A stretch of DNA of 44,921 nucleotides, taken from contig JAGAQJ010000033.1 in NCBI GenBank assembly GCA_017622845.1, positions 1-44,921 of the forward strand, given 5' to 3'. Shown here in pieces: positions 1 through 44,921 of this stretch. This stretch comes from Lachnospiraceae bacterium (lineage in GTDB: Bacteria; Bacillota; Clostridia; Lachnospirales; Lachnospiraceae). The notes beneath the pieces were generated by a model. That model ran no database searches. It saw only the letters and a list, made by a program, of their open reading frames with translations, and was not told where the DNA came from. A program made the position numbers and the translations under genes. Every line of letters starts with the position of its first letter. Positions within the stretch are counted from its first letter, which is position 1.

Positions 1-58
1 AACGGAGATATTCATAATCTCCATCGTTGAGTATGAGTGTTGATGATTTTCTTGGCAT
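1..58 (-). CDS. 5' end of an unidentified gene (cut by window edge)
   Basis: On the minus strand an ATG at 56-58 opens a frame that stays open to base 1 and reads MPRKSSTLILNDGDYEYLR. An AGAGAGG ribosome binding site lies about 8 bases upstream. Only 19 codons are visible. A basic N-terminus followed by a hydrophobic strand and an acidic DGDYEYLR stretch resembles the first residues of IS630-type transposases, but 19 residues cannot prove that. It is the gene upstream of a decayed palindromic repeat at 134-238, so a mobile-element context is plausible. Confidence 0.4.
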   Translation of the reverse strand, partial: MPRKSSTLILNDGDYEYLR

Positions 59-133
59 AATGGCAACCTCTCTTTCAAATGATAATACCATTATACACCA
101 TAACTTTATTTGTGTCAGTTATTTATTTTCTTT

Positions 134-238
134 TGTACTAGTATCAAGTCATCCAGAACCACTTCGTGGTGACTTGATGCCTAACACAATTTACGTATTC
201 TCACGCACTCCGCAGCTAGTGCTGTACTGAACAATTAC
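134..238 (+). repeat. Palindromic mobile-repeat, family 2, left-truncated copy
   Basis: This stretch is closely similar to the complete copy at 9252-9385: a stem made of ATCAAGTCA and TGACTTGATGC around an apical CCACTTCGTGG, then a conserved run including TCTCACGCACTCCGCAGC, and the right end TACTGAACAATTAC. The left terminal repeat seen in the other copy is not recognisable, so the copy is probably truncated. Together with the fragment at 314-370 it fills most of the 59-378 non-coding stretch. The remaining bases show nothing I recognise. Confidence 0.7.
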
Positions 239-313
239 AATCTATCCACTATTTATTAAGCCAAAATCCTTGCCTAATGTCAACCCTAATTTTCAAGGTA
301 CACAAAAAAGCGT

Positions 314-370
314 GTAACAGTTCAGGCTTATGGATTATTTTAGCTGAAACGAAGGACGGCAGAACCGTTA
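314..370 (+). repeat. 57-bp family 1 palindromic element with near-perfect target duplication
   Basis: The element begins GTAACAGTTCAG and ends GAACCGTTA, which are inverted copies of each other. It is flanked by AAAAGCGT (306-313) and AAAAGCAT (371-378), a 7 of 8 match expected of an old 8-bp target duplication. The interior (TATGGATTATTTTAGC, ACGAAGGACGGCAG) matches the left arm of the larger copies at 9776 and 33531. The right duplication ends directly before the stop codon of the SUKH gene. Confidence 0.7.
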
Positions 371-378
371 AAAAGCAT

Positions 379-1065
379 TCAGCGGATTTGGATATAGCAG
401 CTATAATCCGGCAGCTCCTCGCCGCGCGACTTTAGCTGGCTCTCATACTCCTCATCATATTTTCCATAAAAATAAAGCTCCAGAAACGTTTTAAAATCAG
501 GAATCTTTTTCTCTCCGTTTACCACGCCGTTTTCATCAATATACCCTGCTGCTTCCCAGTCAAATACTGTCTGGTCAAAACTGCACATCTGCCATGTCTC
601 AGGTTCGCTTTCCCGAACCTCCTTCCGGCTCAGATCAATGCACAGAGGACCATCCCACTCGCCTATGGGCAAAAATTTCCTGACTTTATCCAGTCCCAGG
701 TTCACAAGTTCACTGTCCGTACAAATACTTCGGAAGCTTTCCATCAGACCATAAAGGTTCTTAAGCGGTTCCTCCTTTGGAAGCGGCAATAGTTCAATCC
801 ACCACAAGCCCTTTTCGCTCCCTGCTTCCGTATGTTCCATACCATCCACGGGTATCGGCGCACAAATTACGGAAAAATCATAACAATATGTTTTGAGATA
901 CGTTCTGAAAAGAGACGGAAGCTCTATATCAAATATCCTCTCGAATTTATTGAGTTCTGCATCTGTCACTGTAGAAGGAGTAAACATGTTTTCCCTGGCT
1001 ACTCCTCTGTCAATTAATGCCTGAAAAGCTCCTTTTACGAATTTTTCTTCCTCTGCCTGTGTCAT
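379..1065 (-). CDS. SMI1/KNR4 (SUKH) domain protein
   Basis: The protein of about 228 residues has the SUKH signature near its start: a helix with LNKFERIFDIELP followed by SLFRTYLKTY, the typical SUKH opening where an acidic amphipathic helix precedes an LP-x3-Y-like turn. Later it has the characteristic FLPIGEWDGPLCIDLS strand pair. SUKH proteins commonly act as immunity proteins against contact-dependent or secreted toxins, or as free-standing protein-binding modules; no toxin gene is visible nearby, so the role here is unknown. Two in-frame ATGs compete: the second, at 1065, sits 8 bases from AGAGG and is preferred over 1071. Its 3' end abuts the duplication of a 57-bp mobile repeat. A promoter with tandem repeats lies upstream (1164-1231). 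Confidence 0.75.
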   Translation of the reverse strand: MTQAEEEKFVKGAFQALIDRGVARENMFTPSTVTDAELNKFERIFDIELPSLFRTYLKTYCYDFSVICAPIPVDGMEHTEAGSEKGLWWIELLPLPKEEPLKNLYGLMESFRSICTDSELVNLGLDKVRKFLPIGEWDGPLCIDLSRKEVRESEPETWQMCSFDQTVFDWEAAGYIDENGVVNGEKKIPDFKTFLELYFYGKYDEEYESQLKSRGEELPDYSCYIQIR

Positions 1066-1163
1066 ATCCATTTCCTCTTTTATCCATGTTAGTATTTTTT
1101 ATGTTAAAACTTTTCCATAGCGTCTGTAAGTGTGCCTTGACTTCATTTATCCGAACGTTTTTT

Positions 1164-1231
1164 AATATACCATACCCGGAATTGCTTTTGGCGAAAATGG
1201 CGAAATCCGTATCGGAAATGGCGAAATCCGT
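1164..1231 (-). promoter_or_regulatory. -10 element with two upstream 16-bp direct repeats, 21 bp apart
   Basis: A TATATT -10-like hexamer (1164-1169, minus strand) precedes the SUKH gene by about 95 bases. No good -35 is present. Instead two identical 16-mers, read on the plus strand as AAATGGCGAAATCCGT, lie at 1195-1210 and 1216-1231, a 21-bp period (two helical turns), upstream of the -10 by 25 bases. LytTR regulators are known to bind paired direct repeats about 21-22 bp apart, and a LytTR regulator is encoded at 2614-3333. That this is its target is inference; the repeat sequence does not obviously match the published LytTR consensus. Confidence 0.5.
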
Positions 1232-1275
1232 TGTTTTTTTATCCGTACAATGCTCTTAATCTGCAAGAGAAAAAA

Positions 1276-1319
1276 ACAGCCCTCAAATCAGGAACTTTAG
1301 TTCTGATTTTAAGAGCTGT
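1276..1319 (-). terminator. Intrinsic terminator of the response regulator/kinase operon
   Basis: The arms ACAGCCCTCAAATCAGGAACT and AGTTCTGATTTTAAGAGCTGT pair with small mismatches around a short loop. On the minus strand the stem is followed by a run of T (1267-1275 region), 30 bases after the kinase stop codon. Confidence 0.75.
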
Positions 1320-1320
1320 C

Positions 1321-1351
1321 ATGACAGTTCAGCCTTATGGCTTCCTGTTAC
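1321..1351 (+). repeat. 31-bp minimal family 1 palindrome at the kinase stop codon
   Basis: The sequence is little more than two facing terminal repeats: ACAGTTCAGCC, a TTAT loop, then GGCTTCCTGTTAC. The same fold-back occurs as the left end of the 590-bp copy (6373-6402). The flanks GAGCTGTC and AAGCTGCC agree at 6 of 8 positions. The TAA stop of the histidine kinase (1348-1350) lies inside the GTTAC end. Confidence 0.55.
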
Positions 1352-2613
1352 AAGCTGCCTTTCACTGCGGCATACAGAATTATTTTGACATCAAATAAAC
1401 AGGCCTCGTCATTTATCTCTATGCTGCCATTATATTTTTCCGCAATTTTTTCAACATTTCTGATTCCCATACCATGAATCTGCGACGCGTCTGTCCTGTC
1501 ATAGTCTTTTGTTGACAAATACTTTCCATCCGCTTTCAGTAATTTTCCCCTATAACTGTTTTTTATATGAATCAATACGATTCCACGCTGATATGCTATT
1601 TTAAGATATAAAAGCCTTTCCTCAGAATCCTTCGCCGCACGTATGGCATTATCCAACAGATTCCCCAAAATGATATTCCAATCAAAGGACGAAATATCCA
1701 GCTCACAAGGCACGCTTACTTTACATCTGACATCACGCAGTTCGCTTTTTGCCTTGTCAAGCATCAGGTTGAGCAGACTGTCTATGTCCGCGTTACCGCT
1801 GCTTGCATACTCTTTCTCATTGGTCATATACATCTGCATGTTTTGGATATATGCTTTGATATCCTCAGGTCTGTTTCCCTCTGCCATCATCATAATTTCA
1901 TTGAGATGATGCTTCAAGTCGTGCCGAAGTCCTCTAACCCTCTCCTCCGACTTCATAAGCACATCCAACTGGTTGGAATAACTCTCCAGCTGCCTTTCGA
2001 CAATCGCATTTTCCTCAAGCCTGATATAAGCGCCTACCAGCTCATCACAGATATAGAATACAATCAGATTCAGAAGAACCAGACCAATACTGATTGTAAT
2101 TCCCACAAACCTGTTATCCATGCCGGAAGCAATCAATACAAATAATATCAAGACACTGATAACAGGTAAAAAAATCAGCAAATCCCAATTCCGAAAGGAA
2201 TATTCCTCCCGCATATTTTTGATACTGAATTTTTCTACGATACGCTCGCACAGAAACATCAGTAAAAATGAGATATACCATTCTTCTGTACTGTAGCCGC
2301 CGTCTAATCTGTAATCATACAAGAGAAATGACGCAGCCGCCGCACAGAGCATATTCATGCCTATGATCAGGCAGGCTGCAAGCAACTTTTTCCCCTGCTT
2401 TCCCATATAAATCTGCGCAAGTAAATAAATGAGCACACTATTGGCTGCCACATTGATGAGAAAGGTATCGTCAAACAGGCTGATTAGATATCCTGCTGCA
2501 AAATAAATAATATAGGAAATCAGCTCCTTTTTTCTCTCCACCTGCGCCGCATCAAAGAAACAGTGCATATACCTGTATACAATGTATCCGATTCCAATCT
2601 GTACTAACAACAT
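1348..2613 (-). CDS. AgrC-like sensor histidine kinase (GHKL ATPase domain)
   Basis: This 421-residue membrane kinase has five to six hydrophobic segments in residues 1-195, a coiled-coil linker, and the phosphoacceptor motif RHDLKHHLN with His at about 231. The C-terminal GHKL ATPase has an N-box NLLDNAIRAA and a G-box GMGIRNVEKIAEKYNG, which places it in the HPK10/AgrC class of peptide-sensing kinases. Its ATG directly follows the stop codon of the response regulator gene (TAAATG), so the two are co-translated. No AgrB or AgrD-like peptide gene is present, so the ligand is unknown. The stop codon is supplied by a 31-bp mobile palindrome; without it the frame would end one codon later in a TAA as well. 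Confidence 0.88.
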   Translation of the reverse strand: MLLVQIGIGYIVYRYMHCFFDAAQVERKKELISYIIYFAAGYLISLFDDTFLINVAANSVLIYLLAQIYMGKQGKKLLAACLIIGMNMLCAAAASFLLYDYRLDGGYSTEEWYISFLLMFLCERIVEKFSIKNMREEYSFRNWDLLIFLPVISVLILFVLIASGMDNRFVGITISIGLVLLNLIVFYICDELVGAYIRLEENAIVERQLESYSNQLDVLMKSEERVRGLRHDLKHHLNEIMMMAEGNRPEDIKAYIQNMQMYMTNEKEYASSGNADIDSLLNLMLDKAKSELRDVRCKVSVPCELDISSFDWNIILGNLLDNAIRAAKDSEERLLYLKIAYQRGIVLIHIKNSYRGKLLKADGKYLSTKDYDRTDASQIHGMGIRNVEKIAEKYNGSIEINDEACLFDVKIILYAAVKGSL

Positions 2614-3333
2614 TTAATCCTTCTGTCCCCATGCATAATCCATGATATGTTTCCTGACTATTTTGCGGTAAGGCTGGCTGATGTTCAGCAGAATATCGCC
2701 TCTCATTCTTACCGTTTCATAGCTGCACTCGTTCATGTGGTCCATATTAATAATGTAAGACTGATGAATTTGGATAAAGCATTCCGGCACTTGTTCAATA
2801 ATTTCCTTAATTTTTCCTGTAAACTGTATATCGGAATCCAGCGTCACCATATGAATCTTTTTATTTTCACTGCAGAAATACACAATGTTTTTATATGGTA
2901 TTTTGCAGTTATAGCCGTTTGCCCTGTATTCAAAGACCTTATTGTTGCGGTTGTACAGACGCAGGGCTTCATCAATCGTGTCATTGATATCCTGCGCGCT
3001 GATTGGCTTTATCAGAAAGTCTATCGGATGGATTTTAAAAAGTTCCAAAGCATAGCTGCTCTTTGAGGAAATATAAGCAATGCTGATATCCGGATTTTCC
3101 AGCTCGTTTCTGATTAATTTCCCAATTTGTATACCGTCAGTGGATACCAGCTCTATATCAAGAAACAACAAATCAATCATTGTTTTTTTGACAAGGTCTG
3201 CATAAAGCGCTTCCCCTGTATACCACACAGAAATTTCTATCTCCAGCTTATTTCTTTTACCATAATCCTGTATCATATTCACTATCTGAGCACAAGTCTC
3301 ATGCTCATCATCGCAAATACCTATGTTGTACAT
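2614..3333 (-). CDS. LytTR-family response regulator
   Basis: The 239-residue protein has an N-terminal receiver domain (residues 1-120) with acidic DD at 8-9, the phosphoacceptor Asp59 in LLFLDIE, and Lys109 in DFLIKPI. A C-terminal LytTR DNA-binding domain follows (about 135-236), recognisable by IVYFCSENKKIHMV, the central FIQIHQSYIINMDHM and the final QPYRKIVR. It is the partner of the kinase encoded immediately downstream. Expected role: phosphorylated by the kinase, it binds paired direct repeats and activates target promoters; the repeats at 1195-1231 are a candidate. It lies 28 bases downstream of a DUF6273 gene on the same strand. Confidence 0.9.
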   Translation of the reverse strand: MYNIGICDDEHETCAQIVNMIQDYGKRNKLEIEISVWYTGEALYADLVKKTMIDLLFLDIELVSTDGIQIGKLIRNELENPDISIAYISSKSSYALELFKIHPIDFLIKPISAQDINDTIDEALRLYNRNNKVFEYRANGYNCKIPYKNIVYFCSENKKIHMVTLDSDIQFTGKIKEIIEQVPECFIQIHQSYIINMDHMNECSYETVRMRGDILLNISQPYRKIVRKHIMDYAWGQKD

Positions 3334-3361
3334 CTAAACCATGCCTTTCATTATCTTAATT

Positions 3362-4477
3362 CTATCTCAATTTTTTTGCATTAATTTTTACAACCGGGCG
3401 GATTCCGAAGCCTTCCACGCCGACCTCCATTTTGCGCAGCAAATCTGACCTGCTGCCGTTATCTACCAGATAGCCCTTGCTGGATTTATCCGGCACCGGC
3501 TCTCTCAGCCACCATAAATATGCATCGACCCCGAAATCCAGAGAAAATATCGTATACCATGAAGTCTCATCCTGCTCAAGCGCCTTTTGTGTCGGTTTTG
3601 CGTACACACTGACGTTTGCCTTGCCCAGCAGTTCCAGCTCATCCTTTGAGAGCAGCCAGACCAGGTCCGTGCTCTCTATCGGTTCCCTGCCGAGTGCATT
3701 GCTGTTTGTAAGATTTTGTGTCGGAAGGATTATCGCCTTTTCCTGTTTCGTAAAACCTGTCAGAAATCCCGGCTCATCCGCATACCCGTTTTTCATTTCC
3801 GACATAGAGCCTGTAACGGGTCCTATGCCGTCATATATAACAAATTCCTCGTCTGAGTTGAGCCACGTCCTGATATCGGACTCAGCCCAGCAGCTATTTC
3901 CGCGCACGTACGCCTGAAGCTCCAAATCGCGGTCTGCCTCTGTCTCATAAAGGCTCCAATAGTCATTTCCTTCGTCATCCATATTGTACCGTCCGCTGTC
4001 AGCGGCATTAAACGCCTTAAACGTCAAAATATCCTCGGAAATCAGCAGTGTCTCTCCGCTCTTCTGCGCCTGAAGCACGCGCCACACAATCGGCTCTCCC
4101 AGATATGTTCCAAATTCGACACGGTCGCCTTCCACAAGCTTCACCTTCGTATCGCGCTCATGTAAAAACAGAAAAACGCATAAACCTGCAACTGCCGCAA
4201 GCTCTATGAACTCAAGCATTCTTTTCCGTCTGTCCTTGCGATTGCGGCTGTGTGCGCTATCCTGTGTCAGCTTCTGCTTTTGCTCTTCTTTTTCCTCATC
4301 ACTGTTTTCTTCTGTATTCTGAATGTGCTCAGGTCTTTTCACATCATTATCTGCATTTTTACTGACAAGCCGCTGATTTGAACAAATTCCTTTCTTAGCT
4401 TTCCCATCGTACTTCTTAATCAAGTTTAACCTCCGCTGTGCTGAAAACATCGCACGAATTAAATGTAATACCGCCAC
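3362..4477 (-). CDS. DUF6273 membrane-anchored protein
   Basis: The GTG-started frame of 371 residues begins with a basic, charged region, then an acidic/lysine-rich stretch (about 50-85), one transmembrane helix (about 90-106, FIELAAVAGLCVFLFL), and a large outer domain. That domain starts with GDRVEFGTYLGEPIVWRVL and ends with RPVVKIN, the hallmarks of DUF6273, a family found in Lachnospiraceae surface and sensing proteins. It also has S-x-IRTWLN and DAYLWWLREP motifs. The long cytoplasmic N-terminus and single helix give an inside-to-outside topology. The start is uncertain: no clear ribosome site precedes 4477. It is followed closely by the LytTR regulator and kinase, so it may be part of their signalling unit, but that is inference. 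Confidence 0.7.
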   Translation of the reverse strand: MAVLHLIRAMFSAQRRLNLIKKYDGKAKKGICSNQRLVSKNADNDVKRPEHIQNTEENSDEEKEEQKQKLTQDSAHSRNRKDRRKRMLEFIELAAVAGLCVFLFLHERDTKVKLVEGDRVEFGTYLGEPIVWRVLQAQKSGETLLISEDILTFKAFNAADSGRYNMDDEGNDYWSLYETEADRDLELQAYVRGNSCWAESDIRTWLNSDEEFVIYDGIGPVTGSMSEMKNGYADEPGFLTGFTKQEKAIILPTQNLTNSNALGREPIESTDLVWLLSKDELELLGKANVSVYAKPTQKALEQDETSWYTIFSLDFGVDAYLWWLREPVPDKSSKGYLVDNGSRSDLLRKMEVGVEGFGIRPVVKINAKKLR

Positions 4478-4579
4478 CCTATTATTTTACTATCATATGT
4501 ACCTGTTGTCCAACCCAAACTCACAACAAAATATACACAAATGTTTAGTTTTTTCTCTGTACAGGTCTGTGTATAACAA

Positions 4580-4615
4580 AAACAGCAGCCCTCCCAAAAC
4601 GAAGGTCTGCTGTTT
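4580..4615 (-). terminator. Intrinsic terminator after the G1P-dehydrogenase-like gene
   Basis: AAACAGCAG and CTGCTGTTT form a nine-base-pair stem; on the minus strand a T-run (TTTTTGTTATAC) follows. It lies 14 bases after the stop codon at 4629. Confidence 0.75.
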
Positions 4616-4628
4616 CTAAGCAACTATA

Positions 4629-5687
4629 TTATCGCAATACTTTATTTAAGACAGCATCTTCCATCACAACACGCTTTGCAGCATCACGATACTGTTCCTC
4701 GTGAAGATAGGTATGACGGTGCGGTTTTATCGCCGGAGCCATATCAATTGCCTTGCAAAAATCTTCCTTTTTCATGCCGAGTGACGCTGCATAATCCCAA
4801 AAGCCTGTCTCGGTAAGCACCGTATTAACACGCACATATCTGTGGTCATGGACAACACTCATGATGTACGTAGCGATGCCAACCTGTATTCCATGAAGCT
4901 GCGGTGTCTCCAGAAGCTTATCCAGTGCATGCGAGATGAGATGCTCGCTGCCGCTGGTCGGTGCACTGCTTCCTGCAATTTCATTTGCAATGCCGCTCAT
5001 AGACAGGGAATCAAGAAGCTCTTTTAAGAAAATCTCATCTTTAATACTCTGATACGGCGTCCTCACAAAGCTGTTCACTGCCTTTTTCGCAATCATCACC
5101 GCAAAGTCATTAATCTGTGTGCATCCATGATTTGCCTCGAACACCCAGTCATAAATTGCCGTAATTTTGGAAACCATATCACCGATTCCCGAATAGATGA
5201 ATTTCTCAGGTGCAGTGCGGATTACCTCTGTATCCACGATAATGCCGTAAGCAAGCTTTGCTGGAACAGAAGTTCTTCTCCCCTCCACAATCAGAGAGGC
5301 GCTGGCACTGGAAAAACCGTCGCTTGAGCTTGAGGTTGGTACGCTGATAAAAGGAAGATTCTTAAGAAATGCCGCATATTTGCCGGCATCAATCACCTTT
5401 CCTCCGCCTATCGCAATCACGGCCTGCGTCTTATTTGGCATGGCAAACGCCATCTGTATGATATCATCAATCACCACCGTATCGATCTCGCGGTACTCAA
5501 GCACATGGATTCCCTCTGACTTTAATGAATCCATGACTTTCGTGCCGAACAACTCAATCAAACCGTTTCCAAAATAAATCACGACTTGGCGAAAGGCGGC
5601 CTCCTTCATATACGTACCAATACTGTCAAGTGCTCCCTTTCCTACCTTCAATATCGCAGGAATTTCTATACTGCTTGCATTTCTCAT
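4629..5687 (-). CDS. sn-glycerol-1-phosphate dehydrogenase-like metal-dependent dehydrogenase (EgsA/AraM family)
   Basis: The 352-residue protein has the Fe-ADH_2 layout: a nucleotide-binding GGGKVIDAGKYAA motif (about residue 97), the phosphate-contact PTSSSSDGFSSASASL stretch, and metal ligands in SGIGDMVSK (Asp), GSEHLISHALD (His) and LHGIQVGIA (His). This family includes archaeal G1P dehydrogenase and Bacillus subtilis AraM, a Ni(II)-dependent G1P dehydrogenase; glycerol dehydrogenase is the alternative. The start is supported by GGAAGGAG ten bases upstream. The gene lies 25 bases downstream of an ArsR regulator on the same strand and almost certainly shares its transcript, suggesting metal-linked control. 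Substrate is not provable from sequence. Confidence 0.8.
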   Translation of the reverse strand: MRNASSIEIPAILKVGKGALDSIGTYMKEAAFRQVVIYFGNGLIELFGTKVMDSLKSEGIHVLEYREIDTVVIDDIIQMAFAMPNKTQAVIAIGGGKVIDAGKYAAFLKNLPFISVPTSSSSDGFSSASASLIVEGRRTSVPAKLAYGIIVDTEVIRTAPEKFIYSGIGDMVSKITAIYDWVFEANHGCTQINDFAVMIAKKAVNSFVRTPYQSIKDEIFLKELLDSLSMSGIANEIAGSSAPTSGSEHLISHALDKLLETPQLHGIQVGIATYIMSVVHDHRYVRVNTVLTETGFWDYAASLGMKKEDFCKAIDMAPAIKPHRHTYLHEEQYRDAAKRVVMEDAVLNKVLR

Positions 5688-5712
5688 CAGGTTTTACTCC
5701 TTCCATCTCTAT

Positions 5713-6075
5713 CTATTCACACGGACAGGCAAGCTCAAACATTGCCTCACAGGCATGATGCAAAAGCTGCGCCTGCTTTGTGTCTGCAAGCTTGTAATAA
5801 ACCTCTTTTCCCTCACGTCTGCTTATAATCAATCCACTCTTTTTGAGAAGCTTCAGATGATGCGACACAGCCGGGTCGCTCATATCCATCGCCGCCGAGA
5901 TATTGCTCACGCACTCCTCACAGTGGCAAAGAAGCCACAAAATTCTCAGTCTGCTTCCGTCACTGACCTGTTTAAACATGTCTGCCGCCTGTGCACATGC
6001 CTCAGCATCCGGCATCTTTTCCAACACCCGTTCTACATTCTGCCCATGATCATGCGGGAGTCTTGTATTTTCCAT
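5713..6075 (-). CDS. ArsR/SmtB-family metalloregulator, Cys-rich
   Basis: The 120-residue winged-helix protein has recognition helix DPAVSHHLKLLKKSGLI and wing SRREGKEVYYKL, typical of ArsR/SmtB repressors that leave DNA on metal binding. Candidate ligands are unusual: CHCEECV in the helix 3 region (about residues 49-55), LHHACEAMFE in the last helix, and a terminal CPCE. The canonical helix 5 zinc site D-x-H-x10-H-x2-E is absent (ADTKQAQL instead), so a thiol-preferring metal is more likely than zinc. An N-terminal HDHGQ may also contribute. AGGAGAGGAATATCAG gives a good ribosome site. A family 3 palindromic repeat begins 37 bases upstream and must overlap or displace the promoter. Confidence 0.85.
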   Translation of the reverse strand: MENTRLPHDHGQNVERVLEKMPDAEACAQAADMFKQVSDGSRLRILWLLCHCEECVSNISAAMDMSDPAVSHHLKLLKKSGLIISRREGKEVYYKLADTKQAQLLHHACEAMFELACPCE

Positions 6076-6111
6076 CTGATATTCCTCTCCTTTTCCTATT
6101 CGTATTATGAT

Positions 6112-6300
6112 ATCAGGGTCAGAAGGTCATATTTGGCATGCTTGCATGTCAATATATGACTTTGAGACCCACAAAACACCGAAAAGCAGCCATTTTTCGC
6201 AGAAAAATGAGCGAATTTGAGGTGTTTTAGGATTGCAGGAGCACTAAGTGCGCAGCAATCCGCAGATATCATGGGGGCAAAATACCTTTTGACCCCAACA
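6112..6300 (+). repeat. Family 3 inverted-repeat element (about 190 bp)
   Basis: Left end AGGGTCAGAAGGTCATATTTG and right end CAAAATACCTTTTGACCCC are imperfect inverted copies over about 25-30 bases. Inside are further palindromes: CATTTTTC-GCA-GAAAAATG and GATTGC...GCACT-AAGTGC...GCAATC. No open frame of note. The terminal repeats differ from families 1 and 2. Bordering TA dinucleotides are compatible with a TA target, but the base composition there makes this weak. Confidence 0.6.
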
Positions 6301-6372
6301 TCATATTATTATATACTATAAAAAAATCTGAGGAAAAAGTCAAAGCAAATCCTTTTGTTATTTTATTTTCAA

Positions 6373-6962
6373 GTAACAGTTCAGCCTTCGGCTTCCTGTT
6401 ACAGGACTCTATTTTAGCCAGGACGAAGGGCAGCAGTCCTATGCTGGGACAGGCAATTGGACTCCAAATGCGAATTTTCTAATGGGTGATGATAAAAGCT
6501 TTCAAAACCGTCCGTGACCGGACTCTACGCGCCGTCCATGGACGCGTTTCGTCCTAAATCCGCGTCCATGCGGATTTTCACTGTTGTATCAAATCACCCA
6601 TTAGAAAATGTCAGCATTCTCCGCCAGCCTGTCCCAACATAGGACTGCAGCCCTTCTGTGTACTGACAACTGTTTCATTTTCGGTTTCAATGAACAGAAA
6701 ACGGCAGATAGTATCCTGTAGGCTGCCTCGGTGGAGAATGGTGATATTTCCTTATACGATGATAGATACTCAGGAGTAAATTTGCACGGAAGCAAATTTA
6801 GGCGAGATGGAGGCATGGATGCCGACTCGAGCCGGCTCCTGCCTCATTAGAAAGCCTTGATTCATCGTATTAGGAAATTCCCATTCGGAACCAATGGCAG
6901 CCAGAGGGATACTATCTGCCGTTTTCGTCCGGACAGGAATGCATAAAAGGCTGAACGGTTAC
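6373..6962 (+). mobile_element. 590-bp MITE-like element, family 1, with perfect 8-bp target duplication
   Basis: Ends GTAACAGTTCAGCC (6373) and GGCTGAACGGTTAC (to 6962) are inverted repeats; ATTTTCAA is duplicated exactly at 6365-6372 and 6963-6970. The interior is non-coding and built of nested palindromes: AGGGCAGCAGTCCTATG pairs with CATAGGACTGCAGCCCT, TTTTCTAATGGGTGAT with ATCACCCATTAGAAAA, and GGCAGATAGTATCC with GGATACTATCTGCC. A GTAA terminus with 8-bp duplication is the known IS66-family signature, so mobilisation in trans by an IS66-like transposase is the likely history. The right end supplies the stop codon of the P-type ATPase gene. The element lies between the family 3 repeat and that gene and accounts for the rest of the 880-bp non-coding gap. 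Confidence 0.85.
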
Positions 6963-8821
6963 ATTTTCAATGCTCTTGTGGCATTGATTACCGCAATAAT
7001 CATAACTCCTACATCGGCAAAGATTGCCCACCACATATTGACAAAGCCGACCGCTCCAAGTCCAAGACAGGCAAGCTTGACAGCAAGTGCAAAGACAATG
7101 TTCTGATGCACAATGCGAAGCGTTTTTCTTGATATCTTCATCGCTGTTGCAATCTTGACAGGGTCGTCATCCATCAGCACAACATCTGCTGCCTCAATCG
7201 CTGCATCAGAGCCAAGCGCACCCATCGCAATGCCGATATCTGCTCTGGAAAGTACAGGCGCATCGTTAATACCGTCTCCTACAAAGGCAAGCTTCTCCTT
7301 TTCTGACTTTACTGCCAAGAGCTTCTCAACCTCAGAAACCTTATCTGCCGGAAGCAGCTCACTCTTAACCACATCTACGCCAAGCTCTGCCGCTACTGCC
7401 TCTGCCACCGGCTTTGCATCCCCTGTCAGCATAATGACCTGTTTCACGCCTGCTGCCTTTAAGTCTGCAATCGCTTCCTTCGCATTTGGTTTGACAATAT
7501 CCGATATCAGAATATAGCCTGCATATCCGCCGTCAACCGCTACATGCACTTCTGTTCCTGCCTTCTGCGGTATCGTGTAAGGAATATCCAGCTTTTTCAT
7601 CAGCTTTACATTTCCCACTGCTACCTTCCTTCCATCAACCACAGCCGATACGCCATGTCCGCTGATTTCCTCGATATCTGTCACTCTCGCCGTATCAATC
7701 TGCTTTCCATACGCTTCCTTTAGGCTCTTGCTGATCGGATGATTGGAATAGCTCTCCGCATATGCAGCCAGCTCAAGTAATTCTTCATTGGAAATTCCAT
7801 TTGCAGGCTCAATACATGTCACCTCAAAGACACCTTTTGTCAGCGTACCTGTCTTATCACATACCACATACTTTGTCTCGGAAAGCGCCTCAAGATAATT
7901 AGAGCCTTTCACCAGCACACCCTTTGCGGAAGCACCGCCGATGCCTCCAAAAAAGCTTAATGGAATAGATATCACAAGCGCACAGGGACAACTGATAACA
8001 AGTGTCGTCAATGCCCGTATAATCCACTGCGGCCAATTGGCAGGATTTCCGATGATAAGATTTGCCACAGGCGGCAAAATGGCAAGCGCAAGCGCACCGA
8101 TACATACTGCTGGTGTATAATACTTTGCAAATCGGGTAATAAAATTCTCAGATCTGGACTTCTTCATGCTGGAATTTTCTACTAAATCCAATATTTTGGA
8201 AACTGTCGACTCACCAAATTCCTTCGTTGTTTCTATGCGGAGCAGTCCTGACAGATTAACACAGCCGCTAATGACCTCGTCACCCTCTCTGACTTCTCTC
8301 GGAAGACTCTCTCCTGTCAGTGCGCTTGTGTTGAGTGTGGAGCTTCCGCTCACAATTTTTCCATCAATAGGAACCTTCTCCCCAGGCTGTACAACAATAA
8401 TTGTTCCAATCTCTACATCATCCGGGTCAACCTGCTCCAGCTCCCCGTCCTGCTCAATATTGGCATAATCCGGTCTGATATCCATCAGTGACGATATGTT
8501 TCTGCGGCTTTTCCCCACCGCATAACTCTGGAACAGCTCGCCAACCTGATAAAAAAGCATAACGGCTGTGCCTTCTACATATTCTCCAAGGATAATTGCA
8601 CCCACTGTTGCTATCGCCATCAGGAAATTTTCGTCAAACACCTGCCCGTTGACAATGCCAAGACCTGCCTTTTTCAATATATCATACCCAATAACCAGGT
8701 ATGGAATCAAAAACAAACCTAACCGCACATATTGATTTTCGACCGGTATCAGGCTGAATATACAAACCAATATGGCAGATATGATAATTCGAATCAATAC
8801 TTTCTTTTGCTTTTTTGTCAT
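6959..8821 (-). CDS. cadA: Zn/Cd/Pb-type P1B heavy-metal exporting ATPase
   Basis: This 620-residue membrane ATPase has P1B hallmarks: TGE actuator loop (about residue 169), the intramembrane metal site CPC at 278-280, phosphorylation motif DKTGT with Asp322, the HP motif in SNHPISK, and GDGINDAP. CPC plus these neighbours fits the zinc/cadmium/lead group (CadA/ZntA). It lacks an N-terminal metal-binding domain; that function is encoded by the separate gene at 8998-9219. The start at 8821 is chosen because GGAGGGATAGAG precedes it and the transmembrane region begins directly after; a longer frame to 8923 has no matching site. The gene belongs to the ArsR-HMA-ATPase operon. Its last codon and stop are formed by an inserted mobile element. 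Confidence 0.9.
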   Translation of the reverse strand: MTKKQKKVLIRIIISAILVCIFSLIPVENQYVRLGLFLIPYLVIGYDILKKAGLGIVNGQVFDENFLMAIATVGAIILGEYVEGTAVMLFYQVGELFQSYAVGKSRRNISSLMDIRPDYANIEQDGELEQVDPDDVEIGTIIVVQPGEKVPIDGKIVSGSSTLNTSALTGESLPREVREGDEVISGCVNLSGLLRIETTKEFGESTVSKILDLVENSSMKKSRSENFITRFAKYYTPAVCIGALALAILPPVANLIIGNPANWPQWIIRALTTLVISCPCALVISIPLSFFGGIGGASAKGVLVKGSNYLEALSETKYVVCDKTGTLTKGVFEVTCIEPANGISNEELLELAAYAESYSNHPISKSLKEAYGKQIDTARVTDIEEISGHGVSAVVDGRKVAVGNVKLMKKLDIPYTIPQKAGTEVHVAVDGGYAGYILISDIVKPNAKEAIADLKAAGVKQVIMLTGDAKPVAEAVAAELGVDVVKSELLPADKVSEVEKLLAVKSEKEKLAFVGDGINDAPVLSRADIGIAMGALGSDAAIEAADVVLMDDDPVKIATAMKISRKTLRIVHQNIVFALAVKLACLGLGAVGFVNMWWAIFADVGVMIIAVINATRALKM

Positions 8822-8876
8822 CTCTATCCCTCCAGTCCGAAATAATCGCACTTTATCAGGCTTTCCTTCAGCAGCC

Positions 8877-8971
8877 GCGCCAGTGTACCCATCGTCTCCT
8901 TCCTCCGCCTTGCCAATGAACAATTATTCTGCGGAGTTTCGCCAGATATCTATGGGTCAGTACACCGGCGC
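8877..8971 (+). repeat. Inverted repeat in the HMA-ATPase intergenic region
   Basis: GCGCCAGTGTACCCAT (8877-8892) faces ATGGGTCAGTACACCGGCGC (8952-8971), an imperfect inverted repeat around about 60 bases with no coding content. It separates the HMA gene from the ATPase start and may be a small insertion or an mRNA hairpin between the two cistrons. Confidence 0.45.
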
Positions 8972-8997
8972 GGTCTGTTGCATCTATGTGCCGGTTC

Positions 8998-9219
8998 CTA
9001 TAAAAAGATTTCGCAGTCGGACTCAACCTTTTTACAGTTTTTTAATACCTCAGCCATCACAGCCGACTCGTCAGCTCCCTCCTCAAACTCAACCTTCATT
9101 TTCTGCGGCATAAATGCGACAGTTGCTTCCTTCACTCCTGCTGTTTTGTTGGCAGCCTCCTCCATTTTTGCAGCGCATGCAGCGCAGTCTACCTCGATTT
9201 TGTAAGTCTTTTTCATCAT
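8998..9219 (-). CDS. Stand-alone heavy-metal-associated (HMA) domain protein
   Basis: A 73-residue protein with one ferredoxin-like HMA fold: KTYKIEVDCAACAAKMEE holds the metal-binding C-x-x-C (Cys12/Cys15), followed by KTAGVKEATVAF and MKVEFEEGADESAV. Such domains bind soft or borderline metals through the two cysteines and pass them to a P1B ATPase. Here it precedes the pump gene, which lacks this domain, so it probably acts as the pump's detached N-terminal domain or soluble chaperone. AAGGAAG lies upstream of ATGATG. A 134-bp mobile repeat separates it from the ArsR gene. Confidence 0.9.
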   Translation of the reverse strand: MMKKTYKIEVDCAACAAKMEEAANKTAGVKEATVAFMPQKMKVEFEEGADESAVMAEVLKNCKKVESDCEIFL

Positions 9220-9251
9220 GATGCTTCCTTTCTTTTATTAATAAATTTATC

Positions 9252-9385
9252 ATAACGATTCAGTACCCTCATAGTTACGAGCATCAAGTCATGCAAAACC
9301 ACTTCGTGGTAACTTGATGCCTGACGCAATTTACGCATTCTCACGCACTCCGCAGCAAATGTGCAGTGCTGTACTGAACAATTAC
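9252..9385 (+). mobile_element. 134-bp MITE-like element, family 2, with perfect 8-bp target duplication
   Basis: Flanked by exact AATTTATC copies at 9244-9251 and 9386-9393. Left end ATAACGATTCAGTACC and right end GTACTGAACAATTAC are inverted repeats related to the family 1 ends. The interior holds a strong hairpin, GCATCAAGT...ACCAC-TTC-GTGGT...ACTTGATGC. It sits between the ArsR stop codon and the HMA gene inside the efflux operon, so it is transcribed with it; the right duplication touches the first base of the ArsR stop codon. Confidence 0.85.
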
Positions 9386-9392
9386 AATTTAT

Positions 9393-9692
9393 CTACTCTA
9401 ATACATGCTCCATTCCTATGCGGATAATCCCGGATACGTGCTCGTCAGCAATCGAATAATAAATACTCTTGCCTTCACGCTTTGTCCTGACAAGCTTGCT
9501 TTGCTTCAAAAGCGCTAACTGGTGGCTTACCCCTGACTGCGTCATATTTAACTGTTCAGCGATATCACCCACACACATTTCTTCGTTATCCATCAGAGCA
9601 AAAAGAATGGTAAGTCTGGTGAAATCCCCAAATATCTTAAATACTGCTGCCAAATCCTGCATTGTCTCTGTTGTGATTTTTGTGTCTTTCAC
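9393..9692 (-). CDS. CzrA/SmtB-type zinc-sensing ArsR repressor
   Basis: The 99-residue winged-helix protein (GTG start at 9692, preceded by GGGAG) has recognition helix TQSGVSHQLALLKQS and wing RTKREGKSIYYSI. Its last helix carries the exact zinc site D-x-H-x10-H-x2-E (in ADEHV...GMEHVLE) seen in SmtB/CzrA, which senses Zn(II) or Co(II). Helix 3 has EMCVGD, with only one of the two cysteines used by CadC-type cadmium sensors. It heads the operon with the HMA protein and P1B ATPase, so it should repress metal efflux until zinc is in excess. An earlier GTG at 9728 lies within the promoter and is rejected. Confidence 0.88.
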   Translation of the reverse strand: MKDTKITTETMQDLAAVFKIFGDFTRLTILFALMDNEEMCVGDIAEQLNMTQSGVSHQLALLKQSKLVRTKREGKSIYYSIADEHVSGIIRIGMEHVLE

Positions 9693-9718
9693 GTTGTCAC
9701 TCCCTTTCTTATATGAAC

Positions 9719-9747
9719 ATTTAAACACATATTTAATCGTATGTCAA
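9719..9747 (-). promoter_or_regulatory. Promoter of the ArsR-HMA-ATPase efflux operon
   Basis: TTGACA (9742-9747, minus strand), 17 bases, TTAAAT (9719-9724). Over and after the -10 lies ATATG...TGTTCATAT, whose second half matches the TGTTCATAT half-site of SmtB/CzrA operators; the first half is degenerate. Confidence 0.65.
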
Positions 9748-9775
9748 TAGAATATTTTTATTTTTCCAAAAATAA

Positions 9776-10158
9776 GTAACAGTTCAGCTTTACGGATGAT
9801 TTTGCCAGGACGAAGGTCGGCAGTCCTATGCCGTGACAGGCAATTGGACTCCGAATGCGAATTTTCTAATGTATGATGCCAAAGTCTTTGAAAATATGTC
9901 CGCGACCGGACTCTACGCGCCGTCCATGGACGCGTTTCGTCCTAAATCCGCGTCCGTGCGGATTTACGCTGATGCATTGAATCACCCATAAGAAAATGTC
10001 AGCATTCTCCGCCAGCCTGTTCCGGCATAGGACTGCCGACCTTCTGTGTACTGACAACTGTTCCATTTTATGGTTTCACTGAACAGAAAACGGAAGCCGG
10101 AGGGATACTATCTGCCGTTTTCGTCCGGATAGGAATACATAAAAGGCTAAACTGTTAC
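9776..10158 (+). mobile_element. 383-bp MITE-like element, family 1
   Basis: Begins GTAACAGTTCAGC and ends TAAACTGTTAC. It shares most of its interior with the 590-bp copy at 6373 (for example GACTCTACGCGCCGTCC, GGACGCGTTTCGTCC, and the long palindrome GGTCGGCAGTCCTATGCC / GGCATAGGACTGCCGACC) but lacks the inner 190-bp module. Flanking 8-mers AAAAATAA and AAAACAAT do not match well, so any target duplication has decayed. It fills the gap between the ArsR promoter and the terminator at 10167. Confidence 0.8.
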
Positions 10159-10166
10159 AAAACAAT

Positions 10167-10209
10167 ACCCTTAGTTTACAAGGTGTGTGTTCCTTTGTGA
10201 ACTAAGGGT
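10167..10209 (-). terminator. Terminator of the ahpC-reductase operon
   Basis: ACCCTTAGTTTACAAGG and CCTTTGTGAACTAAGGGT form a stem of about 17 pairs; on the minus strand it is followed by ATTGTTTTG. It lies 27 bases after the reductase stop codon. Confidence 0.65.
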
Positions 10210-10235
10210 AGGTCAGCTATATTCTTTTCTGCAAA

Positions 10236-11891
10236 TTACAGCAGCTCCAGCATTTCCTCCACATTTTTCCTGCCGAATACTACCTTTTCGTCATCAATAA
10301 CAATGCATGGCACACTCATGACATTGTATCTCTCCTTCAAATCAGGAAAATGCGACAGGTCAATCATCTCTGCTGAGACATGCTCTGAGGCTGCTGCAAT
10401 TCTTTGTGCCGCCATCACGGACTCCGGGCACATCGTGCACGTTAAGGACACTAAAATCTTAATGTTGCGTTTACCGGAAAGCGCCTGAATCTTGTCTAAT
10501 GTCTGACTGTCCAGCTCCTGTCCGGGACCTGCCACATTGTACAGGGCAATAATAAATGAATTAAACTCATGGCCTCCCGGCACGCCATGAAAATAGATAC
10601 CGCTGCTTTTTCCGGCACTGTCTAACAGCTCTATTGCCGGAAGGAGCATGCCGTTCAGACCACTTTCAGATACGTCTTCTGCTGCCTCTGTCCATGTTAC
10701 CTTATCAGTGATAGCTGTAAGCTCATTTAGAAAGCCTCTGATTTCACCGGAAAGAGAACTGTCATTAAGCCAGGCACGCACTGTAACGCCTGATGCAAAT
10801 TTGGTAAACACGCCTGCAAGCTGCTGTCTGATTTCATTGCTGATAAAGCCCTCACCTTTTGTAAAATACTCCTTCTCCTCACGTACTTTTTCCGATTCCG
10901 TTTCCGACTTTTCGGGCGCCTTATACAAATCCGGTATTGAGAGTCTGGAATGCAGCTCTGATGCAATCCGCTCAAGTGAGGTTGCTGCGATTGCTCCGTC
11001 CGCTACAGCCGTCACAACCTGCCTGAGATTCTTGACGCAGACATCTCCTGCCGCATACACGCCTGAAAGGTTTGTTTTCCTATCCATATCCGTAATCAGA
11101 TAACCCTGCTCATTCCGCTCTACACTTTCCGATATCCATTCTGTATTAGGAACGTAACCTGCAAAAACAAAGATGCCGAAGGTTTCCCCTTGCGGCGCAT
11201 CATACCGCCATTGTTCTCCATTTGCATTATTTTTGAAAACGGCATAAGTCAGTGCATGTTCGCCGCCTGCCTCAATGATTTCCGTCTCAAATATTGTCTC
11301 AATCTTATCGTAATCTTTTAGCTTGTCCGAAACGGTTCGTGCACAGGTAAAATCCGGTTCACGCACAATCATTGTTACTTTTCTGGCATATTTTGTGAGA
11401 AAGATTCCTTCCTCCACCGCCGCAAATCCTCCGCCTATGACAAATACGTCCTTTCCGGTGAAAAACTCTCCGTCACAGGTCGCACAATATGCAACTCCTC
11501 TGCCTTGAAATTCCTTCTCGCCTTGAAATCCAAGCTTTCTGGGATTGGCTCCCGGTGCAAGAATCACACCGAGCGCCTCATAATCTCCCTTAGTGGTATG
11601 CAGAACCTTTATCTCCTTTTCAAGCTCCATGTCAAGCACCTCTGCAATGACAAACTCTGCGCCGAAGCCCTCTGCCTGCACACGCATATGCTCCGTTAAT
11701 TCCTTGCCGCCTGCCTCCTCAACTCCGGGATAATTGACAATCTCCGAAGTAATGGTTATCTGACCGCCTATCTTATTTTTCTCCAGTACAAGCACCCGAT
11801 ATTTTGCCCTTGCCGCATAAATTGCGGCGGACAGACCTGCGGGACCTGCGCCGATTATGACTGCGTCATATAATCTGTTATGCGTTTCCAT
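10236..11891 (-). CDS. AhpF-like peroxiredoxin reductase with permuted domains (TrxR domain first, tandem thioredoxin-fold last)
   Basis: Residues 1-310 are a thioredoxin-reductase-type flavoprotein: FAD-binding GAGPAGLSAA, redox-active CATC (Cys136/Cys139), NAD(P)H-binding GGGFAAVEEG and the second FAD motif YAAGDVCVKNLRQ. After a linker, residues 355-551 form a tandem thioredoxin fold whose second half has the CTMC active site (Cys485/Cys488) and cis-Pro SVPCIVI, matching the N-terminal domain of AhpF and protein disulfide oxidoreductases. Classical AhpF has these parts in the reverse order. It should pass electrons from NAD(P)H through FAD and the CxxC pairs to AhpC, encoded eight bases upstream. 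Ribosome site AGGTGG. Confidence 0.88.
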   Translation of the reverse strand: METHNRLYDAVIIGAGPAGLSAAIYAARAKYRVLVLEKNKIGGQITITSEIVNYPGVEEAGGKELTEHMRVQAEGFGAEFVIAEVLDMELEKEIKVLHTTKGDYEALGVILAPGANPRKLGFQGEKEFQGRGVAYCATCDGEFFTGKDVFVIGGGFAAVEEGIFLTKYARKVTMIVREPDFTCARTVSDKLKDYDKIETIFETEIIEAGGEHALTYAVFKNNANGEQWRYDAPQGETFGIFVFAGYVPNTEWISESVERNEQGYLITDMDRKTNLSGVYAAGDVCVKNLRQVVTAVADGAIAATSLERIASELHSRLSIPDLYKAPEKSETESEKVREEKEYFTKGEGFISNEIRQQLAGVFTKFASGVTVRAWLNDSSLSGEIRGFLNELTAITDKVTWTEAAEDVSESGLNGMLLPAIELLDSAGKSSGIYFHGVPGGHEFNSFIIALYNVAGPGQELDSQTLDKIQALSGKRNIKILVSLTCTMCPESVMAAQRIAAASEHVSAEMIDLSHFPDLKERYNVMSVPCIVIDDEKVVFGRKNVEEMLELL

Positions 11892-11899
11892 CGTGCCAC

Positions 11900-12463
11900 C
11901 TATATTAATCCTACCAAATCAAGGCTTGGCTTTAAGGTCTCTGCTCCTGGCTGCCATTTTGCAGGACACACTTGGTCTCCATGCTCTGCAACAAACTGTG
12001 ATGCCTGTACACGTCGGAAAAGCTCTTCTGCATTTCGACCGACGTTTCCGGCAATCACCTCATACGCCACAATCTTTCCCTCAGGATTGACAATAAAGCT
12101 TCCGCGCTCCGCAAGACCGTCCTCCTCAATCATAACATCAAATCCTCTGGCAAGCACTGCCGTAGGGTCTGCAAGCATCGGATACTTTATTTTCTGAATC
12201 GTCTTTGACACATCATGCCATGCCTTGTGGACAAAGTGTGTATCACAGGATACACTGTAAATCTCACAGCCGATTTTCTGAAATTCCTCGTATTTATCCG
12301 CTAAATCCTCAAGCTCTGTCGGACATACAAAGGTAAAATCCGCAGGATAAAAAAAGAACACGCTCCACTTTCCGAGCACATCTGCCTTCGTGACCTCCTT
12401 GAACTCATGGTTTACAAACGCCTGAACCTTAAAATCTACAATTTCCTTATTAATTAGTGACAT
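11900..12463 (-). CDS. ahpC: Alkyl hydroperoxide reductase AhpC (2-Cys peroxiredoxin)
   Basis: The 187-residue protein equals the usual AhpC length when started at 12463, which has AAAGGAGGAG at good spacing; a frame seven codons longer starts inside that site. The peroxidatic cysteine (Cys47) lies in PADFTFVCPTE and the resolving cysteine (about Cys166) in GDQVCPAKW, with the catalytic Arg in NPEGK-containing surroundings typical of the family. It reduces hydrogen and organic peroxides and is recycled by the reductase encoded next. A 13-bp inverted repeat (12490-12530) sits in its leader. Confidence 0.95.
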   Translation of the reverse strand: MSLINKEIVDFKVQAFVNHEFKEVTKADVLGKWSVFFFYPADFTFVCPTELEDLADKYEEFQKIGCEIYSVSCDTHFVHKAWHDVSKTIQKIKYPMLADPTAVLARGFDVMIEEDGLAERGSFIVNPEGKIVAYEVIAGNVGRNAEELFRRVQASQFVAEHGDQVCPAKWQPGAETLKPSLDLVGLI

Positions 12464-12489
12464 AAAAGCTCCTCCTTTTTTCAATAATA

Positions 12490-12530
12490 TAAGGAATAGA
12501 ATAACCGGATTGCGGAGATTCTATTCCTTA
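12490..12530 (-). repeat. 13-bp perfect inverted repeat in the ahpC leader
   Basis: TAAGGAATAGAAT (12490-12502) and ATTCTATTCCTTA (12518-12530) are exact inverted copies separated by 15 bases. It can form an mRNA hairpin just upstream of the ahpC ribosome site or end the upstream pseudogene's transcript; there is no T-run. A further palindrome AAGATATTTATCTT lies at 12540-12553. Neither matches the PerR box I know. Confidence 0.55.
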
Positions 12531-12559
12531 CTATGAAAGAAGATATTTATCTTATCACA

Positions 12560-12858
12560 CTATATTATTTCAACCAGCTTTTTACAAAGCATCACAAGGT
12601 CATAACGAATCCCTTCACGGCTTCGCCAACCCCTATTGCTCCACTCCTCCTGAGAAACATCATCGCCATCATATATCAATGCGCCGTAATCAAAGCCTCT
12701 AAATTGTGCGACAGCGATACAGCCTGCCTGTTCCATTTCCACAATTTTTGCGCCTTCTGCTTTTCTCTGTGCAATTCTGTCATTGGTTTCTCTAAATAAC
12801 GCATCTGTTGTCCAGGTCAATCCGCGAATGTATGTATTGGATATTTACTTTCTTTCAT
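12560..12858 (-). pseudogene. Nucleoside phosphorylase remnant with large internal deletion
   Basis: The 3' part encodes IRGLTWTTDALFRET, IVEMEQAGCIAVAQFRG, GALIYDGDDV and RGWRSREGIR, the C-terminal third of the PNP_UDP_1 nucleoside phosphorylase family (about 250 residues). Immediately upstream, in a different frame, an ATG at 12858 with a GGGG ribosome site starts MKESKYPIHTF and then stops; MKES-YPI is how these proteins begin. So promoter-proximal start and C-terminus survive while about 150 codons in between are gone and the frames no longer match. Not a functional enzyme. Confidence 0.75.
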
Positions 12859-12873
12859 CACTCTATTTCCCCT

Positions 12874-13344
12874 TTACAATATTTTCTCCATTCCAATCTT
12901 CTGCGGCACAAGTCCGCAGCTTTCATAAAACCGCTTTGCACTTTCGTTACATGCCCACACGTTTAATGTAACATTGTAACAGCCCTGCTCTTTTGCGAAC
13001 TTCAGGACATATTCGTACAGGGTTTTCCCGATATGCTGTCCGCGTTTTGTTTCATCGACACACAAATCATCAATGTACAACGTCTTAATATCTGTGAGAA
13101 TGTTATCATCAATATACTGGCGAAATACGCAGAATGCATATCCCAAAATCTGTTCCTGCTCGTCCACTCCTACGAAAATCGGTTTCATGTCATCATGGAT
13201 TAATGCCTTAAGCTCCTCATCCGTATATTTTTTCGTGTCTCCTTTGAATAAATCAGGTCTGCCATTGTGATGTACCATGAGTACCTGACAGAGCAGCTTA
13301 TTCATTCCCTCCATGTCCTTTTCTTCAGCCCGCCTTATGTTCAT
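12874..13344 (-). CDS. GNAT-family N-acetyltransferase
   Basis: The 156-residue protein has the GNAT order: N-terminal IRRAEEKDMEGMNKLL, central strand DLCVDETKRGQHIGKTLYEY containing the acetyl-CoA pyrophosphate loop (R-G-Q-H-I-G), and C-terminal NVWACNESAKRFYESCGLVP. It transfers an acetyl group from acetyl-CoA to an unidentified amine. GGAAGGAACAGGCA precedes the ATG. It has its own promoter (13403-13431). Confidence 0.88.
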   Translation of the reverse strand: MNIRRAEEKDMEGMNKLLCQVLMVHHNGRPDLFKGDTKKYTDEELKALIHDDMKPIFVGVDEQEQILGYAFCVFRQYIDDNILTDIKTLYIDDLCVDETKRGQHIGKTLYEYVLKFAKEQGCYNVTLNVWACNESAKRFYESCGLVPQKIGMEKIL

Positions 13345-13402
13345 TGCCTGTTCCTTCCTTTCCGATTACCCTCACTTTTCAATAGCACCATAATATAAAA
13401 TC

Positions 13403-13431
13403 ATTATATTTCATTTCTTTGAAAATGGCAA
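13403..13431 (-). promoter_or_regulatory. Sigma-A-type promoter of the GNAT gene
   Basis: TTGCCA (13426-13431, minus strand), 17 bases, TATAAT (13403-13408), 59 bases upstream of the start codon. Confidence 0.7.
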
Positions 13432-13500
13432 TTCTTGATATTCTCATAGTCCATCAATCCCCGGAATCACAGGAAATACGCTGCTGCGGAAACCGAATAA

Positions 13501-14391
13501 CTACCGCCCGCTGCACAGAAAATCAAGAAACTCTTTTTCACATCTGCTCTGTCCCCGCTTTGCATCATACAGCACACATATCTTCCTAACTTCCATCTCC
13601 TCATACACTGGTATGCGAAATATTGTACCTGCCTGGAACTCCGCCTGCGCCAGCTGCTCCGGCACAAAGCCGATACCCAGATTATTTTGTATCATCGGCA
13701 CCAGAAGGTCCGAGGTCGCCACCTCAATATCAGGCTTTAATACCATGCCGTTTTTCAGGAAAAAATCACTCAGCATGTCATAGGTCACAGTATCCTTTCC
13801 GAGACTCACCCAGGGATACTCCGCTAACCGGCTTAAATGCTGCTTTTTTTGTGTCAGCTCAATGTAATCGCTGCCGCATATCAGAATGTCCCGAAATGCA
13901 AGCAAATCCTCACTTTTTATATTCTTTTCCACGCTGAACGGACTTGTCACAATACTTATGTCGATTACACCTCTTGTAAGCTCTCGTACTGCATGCTTTG
14001 TATTGTAATTATGTATGATAAAACGCACCTTCGGATTTGCTCTTTTAAATTCCTTCAGCTTTTCAAAAAGCAAAAGATGCAGCGCTGATTCCGTCGTTCC
14101 GAGAATGATTGTGCCTTCAATCAGTTTTCCGTTCCGGCTAATCTCCTCTTCTGCCGCCTGTAACTGAAAAAAAGCTGTCGACACACGTTCATACAGCAAT
14201 GCTCCTTTTTCCGTAAGCGTGATTCCCTTATTGCTACGCACAAGCAGCTGACACCCAAGCTCACCCTCCAGAAGCTTCATTACTCTTGTCACATTTGGCT
14301 GGTTACTCCCCAACGCCTGCGCCGCCTTTGTGATATTTTGATATTTCCCTACATAATAAAATACCTTATAATACTCATAATTGATGTCCAT
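13501..14391 (-). CDS. LysR-family transcriptional regulator
   Basis: The protein of about 296 residues has an N-terminal winged HTH (YYVGKYQNITKAAQALGSNQPNVTRVMKLLEGELGCQLLVRSN) region split as KAAQALGSNQPNVTRVM and LEGELGCQLLVRS, then the LysR substrate-binding domain with GTIILGTTESALHLLL and GIGFVPEQLA. GGAGG lies eight bases before the ATG at 14391, preferred over 14406, which begins inside that site. It is transcribed away from a MATE efflux gene, and LysR regulators commonly control the divergent gene; the effector is unknown. Confidence 0.9.
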   Translation of the reverse strand: MDINYEYYKVFYYVGKYQNITKAAQALGSNQPNVTRVMKLLEGELGCQLLVRSNKGITLTEKGALLYERVSTAFFQLQAAEEEISRNGKLIEGTIILGTTESALHLLLFEKLKEFKRANPKVRFIIHNYNTKHAVRELTRGVIDISIVTSPFSVEKNIKSEDLLAFRDILICGSDYIELTQKKQHLSRLAEYPWVSLGKDTVTYDMLSDFFLKNGMVLKPDIEVATSDLLVPMIQNNLGIGFVPEQLAQAEFQAGTIFRIPVYEEMEVRKICVLYDAKRGQSRCEKEFLDFLCSGR

Positions 14392-14406
14392 AGTTCCGCC
14401 CTCCAT

Positions 14407-14642
14407 ATTATTTTTATATGGTAACTATACAAACAATATATTTTTCATATAACGCAAATATGATTATAATACAAACGAACTGTTTCGTAAAGCATGAGAA
14501 CTTCCAAGAGTTTTTCCTAAACAGCAAGTGCAAACCTCTGAAGTAAACTGTTACTTCTGATTGCTTTTCCATCAAAACAGCATTTGAGCGTCCAAAAGAA
14601 AAATCTTGAAAGATTATCAACCAACATAAGAAAGGGAATTTT
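14407..14642. promoter_or_regulatory. Divergent control region between LysR and MATE genes
   Basis: A plus-strand TATAAT (14465-14470) without a convincing -35 fits a LysR-activated promoter. The following leader of about 165 bases has a perfect seven-bp hairpin GAAGTAA-actg-TTACTTC and an outer AGCAA/TTGCT pairing that ends in TTTT, which could attenuate; this is weak. Confidence 0.4.
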
Positions 14643-15968
14643 ATGAACAAAGATTTAACCGTGGGAAACCCGCAAACCGTACTATGGAAATTTTGCCTGC
14701 CGATGTTTGGAAGCATTATTTTCCAACAGCTCTACAATATCGCAGACAGCCTTGTTGCCGGCAAATTCATCGGTGAAAACGCTCTGGCTGCCGTAGGAAA
14801 CAGCTATAATGTCACCCTCATTTTCATCGCATTTGCATTTGGCTGCAATATCGGCTGCTCTGTCATCGTATCGCAGTTTTTCGGAGCGAAAAATTACAGC
14901 GAAATGAAGACCGCTGTCTACACGACCTTAATTTCCAGTGCCGTGTTGTGCGGCGTTTTAATGCTCTTGGGCTTTGTGTTCTGCGATACACTGTTAATTC
15001 AGATGAAAACGCAGCCTGAAATTATGGCTGACTCTGCGCTTTATCTTGACATTTACATATTGGGACTGCCGTTTTTGTTTTTCTACAACATCGCTACCGG
15101 GATTTTCTCGGCACTCGGCGATTCCAAGACACCCTTTATTTTTCTTGCCTTTTCATCAACTGCCAATATTTTAGTCGATATCCTGTTTGTAAAGTGTTTT
15201 CATATGGGGATTGCAGGGGTAGCATGGGCAACCTTCCTATGTCAGGGCATAAGCTGCATTTTATCCGTTTTACTGGTTCTAAAACGGCTTGCCAGTATTA
15301 AAACAGAAAAAAAAGCAGCACTTTTCTCATTTGCCCTGCTTAAAAAGCTTGCAGTAATTGCCATTCCAAGCACCCTGCAGCAGTCCTTTATCTCTGTGGG
15401 AAATATCTTCATCCAAAGTGTTATCAACAGCTTTGGTATTAGTGTCGCTGCAGGATATTCTGCTGCGGTAAAGCTCAACAATCTGGTCATCACCTCGTTT
15501 ACGACAATCGGCAACGGTGTGTCAAACTTTACCGCACAGAATATCGGCGCCGGTATTTATTCGAGAATAAAAAGCGGTCTGCATGCCGGCATCAAGCTGG
15601 TATGGTGCATCTGTGTGCCGATTGTACTCGTATATATCTGCTTGGGAAAATATCTGCTTTTATTGTTTATGGATTCCGCCTCCGCTGAAGCCTTGCTGAC
15701 AGGAAGACAATTTTTGTGGATTTTGTCACCCTTTTATTTTGTAGTATCTACCAAGCTTGTGACCGACGGCGTCCTCCGGGGCGCCGGGACTATGAACGCC
15801 TTCATGGCAGCTACTTTCACAGACTTAATTCTTCGTGTATTGCTTGCCTTTGGCTTCTCAAGCTTGTTTGGAGCCATCGGCATCTGGTGTGCATGGCCCG
15901 TAGGCTGGACAATTGCGACAGGTATGTCAGTTTTCTTCTACAAAAAGGGCAAATGGCAGCACGCCTGA
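14643..15968 (+). CDS. MATE-family multidrug/cation efflux transporter
   Basis: The 441-residue protein has about twelve hydrophobic helices and typical MATE sequences: LPMFGSIIFQQLYNIADSL in helix 1, the conserved NIADSLVAGKF region, VSQFFGAKN between helices 2 and 3, and the second-half copy AIPSTLQQSFISVGNIF with NFTAQNIGAG. MATE proteins export drugs or metabolites in exchange for Na+ or H+. AAAGGGAATTTT precedes the ATG. It stands alone on the plus strand opposite a LysR gene; the gene at 16080 converges on it with no clear terminator between. Confidence 0.92.
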   Translation: MNKDLTVGNPQTVLWKFCLPMFGSIIFQQLYNIADSLVAGKFIGENALAAVGNSYNVTLIFIAFAFGCNIGCSVIVSQFFGAKNYSEMKTAVYTTLISSAVLCGVLMLLGFVFCDTLLIQMKTQPEIMADSALYLDIYILGLPFLFFYNIATGIFSALGDSKTPFIFLAFSSTANILVDILFVKCFHMGIAGVAWATFLCQGISCILSVLLVLKRLASIKTEKKAALFSFALLKKLAVIAIPSTLQQSFISVGNIFIQSVINSFGISVAAGYSAAVKLNNLVITSFTTIGNGVSNFTAQNIGAGIYSRIKSGLHAGIKLVWCICVPIVLVYICLGKYLLLLFMDSASAEALLTGRQFLWILSPFYFVVSTKLVTDGVLRGAGTMNAFMAATFTDLILRVLLAFGFSSLFGAIGIWCAWPVGWTIATGMSVFFYKKGKWQHA

Positions 15969-16079
15969 GCAACCGCCGCACTGCCCTACATGGAAACGGA
16001 GGTACTACTCTTTTGGCATACTCCGTCTTACGTTTTCCTGCCGTTTAACCAGCCTGACTTGTTCCGACTTAAAAGCATT

Positions 16080-16709
16080 TCAATTTTTCAGATTGCTCAC
16101 CCTCTTTGCTATATCTTTTTCAAATGCTTCCCCGGAAAGCCGGGGATCTTTTGTATTTCTCCAAATTGCGCAGGGAAGCTGTTCACACTGACTACAATTG
16201 CGCAGTTTCTTACTGCCAACAGAACAGGCATAAATAGGACAGGCTTTTCCTTTCGGTGCATGAAACACTTTCCCCCGACATTCATTACACCCCTCACACA
16301 TATTTCCATAAAAGCTGCATTTCCCACACTCTGTTCCACAGCAGCTAATACCCAATAGTTCTCTTTGCTGCTTCTTACTAAAACCACTAAGTACAAGCTC
16401 ATAAGATTTGTCCAAAAGATCCTTCAGCAAATCATCGGGAATTTTCCCGTCCGGTTTTACAGAGTTCCAATGTTCTTTATTCATATAATATCCGGGAATA
16501 ATGTCTTCATATTGTTTCCTTAAAAACTCCCCCTCGGCAGGTTCCAGTTTTAAGGTAATATAGTAAGGGGTATTACTCTCCCATTTCAGACATACCGCTG
16601 CAAACATCTTTCCTCCGATTTGATACCGGACCCAATTCCAATCTTTCTGCAAATCCTTGGTAACTCCTTTTTTACTTAACAAATATTCATCTAACCATTC
16701 ATATCTCAT
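16080..16709 (-). CDS. YjbR/MmcQ-like domain fused to a Cys-rich DUF3795 domain
   Basis: Residues 1-115 resemble the MmcQ/YjbR double-wing fold: YLLSKKGVTKDLQKDWNWVRYQIGGKMFA, then LKLEPAEGEFLR, IPGYYMNKEHWNSV and LDKSYELVLSGFSKKQ. The remainder (about 120-209) carries ten or more cysteines in CCGTECGKCSFYG, CEGCNECRG, CPIYAC and CSQCEQLPC, as in the predicted zinc-binding DUF3795 family. The start at 16709 has GAAGGAGGG at good spacing. Function is unknown; the fusion suggests nucleic-acid or protein binding coupled to a metal-binding module. It lies 86 bases from the WYL regulator on the same strand. Confidence 0.8.
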   Translation of the reverse strand: MRYEWLDEYLLSKKGVTKDLQKDWNWVRYQIGGKMFAAVCLKWESNTPYYITLKLEPAEGEFLRKQYEDIIPGYYMNKEHWNSVKPDGKIPDDLLKDLLDKSYELVLSGFSKKQQRELLGISCCGTECGKCSFYGNMCEGCNECRGKVFHAPKGKACPIYACSVGSKKLRNCSQCEQLPCAIWRNTKDPRLSGEAFEKDIAKRVSNLKN

Positions 16710-16795
16710 AAATTTCCCTCCTTCAAAAGTATCTGCAGCATGCAAATTTCATCTAAGCTTTTTCTCAGGTGCAGTGTCTTTGGCTGAACCATAAG

Positions 16796-17701
16796 TCATT
16801 TATAAATGCTTCTCATTTTTTCAAGCAGCGCCCCCATTTCTGTCCTGACTTCTTCAGGCTCTACCAGTTCCGCTCCATCCTGAAAAGAGAAAAGCCAGGA
16901 TATCAGATAGTCTTTATTGGTAAAATTTGATTGGAACAACAACCTCCCATCTTCCTGTACAGCATAACACGCCGGTCCATATTCCTCCACGAGCCTCCAC
17001 TTATATTCCGGACGAAAAAGTACCTTTATCTCTATCCCTCCTGAAAATACTTTGTTATCGCTCAAATCCGGCAATGGACATTTTCTTTCCTGAAAAATAT
17101 GTCTGCCCAAACGCACTTCTTCCATGCGGTTGAGCTTAAATAACCGGAAATCCTCCCGCGTTTTGCACCAGCCCCATACGTACCAGCTTGTCCATTGAAA
17201 TATCAGATAATACGGTTCGATTTGCCGGCTGCTTTCGCCTTTTGGGGAATAATAAGTAAACTCAAGTTCCATCCTACTGTCTATGGCGGTTCTTATCGTT
17301 TCTATCTTAGATGCCAGCGCATTCTTATACCACGAAGACAGATCAATCAATATGGACTGATTCCCTGTCATAAAATCAGAGGAACCCACAGATAATTTTT
17401 CCATCAGCTGCACATAGCGGTTTGTTCCGTTGACGCTGTCCAGACTACGAAGCCCTGCCAGAATATCCTGCATTTCCACATTGGTAAGCAGGGTGTGGTC
17501 TATCTTGTATCCCTCCATAATGGAGATTCCGCCCTTTTTTCCCTGTTTTGTGACAATGGGAATGCCTGCCTTGCACAAATCTTCAATGTCTCTGTTAATG
17601 GTCCGTCTGGTTACTTCAAACTGCTCTGCCAATTCAGGAGCAGTCACCGTCTCCTTCTGTAATAAAATTGATAAAATTCCAATCAGTCGGTCTACTTTCA
17701 T
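16796..17701 (-). CDS. WYL-domain transcriptional regulator (YafY/DeoR-like HTH)
   Basis: About 301 residues: N-terminal HTH_11 (VDRLIGILSILLQ, VTAPELAEQFEVTRRTINRDIEDL), then the WYL domain with SRQIEPYYLIFQWTSWYVWGW and FRLFKLNRMEEV, and the C-terminal WCX extension. WYL domains bind nucleic acids or small ligands and often regulate phage-defence, stress or transport genes. AGGA lies six bases before the ATG at 17701, which is slightly better placed than the ATG two codons earlier. A dyad lies upstream (17737-17756). The downstream YjbR-DUF3795 gene may be its partner. Confidence 0.9.
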   Translation of the reverse strand: MKVDRLIGILSILLQKETVTAPELAEQFEVTRRTINRDIEDLCKAGIPIVTKQGKKGGISIMEGYKIDHTLLTNVEMQDILAGLRSLDSVNGTNRYVQLMEKLSVGSSDFMTGNQSILIDLSSWYKNALASKIETIRTAIDSRMELEFTYYSPKGESSRQIEPYYLIFQWTSWYVWGWCKTREDFRLFKLNRMEEVRLGRHIFQERKCPLPDLSDNKVFSGGIEIKVLFRPEYKWRLVEEYGPACYAVQEDGRLLFQSNFTNKDYLISWLFSFQDGAELVEPEEVRTEMGALLEKMRSIYK

Positions 17702-17736
17702 TGCCATTCCTTTCCCTTATATCATATCATGATAAA

Positions 17737-17767
17737 CACGACACCTGTATGTCATGTTTTGATTATA
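17737..17767 (-). promoter_or_regulatory. -10 element and dyad upstream of the WYL regulator
   Basis: TATAAT (17762-17767, minus strand) is followed by a 20-bp dyad, CATGACATACAGGTGTCGTG, with core GACA-N6-TGTC (17740-17753). A dyad over the start of transcription is a likely autoregulatory operator. The rest of the 17708-18020 gap holds only the hairpin at 17926. Confidence 0.5.
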
Positions 17768-17925
17768 ACATAAAAGAATTTTCAGTTTGATGTTTTTGTA
17801 AAATACCGTGAAGCTGATTTTTCGGATTTGTGTGGTTATTTTTTAGAATAGATTTATAGTGGATAATGAATAGTTATCCTATAGAGGCAAAACTATTACA
17901 GCAAAGGCTTACTATCTAAAATGTT

Positions 17926-17958
17926 TTAAGGGGTAAATCCGAAGATTTCACCCCTTAA
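17926..17958 (-). terminator. Hairpin between the SDR gene and the WYL regulator
   Basis: TTAAGGGGTAAATC and GATTTCACCCCTTAA pair with one bulged base around a CGAA loop. It lies 62 bases after the SDR stop codon. The T-run is weak, so termination is probable but not certain. Confidence 0.55.
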
Positions 17959-18020
17959 CTTAACAATTTTAATACATATTTAATTACAGTTCTAATTAAA
18001 AAATGCTTTATGCAAAAAAC

Positions 18021-18764
18021 TTACGCTCTTGCTGCACCGTCCACGGAAAGGATTTCTCCTGTAATATAGCTTGCCATATCGCTTGCAAGGAATACAAACG
18101 CATTTGCTACTTCCTCCGGCTCGCCTGCCCTTCTTAATGGGATGTTTTTAACCAGCCCTTCTACAAGCTGCGGCGGAAGCGCCGCTACCATATCTGTTTT
18201 CGTCACTCCTGGCGCTACCGCATTGACACGGATATTATCGGGACCCAATTCTCTTGCCAATGAAATTGTGATGCCATTTACTGCAAATTTACTTGCCGGA
18301 TAGCCAACGCCTGCTGCCTGGCCGCTGATGCTTACCATGGAACTTGTATTAATAATGCAGCCGCCTCCCTGCTCCTTCATAATCTTTGCGGCAGGCTGGG
18401 TTGCATAAAAGATTGCCTTCACATTCAAATCCATAATCTTGTCAAACTCTTCCGGCTTATAGTCATACAGCTTCGTACTCTGGCTGATTCCTGCGTTGTT
18501 CACCAGGATATCAATTCTTCCGTATTTCTCTTTCACCTTCTCTAATGCCCCGGCAACTGCAGCTGCATCAGAAAGATTAGGTGCCATGCCTTCCACTTCC
18601 CAAGCCTGATTTTCTTCCTTAAGAGCTGCCACTGCCTTGTCTGCTGTCTCCTGTCTTGAGCCAAACAGCACAACCTTTGCTCCATTTTCCAGATACTTCT
18701 TTACTACTGCAAAACCAATTCCTCTTGTTCCGCCTGTAACGACTGCAATCTTTCCCTTTAACAT
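18021..18764 (-). CDS. Short-chain dehydrogenase/reductase, BaiA-like
   Basis: The 247-residue protein has the classical SDR set: cofactor loop TGGTRGIGFA, NNAGI, catalytic Ser in NTSSMVSISG and Tyr-x3-Lys in GYPASKFA, and NAVAPGVTKTDM. The C-terminus EPEEVANAFVFLASDMASYIT followed by SVDGAAR recalls FabG and, more specifically, bile-acid 3-alpha-hydroxysteroid dehydrogenase BaiA (GVGYPASK, APGV-TDM, EPEE-AN, FLASD-AS are shared as I remember them). After strand 2 it has GSRQE where BaiA has an acidic residue, which suggests NADP(H). AAGGAGG lies eight bases before 18764. Without context genes the substrate is open; 3-oxoacyl-ACP reductase is the default alternative. Confidence 0.85.
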   Translation of the reverse strand: MLKGKIAVVTGGTRGIGFAVVKKYLENGAKVVLFGSRQETADKAVAALKEENQAWEVEGMAPNLSDAAAVAGALEKVKEKYGRIDILVNNAGISQSTKLYDYKPEEFDKIMDLNVKAIFYATQPAAKIMKEQGGGCIINTSSMVSISGQAAGVGYPASKFAVNGITISLARELGPDNIRVNAVAPGVTKTDMVAALPPQLVEGLVKNIPLRRAGEPEEVANAFVFLASDMASYITGEILSVDGAARA

Positions 18765-18781
18765 ACGCTTTTCCTCCTTAC

Positions 18782-18967
18782 TAAGCAAACTTTATATCAT
18801 GAACTGTATTCATGATCGCCATTCGCCGCTCATCATATCATGAACTCCGCAGTGTCACTGTTCACGGGCTTCGCCCTATCCGTCTGCTGCCTGGCTAAAA
18901 CGGCTGCAAGCAGCCGTTTTGACATTCAGCAGACGGCACTGCTCATGGCTTTCGTGTACATTATATC
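18782..18967 (-). promoter_or_regulatory. Structured leader and extended -10 promoter of the SDR gene
   Basis: An extended -10 (TGATATAAT, 18960-18968 region, minus strand) would give a leader of almost 200 bases. It contains a strong cruciform, CCGTCTGCTG / CAGCAGACGG enclosing AAAACGGCTGC-AA-GCAGCCGTTTT (18888-18940). Closer to the gene, ATATCATGAAC occurs twice (18794-18804, 18835-18845) around a single TTCATGAT (18809-18816) that can pair with either copy. No known riboswitch class was recognised. Confidence 0.45.
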
Positions 18968-19042
18968 ATATTTCTGTTCGTTTTCCTATAACATTTGAGG
19001 GGAAAAGTCTATACTGTATCATGTTTATATAACCGCCATAGT

Positions 19043-20212
19043 CTACATACTCTCCCTAAGAATCTGCACGATTTCTTCCCGGTTCAGTGCTTTATACCCA
19101 CCATTCATAGCAAGCACTTTATCTGCAATGTCTTCAATCATCTCAGATGTAACACCTAATTCAGAGATATGCATAGCAACACCTAATTCTCTCATCCAGT
19201 TCTCCATTGCCTTCAGTCCTTCCTCTGCAATTGCCGTGTCACTTTTATCTGCTGCTGATACGTCCCATACATTGACTGCAAAGCGTTTCATTTTATCAAG
19301 TCCATAGGGCATAATAAAGCGGTAGTACGGCAGCGATACGGCAGCCAGAGTCATTCCATGTGTCGCATTGGTTACTCCGCCGACTGCCTGCCCGAGCATA
19401 TGCACCATCCAGTCCGTAGTTTTTCCCTTAGCCACAAGTGTGTTCAATGCCCATGTCGCTGTCCACATAAGGTTGCTTCTTGCCTCATAATCCTGTGGAT
19501 TCTTTACTGCAATCCTGCTGGAATGAATCACAGAACGCATCAGACCTTCGCTGATATAATCGCTTGTATTATCATCTTCACCCGAAAAATACTGCTCACA
19601 GATATGGTTGAAAATATCATAAATACCTGCTGCCATCTGGTCATGCGGTAAGGTGAGCGTAAATTTGGGATTTAAAATAGAGAATTTCGGCATCACAGCC
19701 TCATCTGCAAAAACGTGTCCTATTTTTTGTTTTGTATCCTGATTGGTAATTACTGCTCCGGCATTCATCTCGGAACCTGTTCCAACCATAGTCAAAACAC
19801 AGCCTACCGGAACCAGCTCACAGTCAGGCTCTTCAAAACGAACATAATATTTTTCCCATGGGTCCTGTGCACAATGTACGGACACGGAAACCGCCTTTGC
19901 ATAATCACAGACAGAACCGCCTCCTACGGCAAGGATAAAATCTGCATGATGGTTTCTTGCGATTTCAACTCCTTCATATAGCTTTGTGAGCGTCGGATTG
20001 GGCATAACGCCTGCAATTTCTGCAACATTTTTCTCTTCTTCCTTTAAAATTGCTGTCACAGCATCATAAATTCCGTTTCTTTTTATAGAACCGCTGCCAT
20101 AGATAAGAACAACATTCTTTCCATATTTCTGTAATTCCGTGTGCAGCGCCTCCAAAGAATCCTCTCCAAAATAAAGCTTTGTCGGATTACAATAAGTAAA
20201 ATTTCCTAACAT
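19043..20212 (-). CDS. Iron-containing alcohol dehydrogenase (butanol dehydrogenase/YqhD type)
   Basis: The 389-residue protein starts MLGNFTYCNPTKLYFGEDSL, the usual opening of NADPH-dependent butanol dehydrogenases, and has nucleotide motif GGGSVCDYAKAVS, VLTMVGTGSEMNAGAVI, and metal-ligand segments AAGIYDIFNHICEQYF, HMLGQAVGG and NATHGMTLAAV. It reduces aldehydes to alcohols in the cytoplasm with a divalent iron site. GAGGAGG precedes the ATG. It is transcribed away from a MerR gene, and its promoter has the 19-bp spacer diagnostic of MerR control, so aldehyde or electrophile stress is the likely inducer. Confidence 0.92.
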   Translation of the reverse strand: MLGNFTYCNPTKLYFGEDSLEALHTELQKYGKNVVLIYGSGSIKRNGIYDAVTAILKEEEKNVAEIAGVMPNPTLTKLYEGVEIARNHHADFILAVGGGSVCDYAKAVSVSVHCAQDPWEKYYVRFEEPDCELVPVGCVLTMVGTGSEMNAGAVITNQDTKQKIGHVFADEAVMPKFSILNPKFTLTLPHDQMAAGIYDIFNHICEQYFSGEDDNTSDYISEGLMRSVIHSSRIAVKNPQDYEARSNLMWTATWALNTLVAKGKTTDWMVHMLGQAVGGVTNATHGMTLAAVSLPYYRFIMPYGLDKMKRFAVNVWDVSAADKSDTAIAEEGLKAMENWMRELGVAMHISELGVTSEMIEDIADKVLAMNGGYKALNREEIVQILRESM

Positions 20213-20325
20213 GATTTCAGCCTCCTCAGAACATTATAAAATCTCAGTGTACGATGTCCGGCGTTTCTCAGACCGTGTAAACTTTCATCAACGTGCAAAC
20301 GCCAACAGCGCGTAAACATCAGTAT

Positions 20326-20354
20326 TTGACAGGATAAGCATTTCCTGTTAGAAT
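20326..20354 (+). promoter_or_regulatory. Promoter of the merR-type gene
   Basis: TTGACA (20326-20331), 17 bases, TAGAAT (20349-20354). Transcription would start inside the operator at 20364-20383, giving autoregulation. Confidence 0.75.
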
Positions 20355-20355
20355 C

Positions 20356-20386
20356 AGCATATCACCTAAACCTAACTTTAGGTCAA
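20356..20386 (-). promoter_or_regulatory. MerR-controlled promoter and operator of the alcohol dehydrogenase
   Basis: On the minus strand TTGACC (20381-20386) is separated by 19 bases from TATGCT (20356-20361). The spacer contains the dyad ACCTAAA-N6-TTTAGGT (20364-20383). An overlong 19-bp spacer filled by a palindrome is the known hallmark of promoters that MerR proteins activate by DNA twisting. Confidence 0.8.
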
Positions 20387-20418
20387 TATCAAAAATAAAT
20401 TTCATTAAGGAGATTTTT

Positions 20419-20844
20419 ATGTATACGATTGGTCAGGTATCAGAAATGTTCGGACTTCCTGTCTCAACCCTGCGTTATTATGATAAAGAAGGGCTTTTTC
20501 CTAATATGAGACGGGAATCCGGCATCAGAAAGTTTGATGATAAGGAAATCGAAGCATTGCGCGTCATTGAATGTCTCAAAAAATCCGGATTGGAAATCAA
20601 AGATATTAAGCTGTTTATGCAGTGGTGTGCACAGGGAAGCGATACATATTCTCAGCGCAAAGACTTGTTTATCAGACAAAAAGAAGCAGTAAAAGCAGAA
20701 ATAGAACGCTTGAATCAGGTGCTGGATATGCTGATTTTCAAGTGCTGGTACTATGATGAGGCAATCAAAGCCGGCAGCGAGGAGCACTTAGCCGGAATGA
20801 CACCGGAAAATATGCCGGATGAAGTCAAGGAAGCATTCAAGTAG
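20419..20844 (+). CDS. MerR-family regulator, AdhR/NmlR type
   Basis: The 141-residue protein has the MerR winged HTH (MYTIGQVSEMFGLPVSTLRYYDKEGLFP split over residues 1-28) and a long dimerisation helix (about 83-105). A single cysteine at residue 52, in VIECLKKSG, matches the conserved Cys52 of Bacillus subtilis AdhR and other NmlR regulators that respond to aldehydes and electrophiles. A second cysteine pair is not conserved in that group. It is divergent from an iron alcohol dehydrogenase whose promoter carries a MerR-style spacer. AAGGAGATTTTT precedes the start. Confidence 0.9.
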   Translation: MYTIGQVSEMFGLPVSTLRYYDKEGLFPNMRRESGIRKFDDKEIEALRVIECLKKSGLEIKDIKLFMQWCAQGSDTYSQRKDLFIRQKEAVKAEIERLNQVLDMLIFKCWYYDEAIKAGSEEHLAGMTPENMPDEVKEAFK

Positions 20845-20906
20845 GGGATATACCTTTTCCCCTACTTGTGCTCTTAGTGCCAGCTTGTAAAAGCTTCTCT
20901 AAGAGC
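20838..20906. terminator. Two hairpins between convergent merR and DUF2798 genes
   Basis: CAAGTAGGGG / CCCCTACTTG (20838-20868) overlaps the merR stop codon, and GCTCTTAG / CTAAGAGC (20870-20906) follows, ending six bases before the DUF2798 stop. Both can form on either strand. T-runs are absent, so this is a probable bidirectional terminator region. Confidence 0.55.
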
Positions 20907-20911
20907 GTATC

Positions 20912-21472
20912 TTAGGATGTACAGCAAGCTTCCATGTCCTTTCTGAACAGAACCTTAAACACAGTACGCACAAAAGGCTGAATAAAAAATAACTGTGTAA
21001 AAAATGCAAATGGAAAGTTAAAGCAGACTAATTTTAACCAGTTTGCCAGCAAGGTTGCCATGTGAAATCCTGCGTAATATGGATAATAAAACCATGCCGC
21101 CAAAAAGCTCATCGCAGGACACATCAATCCTACTGTTGCACAGATAATGGCACTCTCAAACTGCATCGGGTGGCTCGTCCTTGGGTCAAACACCTTGCTT
21201 GCCAGCTTAAAGGAACAAGGACTTCCCATCACGCACTCCAAGCCATAAGCAAAGCAAAACTCAATGATAATCACCGCCCAGACAGGAAGCATATGACCAA
21301 ACATATACACTCCTCCCTGCTGATTAATTGCATGAATCACGCTGTCTGCTCCTGTTACTGCCATCAATGTATTTCCATTTACCACATAAAGGCTGTAAAA
21401 TACATAGGCATGAACAGTGACAATAACCGTCAAAAAAGCAAACACCATTCTTTGAAATTGATTTCTTGGCAT
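20912..21472 (-). CDS. DUF2798 four-helix membrane protein
   Basis: The 186-residue protein starts MPRNQFQRMVFAFLTVIVTVHAYVF and has four hydrophobic segments (about residues 9-29, 58-78, 105-130, 140-165). The layout of a basic start, FQR-followed helix and a repeat of two helices fits the DUF2798 family, whose function is unknown. Unusual residues include ECVMGSPCSFKLASK in the loop between helices 2 and 3 and a terminal CCTS. GAAAAGGAGTG precedes the ATG. Its leader (21473-21720) is long and rich in inverted repeats. Confidence 0.75.
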   Translation of the reverse strand: MPRNQFQRMVFAFLTVIVTVHAYVFYSLYVVNGNTLMAVTGADSVIHAINQQGGVYMFGHMLPVWAVIIIEFCFAYGLECVMGSPCSFKLASKVFDPRTSHPMQFESAIICATVGLMCPAMSFLAAWFYYPYYAGFHMATLLANWLKLVCFNFPFAFFTQLFFIQPFVRTVFKVLFRKDMEACCTS

Positions 21473-21788
21473 AAATAAAACACTCCTTTTCTTTGTTATC
21501 TTTCTTGGTTCCCGTGTACAATCAAACAGACTTTGTCCTTACACACACTGGGCATTCGTCAGCTCTGCTGACAATCTTCCTCTTGGTTCTTGTGTACATA
21601 AAAAGACACAAACTGCACCCATGCATCTGACAGTAGATAATACATATTTACCGTGATCAGATTTACGTGCCGGGCACAACTTGTGTCGTTTATGTTCGTT
21701 TCTTGTAACAATCCATTACAGACGTTACACTTTATTTAATTGCCGAATGTGATTCTATCACATTTTCGGAATAAAAGTCAATCGCTTT
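21473..21788 (-). promoter_or_regulatory. Unexplained inverted-repeat leader upstream of the DUF2798 gene
   Basis: On the minus strand ACATAAACGACACAAGTTG pairs imperfectly with the complement region around 21596-21615 (plus strand ACATAAAAAGACACAAACTG), enclosing about 50 bases. Downstream are GTCAGC-tct-GCTGAC and a near-repeat of GGTTC(C/T)(C/T)GTGTACA at 21510 and 21585. I recognise no riboswitch or known element; it may be another palindromic insertion. No gene was found in this 316-base stretch. Confidence 0.35.
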
Positions 21789-22028
21789 TTAGTTTAAATA
21801 GTCCCCTACCGGAGAGGTATTGTACTGTTTCTTGATTTCAATGATGACAGAACCGTCCTCCTGCGTATTTTCCGATAAAATCTTGTACTTTGTTCCTGAT
21901 TTATCCAATCCGTTCTTATACTTTTTGATTTCCTCCTCTACCAGTTTCAATGCATAATCATGTCCTACATCTTCCTTTAACAAAAAGTGTAGTGTTTGGG
22001 TAATACAAGCTGCTTTTACTCGTTTCAT
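21789..22028 (-). CDS. Small protein of unknown function (79 aa)
   Basis: A CGGAG ribosome site lies ten bases before the ATG. The protein is charged and probably soluble: an N-terminal helix ITQTLHFLLKEDVGHDYALKLVEEEIKKYKN, then two strands TKYKILSE and GSVIIEIKKQYN. This helix-strand-strand arrangement is suggestive of a small alpha-beta fold, but no family is recognised. Codon use resembles that of the neighbours. A possible small gene (22096-22260) lies upstream on the same strand. Confidence 0.6.
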   Translation of the reverse strand: MKRVKAACITQTLHFLLKEDVGHDYALKLVEEEIKKYKNGLDKSGTKYKILSENTQEDGSVIIEIKKQYNTSPVGDYLN

Positions 22029-22095
22029 CGTCTTATACTCCGTTTCTTTAATCTATATTAATGCCTGAATGACATCAGCCACTAATACCACCTTT

Positions 22096-22260
22096 TCAAT
22101 CAGTCAAACATTCTCTGCCTGACAGACCCTTCAATCCCGCTTTCGTTTTTTCATACCACGCCATATCATTAGAAAAGGACTGCCTCACATTCGGTGAATC
22201 CCAGAGTACATAGGAAAATTCATTCCCATGCTCTAGTGTGAAGCAGTCCTTTACACACAT
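22096..22260 (-). CDS. Possible 54-aa protein or gene remnant
   Basis: An open frame starts at ATG 22258-22260 and stops at 22096, with sensible codon composition: it encodes NEFSYVLWDSPNVRQSF and DMAWYEKTKAGLKG. No clear ribosome binding site is present, and no family is recognised. The frame coincides with an inverted repeat (AAAGGACTGC at 22174-22183, GCAGTCCTTT at 22243-22252), which may be the true feature. It fills most of the 22029-22333 gap; the rest shows nothing recognisable. Confidence 0.35.
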   Translation of the reverse strand: MCVKDCFTLEHGNEFSYVLWDSPNVRQSFSNDMAWYEKTKAGLKGLSGRECLTD

Positions 22261-22333
22261 AATTACCAGAAGTTCTGTTACATTTATTGTATCAGATTTT
22301 CCGTTTTTTTGTAAGTAAAATTTTTGTTCTTTC

Positions 22334-22789
22334 TTATTGCTTTATGGATACTGTCAAAATATCCTGAATATTGGTATAGCCGCAGGTTTCCAATCCTGCC
22401 TTCAATACCTTCTTCCACTTTTGCGAAGTAAGACGGCATGAGCTTCCATCTGCAAACTCAACAATGAATTCATTCCCGGGAGGACAGATATCGCCGCAGC
22501 TTACCTTATACATGTTTTTTCTGCTGATGGCTCCTATTTCCTCAAGCGTATTTACCATTCTGTACACGGTGGCTGCTCCTATTTTGGGGTCTCTTGCCGC
22601 TGCCTGATAATATATCTCTTTACAGCAGGAGCAGTCTGACTCCAAAATGATATCTAACAGTATTCTGCGCTGTCTTGTAATCCGACAGCCTTTTTCCTTA
22701 AGCTTCTGCAGCACGATTTCCTTCTGCATCTTTGTTCTGCCGTAGCTGCCGTCTTGTAAATCTGTTATTTTATCTTTGCTGCCAATCAC
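22334..22789 (-). CDS. Atypical Fur-family regulator at the end of the feo operon
   Basis: GTG start with AAGGAGG at good spacing gives 151 residues. The N-terminal half is a Fur winged helix: KEKGCRITRQRRILLDII, then IGAATVYRMVNTLEEIGAI (recognition helix). The C-terminal half lacks the His-rich metal/dimer motif and the usual CxxC pair of Fur/Zur/PerR; instead it has VSCGDICPPGNEFIVEFADG and no conserved His cluster. SDCSCCKE adds three cysteines in the DNA-binding part. It is the last gene of feoA-feoA-feoB-(FeoB-associated)-fur, so an iron role is likely, but its sensing chemistry must differ from classical Fur. Confidence 0.8.
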   Translation of the reverse strand: MIGSKDKITDLQDGSYGRTKMQKEIVLQKLKEKGCRITRQRRILLDIILESDCSCCKEIYYQAAARDPKIGAATVYRMVNTLEEIGAISRKNMYKVSCGDICPPGNEFIVEFADGSSCRLTSQKWKKVLKAGLETCGYTNIQDILTVSIKQ

Positions 22790-22818
22790 AAGATGCCCTC
22801 CTTGTCTTTACCACTCTG

Positions 22819-22956
22819 TTAATGACAATGTCCGCCGCATTTACTGCAGTCTCCGCCGCACTGTAAGGATTTTCCATTTTTCTTGTCGCGAATCATGCTC
22901 CGAATAATCAAAGCCACGATAAGCAGCAAGCCTGCAAGTGTAATGAAAGTGCCCAT
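22819..22956 (-). CDS. FeoB-associated Cys-rich membrane protein (45 aa)
   Basis: A short frame starts at ATG 22954-22956 behind GGAAGGAG. It has one transmembrane helix (residues 3-19, TFITLAGLLLIVALII), a basic stretch, and a Cys-rich tail LQCGGDCSKCGGHCH. This is the layout of the FeoB-associated family found immediately after feoB in Firmicutes. It is thought to assist Fe(II) uptake at the inner membrane face. It lies 32 bases after feoB and 29 before the Fur-like gene, so it is part of the operon. Confidence 0.88.
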   Translation of the reverse strand: MGTFITLAGLLLIVALIIRSMIRDKKNGKSLQCGGDCSKCGGHCH

Positions 22957-22988
22957 ATCCGCATCTCCTTCCAAAAATGAAATGAAAA

Positions 22989-25145
22989 TTATTTTGCCAT
23001 CATTTTTTTACTGGTATTGAAATGCAGTGTTGTGCTCTCCTTGTATGGTCTTACGAGAAGGTAGATAAATGCAAGTACCAAAAGGAAAGAAACAGCTGTT
23101 CCGATACCAAAAGTTCCTGTTGTAATCAATGTGCCAATCTGATAAATGCACATTGAAACGACGTATGCAAGACCACACTGGTAACCGATTGCAAACCAGA
23201 ACCATTTTGCATTGTTCATCTCTCTCTTGATAGCGCCCATTGCCGCAAAACAAGGAGCACATAAAAGGTTAAATACAAGGAAGCCGTATGCTGCAACAGG
23301 TGTCATGACAGCAGCAAGATTTCCCCAAATCTCTGCTCCATCTTCTGCAACCTCAGCAAATCCAAACAACATACCAAAGGTAGCGACAACATTTTCCTTT
23401 GCAATCAGACCTGTAACAGCCGCAACAGCCATCTTCCAGCCTTCGCCTGCCTGTGTCCAGCCAAGCGGTGCGAAAATCCATGCAATACCGCTGCCAATCT
23501 TAGCAAGAACACTCTGATCCAGCTCCTCAACCATGCCGAAGCCTCCATCAGCCCATCCAAAGCTCATCAGGAACCATAAAATAATTGTTGATAACAGGAT
23601 AATAGTGCCTGCCTTCTTGATAAATGACCAGCCGCGCTCCCACATGCTTCTAAGTACATTGCCTACTGTCGGCATATGGTAAGCAGGAAGCTCCATAACA
23701 AACGGTGCCGGCTCGCCTGCAAACATCTTTGTCTTTTTCAGGATAATACCAGAGCAGATAATCGCTGCAATACCGACAAAGTAAGCACTCCATGATACCC
23801 AGCCTGCATTATCAAAAAATGCACCTGCAATTAACGCAATGATTGGAAGCTTTGCACCGCATGGAACAAAGGTCGTTGTCATAATTGTCATCTTACGGTC
23901 TCTGTCATTTTCAATTGTTCTTGATGCCATAACACCCGGAACGCCGCAGCCTGAACCAATCAGCATCGGGATAAAGGACTTTCCTGACAGACCAAACTTG
24001 CGGAAAATTCTATCCATAATAAATGCTACACGTGCCATATATCCGCAAGCCTCTAAGAAAGCGAGGAAGATAAACAGCACTAACATCTGAGGAACAAAGC
24101 CGAGTACTGCACCAACACCTGCAACAATACCGTCAAGAATCAATCCCTGAAGCCAGTCGGCACAGCCGATTGCGTTCAGTCCGCTCTCGATTGCCGGAGG
24201 AATAATTTCTCCAAACAAAACATCATTGGTCCAATCCGTCACAAATGCGCCTACAGTTGTCACGGAAACATAGTATACAAGGAACATAACTACTGCAAAT
24301 ATCGGGAGCGCAAGCCATCTGTTTGTGACAATTCTGTCAATTTTATCTGATGTTGTCAGCTTATTTTTATTCTTCTTTGTGATGCACTCGTTAATGATAG
24401 AAGAAATATATATGTATCTCTCGTTTGTGATGATACTCTCTGTATCGTCGTCGAATGCTTCCTCCATTGCTTGAATCTCTGCTGTCACATCAGGAACCTT
24501 GCTCATCAGGTTCACAATCTTGTCGTCCTTCTCTAAAAGCTTGATTGCAAAAAAGCGTTTCTGCTCTGAAGGTATCTCAGAACCCAGCTTTGCCTCTACA
24601 GACTTGATTGCATTCTCAGCCTTTTCGTCAAAGGTATGAACCGGAAGGGAAGCCTGCTTCTTTGCAGCTTCAACAGCCTTCTTTGCAGCTTCCGTCACTC
24701 CTGTTCCCTTTAATGCTGAGATTTCCACAACTTCACAGCCAAGCTTCTTTGAAAGCTTATCAATATGTACTTTATCGCCGTTTTTCTCAAGAATATCCGC
24801 CATATTGACAGCCATCACTACAGGAATGCCAAGCTCCATAAGCTGTGTAGAGAGGTAAAGATTTCTCTCGATATTCGTACCGTCTATAATATTTAAGATT
24901 GCGTCCGGTCTTTCACCGATTAGATAGTTTCTTGCAACTACCTCCTCCAATGTATATGGAGAAAGCGAATAAATGCCCGGAAGGTCCATGATGATAACTT
25001 CCTTATCACCCTTCCACTTACCTTCCTTTTTCTCAACTGTTACACCGGGCCAGTTTCCAACAAACTGATTGGAACCGGTCAATGCATTAAATAATGTTGT
25101 CTTACCGCAGTTTGGATTACCTGCTAATGCAATTTTAACTGACAT
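22989..25145 (-). CDS. feoB: Ferrous iron transporter FeoB
   Basis: The 718-residue protein has an N-terminal G domain (G1 GNPNCGKTTLFNALTG, G3 DLPGIYSL, G4 NMAD, G5 SALKGTG), a helical spacer, and about ten membrane helices including the two gate regions, with conserved motifs IPMLIGSGCGVPGVMASRTIE and FVPCGAKLPIIALI. FeoB moves Fe(II) inward under GTPase control. AAGGAGCAAAAT precedes the ATG. It follows two feoA genes and precedes the FeoB-associated gene; length and motif set are normal. Confidence 0.97.
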   Translation of the reverse strand: MSVKIALAGNPNCGKTTLFNALTGSNQFVGNWPGVTVEKKEGKWKGDKEVIIMDLPGIYSLSPYTLEEVVARNYLIGERPDAILNIIDGTNIERNLYLSTQLMELGIPVVMAVNMADILEKNGDKVHIDKLSKKLGCEVVEISALKGTGVTEAAKKAVEAAKKQASLPVHTFDEKAENAIKSVEAKLGSEIPSEQKRFFAIKLLEKDDKIVNLMSKVPDVTAEIQAMEEAFDDDTESIITNERYIYISSIINECITKKNKNKLTTSDKIDRIVTNRWLALPIFAVVMFLVYYVSVTTVGAFVTDWTNDVLFGEIIPPAIESGLNAIGCADWLQGLILDGIVAGVGAVLGFVPQMLVLFIFLAFLEACGYMARVAFIMDRIFRKFGLSGKSFIPMLIGSGCGVPGVMASRTIENDRDRKMTIMTTTFVPCGAKLPIIALIAGAFFDNAGWVSWSAYFVGIAAIICSGIILKKTKMFAGEPAPFVMELPAYHMPTVGNVLRSMWERGWSFIKKAGTIILLSTIILWFLMSFGWADGGFGMVEELDQSVLAKIGSGIAWIFAPLGWTQAGEGWKMAVAAVTGLIAKENVVATFGMLFGFAEVAEDGAEIWGNLAAVMTPVAAYGFLVFNLLCAPCFAAMGAIKREMNNAKWFWFAIGYQCGLAYVVSMCIYQIGTLITTGTFGIGTAVSFLLVLAFIYLLVRPYKESTTLHFNTSKKMMAK

Positions 25146-25244
25146 ATTTTGCTCCTTCTGCCCTAAGGCGTGTTTGTTAATACTATTTGATAATCGTTTT
25201 TTCTTATTTTTATTAGTTTAGTCTAACTTATGCACAAAAAAAAT

Positions 25245-25466
25245 TTATTCCACAATTATCATTTCCGCATCGGCTTTTCTGAGCGACAGCTCATAACCCC
25301 GAACTGTTACTTCAACAGGGTCTCCAAGCGGCGCCACCTTTCTGACGAAGACCTCTACTCCCTTTGTGATGCCCATATCCATGATTCTTCTCTTGACTGG
25401 ACCTTCACCGTTAAGCTTAGATACCTTAACCGTCTGACCACACTGTACTTCCTTTAGTGTTTTCAT
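25245..25466 (-). CDS. feoA: FeoA domain protein, proximal to feoB
   Basis: The 73-residue SH3-like FeoA protein has MKTLKEVQCGQTVKVSKLNGEG, KRRIMDMGITKGVEVFVRKVAPLGDPVEV and a final RKADAEMIIVE. FeoA binds FeoB and promotes transport. The ATG at 25466 is preferred because GAGGAGGAGAAAG directly precedes it; an ATG five codons earlier overlaps that site. It lies 99 bases upstream of feoB. Confidence 0.93.
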   Translation of the reverse strand: MKTLKEVQCGQTVKVSKLNGEGPVKRRIMDMGITKGVEVFVRKVAPLGDPVEVTVRGYELSLRKADAEMIIVE

Positions 25467-25517
25467 CTTTCTCCTCCTCATTCTTCATTCATTTTATGTG
25501 AATAGCCCAAAACGGGA

Positions 25518-25727
25518 CTAAACAACAATCTTATTTGCCATGTCCTTTCCGATAGCAACTCTTGAATCCTTAATATTCACAATGATATTTCCATTGATCT
25601 CAGATATCACGGTAACAATTCCTCCAACGACAAAGCCAAGCTTCTCAAGAAATTGTCTTGTTTCTGCTTTTCCGCCGACCTTTTTGATTTCAAGCGGCTC
25701 CCCGACTTTTGCCATACTTAACGGCAT
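25518..25727 (-). CDS. feoA: FeoA domain protein, first gene of the feo operon
   Basis: The 69-residue protein has LSMAKVGEPLEIKKVGG, TRQFLEKLGFVVGGIVTVISE and INGNIIVNIKDSRVAIG, an FeoA SH3-like fold that differs clearly from the second FeoA. AAAAGGAG lies nine bases before the ATG at 25727. Two FeoA proteins next to one FeoB are common in Clostridia and are thought to form a regulatory pair. It starts the operon controlled by the promoter at 25805-25833. Confidence 0.9.
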   Translation of the reverse strand: MPLSMAKVGEPLEIKKVGGKAETRQFLEKLGFVVGGIVTVISEINGNIIVNIKDSRVAIGKDMANKIVV

Positions 25728-25771
25728 AATGCTCATCTCCTTTTCTCTTGTACAATTACGCCTGCATCTGT

Positions 25772-25833
25772 ATATGATAATATTTATCATATCCTACAGA
25801 TGTTAGTATATTCTAACATCTGTAAGTTGTCAA
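25772..25833 (-). promoter_or_regulatory. feo operon promoter with two stacked operators
   Basis: TTGACA (25828-25833, minus strand), 17 bases, TATACT (25805-25810). A perfect 11-bp dyad ACAGATGTTAG-N6-CTAACATCTGT (25796-25823) covers the -10. Just downstream, ATATGATAA-tat-TTATCATAT (25772-25792) contains TGATAATATTTATCA, one mismatch from the 7-1-7 Fur box. The first dyad is a separate operator, possibly for a DtxR-type or other iron regulator. Confidence 0.8.
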
Positions 25834-25864
25834 TACATTTTTTCAAGAAATAGAAGACAGCGTA

Positions 25865-27940
25865 TTACAGCAGGTTTTTCATTCCTTCCAGACTGATTGC
25901 AATTGTTGAAGTATTGTGCAGTAATGCTGATGTTGTAGGCTGTATCACACCTGCCACACCTAATGCGATAAGCCCTGAGTTGAAGCCTACAATCACACGA
26001 TAGTTTCTGCTGATTTTATGCATCATCGCATTGCTGAGCCTCTTTAAGGTAACAATCTCATATAAGTCCTCAGCAGCAATCGTCACGTCGGCGATTTCCC
26101 TTGCAATCTCCGCCCCATCGCTGATAGCGATGCCTACATCTGCCTGTGACAGTGCAAGAGAATCATTGATTCCATCGCCGATCATAATCACTTTTCTGCC
26201 CTTTTGCTTTTCAAGCTCAACGTATTTAGCCTTGTCTTCGGGCAGAACCTCTGCATAGTATTCATCCACGCCGACCTGAGCCGCAACAGCGCTTGCCGTC
26301 CTTTCGTTATCACCTGTCATCATAACTGCTTTTTTTATTCCGGCTGCCTTTAATGCCCTGATAACCTCACGAGCCTCCTCACGAAGCGGGTCTTCAATGC
26401 AGATGACTGCCACAAGCCTGCCTTCAATTGCCAGATACAAGTGAGAATACTCCTTGGGTAAATGATGATAGGTTGAAAGCATCTCCTCTGAGACGGTACA
26501 CTTCTCGTCTTCCATCACAAAATGGCGGCTCCCGATAACTGCACGTTTACCGTCAATTGTCGTCGCAATTCCATGTGCCACAATATATGCAACCTTTGTG
26601 TGCATCTCCTCATGACTCAGCCCGCGTTCTTTTGCCGCTTCCACCACTGCGGTTGCCATGGAATGCGGAAAATGTTCCTCCAGACAGGCTGCCACGCGCA
26701 GCAATTCCTCCTCAGACTGTCCGTCAAACGGAATCACCTTGACCACCGAAGGTCTTGCCTTCGTAAGCGTGCCTGTCTTGTCAAACACAATCGTGTCAGC
26801 CTCCGCCATGGCTTCCAGATATTTTCCGCCTTTTACGGTAATACTGTGGCTTCCTGCCTCCCGAATTGCCGACAGCACTGTAACCGGCATGGCAAGCTTT
26901 AATGCACAGGAAAAATCCACCATAAGAATCGCCAGTGCTTTTGTTGCATTTCCAGTTATCAGATAAGTCAACGCCGTTCCTAACAGGGAATACGGCACCA
27001 GTCTGTCCGCAAGATGCTCCGCTTTGCTCTCCGCACCTGACTTCAGTTTTTCCGATTCCTCTATCATCGTGACAATTTTCTCATACCGGCTGGAACCTGC
27101 AAGCTGCCTTACCCGAATGGTAAGCTCTCCCTCCTCAAGCACTGTGCCCGCATACACAGAGGTTCCCACTGACTTCCTGACTGCCAATGATTCACCGGTA
27201 AGAGAGGATTGGTTAATCATTGCTTCTCCGTCTACCACCTCACCGTCAAACGGAATCACATTCCCCATATGTACTTTGACTCTGTCCTGCCGCTGAATCT
27301 GTGATGCCGGAACGAGCAGTTCCGCATTATCATCTGTCACAAGCCAGACTTTTTTCGTCTGCAATGACATGCTTCTTGCAAGGTCGCCTACTGATTTCTT
27401 ATGTGTCCATTCCTCTAAGATTTCACCGATTCTCAGTAAAAACATAATAGAGCCTGCCGTAGTAATATCGCCTCGTAATACAGATACCCCGATTGCCGTT
27501 GCGTCAAGGACCGGAACCTCCAGCTTTCCTGCAAGAAGTGTCTTCATTCCTGCCCAGATGTATTTGCAGGCTTTCACTGCTGTGAGTGCGATGCGTACCG
27601 GACGCGGCAGAAAATACTGCTTTCCATAGTGCATAAGGACTGTCATAATCAGCTTCTCCTTATACTCCTCGTTCATCTGTCTGCCGGAGTTGGCAAGCAT
27701 AGCATCAGGTACTTCAGCCTTTTGATACGAAAATTCCTGCAAAGCCTGAATTACCTGATTTTTATCGCCAATATAACTGATGGCAATATCAGCGGACTTT
27801 TCGTATACCTTTACCTTATCAACATATGCAAGTTTCTCAAAATAATACGCCAGAATATCTGCCTGCTCACAGGTCATTTCCCTTGTCAGCACATGAACAC
27901 GTATCCGCGCTTTGCCATCATGTTTTATGATAAATCGCAT
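25865..27940 (-). CDS. CtpC-like P1B-type metal ATPase with variant FSC intramembrane motif
   Basis: The 691-residue ATPase has an N-terminal HMA-like fold without CxxC (residues 1-75), actuator TGE (248-250), phosphorylation Asp387 in DKTGT, GDGINDS and a final helix pair SALLHNTSTIAISLEGM. The membrane site, CPC in most P1B pumps, is F-S-C here (343-345, VDFSCALKLAMP). Overall layout, including VLDATAIGVSVL and GEILEEWTHKKSV, resembles mycobacterial CtpC, a zinc/manganese exporter. It lies 14 bases after a DUF6110-like gene and downstream of the feo operon promoter region, so it is read from its own upstream promoter. Substrate is unknown: Mn, Zn or Fe are all possible. Confidence 0.85.
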   Translation of the reverse strand: MRFIIKHDGKARIRVHVLTREMTCEQADILAYYFEKLAYVDKVKVYEKSADIAISYIGDKNQVIQALQEFSYQKAEVPDAMLANSGRQMNEEYKEKLIMTVLMHYGKQYFLPRPVRIALTAVKACKYIWAGMKTLLAGKLEVPVLDATAIGVSVLRGDITTAGSIMFLLRIGEILEEWTHKKSVGDLARSMSLQTKKVWLVTDDNAELLVPASQIQRQDRVKVHMGNVIPFDGEVVDGEAMINQSSLTGESLAVRKSVGTSVYAGTVLEEGELTIRVRQLAGSSRYEKIVTMIEESEKLKSGAESKAEHLADRLVPYSLLGTALTYLITGNATKALAILMVDFSCALKLAMPVTVLSAIREAGSHSITVKGGKYLEAMAEADTIVFDKTGTLTKARPSVVKVIPFDGQSEEELLRVAACLEEHFPHSMATAVVEAAKERGLSHEEMHTKVAYIVAHGIATTIDGKRAVIGSRHFVMEDEKCTVSEEMLSTYHHLPKEYSHLYLAIEGRLVAVICIEDPLREEAREVIRALKAAGIKKAVMMTGDNERTASAVAAQVGVDEYYAEVLPEDKAKYVELEKQKGRKVIMIGDGINDSLALSQADVGIAISDGAEIAREIADVTIAAEDLYEIVTLKRLSNAMMHKISRNYRVIVGFNSGLIALGVAGVIQPTTSALLHNTSTIAISLEGMKNLL

Positions 27941-27954
27941 AGCCTTCGCCTTCT

Positions 27955-28254
27955 TTATTCTGTTATTTTCTGAAAGTTATCCTGTGTCTGCGTTTCTGAA
28001 GTGTCTGCATATTCCTCCGCACTGACTTCACGCTCCTCATTGATGCTCTTGGCATCCTCATAAATGTCCTCACAATTTTCCTGAAGCGTGTTAACTGTGT
28101 TCATCACACATTTCTTTGCTCTTAAAACCGCCGCTGTGCAGCTTGTATAAAACTTCTTTGCGTCCTTGCTTGATAAAAGCTTAACACCCGCCGTTCCAAA
28201 CAGAACGCCTGCTGCAAATATTCCTGTACACTTTCCATTAAATCTGCACTTCAT
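27955..28254 (-). CDS. DUF6110-like small membrane protein, probable P-type ATPase partner
   Basis: The 99-residue protein has a Cys-containing start (MKCRFNGKC), one short Gly-rich hydrophobic segment (GIFAAGVLFGTAGVKLL), then KDAKKFYTSCTAAVLRAKKCVMNTVNTLQENCEDIYEDAKSINEE, split here as a long amphipathic helix, and an acidic tail. I recall this as DUF6110, regularly placed before variant P1B ATPases in Firmicutes. The layout (short TM helix, TA-x2-LR helix, acidic metal-binding tail) mirrors DUF1490/PacL proteins, which organise CtpC pumps into membrane platforms in mycobacteria; that parallel is inference. AGGAGGAATAACAA precedes the ATG. Confidence 0.75.
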   Translation of the reverse strand: MKCRFNGKCTGIFAAGVLFGTAGVKLLSSKDAKKFYTSCTAAVLRAKKCVMNTVNTLQENCEDIYEDAKSINEEREVSAEEYADTSETQTQDNFQKITE

Positions 28255-28474
28255 TTGTTATTCCTCCTAAATGATAAATTTTATGTATCAGATGCATTTT
28301 GACTCCATAAAAAGCCAAACCCCAACACTGCCGCCTATCTATGAAACGACCGTCCTGTGATATCTGCAGAATATACATTTTCTTACAGAATTTGCAGAAA
28401 ATGCAGATTTCCATTCTAAACAGTTATCTTTGACCTTCATATAATCATATCACCTAACATACATGCTATCTATA
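28255..28474. promoter_or_regulatory. Upstream region of the DUF6110-like/ATPase operon
   Basis: This 220-base stretch has an inverted repeat ATCTGCA...TGCAGAT (around 28370-28405 on the plus strand) and AT-rich DNA but no convincing -35/-10 pair. It should hold the promoter of the pump operon; nothing else is recognised. Confidence 0.35.
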
Positions 28475-28517
28475 AAAACCTTGCTTATCGATAAAAATTA
28501 TCAGTAAGCAAGGTTTT
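28475..28517 (-). terminator. Intrinsic terminator of the L,D-transpeptidase gene
   Basis: AAAACCTTGCTTA and TAAGCAAGGTTTT form a perfect 13-bp stem, followed by TTTTTATAG on the minus strand, 28 bases after the stop codon. The symmetrical A/T flanks allow function in both directions. Confidence 0.85.
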
Positions 28518-28545
28518 CCATTATCTGCCTGGAAGCAGTATTATG

Positions 28546-30312
28546 TTATAGTGGATTCTGCGGCAACGCAGCATTCGGGTCTGCCGGTATGTTATTTTCC
28601 GGTACTGCAGGGTTAGGGTCTGCCGGTACTGTATTGTCCGGCTGCACCGCATTCGGGTCTGCTGGTATTGTATTTTCCGGCTGCACCGCACTCGGGTCTG
28701 CCGGTACTGCATTGTCCGGCTGCACCGCACTCGGGTCTGCTGGCACCGTGTTATCCGGTAAGGCAAGATTCGGGTCTGCTGGCACCGTATTGTCCGGCTG
28801 CACCGCATTCGGGTCTGTCGGCACTGCATTATCCGGCAGCTCAGGCCCGGACTCGGACGGATTCGTACTTTCTTCCTTTTTCGGATTTGTATCTACCCAC
28901 TCTGTACCACTTAAATAATAGCACAAAACCGGCATTCCTTTCTCAATATTTTCATAGATGACAGCAGCCACATCCGGCGGTAGATTAATGCACCCATGCG
29001 AGCCGTTTTTCTTGTATATATTTTTACCGTAGCTTTTTCTCCATGAACTGTCGTGCATTCCGATATTTCCATTAAACGGCATCCAATATGACACAGGTGT
29101 CGCATAATTTTCACCTTTCAGCGTTGCATTTCTCTCCTTATAGGTCAGTGGAAATGCACCTGCCGGAGTTGCCCAGCCTCTTGATTCATTGCCCGATACA
29201 AAATCAGACTCGACAATAAGCTCCCCATCTTTATAAAAGAATAAGTGCTGTGCAGAAAGATTAATTTCCACATATGTATCTCCATAATCAGGCTGTGTAT
29301 GGCTGGCAGCAGTCTGATAATATACAGGCTCTCTGTCCTGACTTTCACATGCAAGAAGCGCTGCTTCAAGAGCATCTGCCTCGTCCGGCTGGTTAATCAG
29401 CCAGCCATAAGGTCCTCCTATAATGGTCACTGTCTCGCCATAAGAAGTTTCCAATTCCTTGCTGGAATATGCCGTATTATATTTTCTGGCAAGTCCTCTG
29501 ACATAGTCCTTAATCTGCTCCTTGTCGAAGCTGATCTTTCCTTTGGCATCTTCTGACATCCACTCATAAAAGATGCTTCCGTCCAAAATCTCGGTTTCAT
29601 CATCAAAATGATATACGATTTTTGTCTCCAGATACGGCTTCCACAGATTGTACTTTTCGTTTAATGCCTCATCAGTCTTGCTGATTTCAGGCTCCTCATA
29701 CAAGCCAAGGCTCTCCAGCGATATACTTTGTCTGGCATTTTCCACCGCCTCAACAACCTGCTCATAAAAGTCATCTAATGACAGCATATTTCCCCGATTT
29801 TCCGGCACGATATGGATTCCATTTTCTGCATCATATGTCAGATATGCATTTTCCGGCTCAACCATTTGGGTAATATCCGTACAGGAAAGTCCTTTTACCA
29901 GACTTTTTAGTTTTACATCATCATACTCTGCCCGTACCGGAAGCTCAAGCTCTGTATGCGTCAGCAGCTTCATGCCCCATTTCCAAAATTCTTGATCGGC
30001 AAGAATATCCGTAAGCGTATCCTCATAATAAAATGTTAATCCAAAATCCTCACCATAGAGAAATTCCTCGCCATCGTCTCTTTCCTCAATACGCAGTGCA
30101 TAGTTTTGCGACTCATTGCTTAAATCTGCCCGAACCTGATCCGCTGTCTTTCCCGATACATTTATTCCGTTTATTGTTACATTCGGGAAGAAACGGCTCT
30201 TATAACGCAGTCCGCCCAGAAGGTAAAGGGCTGTCAGACAAACCGCCGCACCGCCTGCTATCCCTATATACAAGACAGCTCCCCTGCCTGCCTTTTCTAC
30301 TTTTCCTGTCAT
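28546..30312 (-). CDS. L,D-transpeptidase (YkuD) with Pro-rich tandem-repeat tail
   Basis: 588 residues: an N-terminal membrane anchor (about 12-34), a peptidoglycan-binding-4-like region (about 50-330), a YkuD catalytic domain with His420 (GMHDSSW) and Cys441 in SHGCINLP, and a tail of seven 13-residue repeats of the form PDNTVPADPNAVQ (28564-28836 in DNA). It forms 3-3 crosslinks in peptidoglycan outside the membrane. The repeat tail is likely a wall-spanning spacer and, at DNA level, a 39-bp tandem array prone to length change. AGGAAAGTGAG precedes the ATG; terminator at 28475. Confidence 0.92.
   Translation of the reverse strand: MTGKVEKAGRGAVLYIGIAGGAAVCLTALYLLGGLRYKSRFFPNVTINGINVSGKTADQVRADLSNESQNYALRIEERDDGEEFLYGEDFGLTFYYEDTLTDILADQEFWKWGMKLLTHTELELPVRAEYDDVKLKSLVKGLSCTDITQMVEPENAYLTYDAENGIHIVPENRGNMLSLDDFYEQVVEAVENARQSISLESLGLYEEPEISKTDEALNEKYNLWKPYLETKIVYHFDDETEILDGSIFYEWMSEDAKGKISFDKEQIKDYVRGLARKYNTAYSSKELETSYGETVTIIGGPYGWLINQPDEADALEAALLACESQDREPVYYQTAASHTQPDYGDTYVEINLSAQHLFFYKDGELIVESDFVSGNESRGWATPAGAFPLTYKERNATLKGENYATPVSYWMPFNGNIGMHDSSWRKSYGKNIYKKNGSHGCINLPPDVAAVIYENIEKGMPVLCYYLSGTEWVDTNPKKEESTNPSESGPELPDNAVPTDPNAVQPDNTVPADPNLALPDNTVPADPSAVQPDNAVPADPSAVQPENTIPADPNAVQPDNTVPADPNPAVPENNIPADPNAALPQNPL
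28564..28836 (-). repeat. 39-bp tandem repeat array (seven units) in the transpeptidase tail
   Basis: Seven consecutive in-frame units encode PDN/ENxVPADPNAVQ-like 13-mers with a few substitutions, ending five codons before the stop. Unit number is likely to vary between strains by slipped replication. Confidence 0.8.
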
Positions 30313-30416
30313 GTAAATTTCTCACTTTCCTAAAATTATGAAGCAGCCGCTCTATTTATCTGAATGTGCTGACCATAAATATCCGCATAAACGGCTATGT
30401 CCCATAGATTACATAT

Positions 30417-30445
30417 ACTATACTATATAACAAGAATCGCTGCAA
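30417..30445 (-). promoter_or_regulatory. Promoter of the L,D-transpeptidase gene
   Basis: TTGCAG (30440-30445, minus strand), 17 bases, TATAGT (30417-30422). The leader is about 100 bases. The rest of the 30313-30595 gap holds the ldh terminator. Confidence 0.65.
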
Positions 30446-30508
30446 TTAAATTTGATATTTTATTCACAATTCCAAAAAGTACCTATTTTATATTTCCGCC
30501 CTGTAAAA

Positions 30509-30552
30509 AACCTTACTGAGTTTTCTGCTTTTTCCTGAAAATCAGTAAGGTT
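30509..30552 (-). terminator. Intrinsic terminator of ldh
   Basis: AACCTTACTGA and TCAGTAAGGTT pair perfectly over 11 bp; on the minus strand the stem ends in TTTTTT. It lies 43 bases after the ldh stop codon. Confidence 0.8.
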
Positions 30553-30595
30553 GCCTTTTTCACACATGCGCTTAAATGCACTGGAAGTCTTCCTG

Positions 30596-31552
30596 TTACA
30601 CATCAAGCTCCTTGATAACTTCTGCAAGCGTATCAGCCGAACGTCTAAGATTTAACTGCTCCTCTTCGCTTAAAGAAATGGGTACTCTTGTCTCCACCCC
30701 GTCGCTGCCGACAACAGCCGGCATACTCAGCGCTATCCCTTCTATGCCGTACTCATCATGAATCATTCTTGATATCGGAAGAATAGAACGTTCATTTCTC
30801 ACAATCGCCTCACAAATCCGCTTTACTGACATCGCGATTCCATAATAGGTTGCTCTCTTTTTAGAGATAATCTCATAAGCGCTGTTTTTAACCTGCTCTG
30901 CAATCCTCTCCATGGACTCCTCATGCTGATAGTGTCCGCGCAGCTCACAGAAATCATTTAATGGAACACCGGAAACATTGGCACTGCTCCATGCAGCGAT
31001 TTCACTGTCTCCATGCTCACCAATAATAAAAGCATGAACGCTTTTGCTGTCTACATTGAGATGCTCTCCAAGCTTGTATTTGAGCCTTGCACTGTCAAGA
31101 ACTGTTCCGGAACCGATAACGCGGTTTTCCGGCATATTGCTGAGCTTACATGCCACGTAAGTGAGAATGTCAACCGGATTCGATACGATTAAAAGGATTC
31201 CCTGATAATTCCGATTGGCAATCTCCGGCATAATGCTCTTATAAATTCCTACATTCTTGTGTACGAGATCAAGTCTGGTTTCATCCGGCTTCTGATTTGC
31301 TCCTGCTGTTACAATGACAATTGCCGCATCAACAATATCATCATAACCGCCTGCATAAATGTTGACATGACCTACAAATGGGATACCATGCGCAATATCA
31401 AGCGCTTCTCCCTCTGCCTTATCATGATCCGCATCGATTAACACCATTTCTGAAAAGAGTCCGCTCTGCATCAGGCAAAACGCTGTCGCTGACCCTACAA
31501 AACCGCATCCCACAATCGCTACTTTTCTGTTGTTGATTACTACACGCTCCAT
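30596..31552 (-). CDS. ldh: L-lactate dehydrogenase
   Basis: The 318-residue protein has NAD-binding VGCGFVGSATA, substrate loop GANQKPDETR (Gln for lactate rather than Arg for malate; catalytic-loop Arg), SNPVDILTYVA, the proton-relay DSARLKYKL and catalytic His in GEHGDSE. It reduces pyruvate to L-lactate with NADH and regenerates NAD+ in fermentation. AAGGAGG precedes the ATG. A 133-bp mobile repeat lies 35 bases upstream in its leader, between the start codon and the likely -10 (TATAAT at 31727-31732). Confidence 0.95.
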   Translation of the reverse strand: MERVVINNRKVAIVGCGFVGSATAFCLMQSGLFSEMVLIDADHDKAEGEALDIAHGIPFVGHVNIYAGGYDDIVDAAIVIVTAGANQKPDETRLDLVHKNVGIYKSIMPEIANRNYQGILLIVSNPVDILTYVACKLSNMPENRVIGSGTVLDSARLKYKLGEHLNVDSKSVHAFIIGEHGDSEIAAWSSANVSGVPLNDFCELRGHYQHEESMERIAEQVKNSAYEIISKKRATYYGIAMSVKRICEAIVRNERSILPISRMIHDEYGIEGIALSMPAVVGSDGVETRVPISLSEEEQLNLRRSADTLAEVIKELDV

Positions 31553-31587
31553 TCTTTTGAATCCTCCTTATTTTTATATGAATATTG

Positions 31588-31720
31588 GTAACTATTCAGC
31601 AGACATATGCATTTACTGCGTTTGCCGTAAGAAAATGTATATTTGCCAGGAACAATTTCATCACCGAAGGTGATTATGCATGAATTTGTTCTTGTAACTA
31701 TGAAGGTACTGAATTGTTAC
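31588..31720 (+). mobile_element. 133-bp MITE-like element, family 2, in the ldh leader
   Basis: Begins GTAACTATTCAG and ends TACTGAATTGTTAC, flanked by GAATATTG (31580-31587) and GAATATTA (31721-31728), a 7 of 8 target duplication. Read in reverse its first 27 bases match the copy at 9252 almost exactly. The central hairpin keeps the same shape as that copy but with different stem sequence (GAACAAATTCAT... with apical CACC-TTC-GGTG). Confidence 0.8.
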
Positions 31721-31779
31721 GAATATTATAGTTTTTCCTATTCTACTAAATATGATACGCAATCCTGATATATGTCTGT

Positions 31780-32202
31780 TTAAACCGTGAATCCGTTAGA
31801 GGTCATATGCGCCACCTGACTTCCAAGCTCATCGCGGATCGTTATCTCATAATAACAGGTTTTTCTTCCCTCTTTTATCCTGCATGCCTCAGCAATCAGC
31901 CTGCTGCCCTTTGCCTTTCCGAGAAAGCTTATCGATGCTGTCAGAGAGACACTTGGTTCCTTATTCCAGTTTGATGCTACTGCAAACGCAAAATCTGCCA
32001 AAGTAAATATCGCTCCGCCCATTACCGCTCCCAACGCATTGCGGTGCGTCTCATTCAGCTCCATTGAGCATCTGGCATATCCGTCCTCTACCGCTTCAAC
32101 CACCGCCCCGTTTACCGTTGCAAAACGGTCATGCGAAAACCGCTCCCGCACTTCCTCAAGAGACACAGCTGTATTCTCATTTGTTTCCTGCATTTTATCC
32201 AT
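31780..32202 (-). CDS. PaaI-type hotdog thioesterase
   Basis: The 140-residue protein has the hotdog signature ETHRNALGAVMGGAIFTLADFA, with the acidic active-site Asp after GGAIFTLAD, and the strand SVSLTASISFLGKAKGS. It hydrolyses acyl-CoA thioesters; the acyl group is not predictable. Two ATGs compete: at 32202 (ribosome site only two bases away) and 32193 (AGAGG at 11). It lies convergently placed to none and upstream of ldh on the same strand, so it may be transcribed into the ldh leader. Confidence 0.85.
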   Translation of the reverse strand: MDKMQETNENTAVSLEEVRERFSHDRFATVNGAVVEAVEDGYARCSMELNETHRNALGAVMGGAIFTLADFAFAVASNWNKEPSVSLTASISFLGKAKGSRLIAEACRIKEGRKTCYYEITIRDELGSQVAHMTSNGFTV

Positions 32203-32319
32203 AACCTCTTTTCTTATTGTTTTAGAGTGTATAACTCTTCATAGGGCTGCTCCATCAAATAGGGACCTCCTTCTGCACAAGTCTGTTCCATCAGGCAATC
32301 CGCCGGACCTGTGTTCATA

Positions 32320-32352
32320 AAAAGCATGGTCTGCAGCGAAACCATGCTCTTT
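32320..32352 (-). terminator. Intrinsic terminator of the TetR gene
   Basis: AAAGCATGGT and ACCATGCTCTTT form a stem of about 9 pairs; on the minus strand TTTTTATG follows. It begins 13 bases after the TetR stop codon. Confidence 0.8.
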
Positions 32353-32364
32353 CCCTTTATCGTG

Positions 32365-32952
32365 TTATTTGATTACCATGCCCAAAATTCCCATAATATA
32401 TTCAATCTCCCTGTCGACTGCCTCCGCAGACACACCAATTGTCTGTGCCGATACCTTGAGTCCCTCAATCGTATAGGAAATATTTTTTGCCGCCTCAGCC
32501 GCGTCCTCGCAGACCATCCATTCCTGTTCCACGCCTTCCTTAATCAAATTCTCCAACGCAGAAACATTTTCAAGAAAGCTTTTTTTAATCGGGTTATCCG
32601 TTTCCAATATTTTATTTTCAAACATATACTCATATGCAGCCATTGTAAGGTTATCCTTTTTCTTCAAAATGGCTTTTTTCTGTTCATCGAGAAACATAAG
32701 CATAATCTCGCCCGGTGTAGCGTTTTTTGCTTTTCCGCTTTCTATAACGGAAGCGGTACTGATCCGCTCCTCCTCAAGCACTGCCTCAAAAAGCTCCTTT
32801 GTATTGGTAAAATATAAGTAAAGCCCCCCTCTGCTGATATTGCAGGCCTCTACGATATCTTTCATTGTAACAGCCCTGTAGCCGCTCTTATAAAATACAT
32901 CTTTTGCCTTTTCTACAATATACTTTTTCTTCTGCAACGACTTCTCTCCCAT
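32365..32952 (-). CDS. TetR-family transcriptional regulator
   Basis: The 195-residue protein has the TetR HTH: KKKYIVEKAKDVFYKSGYRAV, then TMKDIVEACNISRGGLYLYFTNTKELFEAV, followed by a ligand-binding helical domain without recognisable specificity. AAGGAG lies nine bases before the ATG at 32952; the longer frame to 32973 has none. It starts 24 bases after the unknown gene at 32977 on the same strand, so the two are probably co-transcribed. Target genes are unknown. Confidence 0.9.
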   Translation of the reverse strand: MGEKSLQKKKYIVEKAKDVFYKSGYRAVTMKDIVEACNISRGGLYLYFTNTKELFEAVLEEERISTASVIESGKAKNATPGEIMLMFLDEQKKAILKKKDNLTMAAYEYMFENKILETDNPIKKSFLENVSALENLIKEGVEQEWMVCEDAAEAAKNISYTIEGLKVSAQTIGVSAEAVDREIEYIMGILGMVIK

Positions 32953-32976
32953 ATCTATGCTCCTTGATTTCATGCC

Positions 32977-33441
32977 TTAATATTCTAATGGTTTTCTGAT
33001 TTCCATTAACTCCTTCAATTTTAACAGGAGCGCAAGATACACTCCGTTCTGCACACCCTCTGACCAAACAGCGCCTTTCACATCTCCGCGGAGAACATAT
33101 TTTGACAAAATATCCCCTAAAACCGTGATATCCTGCAAAGAACACGCATCAATCACCCGAAGCTCGTCCGCCGCTGTCTTCATGCGGTATCTTGAATAAG
33201 TGTACACGTAATTTCTATTTAAAAAGTCTGTTGTCTTGATTTCCTTAATGAAGCTAAGCAGAGTCGAGTCATAAACCGGAACTGCCATAGAGTTCCTGCC
33301 GATTCCTTCGCCGCTGTAAATGTCTGATGTACTGCTGCCGCTTTTGCTTTGAAGCCATGACAAATATTTCATCAGCTTTGCCACGTCCTCCTGATAACAT
33401 ATAATGATTTCATCTCTCGAAAGCTTCACGCGATCCTGCAT
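32977..33441 (-). CDS. Conserved-looking protein of unknown function (154 aa)
   Basis: GAGGAGG lies seven bases before the ATG at 33441. The predicted protein is soluble and mixed: helix YQEDVAKLMKYLSWLQSKS, a Gly/Ser-rich loop SGEGIGRNSM, a strand-helix part VPVYDSTLLSFIKEIKTTDF, a YTYSRYRMKTAADELR helix and a final VLGDILSKYVLRGDVKGAVWSEG region. No family is recognised. It overlaps closely with the TetR gene downstream (gap 24 bases), which suggests shared expression and possibly a shared function. Confidence 0.65.
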   Translation of the reverse strand: MQDRVKLSRDEIIICYQEDVAKLMKYLSWLQSKSGSSTSDIYSGEGIGRNSMAVPVYDSTLLSFIKEIKTTDFLNRNYVYTYSRYRMKTAADELRVIDACSLQDITVLGDILSKYVLRGDVKGAVWSEGVQNGVYLALLLKLKELMEIRKPLEY

Positions 33442-33530
33442 ACGAGTTCCTCCTCTGCACACTGATAGTTATATTTTAACATAAAACCAGAAAATGTACA
33501 GTCATTAATTATGGAAATTTGTAACGAAGC

Positions 33531-33729
33531 GTAACCGTTCAGCCGTATGGACTATTTTATCAGGACGAAGGTCGGCAGTCCTATGCTGTGACAGGCAATT
33601 GGACTGCCGACCTTCTGTGCATTGACAACTGTTCCGTTTTATGATTTCACTGAACAGAAAACGGCAGCCGGAGGGATATTATCTGACGTTTTCGTCCGGA
33701 TAGAAATGCAAGAAAGACTGAACTGTTAC
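33531..33729 (+). mobile_element. About 200-bp MITE-like element, family 1 (short form)
   Basis: Begins GTAACCGTTCAGCC and ends GACTGAACTGTTAC. The interior has the hairpin GAAGGTCGGCAGTCC / GGACTGCCGACCTTC with a 22-base loop, and CTGTTC / GAACAG beyond it. A second GTAAC at 33521 makes a start there possible; then the flanks GGAAATTT and TAAAATTT agree at 6 of 8 positions. It occupies most of the 33442-33839 gap; the VanZ promoter follows at 33751. Confidence 0.75.
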
Positions 33730-33750
33730 TAAAATTTAATAAAAATTTAC

Positions 33751-33779
33751 TTGTTATCCGCAAATCGGGATAATATAAT
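33751..33779 (+). promoter_or_regulatory. Promoter of the VanZ gene
   Basis: TTGTTA (33751-33756), 17 bases, TATAAT (33774-33779), about 60 bases before the start codon. It begins 21 bases after the mobile element. Confidence 0.75.
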
Positions 33780-33839
33780 AAAGGCTGCTTTATCACATAA
33801 TAAATTATCCAAATTTGTAAGATTAAAGGAGATTACTGC

Positions 33840-34340
33840 ATGCGTTTTTTTATAAAGCCGCTGTCATTTATCCCGGCGCTTATCATGATGTATATTATTT
33901 TCTCATTTTCCGCTCAAACCGGTACTGCCAGCTCGAAGCTCAGCTATAAAGTCACCCGGCAGGTCGTTTCTGCTGCAGACAATGCACTGGACTTAGAGCT
34001 TACCGAACAGCAGGTCAACCGGTGTATTCAGAAAATCCACTTTTATATAAGAAAAATCGCCCATTTCACGGAATATTTCCTGCTTGCAGTGTCCGTCTCC
34101 ATACCGCTGTATGTCTATGGCATTCGCGGCATCTGGCTTGTGCTGACCGCAGGCATCTTGTGCTCCGGCTTTGCTGCTTTGGACGAATTTCACCAGCTTT
34201 TTGTACAGGGCCGCGGTGCTTCCGTGCGCGATGTGATCATTGATAGCTGCGGCGCTCTTGTCGGAATTTTGTTTGTCAGAATTTTCGGATATATTTTCAG
34301 AAAGACAATTTTTGAGCCATTGCATAAGCATTCCATCTGA
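33840..34340 (+). CDS. VanZ-family membrane protein
   Basis: The 166-residue protein has four hydrophobic helices and the VanZ core: FSFSAQTG near the first helix, then IRKIAHFTEYFLLAV and GFAALDEFHQLFVQGRGASVRDVIIDSCGALVG, split here as DEFHQLF and GRGASVRDVI. VanZ proteins are linked to lipid/teicoplanin susceptibility and phosphobutyrate metabolism, but the biochemical role is unsettled. AAAGGAG lies eight bases before the ATG. Convergent with the hydrolase gene at 34388, sharing a terminator. Confidence 0.92.
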   Translation: MRFFIKPLSFIPALIMMYIIFSFSAQTGTASSKLSYKVTRQVVSAADNALDLELTEQQVNRCIQKIHFYIRKIAHFTEYFLLAVSVSIPLYVYGIRGIWLVLTAGILCSGFAALDEFHQLFVQGRGASVRDVIIDSCGALVGILFVRIFGYIFRKTIFEPLHKHSI

Positions 34341-34342
34341 AC

Positions 34343-34382
34343 AAAAAGGAGGCTCCTCACGATGTGAAGGAACCCCCTTTTA
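34343..34382. terminator. Bidirectional terminator between VanZ and hydrolase genes
   Basis: AAAAGGAGGCTCCTCAC and GTGAAGGAACCCCCTTTT pair with mismatches; A-rich on one side and T-rich on the other, so it can serve both converging transcripts. Confidence 0.75.
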
Positions 34383-34387
34383 TTTTA

Positions 34388-35218
34388 TCAAAGACTTACA
34401 AAATTATGCTTTAGCCAGCTTGCGCAAAGCGTTATCCACTGCTCACACTGCGGTTCTATTTCCTTGCCCTCCATCATTGCTGTCTCTTTTGTAGCAAGAG
34501 CATATCCGTGTCCTCCGTGCGGAAAAACATGATATTCGAAATTCACGCCTGCTTTCCTGAGTGCGGCAGCAAACATCAGGGAATTTTCAAGCGGAACAGC
34601 TCCGTCCTCGAAGGTATGCCACATAAACACAGGAGGCACCTTGTCAGTTACCTGATTCTCAAGGCTCAATTCCTTTTCCAGCTCCTCACTTGCCTTGCTT
34701 CCCATCAAATTGACGAAGCTTCCTCTGTGTGCAAATTCTCCTGATGTAATCACAGGATATGCAAGTATCATGCCATTGGGCTGATACTGCTCTTTATTCA
34801 TCTGCATCTCTTTCTCAAGCCAATCCTTATCCCAAAAGCAGCCAAGGCTTGCAGCAAGATGTCCTCCTGCCGAAAAACCTGCAACAAGAATCTTGTCCTT
34901 ATCTATGGCATACTCAGCCGCATGCTCTCTGATATATGCCATAGACCATGCAAGCTCCATAAGCTCCTGCGGATGTTCCACACCTTGTCTTGAAATATCA
35001 TACCAAAGCACTGCTGCATGGCAGCCTGCTGTCAGAAAATGAAACGCGACAGGCTCTCCCTCTCTGACAGACACATGTTCATATCCTCCGCCCGGGCAGA
35101 TTAAAACAAGCGGTCGCTTGCGGTCACCGTAAGTTTCAGGATGGTCGTCCTGTATATATAAAGATAAAACTGCCTGTACGCTTCCTTTTACTTCCACTTT
35201 CACACTTTCGTATTTCAT
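34388..35218 (-). CDS. Alpha/beta-hydrolase, esterase-like
   Basis: The 276-residue protein has an oxyanion-hole motif CPGGGYEHVS, the nucleophile elbow GFSAGGHLAASLG (Ser about 115), a catalytic Asp candidate in WHTFEDGAVP and the His in HGGHGYALA, giving a complete Ser-Asp-His triad. It resembles the BD-FAE/acetyl-xylan esterase-like group, which cleaves acyl esters from plant polysaccharides or small molecules. No signal peptide, so intracellular. GGAGAGTCAGT precedes the ATG. Confidence 0.88.
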   Translation of the reverse strand: MKYESVKVEVKGSVQAVLSLYIQDDHPETYGDRKRPLVLICPGGGYEHVSVREGEPVAFHFLTAGCHAAVLWYDISRQGVEHPQELMELAWSMAYIREHAAEYAIDKDKILVAGFSAGGHLAASLGCFWDKDWLEKEMQMNKEQYQPNGMILAYPVITSGEFAHRGSFVNLMGSKASEELEKELSLENQVTDKVPPVFMWHTFEDGAVPLENSLMFAAALRKAGVNFEYHVFPHGGHGYALATKETAMMEGKEIEPQCEQWITLCASWLKHNFVSL

Positions 35219-35253
35219 ACTGACTCTCCATTCTTGCTTTTCAAACCACCTGT

Positions 35254-36339
35254 TTAATTAAATACTGCTGTTCTGCCCTTTTGAGCTATTGCAATATAGG
35301 TCTTACCCTCGTTGAGCTGTATCTCATTCCCAAAATCATCATAATATACCGTCGGGGTATAATCGCCTGCCTTCTGCCATGTCACATGAATGCACTTACC
35401 CTTTGTAAAATAATATCCGTCTTCTGTGTTGTCAATATTTTGGAAATACAGATAGCCCTTGTCATCAAGCCTGCACCACTTTGTATTCTGTACGATAACA
35501 TTGGCAAATTTGAGCTGCTGACCGTTCAGTCCGTCTGTCTGTGCCTTTCCGTGAATGGACTTGTAATACATGCCGTCAGCAGGATTGTATGTAAAGGCAC
35601 TCTTTGTATAAGTAAAAATCTGGGACAAATCAATCGTATTGGCGGTTGCTGCTGCCGCTCCATACTGCTCTAATGTATTAACGCCGTCTGCAAAAGTAAA
35701 ATGCTTCGGATTGTAAAAGCCCTCTCTGATATTCAGTGAATATCCAAGCCCCGTGCAGGCATTGATTATCCCGGAAGCGCTTGTATATGCATTGTGCGGC
35801 GCTTTTCTGTCCGAGGTTCTGAAGAATGCACCGGAACCGGGAGCGCCTCCTCCGACACCGTACTGGTTTGTGCCTGATATATTATTGATATCAGGAGCTG
35901 TAATGCGGTCCTTCATATAGAAAACACCCCCGAAATGAATCAATATCGGGTCCCACTCCGTCGCCTCAGGAATATAGTAGGCTCTGCAGCTTCGAACATT
36001 TCCTATCTTGGAAAGTCCTGTCCAATTACTGATGACTGCCATCTGGCGTGAAATCTCGCCCTCCTCCATAATTTCATACAAGATGTCCGCATTGCTGATT
36101 CCATAGGAAGGCTGTGCTACCTTGTCGGTAGGCATCATTATGGCGATTGGACGGACTACTGCCTGCTCTGCCGGTACCCACTCATTTGTGTAGACACTTC
36201 TAACGTATCCCGGAAGCGCTTCATCAGCCTTTACCACTGTCTGCTGCGTTATGCTGCTGCCCGGCAGCACTGCCAGCGCTGCTGCTGCAAGTATAACAGC
36301 GGTTAATTTTTTCAGTGTTTTTACTACATTTCGTTTCAT
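35254..36339 (-). CDS. DUF3048 lipoprotein-like/secreted protein (YerB type)
   Basis: The 361-residue protein starts with a signal peptide (basic MKRNVVKTLKK, hydrophobic core TAVILAAAALAVLPG). The rest has DUF3048 features: RPIAIMMPTDKVAQPSYGISNADILYEIMEEG, RSCRAYY, FHFGG-like HFGGVFYMKD and the second-domain motif KTYIAIAQKG. Family members such as YerB are exported to the cell surface of Gram-positives; function is unclear. No lipobox Cys near the cleavage site, so it is probably secreted rather than lipidated. GAAGGGAG precedes the ATG. Confidence 0.88.
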   Translation of the reverse strand: MKRNVVKTLKKLTAVILAAAALAVLPGSSITQQTVVKADEALPGYVRSVYTNEWVPAEQAVVRPIAIMMPTDKVAQPSYGISNADILYEIMEEGEISRQMAVISNWTGLSKIGNVRSCRAYYIPEATEWDPILIHFGGVFYMKDRITAPDINNISGTNQYGVGGGAPGSGAFFRTSDRKAPHNAYTSASGIINACTGLGYSLNIREGFYNPKHFTFADGVNTLEQYGAAAATANTIDLSQIFTYTKSAFTYNPADGMYYKSIHGKAQTDGLNGQQLKFANVIVQNTKWCRLDDKGYLYFQNIDNTEDGYYFTKGKCIHVTWQKAGDYTPTVYYDDFGNEIQLNEGKTYIAIAQKGRTAVFN

Positions 36340-36381
36340 AGTATTCTCCCTTCATAAAAAACATTTTTAATTGAAACAATT

Positions 36382-37998
36382 CTAAAAATTAATTTTTGAT
36401 TTTGCCTTTACTTTGTCCTGCGGCACATCGTGACTGCTTTTGTACTGCCTGATTTCATCAAGAAACGCTTCCCCGAATTTTTCGTATTTTGTCTGCCCCA
36501 CACCTGATATGCCGAGCATCTCATCACGTGTCAACGGCAGATATGTACTCATCTCCTTCAAGGTTTTATCCGTAAATACCACATACGCAGGAACCTGCAA
36601 TTCTTTGGCGAGACTGTTGCGGAGCAGTCTGAGCCGGTCATACAGTTCCGGATTGCCAGAAGCTATTCTCACGCCTTCTCCTGCTTTCACAAGCGGCCGT
36701 TTTGCACTTGCAGCGCTGTATGCATACTCAGGATGCCTGTCGAGCTTCTCCTGATGGTTTTCCGCCTCAAGCTGCCGCATACAATTTCCGCAGCTGCCGC
36801 AGAAGGAATCTGCCTTCTCTCCGAAATAATTTAACATAAATTTGCGGTAACAGTATTTTGTATGACAGTAAAAGGTCATTTGCTTTAGCCGTTCCCTGTC
36901 CTTTTCCATCACATTCGCAAGCTCAGTCTCACTCAGCCCCTCATTTTCGCGGTTGTTCTCGATAAAAAAACGATTGGTATGTACATCCTGCGGACTATAT
37001 AACAGATAGCAGTCCGCCTTCTCACCATCGCGCCCTGCGCGCCCTGCCTCCTGATAATAGCTCTCCATGTTCTTGGGCATATTGTAGTGAATCACAAACC
37101 GCACATCGGGTTTATCAATCCCCATGCCGAATGCATTGGTCGCCACCATGATATGTGTTTTGTCGTAAGTAAATTCCTCCTGATTTCTGCGCCGCTCCTC
37201 ATCAGACAGACCTGCGTGATATTTTGATACGTCAAGCCCCCTCTCCGAAAGCAGGTCATACACCTCCTCCACCAGCTTCCTGGTGATACAGTAGATAATA
37301 CCGCTCTCGTCATAATGCTCCCTGAGCAGTTTAAACAGTTCCGTCTTTTTATCCTTGGTATGCTTCACAAAAAAGGAAAGATTCTTCCTGTCAAAGCCTG
37401 TCGTTACTATCTTTGGTTCCCTTAACTTCAGAATCCTCATGACATCATCACGGACTTCCTTTGTAGCTGTCGCCGTAAAAGCCCCGACAATCGGTCTTTT
37501 GGGCAGCCGCTCCACAAACTCCACAATTTTCAGATAGCTTGGTCTGAAATCCTGACCCCACTGCGACACACAATGTACCTCATCGACACTGATAAACGAG
37601 ATATCCGCATGGACTGCAAAATCGAGAAAGGACTCTGTAAGAAGCCGCTCCGGCGCTGCATAAATGATTTTATATTTTCCCTTTTTTGCAAAATCCAGCG
37701 CTTTAAAATATTGTCCCTGCGTCAAAGAGCTATTCAGGTATGCCGCATAAACGCCCACTTGATTCAGTGCCGCCACCTGATCCTTCATCAGACTAATCAG
37801 CGGAGATATCACCAGCGTAATTCCTTCAAACATCAGCGCCGGCACCTGATAGCAAAGCGACTTGCCTGCGCCCGTCGGCATGATGCCGAATACATCTCTG
37901 CCCTCCAATAATCCATCTATCAGGGATTCCTGCCCGTCACGAAAAGAATCATATCCAAAATAGCTTTTCAAAATCTCATATTTATTCTGTCCGTTCAT
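36382..37998 (-). CDS. recQ: RecQ-family ATP-dependent DNA helicase (short form)
   Basis: The 538-residue helicase has Walker A GAGKSLCYQ (Lys46), Walker B SVDEVHCVSQWGQ, motif VI region QEAGRAGRDGE, a Zn-binding cluster CHTKYC...CGSCGNC, and a C-terminal HRDC (LYDRLRLLRNSLAKE, MLGISGVGQTKYEKFG). The usual winged-helix RQC segment between the Zn domain and HRDC (about 100 residues in E. coli RecQ) appears to be missing, since HRDC begins about 60 residues after the Zn cysteines. It unwinds DNA 3'-5' in repair. AGGGATAAC precedes the ATG. Confidence 0.92.
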   Translation of the reverse strand: MNGQNKYEILKSYFGYDSFRDGQESLIDGLLEGRDVFGIMPTGAGKSLCYQVPALMFEGITLVISPLISLMKDQVAALNQVGVYAAYLNSSLTQGQYFKALDFAKKGKYKIIYAAPERLLTESFLDFAVHADISFISVDEVHCVSQWGQDFRPSYLKIVEFVERLPKRPIVGAFTATATKEVRDDVMRILKLREPKIVTTGFDRKNLSFFVKHTKDKKTELFKLLREHYDESGIIYCITRKLVEEVYDLLSERGLDVSKYHAGLSDEERRRNQEEFTYDKTHIMVATNAFGMGIDKPDVRFVIHYNMPKNMESYYQEAGRAGRDGEKADCYLLYSPQDVHTNRFFIENNRENEGLSETELANVMEKDRERLKQMTFYCHTKYCYRKFMLNYFGEKADSFCGSCGNCMRQLEAENHQEKLDRHPEYAYSAASAKRPLVKAGEGVRIASGNPELYDRLRLLRNSLAKELQVPAYVVFTDKTLKEMSTYLPLTRDEMLGISGVGQTKYEKFGEAFLDEIRQYKSSHDVPQDKVKAKSKINF

Positions 37999-38019
37999 GT
38001 TATCCCTACTCTGTATCCT

Positions 38020-38655
38020 CTAATTTGTTGTCTTATTATGGTTTACTGCCTTTCGCAGCTTCGCCTTTAACCGCTGCAGCGCATTGTCAGCAGACTTCTC
38101 ATCTCTGGAAAGAACCTTGGCAATCTGCGAGTAACTCATGCCCGTGATATACAAATCAAGCACCTGCTTTTCAAAGCTGCTAAGCTCCTTGTCAATAATA
38201 GCCTCTATATCAGCTACATTTTCTTTGTCAATGACAAGCTGCTCCGGATTCATCTCTGTCTCTGAGACAAGCACATTGACAAGCTCTATGCTGTTGTCAT
38301 CACCTTCTGTTCCTGTCATATCCGCATAAAGTGATATATATGTATTTAACGGTGTATGCTTCTCCCGGCGTGATGCCTGCACTGCATTGTACATCTGACG
38401 GGATATGCACAAATCTGCAAACGTATAAAAGCTTGCATCTCTGCCTGCATCATAATCTCTTACCGCCTTGAAAAGTCCAATCATGCCCTCCTGAATCAGG
38501 TCATCGCTGTCCGCTCCGAGAATATACATGGATTTTGCCTTTTTCCGTACCAGATTTTTGTATTTGTCCATAATATAATCCGTAACCTGTGCCTCACCGT
38601 CTCTCAGCCTGTCTATCAGTTCCTCGTCAGTTAAACCTTCATAGATGTCCGGCAT
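38020..38655 (-). CDS. sigH: RNA polymerase sigma factor SigH
   Basis: The 211-residue sigma factor has region 2 LVRKKAKSMYILGADSDDLIQEGMIGLFKAVRDYD, split as DDLIQEGMIGLFKA, TFADLCISRQM, and a region 4 HTH (LSSFEKQVLDLYITGMSYSQIAKVL, SADNALQRLK). Position directly after rlmB in the cysE-cysS-mrnC-rlmB-sigH order is the Bacillus SigH locus, the transition-state sigma needed for early sporulation and competence. GAGG is 11 bases before the ATG, within the end of rlmB's stop region. Confidence 0.9.
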   Translation of the reverse strand: MPDIYEGLTDEELIDRLRDGEAQVTDYIMDKYKNLVRKKAKSMYILGADSDDLIQEGMIGLFKAVRDYDAGRDASFYTFADLCISRQMYNAVQASRREKHTPLNTYISLYADMTGTEGDDNSIELVNVLVSETEMNPEQLVIDKENVADIEAIIDKELSSFEKQVLDLYITGMSYSQIAKVLSRDEKSADNALQRLKAKLRKAVNHNKTTN

Positions 38656-38672
38656 ATACTATCTGATACCTC

Positions 38673-39413
38673 CTACAGCATTCGCTGTCTTACAATCTCA
38701 TACGCAAGCACACCGGCAGCCACAGAAGCATTCAGCGAATCAATATCACCCTTCATCGGAATAGAAGCTGTTAAATCGCATTTTTCTTTGACAAGTCTGC
38801 CCACTCCCTCTCCTTCATTTCCAATGACAAGCCCTATCGGTCCTTTCAGGTCAAGCTGATACATGGTTGTTCCGTCCATATCGGCACAGACAAACCACAA
38901 GCCTTCCTTTTTCAGCTCCTCCATTGTCTTTCCAAGGTTCGTAACCCTTGCTACAGGCGTATAGTTCAGCGCTCCTGCCGAGGTCTTGGCGACGACAGCC
39001 GTAAGCCCTGCCGCACGGTTTTTGGGAATAATTACTCCGTGCGCTCCTGCAAGATTTGCGGTTCTGATGATTGCTCCCAGATTGTGCGGGTCTTCAATAT
39101 TATCAAGCAGAAAGATAAACGGCGGCTCTCCTTTTGCACGTGCTGCCTCCAGAATATCCTCCACCTCTGCATACTCATAGGCAGCCGCATAGGCAATCAC
39201 GCCCTGATGCTTTCCCGTCCCGCTTATCTGGTCAAGCCGTTCCTTTGACACAAACTTAATCATGGTATCATGCTTTTTTGCCTCTCTCTTAATTGTCTGT
39301 ATCGGTCCGTCCTGCACGCCGTCTTGTATAAAAAGCTTGTCAATCGGCTTTCCTGAACGAAAAGCCTCAATTACGGCATTTCTGCCCTCTATGGTAAATT
39401 CCTCATATCTCAT
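38673..39413 (-). CDS. rlmB: 23S rRNA 2'-O-methyltransferase RlmB (TrmH family)
   Basis: The 246-residue SPOUT methyltransferase has an N-terminal L30e-like substrate domain (residues 1-75, EGRNAVIEAFRSGKPIDKL) and a C-terminal SpoU domain with motifs NPHNLGAIIRTANL-like DPHNLGAIIRTANLAGAHG, GNEGEGVGRL and IPMKGDIDSLNASVAAGVLAYE. It 2'-O-methylates a guanosine of 23S rRNA. Position between mrnC and sigH is conserved in Firmicutes. GGAAAGG precedes the start. Confidence 0.93.
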   Translation of the reverse strand: MRYEEFTIEGRNAVIEAFRSGKPIDKLFIQDGVQDGPIQTIKREAKKHDTMIKFVSKERLDQISGTGKHQGVIAYAAAYEYAEVEDILEAARAKGEPPFIFLLDNIEDPHNLGAIIRTANLAGAHGVIIPKNRAAGLTAVVAKTSAGALNYTPVARVTNLGKTMEELKKEGLWFVCADMDGTTMYQLDLKGPIGLVIGNEGEGVGRLVKEKCDLTASIPMKGDIDSLNASVAAGVLAYEIVRQRML

Positions 39414-39508
39414 GTGCTATGTGCCATTTCCTTTCCAAGTTTTCCTGACAGTTCCGATATCCTCACTGCCGCTGTTATGCGTAACTCCCCAGTACCCTTG
39501 CAGTTGCC

Positions 39509-39958
39509 TTACAGCACAATCTGTGCTGCCTCCATCGCCTGTTTTACTATCTGCATGACTCTCTCGGTGTCGTCCTGCAGAAAAAGATATCCACAAAGCG
39601 CTTCAAATCCGGTTGCCTTACGATAGCTTGCAAGACTTGCATTTTTAGCAGAGGAATTAATCTTCGTATTTTTCCCTCTCCTGTATATCTCCTGCTCCTT
39701 TTCTGTCAGCGTATCATAAACCGCCTCAATCATCTTTGCCTGTGTGTCCGCACATACGATTTTGGTTGTATGGCTATGCAATGTCTGCGCTGGTCTCTGC
39801 CCCTGCTCTACGATAAGCGTTCTTATGATAATTTCAAACACCGCATCACCGATATATGCCAGCGTAAGCGGAGAAAATGTTCTGATATCGGCTCCTTCTA
39901 CACCAAATTCTGTGTGTATTTGTGACAGCATGCCCGGTTTATTTAAGCCTTCTTCCAT
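39509..39958 (-). CDS. mrnC: Mini-ribonuclease III (MrnC)
   Basis: The 149-residue protein is a bare RNase III catalytic domain without a dsRNA-binding domain: LAYIGDAVFEIIIRTLIVE (catalytic acidic motif), HSHTTKIVCADTQAKMIEAVYDTLTEKEQ, RRGKN, SSAKNASLASYRKATGFEALCGYLFL. It trims 23S rRNA precursor ends. Its start overlaps the cysS stop by about 16 bases, giving translational coupling. Confidence 0.92.
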   Translation of the reverse strand: MEEGLNKPGMLSQIHTEFGVEGADIRTFSPLTLAYIGDAVFEIIIRTLIVEQGQRPAQTLHSHTTKIVCADTQAKMIEAVYDTLTEKEQEIYRRGKNTKINSSAKNASLASYRKATGFEALCGYLFLQDDTERVMQIVKQAMEAAQIVL

Positions 39959-41364
39959 TTTACACCCTCTCGCGTATCCTCCAGCACAATGCCTTTCTCT
40001 AACAGTTCATTGCGGATTGCATCTGCTTTTGCGAAGTCTTTTTCCTTCTTTGCAGCCTTTCTCTCCTCAATCTTTGCAAGCACATAGCTCTCAAGTTCAG
40101 TGTCAATGCTGTTGTCTGCTTCTTTCACAGCATGCGCCGTGGTAAGGTCAAGAGACAGCACCTCGTCAAAGCTCTCCGCCAATGCATACTTGGTTGCCTC
40201 TGACATATCATCCTTGAGCATATCATATAACACAGTAATTGCCATAGAGGAATTAAGGTCATCACACAAAGCCGCCTCAAATTTCGCTCTGTACTCATCA
40301 AATTTTGCCTTATCCACCACACCGTTTTTGTCAAGTGTTCCGATTTTCCTGACCAGCTTATCATATGCAGCACTCATATTGTCAAGAACCTCATAGGAAA
40401 ATTCAAGCGGTTTGCGGTAATGCGACTGTAAGCAGAATAATCTGTATACAATCGGATTATACCCCTTGGACTCAAGCAGTGACACCGTAAGGAAATCTCC
40501 TTTTGATTTACTCATCTTTCCCGATTTGTCGTTCAGATGATGCACATGGAACCAGTAATTGCACCACTTATGCCCTGTGTAAGACTCACTTTGTGCAATT
40601 TCATTGGTATGGTGCGGGAAAATATTATCTACGCCTCCGCAGTGAATATCCATGTACTCGCCAAGATGCTTCATGCTGATGCAGGAGCATTCAATATGCC
40701 ACCCCGGATATCCGACTCCCCACGGACTATCCCATTTAAGCTCCTGGTCATCAAACTTTGACTTCGTAAACCACAGGACGAAATCGCTCTTATTTCTCTT
40801 ATTTGCATCTTCGTCCACATCATCACGCACGCCGACCAAAAGCTCCTGCTCATTCTGGCTCGAAAATACATAATATTCCTTTAGCTTCGAAGTATCAAAA
40901 TAAATATTTCCGCCGCTCTCATAAGCATATCCTTTTTGCATAAGCACTTCAATCATATGGATAAATTCAGCAATGCAGTTCGTCGCCGGCTCCACCACAT
41001 CAGGTGTCTTAATGTTGAGCTTACCGCAGTCACTGAAAAATGCATCTGTATAAAATTTTGCAATCTCCATCACCGTTTTGTGCTCTCTTTTGGCACCCTT
41101 CAGCATCTTATCCTCGCCGGTATCGGCATCACTGGAAAGATGTCCTACATCTGTAATATTCATGACGCGCTTCACATCATATCCGATATAGCGCAGTGTC
41201 TTTTCCAGTAAATCCTCCATGATGTAGCTTCTTAAATTTCCGATATGCGCATAGTGATACACCGTGGGACCGCAAGTGTACATCGCCACCTTGCCCTCTA
41301 TATTAGGAACAAACTGCTCTACCTTTCTCGTCAGTGTATTATAAAACGATAATTTGTTTTCCAT
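39943..41364 (-). CDS. cysS: Cysteinyl-tRNA synthetase
   Basis: The 473-residue class I synthetase has the HIGH-type motif YAHIGNLRSY, Zn ligands at CGPTVYH and the CSCISMKHLGEYMDIHCGG region, KMSKS in SGKMSKSKGD, and a C-terminal anticodon-binding part. It charges tRNA-Cys. GGAGG is about 12 bases before the ATG. It is between cysE and mrnC as in Bacillus. Confidence 0.95.
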   Translation of the reverse strand: MENKLSFYNTLTRKVEQFVPNIEGKVAMYTCGPTVYHYAHIGNLRSYIMEDLLEKTLRYIGYDVKRVMNITDVGHLSSDADTGEDKMLKGAKREHKTVMEIAKFYTDAFFSDCGKLNIKTPDVVEPATNCIAEFIHMIEVLMQKGYAYESGGNIYFDTSKLKEYYVFSSQNEQELLVGVRDDVDEDANKRNKSDFVLWFTKSKFDDQELKWDSPWGVGYPGWHIECSCISMKHLGEYMDIHCGGVDNIFPHHTNEIAQSESYTGHKWCNYWFHVHHLNDKSGKMSKSKGDFLTVSLLESKGYNPIVYRLFCLQSHYRKPLEFSYEVLDNMSAAYDKLVRKIGTLDKNGVVDKAKFDEYRAKFEAALCDDLNSSMAITVLYDMLKDDMSEATKYALAESFDEVLSLDLTTAHAVKEADNSIDTELESYVLAKIEERKAAKKEKDFAKADAIRNELLEKGIVLEDTREGVKWKKA

Positions 41365-41395
41365 TTTCTGTCAAAACCTCCAAATATATGTATCT

Positions 41396-42073
41396 TTATC
41401 TCTCCTCAAGCTCTTTTTTCAGCAGCTTTACCTGCTGCTCCAGCTCTAATATGCGGTTAGTCATCTCACTGTTTGCATACTGCAGGTTTTTGATATCTTC
41501 ATTGACAGGATCGGGAAGGTCTACCTGATTCAGCTCCTCACGCACAAGCTTCTGATTATTGCGTCTTACAATCCTTCCGGGCACGCCTACAACCGTACAG
41601 TTGGGCGGAACCTCCTCTATCACAACGCTTCCTGCTCCGATTTTTGAATTCTCGCCAATCTTAAAGGAACCGATAATCTTAGCTCCCGCACTAATCATCA
41701 CGTTGTCTCCAACAGTCGGGTGGCGCTTCCCATGTTCTTTTCCAGTGCCTCCCAAAGTAACACCCTGATAAAGTGTCACGTTGTTGCCCACCACTGCTGT
41801 CTCACCTATGATAACACCATTTCCATGATCAATAAAAAAATTCTCACCTATCTCTGCACCGGGATGTATCTCTATGCCTGTCTTTCTGACTGCACGCTGG
41901 GATATCCATCTTGCCCAAAAGTAATGTCCGCTCCGATACAGCTTATGTGCCACACGATAGTGAAGCATCACCTTAAAGCTTGGGTACAGGAAAACCTCCA
42001 TATTGGAATGGATAGCCGGATCGCGCTCCCTTATGACCTTTATCTCGTTTTTCACATTTTTAATAAATCCCAT
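41396..42073 (-). CDS. cysE: Serine O-acetyltransferase
   Basis: The 225-residue protein has an N-terminal helical part and a left-handed beta-helix with acetyltransferase hexapeptides (GNGVIIGETAVVGNNVTLYQ, GVTLGGTGKEHGKRHPTVGD, GAKIIGSFKIGENSKIGAGS). It makes O-acetylserine for cysteine synthesis from serine and acetyl-CoA. A coiled-coil tail (LEQQVKLLKKELEER) follows the usual end. CAATGGAGG precedes the ATG. It is immediately upstream of cysS. Confidence 0.95.
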   Translation of the reverse strand: MGFIKNVKNEIKVIRERDPAIHSNMEVFLYPSFKVMLHYRVAHKLYRSGHYFWARWISQRAVRKTGIEIHPGAEIGENFFIDHGNGVIIGETAVVGNNVTLYQGVTLGGTGKEHGKRHPTVGDNVMISAGAKIIGSFKIGENSKIGAGSVVIEEVPPNCTVVGVPGRIVRRNNQKLVREELNQVDLPDPVNEDIKNLQYANSEMTNRILELEQQVKLLKKELEER

Positions 42074-42140
42074 TTCTACGCCTCCATTGAGACTGTTCTT
42101 CTACCATATATTATGTATAAAATGCAAGTTTTGCATCTGA

Positions 42141-42866
42141 TTACTTTTCAAGGCCCACCGCAGTATTTAATGCAATCTCCATCATCTGTGTAAAGGAATT
42201 TTGCCTCTCCTGTGCAGTTGTCTCCTCTCCTGTCACCATACTGTCTGAAACAGTAAGAATTGCAAGCGCATTCTTGCCGCATCTTGCTGCATTCATGTAA
42301 AGCGCCGCTGCCTCCATCTCAACACAGAGCACCCCCATCTTCTGCCAGCCTTCGTTTGCCTTCCCATTATCATTATAAAACACATCGGACGACAGGATAT
42401 TGCCTACATGATAGGCTGCTCCGAGCTTATCCGCCTGCGCAATTGCCTCTCTAAGAAGCGGGTAGCTTGCAATCGGCGCAAAAGTTCCTCCTAACCCGTA
42501 CTGATTTGCATAATTTGAATTCGTACATGCGCCCATGCCAAATACGATGTCACGCACCTTGACCTTTTCCTGCAATGCGCCTGTTGAACCGATTCGCATA
42601 ATGTTTTCCACATCAAAAAAGTGAAAAAGCTCATACGAATAAATGCCGATTGTCGGCATGCCCATTCCGCTCGCCATGACGCTTATCCTGGTGCCCTTGT
42701 AAGTTCCTGTATATCCCTGTATTCCTCTGATATTGTTGACAAGCTTTGCATTTTCCAGAAAATTTTCAGCGATAAACCGGGAACGAAGCGGGTCCCCGGG
42801 CATCAGTACCGTCTTGCCAAACGCATCTTTTTCTGCATTAATGTGCGGTGTTGTAACAAATGACAT
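42141..42866 (-). CDS. deoD: Purine-nucleoside phosphorylase DeoD
   Basis: The 241-residue protein has the DeoD type opening TPHINAEKDAFGKTVLMPGDPLRS, GMGMPTIGIYSYEL, the base-binding VEMEAAALY and catalytic Asp in LTVSDSMVTGE. It phosphorolyses purine nucleosides to base plus ribose-1-phosphate. AGGAGGAACACGAT precedes the start. It lies upstream of cysE with its own short leader. Length and residues are normal. Confidence 0.94.
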   Translation of the reverse strand: MSFVTTPHINAEKDAFGKTVLMPGDPLRSRFIAENFLENAKLVNNIRGIQGYTGTYKGTRISVMASGMGMPTIGIYSYELFHFFDVENIMRIGSTGALQEKVKVRDIVFGMGACTNSNYANQYGLGGTFAPIASYPLLREAIAQADKLGAAYHVGNILSSDVFYNDNGKANEGWQKMGVLCVEMEAAALYMNAARCGKNALAILTVSDSMVTGEETTAQERQNSFTQMMEIALNTAVGLEK

Positions 42867-42929
42867 ATCGTGTTCCTCCTATTTTTGTCGAATCTAAATG
42901 CACTGTCTGAATATGAATGTGTCAGTACA

Positions 42930-44132
42930 CTAATATCTCTCATTAATCCATGCAGGACCTGACAGGTATATACTATCAAATTTCATATTTTGTTTCAACT
43001 TGATATATTCAAAAAGAAATGCAGTAAACTCACCAATCGTAACAGTAACCTCCGGTCTCATGGAAGTTTCTTCTGACTGCTTTGTCTCCTCCACACGCTC
43101 CATACGGCTTCCCTTTTCATCAAGGTACCATAGGAAAAGGCCGTCATTTTCCGCTATCACGGAATCCTTTAACCGAATAGCTATTGTTACCTTTCCATGC
43201 GCAGCTATGTGCTTCAGTATTTCCGGCAGATTCACAATTCTTGCCATAACAGCCGGCTTCCTCCCCTTTGTTGTATAGAAATACCGATCTATGTCAGACT
43301 CATTTTCAAAAACTGCCTCCCTGATGCTGCACTCCTTCTCCTGCGTATATGCAAAATAACCTTTCCGCTTCCCATTTTCCATGATTTGATATAAATTTCC
43401 GCCATAGGTTTGCAGCTCACTTAGAAAGCGCTCATAATACGCCGCGCTTCTGATATTAAAAAGCCCATAATGCCTGCAGAGATTTGCATTTACAAAATGC
43501 GCCAGTGAAAGCAGGCTGTCCTTATCTGCTGCAGTCAATGTGATATTGGAGGGATTCAGGTGCACTGTCTCACCATCAGCTGCCCTCTTGAGCATTTGCA
43601 TCGATATAATTTCCGTGTTTAGTTCATATTGCGGTCTGTCATAAATATAATGAAATCCAAAGTGTTCAAAAAACTCCCCGTTTTCCGGCTCTGCAAGGCA
43701 AAACGGTATCTGCCGTTCTCTCTGGTACTCCAATGCTCCAGTCAGCACCTTTCTCATATATCCCTGATTTCGATATGCTTTCTGTGTGGCTGCAGCATGG
43801 ATAACATTCGTGTCAACACGCAGTACGTCAGCCATACAGGGAAGGCGTCCGGCTCCGGGCAGAGGCGGATTTCTGCGCATTGCTGCAGAGTAAGGCGTAA
43901 GATGAAGTATAGACTGTATTGTGTCATTTTTTATGGCAAAAACAATATTATCCTTCACTCTCTGCTCAAAATAATAGTCCAAAAAATCTTTAGAAACCTC
44001 CGGAAATGCTTCTTCCCACAATTGTCTTGCCTCCGTGACAGCTTCCCCGTTTAAAATGCAAAGTCCAAACGCTGTCTCTATCCTTTTTCTGATTTTCCGC
44101 TCCGCTTCCTGAGCCTTTAACACCTGCTCCAT
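42930..44132 (-). CDS. Eis-like GNAT acetyltransferase with SCP2-like C-terminal domain
   Basis: The 400-residue protein has two GNAT-like regions at the N-terminus (ATQKAYRNQGYMRKVLTGALEYQRE, NGEFFEHFGFHYIYDRPQYE) and a C-terminal sterol-carrier-like domain (VTVTIGEFTAFLFEYIKLKQ). This is the layout of Eis and related multi-acetylating enzymes in which the C-terminal carboxylate is catalytic. The substrate is unknown; it is not a proof of drug modification. AAGGGG precedes the ATG. It is between deoD and ispF on the same strand. Confidence 0.82.
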   Translation of the reverse strand: MEQVLKAQEAERKIRKRIETAFGLCILNGEAVTEARQLWEEAFPEVSKDFLDYYFEQRVKDNIVFAIKNDTIQSILHLTPYSAAMRRNPPLPGAGRLPCMADVLRVDTNVIHAAATQKAYRNQGYMRKVLTGALEYQRERQIPFCLAEPENGEFFEHFGFHYIYDRPQYELNTEIISMQMLKRAADGETVHLNPSNITLTAADKDSLLSLAHFVNANLCRHYGLFNIRSAAYYERFLSELQTYGGNLYQIMENGKRKGYFAYTQEKECSIREAVFENESDIDRYFYTTKGRKPAVMARIVNLPEILKHIAAHGKVTIAIRLKDSVIAENDGLFLWYLDEKGSRMERVEETKQSEETSMRPEVTVTIGEFTAFLFEYIKLKQNMKFDSIYLSGPAWINERY

Positions 44133-44198
44133 GTTCTGCTGTTTCCCCTTATCATTTCCTATTTGTAGCTATTCAGTATCTTCCTGGTATCCTCTGTT

Positions 44199-44756
44199 TT
44201 ATCTTACTGCACTGCAACCCGGACACCCTTCGCAGGAACGTACTGCGGCAGATTGCTCTTTTGCCTCGATTGTCGCCATTTCTCTTGGGCTTGTCAGCAT
44301 GCAAATCGCCTGAGAAGAAATTCCTTTCCCCTCACCGGTAACACCAAGCCCCTCTTCTGTCGTCGCTTTGACATTCACCTGCTCTATGCTGATTCCCAAT
44401 GCATTTGCTATGTTCTCGCGCATCTGGTCAATATGCGGCCGCATCTTCGGTGCCTGTGCAATAATCGTGGCATCAATATTTTCAATAAAAAACATATTTT
44501 CCTCCAGCAGTTTTCCCACCCGTTCAAGCAGAATCAAACTTGATATTCCCTTGTAGGCAGGGTCCGTATCCGGGAAATGCTTTCCGATATCGCCAAGCGC
44601 TGCCGCCCCCAGCAAGGCATCCGATATTGCATGGAGCAGCACATCGGCATCTGAATGTCCCAAAAGTCCAAGCCCGTACGGTATTGTTACGCCGCCTATA
44701 ATCAGAGGTCTTCCCTCCGTCAGACGATGTACGTCATAGCCCATTCCTATTCTCAT
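44199..44756 (-). CDS. ispF: 2-C-methyl-D-erythritol 2,4-cyclodiphosphate synthase
   Basis: The 185-residue protein has metal ligands GMGYDVHRL (Asp, His) and the other His in [16 protein letters not shown], the [12 protein letters not shown] loop, and the [21 protein letters not shown] end. It makes the cyclic diphosphate of the MEP isoprenoid route. AGGAGGGTATGGAA places the ATG at 44756 rather than 44762. It is about 25 residues longer than usual, ending in a Cys-rich tail with CEGCPGC. It starts close to the end of the window; the gene upstream is not seen. Confidence 0.92.
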
Positions 44757-44778
44757 TTCCATACCCTCCTGCGTACTT

Positions 44779-44808
44779 CAGGTAGTGTCAAAAACTACCT
44801 GTTTTTTT
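44779..44808 (+). terminator. Terminator-like hairpin at the window end
   Basis: CAGGTAG and CTACCTG form a seven-bp stem followed by TTTTTTT on the plus strand. No plus-strand gene ends here, so it may belong to an element beyond the edge or be an mRNA hairpin directly upstream of the ispF ribosome site. The following 100 bases contain a -10-like TATAAT (about 44883) but no visible gene. Confidence 0.4.
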
Positions 44809-44921
44809 GTTTCAAAATCTAATAAAAACCTTGATTTTAAGGGAAATCTGCAATAAAAAGAGCATTGACCTCCCTTTTCTGGTATAATGTCCTTGACCAA
44901 AATTCCAAAACACCGAAAGGA

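What the first reader, a model, noticed from the sequence alone, without database searches (positions are those of the whole stretch)
6365..6970. 590-bp MITE with perfect 8-bp duplication sits in the stop codon of a metal ATPase; its removal restores the gene's ancestral end
Ends GTAACAGTTCAGCC and GGCTGAACGGTTAC are inverted, and ATTTTCAA is duplicated exactly on both sides. The ATPase now ends in the codons for A-L-K-M then TAA, where M is half element. Joining the flanks after deleting the element and one ATTTTCAA gives GCA TTG AAA ATA AAA TAA, that is A-L-K-I-K then stop, in frame. Thus the insertion is recent enough to reconstruct and changed the C-terminus. GTAA ends with 8-bp duplication match known IS66-family transposition.
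Basis: partly seen in the sequence, partly recalled or inferred. Interest (0 to 1): 0.72.

Follow-up and report, generated by a model that had tools for sequence, protein, structure and literature searches.

The report
IS66-type MITE carrying paired RNA hairpins
A 590-base mobile DNA insert that cannot move on its own sits at the end of a metal-pump gene, has the ends used by a known transposase family (IS66), and carries two copies of a structured RNA of unknown function.

Summary
In detail: a 590-bp element (6373-6962) with 14-bp inverted ends (one mismatch) and a perfect 8-bp duplication ATTTTCAA lies in the last codons of a P-type ATPase; joining the flanks gives ...RALKIK-stop in frame. 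The family is real: 19 of 37 paired-end elements in the held stretches of this genome show 7-8/8 target duplications, against 0 of 555 shifted controls. The IS66 assignment is supported: the exact 14-bp end GTAACAGTTCAGCC lies just past IS66-type transposase genes or remnants in related genomes, although none was found in this genome. The genome holds 102 RF01731 matches; all 17 close pairs are divergent. TwoAYGGAY was already proposed in print as CsrA-binding (PMC4333381). Its residence on IS66-type MITEs, often just downstream of stop codons (19 of 30), makes a multicopy mobile CsrA sponge a testable but unproven idea. None of 80 relatives shows the empty junction.

The parts
6365..6372 (.). 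target duplication, left copy ATTTTCAA
6373..6386 (+). left terminal inverted repeat GTAACAGTTCAGCC
6373..6409 (+). left 37 nt identical to the left end of the 136-bp MITE class (chimeric left end)
   Evidence: L120; query 8-45 matches C45:492-529 at 97%
6425..6656 (.). palindrome A (30-nt arms, 93% complementary, at its base)
   Evidence: I1, fold
6459..6626 (-). TwoAYGGAY RNA (RF01731), copy A, 95.0 bits (gathering score 43)
6657..6696 (.). spacer between the two palindromes
   Evidence: inferred arms
6697..6926 (.). palindrome B (31-nt arms, 87% complementary, at its base)
   Evidence: I2, fold
6729..6893 (+). TwoAYGGAY RNA (RF01731), copy B, 89.2 bits; divergent to copy A
6949..6962 (-). 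right terminal inverted repeat (GGCTGAACGGTTAC on + strand)
6963..6970 (.). target duplication, right copy ATTTTCAA
6959..8821 (-). P-type ATPase (E1-E2_ATPase); last codon and stop now partly supplied by the element; start codon chosen by eye (ATG at 8821)
5713..6075 (-). ArsR-type regulator, next gene downstream of the ATPase; in 29 of 80 relatives a homologue follows the ATPase within 340 bp
9776..10158 (.). second element of the same family (383 bp, one TwoAYGGAY at 9846-10014 minus; flanking duplication only 5/8)

Best explanation
The feature is a non-autonomous (MITE-type) insertion moved in trans by an IS66-type transposase whose ends are GTAACAGTTCAGCC and which makes 8-bp staggered cuts. 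It went into the last codons of the ATPase gene, duplicating TTGAAAAT on the gene's strand, so that a TAA in the element's own end now closes the frame one codon earlier (ALKM instead of ALKIK). Between the ends it carries two long palindromes, each with a TwoAYGGAY structured RNA, in divergent orientation, so a transcript crossing the element from either side would contain one copy in the sense that shows the AYGGAY-type loops. Shown: ends, duplication, in-frame join, family statistics, the two RNA matches and their orientation, and the same end beside IS66-type genes in relatives. Inferred: that an IS66-type transposase moved this copy, that the TwoAYGGAY RNA is transcribed, and that it does anything.
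For: Family-wide 8-bp duplications and 289 near-exact ends against 0 reversed controls. Exact 14-bp end 44 bp past the stop of a 357-aa open frame (cut at its 5' end by a contig edge) that matches PF03050 DDE_Tnp_IS66 at 69.7 bits (L327); the same in its second copy L353, and the exact 14-mer beside transposase C-termini in L328 and L329: 4 of 4 loci with at least 75% identity. Same genus: exact 14-mer next to a transposase C-terminal remnant in G015 (L307/L324), and a 441-bp remnant in G033 bounded by GTAACAGTTCAGCC and GTAACAGTTCAGTC with a 118-residue transposase frame inside. Related IS66-like elements L298, L310 and L296 are 2251-2323 bp long, with ends GTTACTTTTCAC or GTTACTGTTCAC (15, 15 and 12 of 15 bases matched between their two ends) and 8/8 duplications. 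TwoAYGGAY; divergent in 17 of 17 close pairs in this genome and 6 of 6 among the listed rows of four relatives.
Against: No IS66 transposase found in this genome by three searches, so movement now is not possible unless the gene lies in the missing part (95.3% complete) or at a contig break. 13 of 37 elements show fewer than 6/8 matches in the flanks: decayed, recombined or mis-paired. No complete autonomous copy with both 14-bp ends was seen; the IS66-type open frames with the exact end stop at contig edges. PF03050 and end-copy number do not go together simply: G016 has 97 ends and no PF03050 match. No exact empty site at the ATPase in 80 relatives. The G033 remnant shows no 8-bp duplication.
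Confidence: 0.85

Rival explanations
1. On function: the RNA cargo is active. TwoAYGGAY is a CsrA-binding RNA and the MITE family is a multicopy, dispersed CsrA sponge (or a set of CsrA sites in 3' untranslated regions). Each RNA offers two C-ANGGAN-G hexaloops to one CsrA dimer, and the divergent pair makes the element work in either insertion orientation.
For: Across 35 cores from 12 genomes the second loop is invariant at C, A, G, G, A and G with only the N and X positions varying, and the two loops average 0.77 cross-genome identity against 0.53 elsewhere; this is the high-affinity hexaloop on a C-G-closed stem described for RsmE (PMC4005645, passages). PMC4333381 (passages) already proposed TwoAYGGAY as CsrA-binding. 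Cores persist in species whose outer arms differ. 12 of 12 RF01731-positive genomes have a CsrA gene. 19 of 30 classified elements lie within 60 bp of, or (the focal one) inside the last 60 bp before, a called stop codon, against 1 of 30 within 60 bp of a called start.
Against: CsrA is also present in 39 of 48 RF01731-negative genomes (Fisher p = 0.18), and copy number within the genus does not differ significantly (mean 3.0 in 12 against 1.5 in 24, p = 0.12). This genome has only one CsrA match, of the weaker type (57 bits). Loop 1 is altered or shortened in cores of G011, G019 and G026. Position near stop codons may only be where insertions survive. No expression data.
Confidence: 0.28
2. 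On function: the hairpins matter as DNA. Long palindromes help transposition or replication-associated copying, and the conservation reflects folding of single-stranded DNA.
For: Very stable single-strand DNA fold; palindromes are kept in both halves and in relatives with other outer arms.
Against: Short relatives with the same ends and clear duplications (79 bp L075 and 136 bp L130, both 8/8) have no TwoAYGGAY match, so the TwoAYGGAY palindromes are not needed for movement, although the 136-bp class has hairpins of its own.
Confidence: 0.12
3. On function: the insert is a neutral passenger, an ordinary decaying MITE whose RNA match is ancestry without current function.
For: Many copies have decayed duplications; no transposase in the genome; the change to the ATPase end is minimal and relatives vary there.
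Against: Loop positions stay nearly invariant across genomes with different outer arms; divergent order in 23 of 23 close pairs counted, though copies within a genome are not independent.
Confidence: 0.5

Closest known systems
IS66-family insertion sequences and their MITEs
   Same: 8-bp duplication; ends starting GTAAC; exact 14-bp end found beside IS66-type transposase genes (PF03050) in relatives
   Different: no transposase, 590 bp, chimeric left end; the classical IS66 copy found here (L143) has ends GTAAGCGTCAAATAATAG, not GTAACAGTTCAG
TwoAYGGAY RNA, Rfam RF01731
   Same: both interior modules score about twice the gathering cut-off, full length
   Different: listed by Rfam as 'Cis-reg'; here it is a dispersed repeat inside transposable elements, 102 matches in this genome, close pairs divergent
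CsrB/RsmY/RsmZ CsrA-sequestering RNAs
   Same: paired C-ANGGAN-G hexaloop hairpins (PMC4005645 and PMC4333381, passages)
   Different: those are sRNA genes, as far as I recall not repeats; this is mobile and multicopy, and binding is untested
Clostridiales-1 RNA, RF01699
   Same: another Rfam RNA in the same ATPase-ArsR gap
   Different: separate family; outside the element's ends

Membership tests
MITE | terminal inverted repeats, target duplication, no transposase gene, many copies | tested here: met
   (longest frame wholly inside the element is 71 aa)
IS66-derived element | 8-bp target duplication | tested here: met
   focal copy 8/8; family statistics; IS66-like elements in relatives 8/8
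IS66-derived element | ends shared with an IS66-family transposon | tested here: met
   exact 14-mer beside IS66-type genes or remnants: L327, L353, L328, L329, L307/L324, L299; one end only, except L299
IS66-derived element | autonomous partner in the same genome | tested here: not met
   0 matches in G000 (95.3% complete); not strictly required, since a partner can be lost
TwoAYGGAY RNA (RF01731) | covariance-model score above the gathering cut-off over the full length | tested here: met
   95.0 and 89.2 bits against 43
TwoAYGGAY RNA (RF01731) | two AYGGAY terminal loops | tested here: inconclusive
   second loop invariant at key positions in 35 cores, but loop 1 is altered in several relatives, and focal copy B has ACGGAA in loop 1
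CsrA-binding RNA | ANGGAN hexaloops on C-G-closed stems, in pairs | tested here: inconclusive
   rule: AYGGA-hexaloop on at least 4 bp; 49 of 58 cores have at least one, 17 of 58 at least two; 16 and 0 of 2000 mononucleotide shuffles
CsrA-binding RNA | binds CsrA and alters its activity | not testable with these tools
   needs binding and expression experiments

The most novel reading that the evidence does not exclude
A transposon-spread CsrA sponge: an IS66-driven MITE family has dispersed roughly a hundred predicted CsrA-dimer sites over one bacterial genome, partly as divergent pairs that display a binding RNA whichever side is transcribed, often just behind stop codons. This would be global post-transcriptional control tuned by transposition.
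Probability: 0.25. Interest if true: 0.82.

Novelty: new variant of a known kind. Interest (0 to 1): 0.52.

Why it matters
It shows an orphan Rfam family (TwoAYGGAY, listed as cis-regulatory) as cargo of transposable elements in this genome, explains its many copies there, and ties one MITE superfamily to an IS66-type transposase through exact end identity. If the published CsrA proposal is right, these elements would be a mobile regulatory sponge, and genomes with different copy numbers give a natural dose series to test it.

Tried and rejected
Autonomous partner in the window's genome: sought with PF03050, with a related IS66-like protein and with the transposase C-terminal remnant; none. 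Two places with ends 2.7 and 3.4 kb apart (L119, L272) hold frames that do not look like a transposase by eye (not run against Pfam). Exact empty site at the ATPase: absent in all 80 relatives. CsrA co-occurrence as a test of function: uninformative. Target duplications around TwoAYGGAY copies in other species: of 28 loci only L091 gave a clean case (9 bp, ends GATTAGGGTGTCAAAAG); the other four reported were imperfect or lay inside the palindrome, and 23 gave nothing. Some RF01731-negative genomes may be misses, since at most 38 candidates per genome were scored. Plasmid search: 65 records; of the 20 listed, 19 were annotated as P-type ATPase or HAD hydrolase and one had no annotated feature. 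An early idea that a transposase remnant in L320 is fused in frame to a proC-like gene was wrong: the proC-like frame has its own stop at 315 and the remnant follows it. Literature: IS66 + MITE + Lachnospiraceae gave 0 papers; CsrA + 'AYGGAY' gave 0, an artefact of word-start matching, because PMC4333381 does link the two. Of the 5 papers listed for TwoAYGGAY (7 held) I saw passages of four and only the listing of PMC7657543; none of the passages links TwoAYGGAY to transposition. A search for MITE + CsrA + transposable element gave 4 papers; I saw passages of one (PMC4383904), which warns that MITEs can confound RNA annotation but does not name this family.

Full report
Observation. The element spans 6373-6962 (590 bp), flanked by ATTTTCAA on both sides, with 16-nt inverted arms at 94% complementarity. 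The ATPase on the minus strand (Pfam E1-E2_ATPase) now ends ...ATRALKM-stop; joining the flanks gives ...ATRALKIK-stop in frame. Among 80 ATPase relatives the ends vary: RALKYK (L175), RALK (L177), TLKS in the eight closest; none ends ALKIK and none holds the joined DNA; the closest has 87.5% identity. ALKIK is therefore a plausible former end, not a demonstrated one.

The element is one of a large family. The 606-bp query has 146 matches in this genome, the best near-full-length relatives at 91% identity. The 14-bp end occurs 289 times within one mismatch, against none for the reversed pattern, and 419 times within two mismatches against 28. I paired ends automatically (2 mismatches each, under 620 bp apart) in the stretches held: 37 elements from this genome, 23 of them longer than 330 bp. 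These stretches were mostly fetched because of the family, so they are not a random sample. Flanking 8-mers match 8/8 in 12, 7/8 in 7, 6/8 in 5 and fewer in 13; shifted controls reach 7-8/8 in 0 of 555. In other genomes the numbers are 15, 4, 3 and 4 of 26, controls 2 of 390. At one mismatch the end is found in 62 of 98 genomes sampled, own included, though single matches can be chance.

Subfamilies. Short elements of 57-170 bp share the same ends; ten such loci scanned with Rfam gave no TwoAYGGAY. In this genome there is a 136-bp class and a TwoAYGGAY class of about 300-600 bp, with 79-98 bp pieces that look like internal deletions of the latter. The first 37 nt of the focal copy equal the left end of the 136-bp class (L120) and the rest follows the TwoAYGGAY class, so the focal copy is a chimera between subfamilies.

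The mover. No IS66 transposase was found in the genome (PF03050; a related protein; a C-terminal remnant). In relatives the link is direct. A 357-aa open frame, cut at a contig edge, matches DDE_Tnp_IS66 at 69.7 bits, and the 14-mer GTAACAGTTCAGCC ends 44 bp past its stop (L327). A second copy (L353) and fragments in two other genomes (L328, L329) show the same end: 4 of 4 loci with at least 75% identity, a search of 397 genomes of the family in which 26 had a match. In the same genus, G015 has the exact 14-mer beside a C-terminal remnant (L307), and G033 has a 441-bp remnant bounded by both ends (one with a mismatch) with a transposase frame inside, although without a flanking duplication. 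IS66-like elements of the neighbouring branch (L298, L310, L296) are 2251-2323 bp long with 8/8 duplications and ends GTTACTTTTCAC or GTTACTGTTCAC, alike in kind but not identical. A classical IS66 element (L143) served as control for the method: ends identical over 18 of 18 bases and an 8/8 duplication. Against a simple story, G016 has 97 ends but no PF03050 match.

The cargo. Rfam finds TwoAYGGAY (RF01731) twice in the element, 6459-6626 minus and 6729-6893 plus, and once more at 9846-10014. The genome has 102 matches, 101 above cut-off, and the 14 control genomes none. All 17 pairs closer than 450 bp are divergent (minus then plus); so are all 6 close pairs found in G008, G011, G017 and G020 among 32 rows taken from the partial listing. 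12 of 60 genomes searched, own included, have the RNA. Of 28 loci from 11 relatives, 27 lack the 14-mer within two mismatches (the exception is L110 of G030), and those of G009, G019, G026, G011, G017, G020, G027, G029 and G024 have other outer arms; one G009 copy shows a 9-bp duplication with ends GATTAGGGTGTCAAAAG. The conserved core is thus shared by elements with different outer parts. In G030 a short transposase C-terminal remnant lies next to a TwoAYGGAY core cut by the contig edge (L320).

Loops. In an alignment of 35 cores from 12 genomes (8 of the 30 G000 cores held, 27 of the 28 relatives' cores), loop positions average 0.77 cross-genome identity against 0.53 elsewhere, and the second loop is invariant at C-A-(N)-G-G-A-(N)-G; loop 1 is altered in several cores of G011, G019 and G026. 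The full form is the high-affinity CsrA/RsmE hexaloop on a C-G-closed stem (PMC4005645, passages). The idea that TwoAYGGAY binds CsrA is already in print (PMC4333381, passages). CsrA presence does not discriminate: 12 of 12 positive and 39 of 48 negative genomes have it, and this genome has only one, weaker match.

Place in the genome. By crude frame calling (120 aa or more), 19 of 30 classifiable elements lie within 60 bp of a stop codon or, for the focal one, inside the last 60 bp; one lies within 60 bp of a start. This may be survival bias, but it puts the RNAs where read-through transcripts would contain them. At the focal site the ATPase is followed by an ArsR-type gene; 29 of 80 relatives have such a gene within 340 bp downstream, whereas here the gap holds the element and a Clostridiales-1 RNA.

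Verdict. The finding is real and its mobilisation reading is largely right. By itself the stop-codon insertion is ordinary. The added value is that an orphan RNA family is cargo of IS66-type MITEs here, with about a hundred copies and divergent pairs, which makes the published CsrA proposal testable in a new way. Function remains unproven.

Noticed in passing
window 6108-6271 (+), and L130 359-514 (+): Clostridiales-1 RNA (RF01699, 106.6 bits) sits in the same ATPase-ArsR gap, 93 bp from the duplication; a second one (94.7 bits) lies within 20 bp of a 136-bp MITE in L130.
   Followed up: partly
window 31588-31720: Another short element-like pair of ends (GTAACTATTCAGCAG... and GTAACAATTCAGTACC...) with a 7/8 flanking duplication GAATATTG/GAATATTA.
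   Followed up: no
window 33531-33729: A 199-bp pair of matching ends without a flanking duplication (2/8).
   Followed up: no
L320 (G030:C145) about 213-317: A roughly 32-residue IS66-type transposase C-terminal remnant directly follows the stop of a gene that looks by eye like proC and lies beside a TwoAYGGAY core.
   Followed up: partly
L199 465-632: A 168-bp element with exact 14-bp ends, other cargo and a perfect 8-bp duplication (GTTGATAT) in another Lachnospiraceae MAG.
   Followed up: no
L091 (G009) 1433-1737: A TwoAYGGAY core inside an element with different ends (GATTAGGGTGTCAAAAG) and a 9-bp duplication ATTCTAAAG.
   Followed up: partly
G017, G020, G029: Five, eight and seven CsrA-family matches per genome, all three in RF01731-positive species.
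   Followed up: partly
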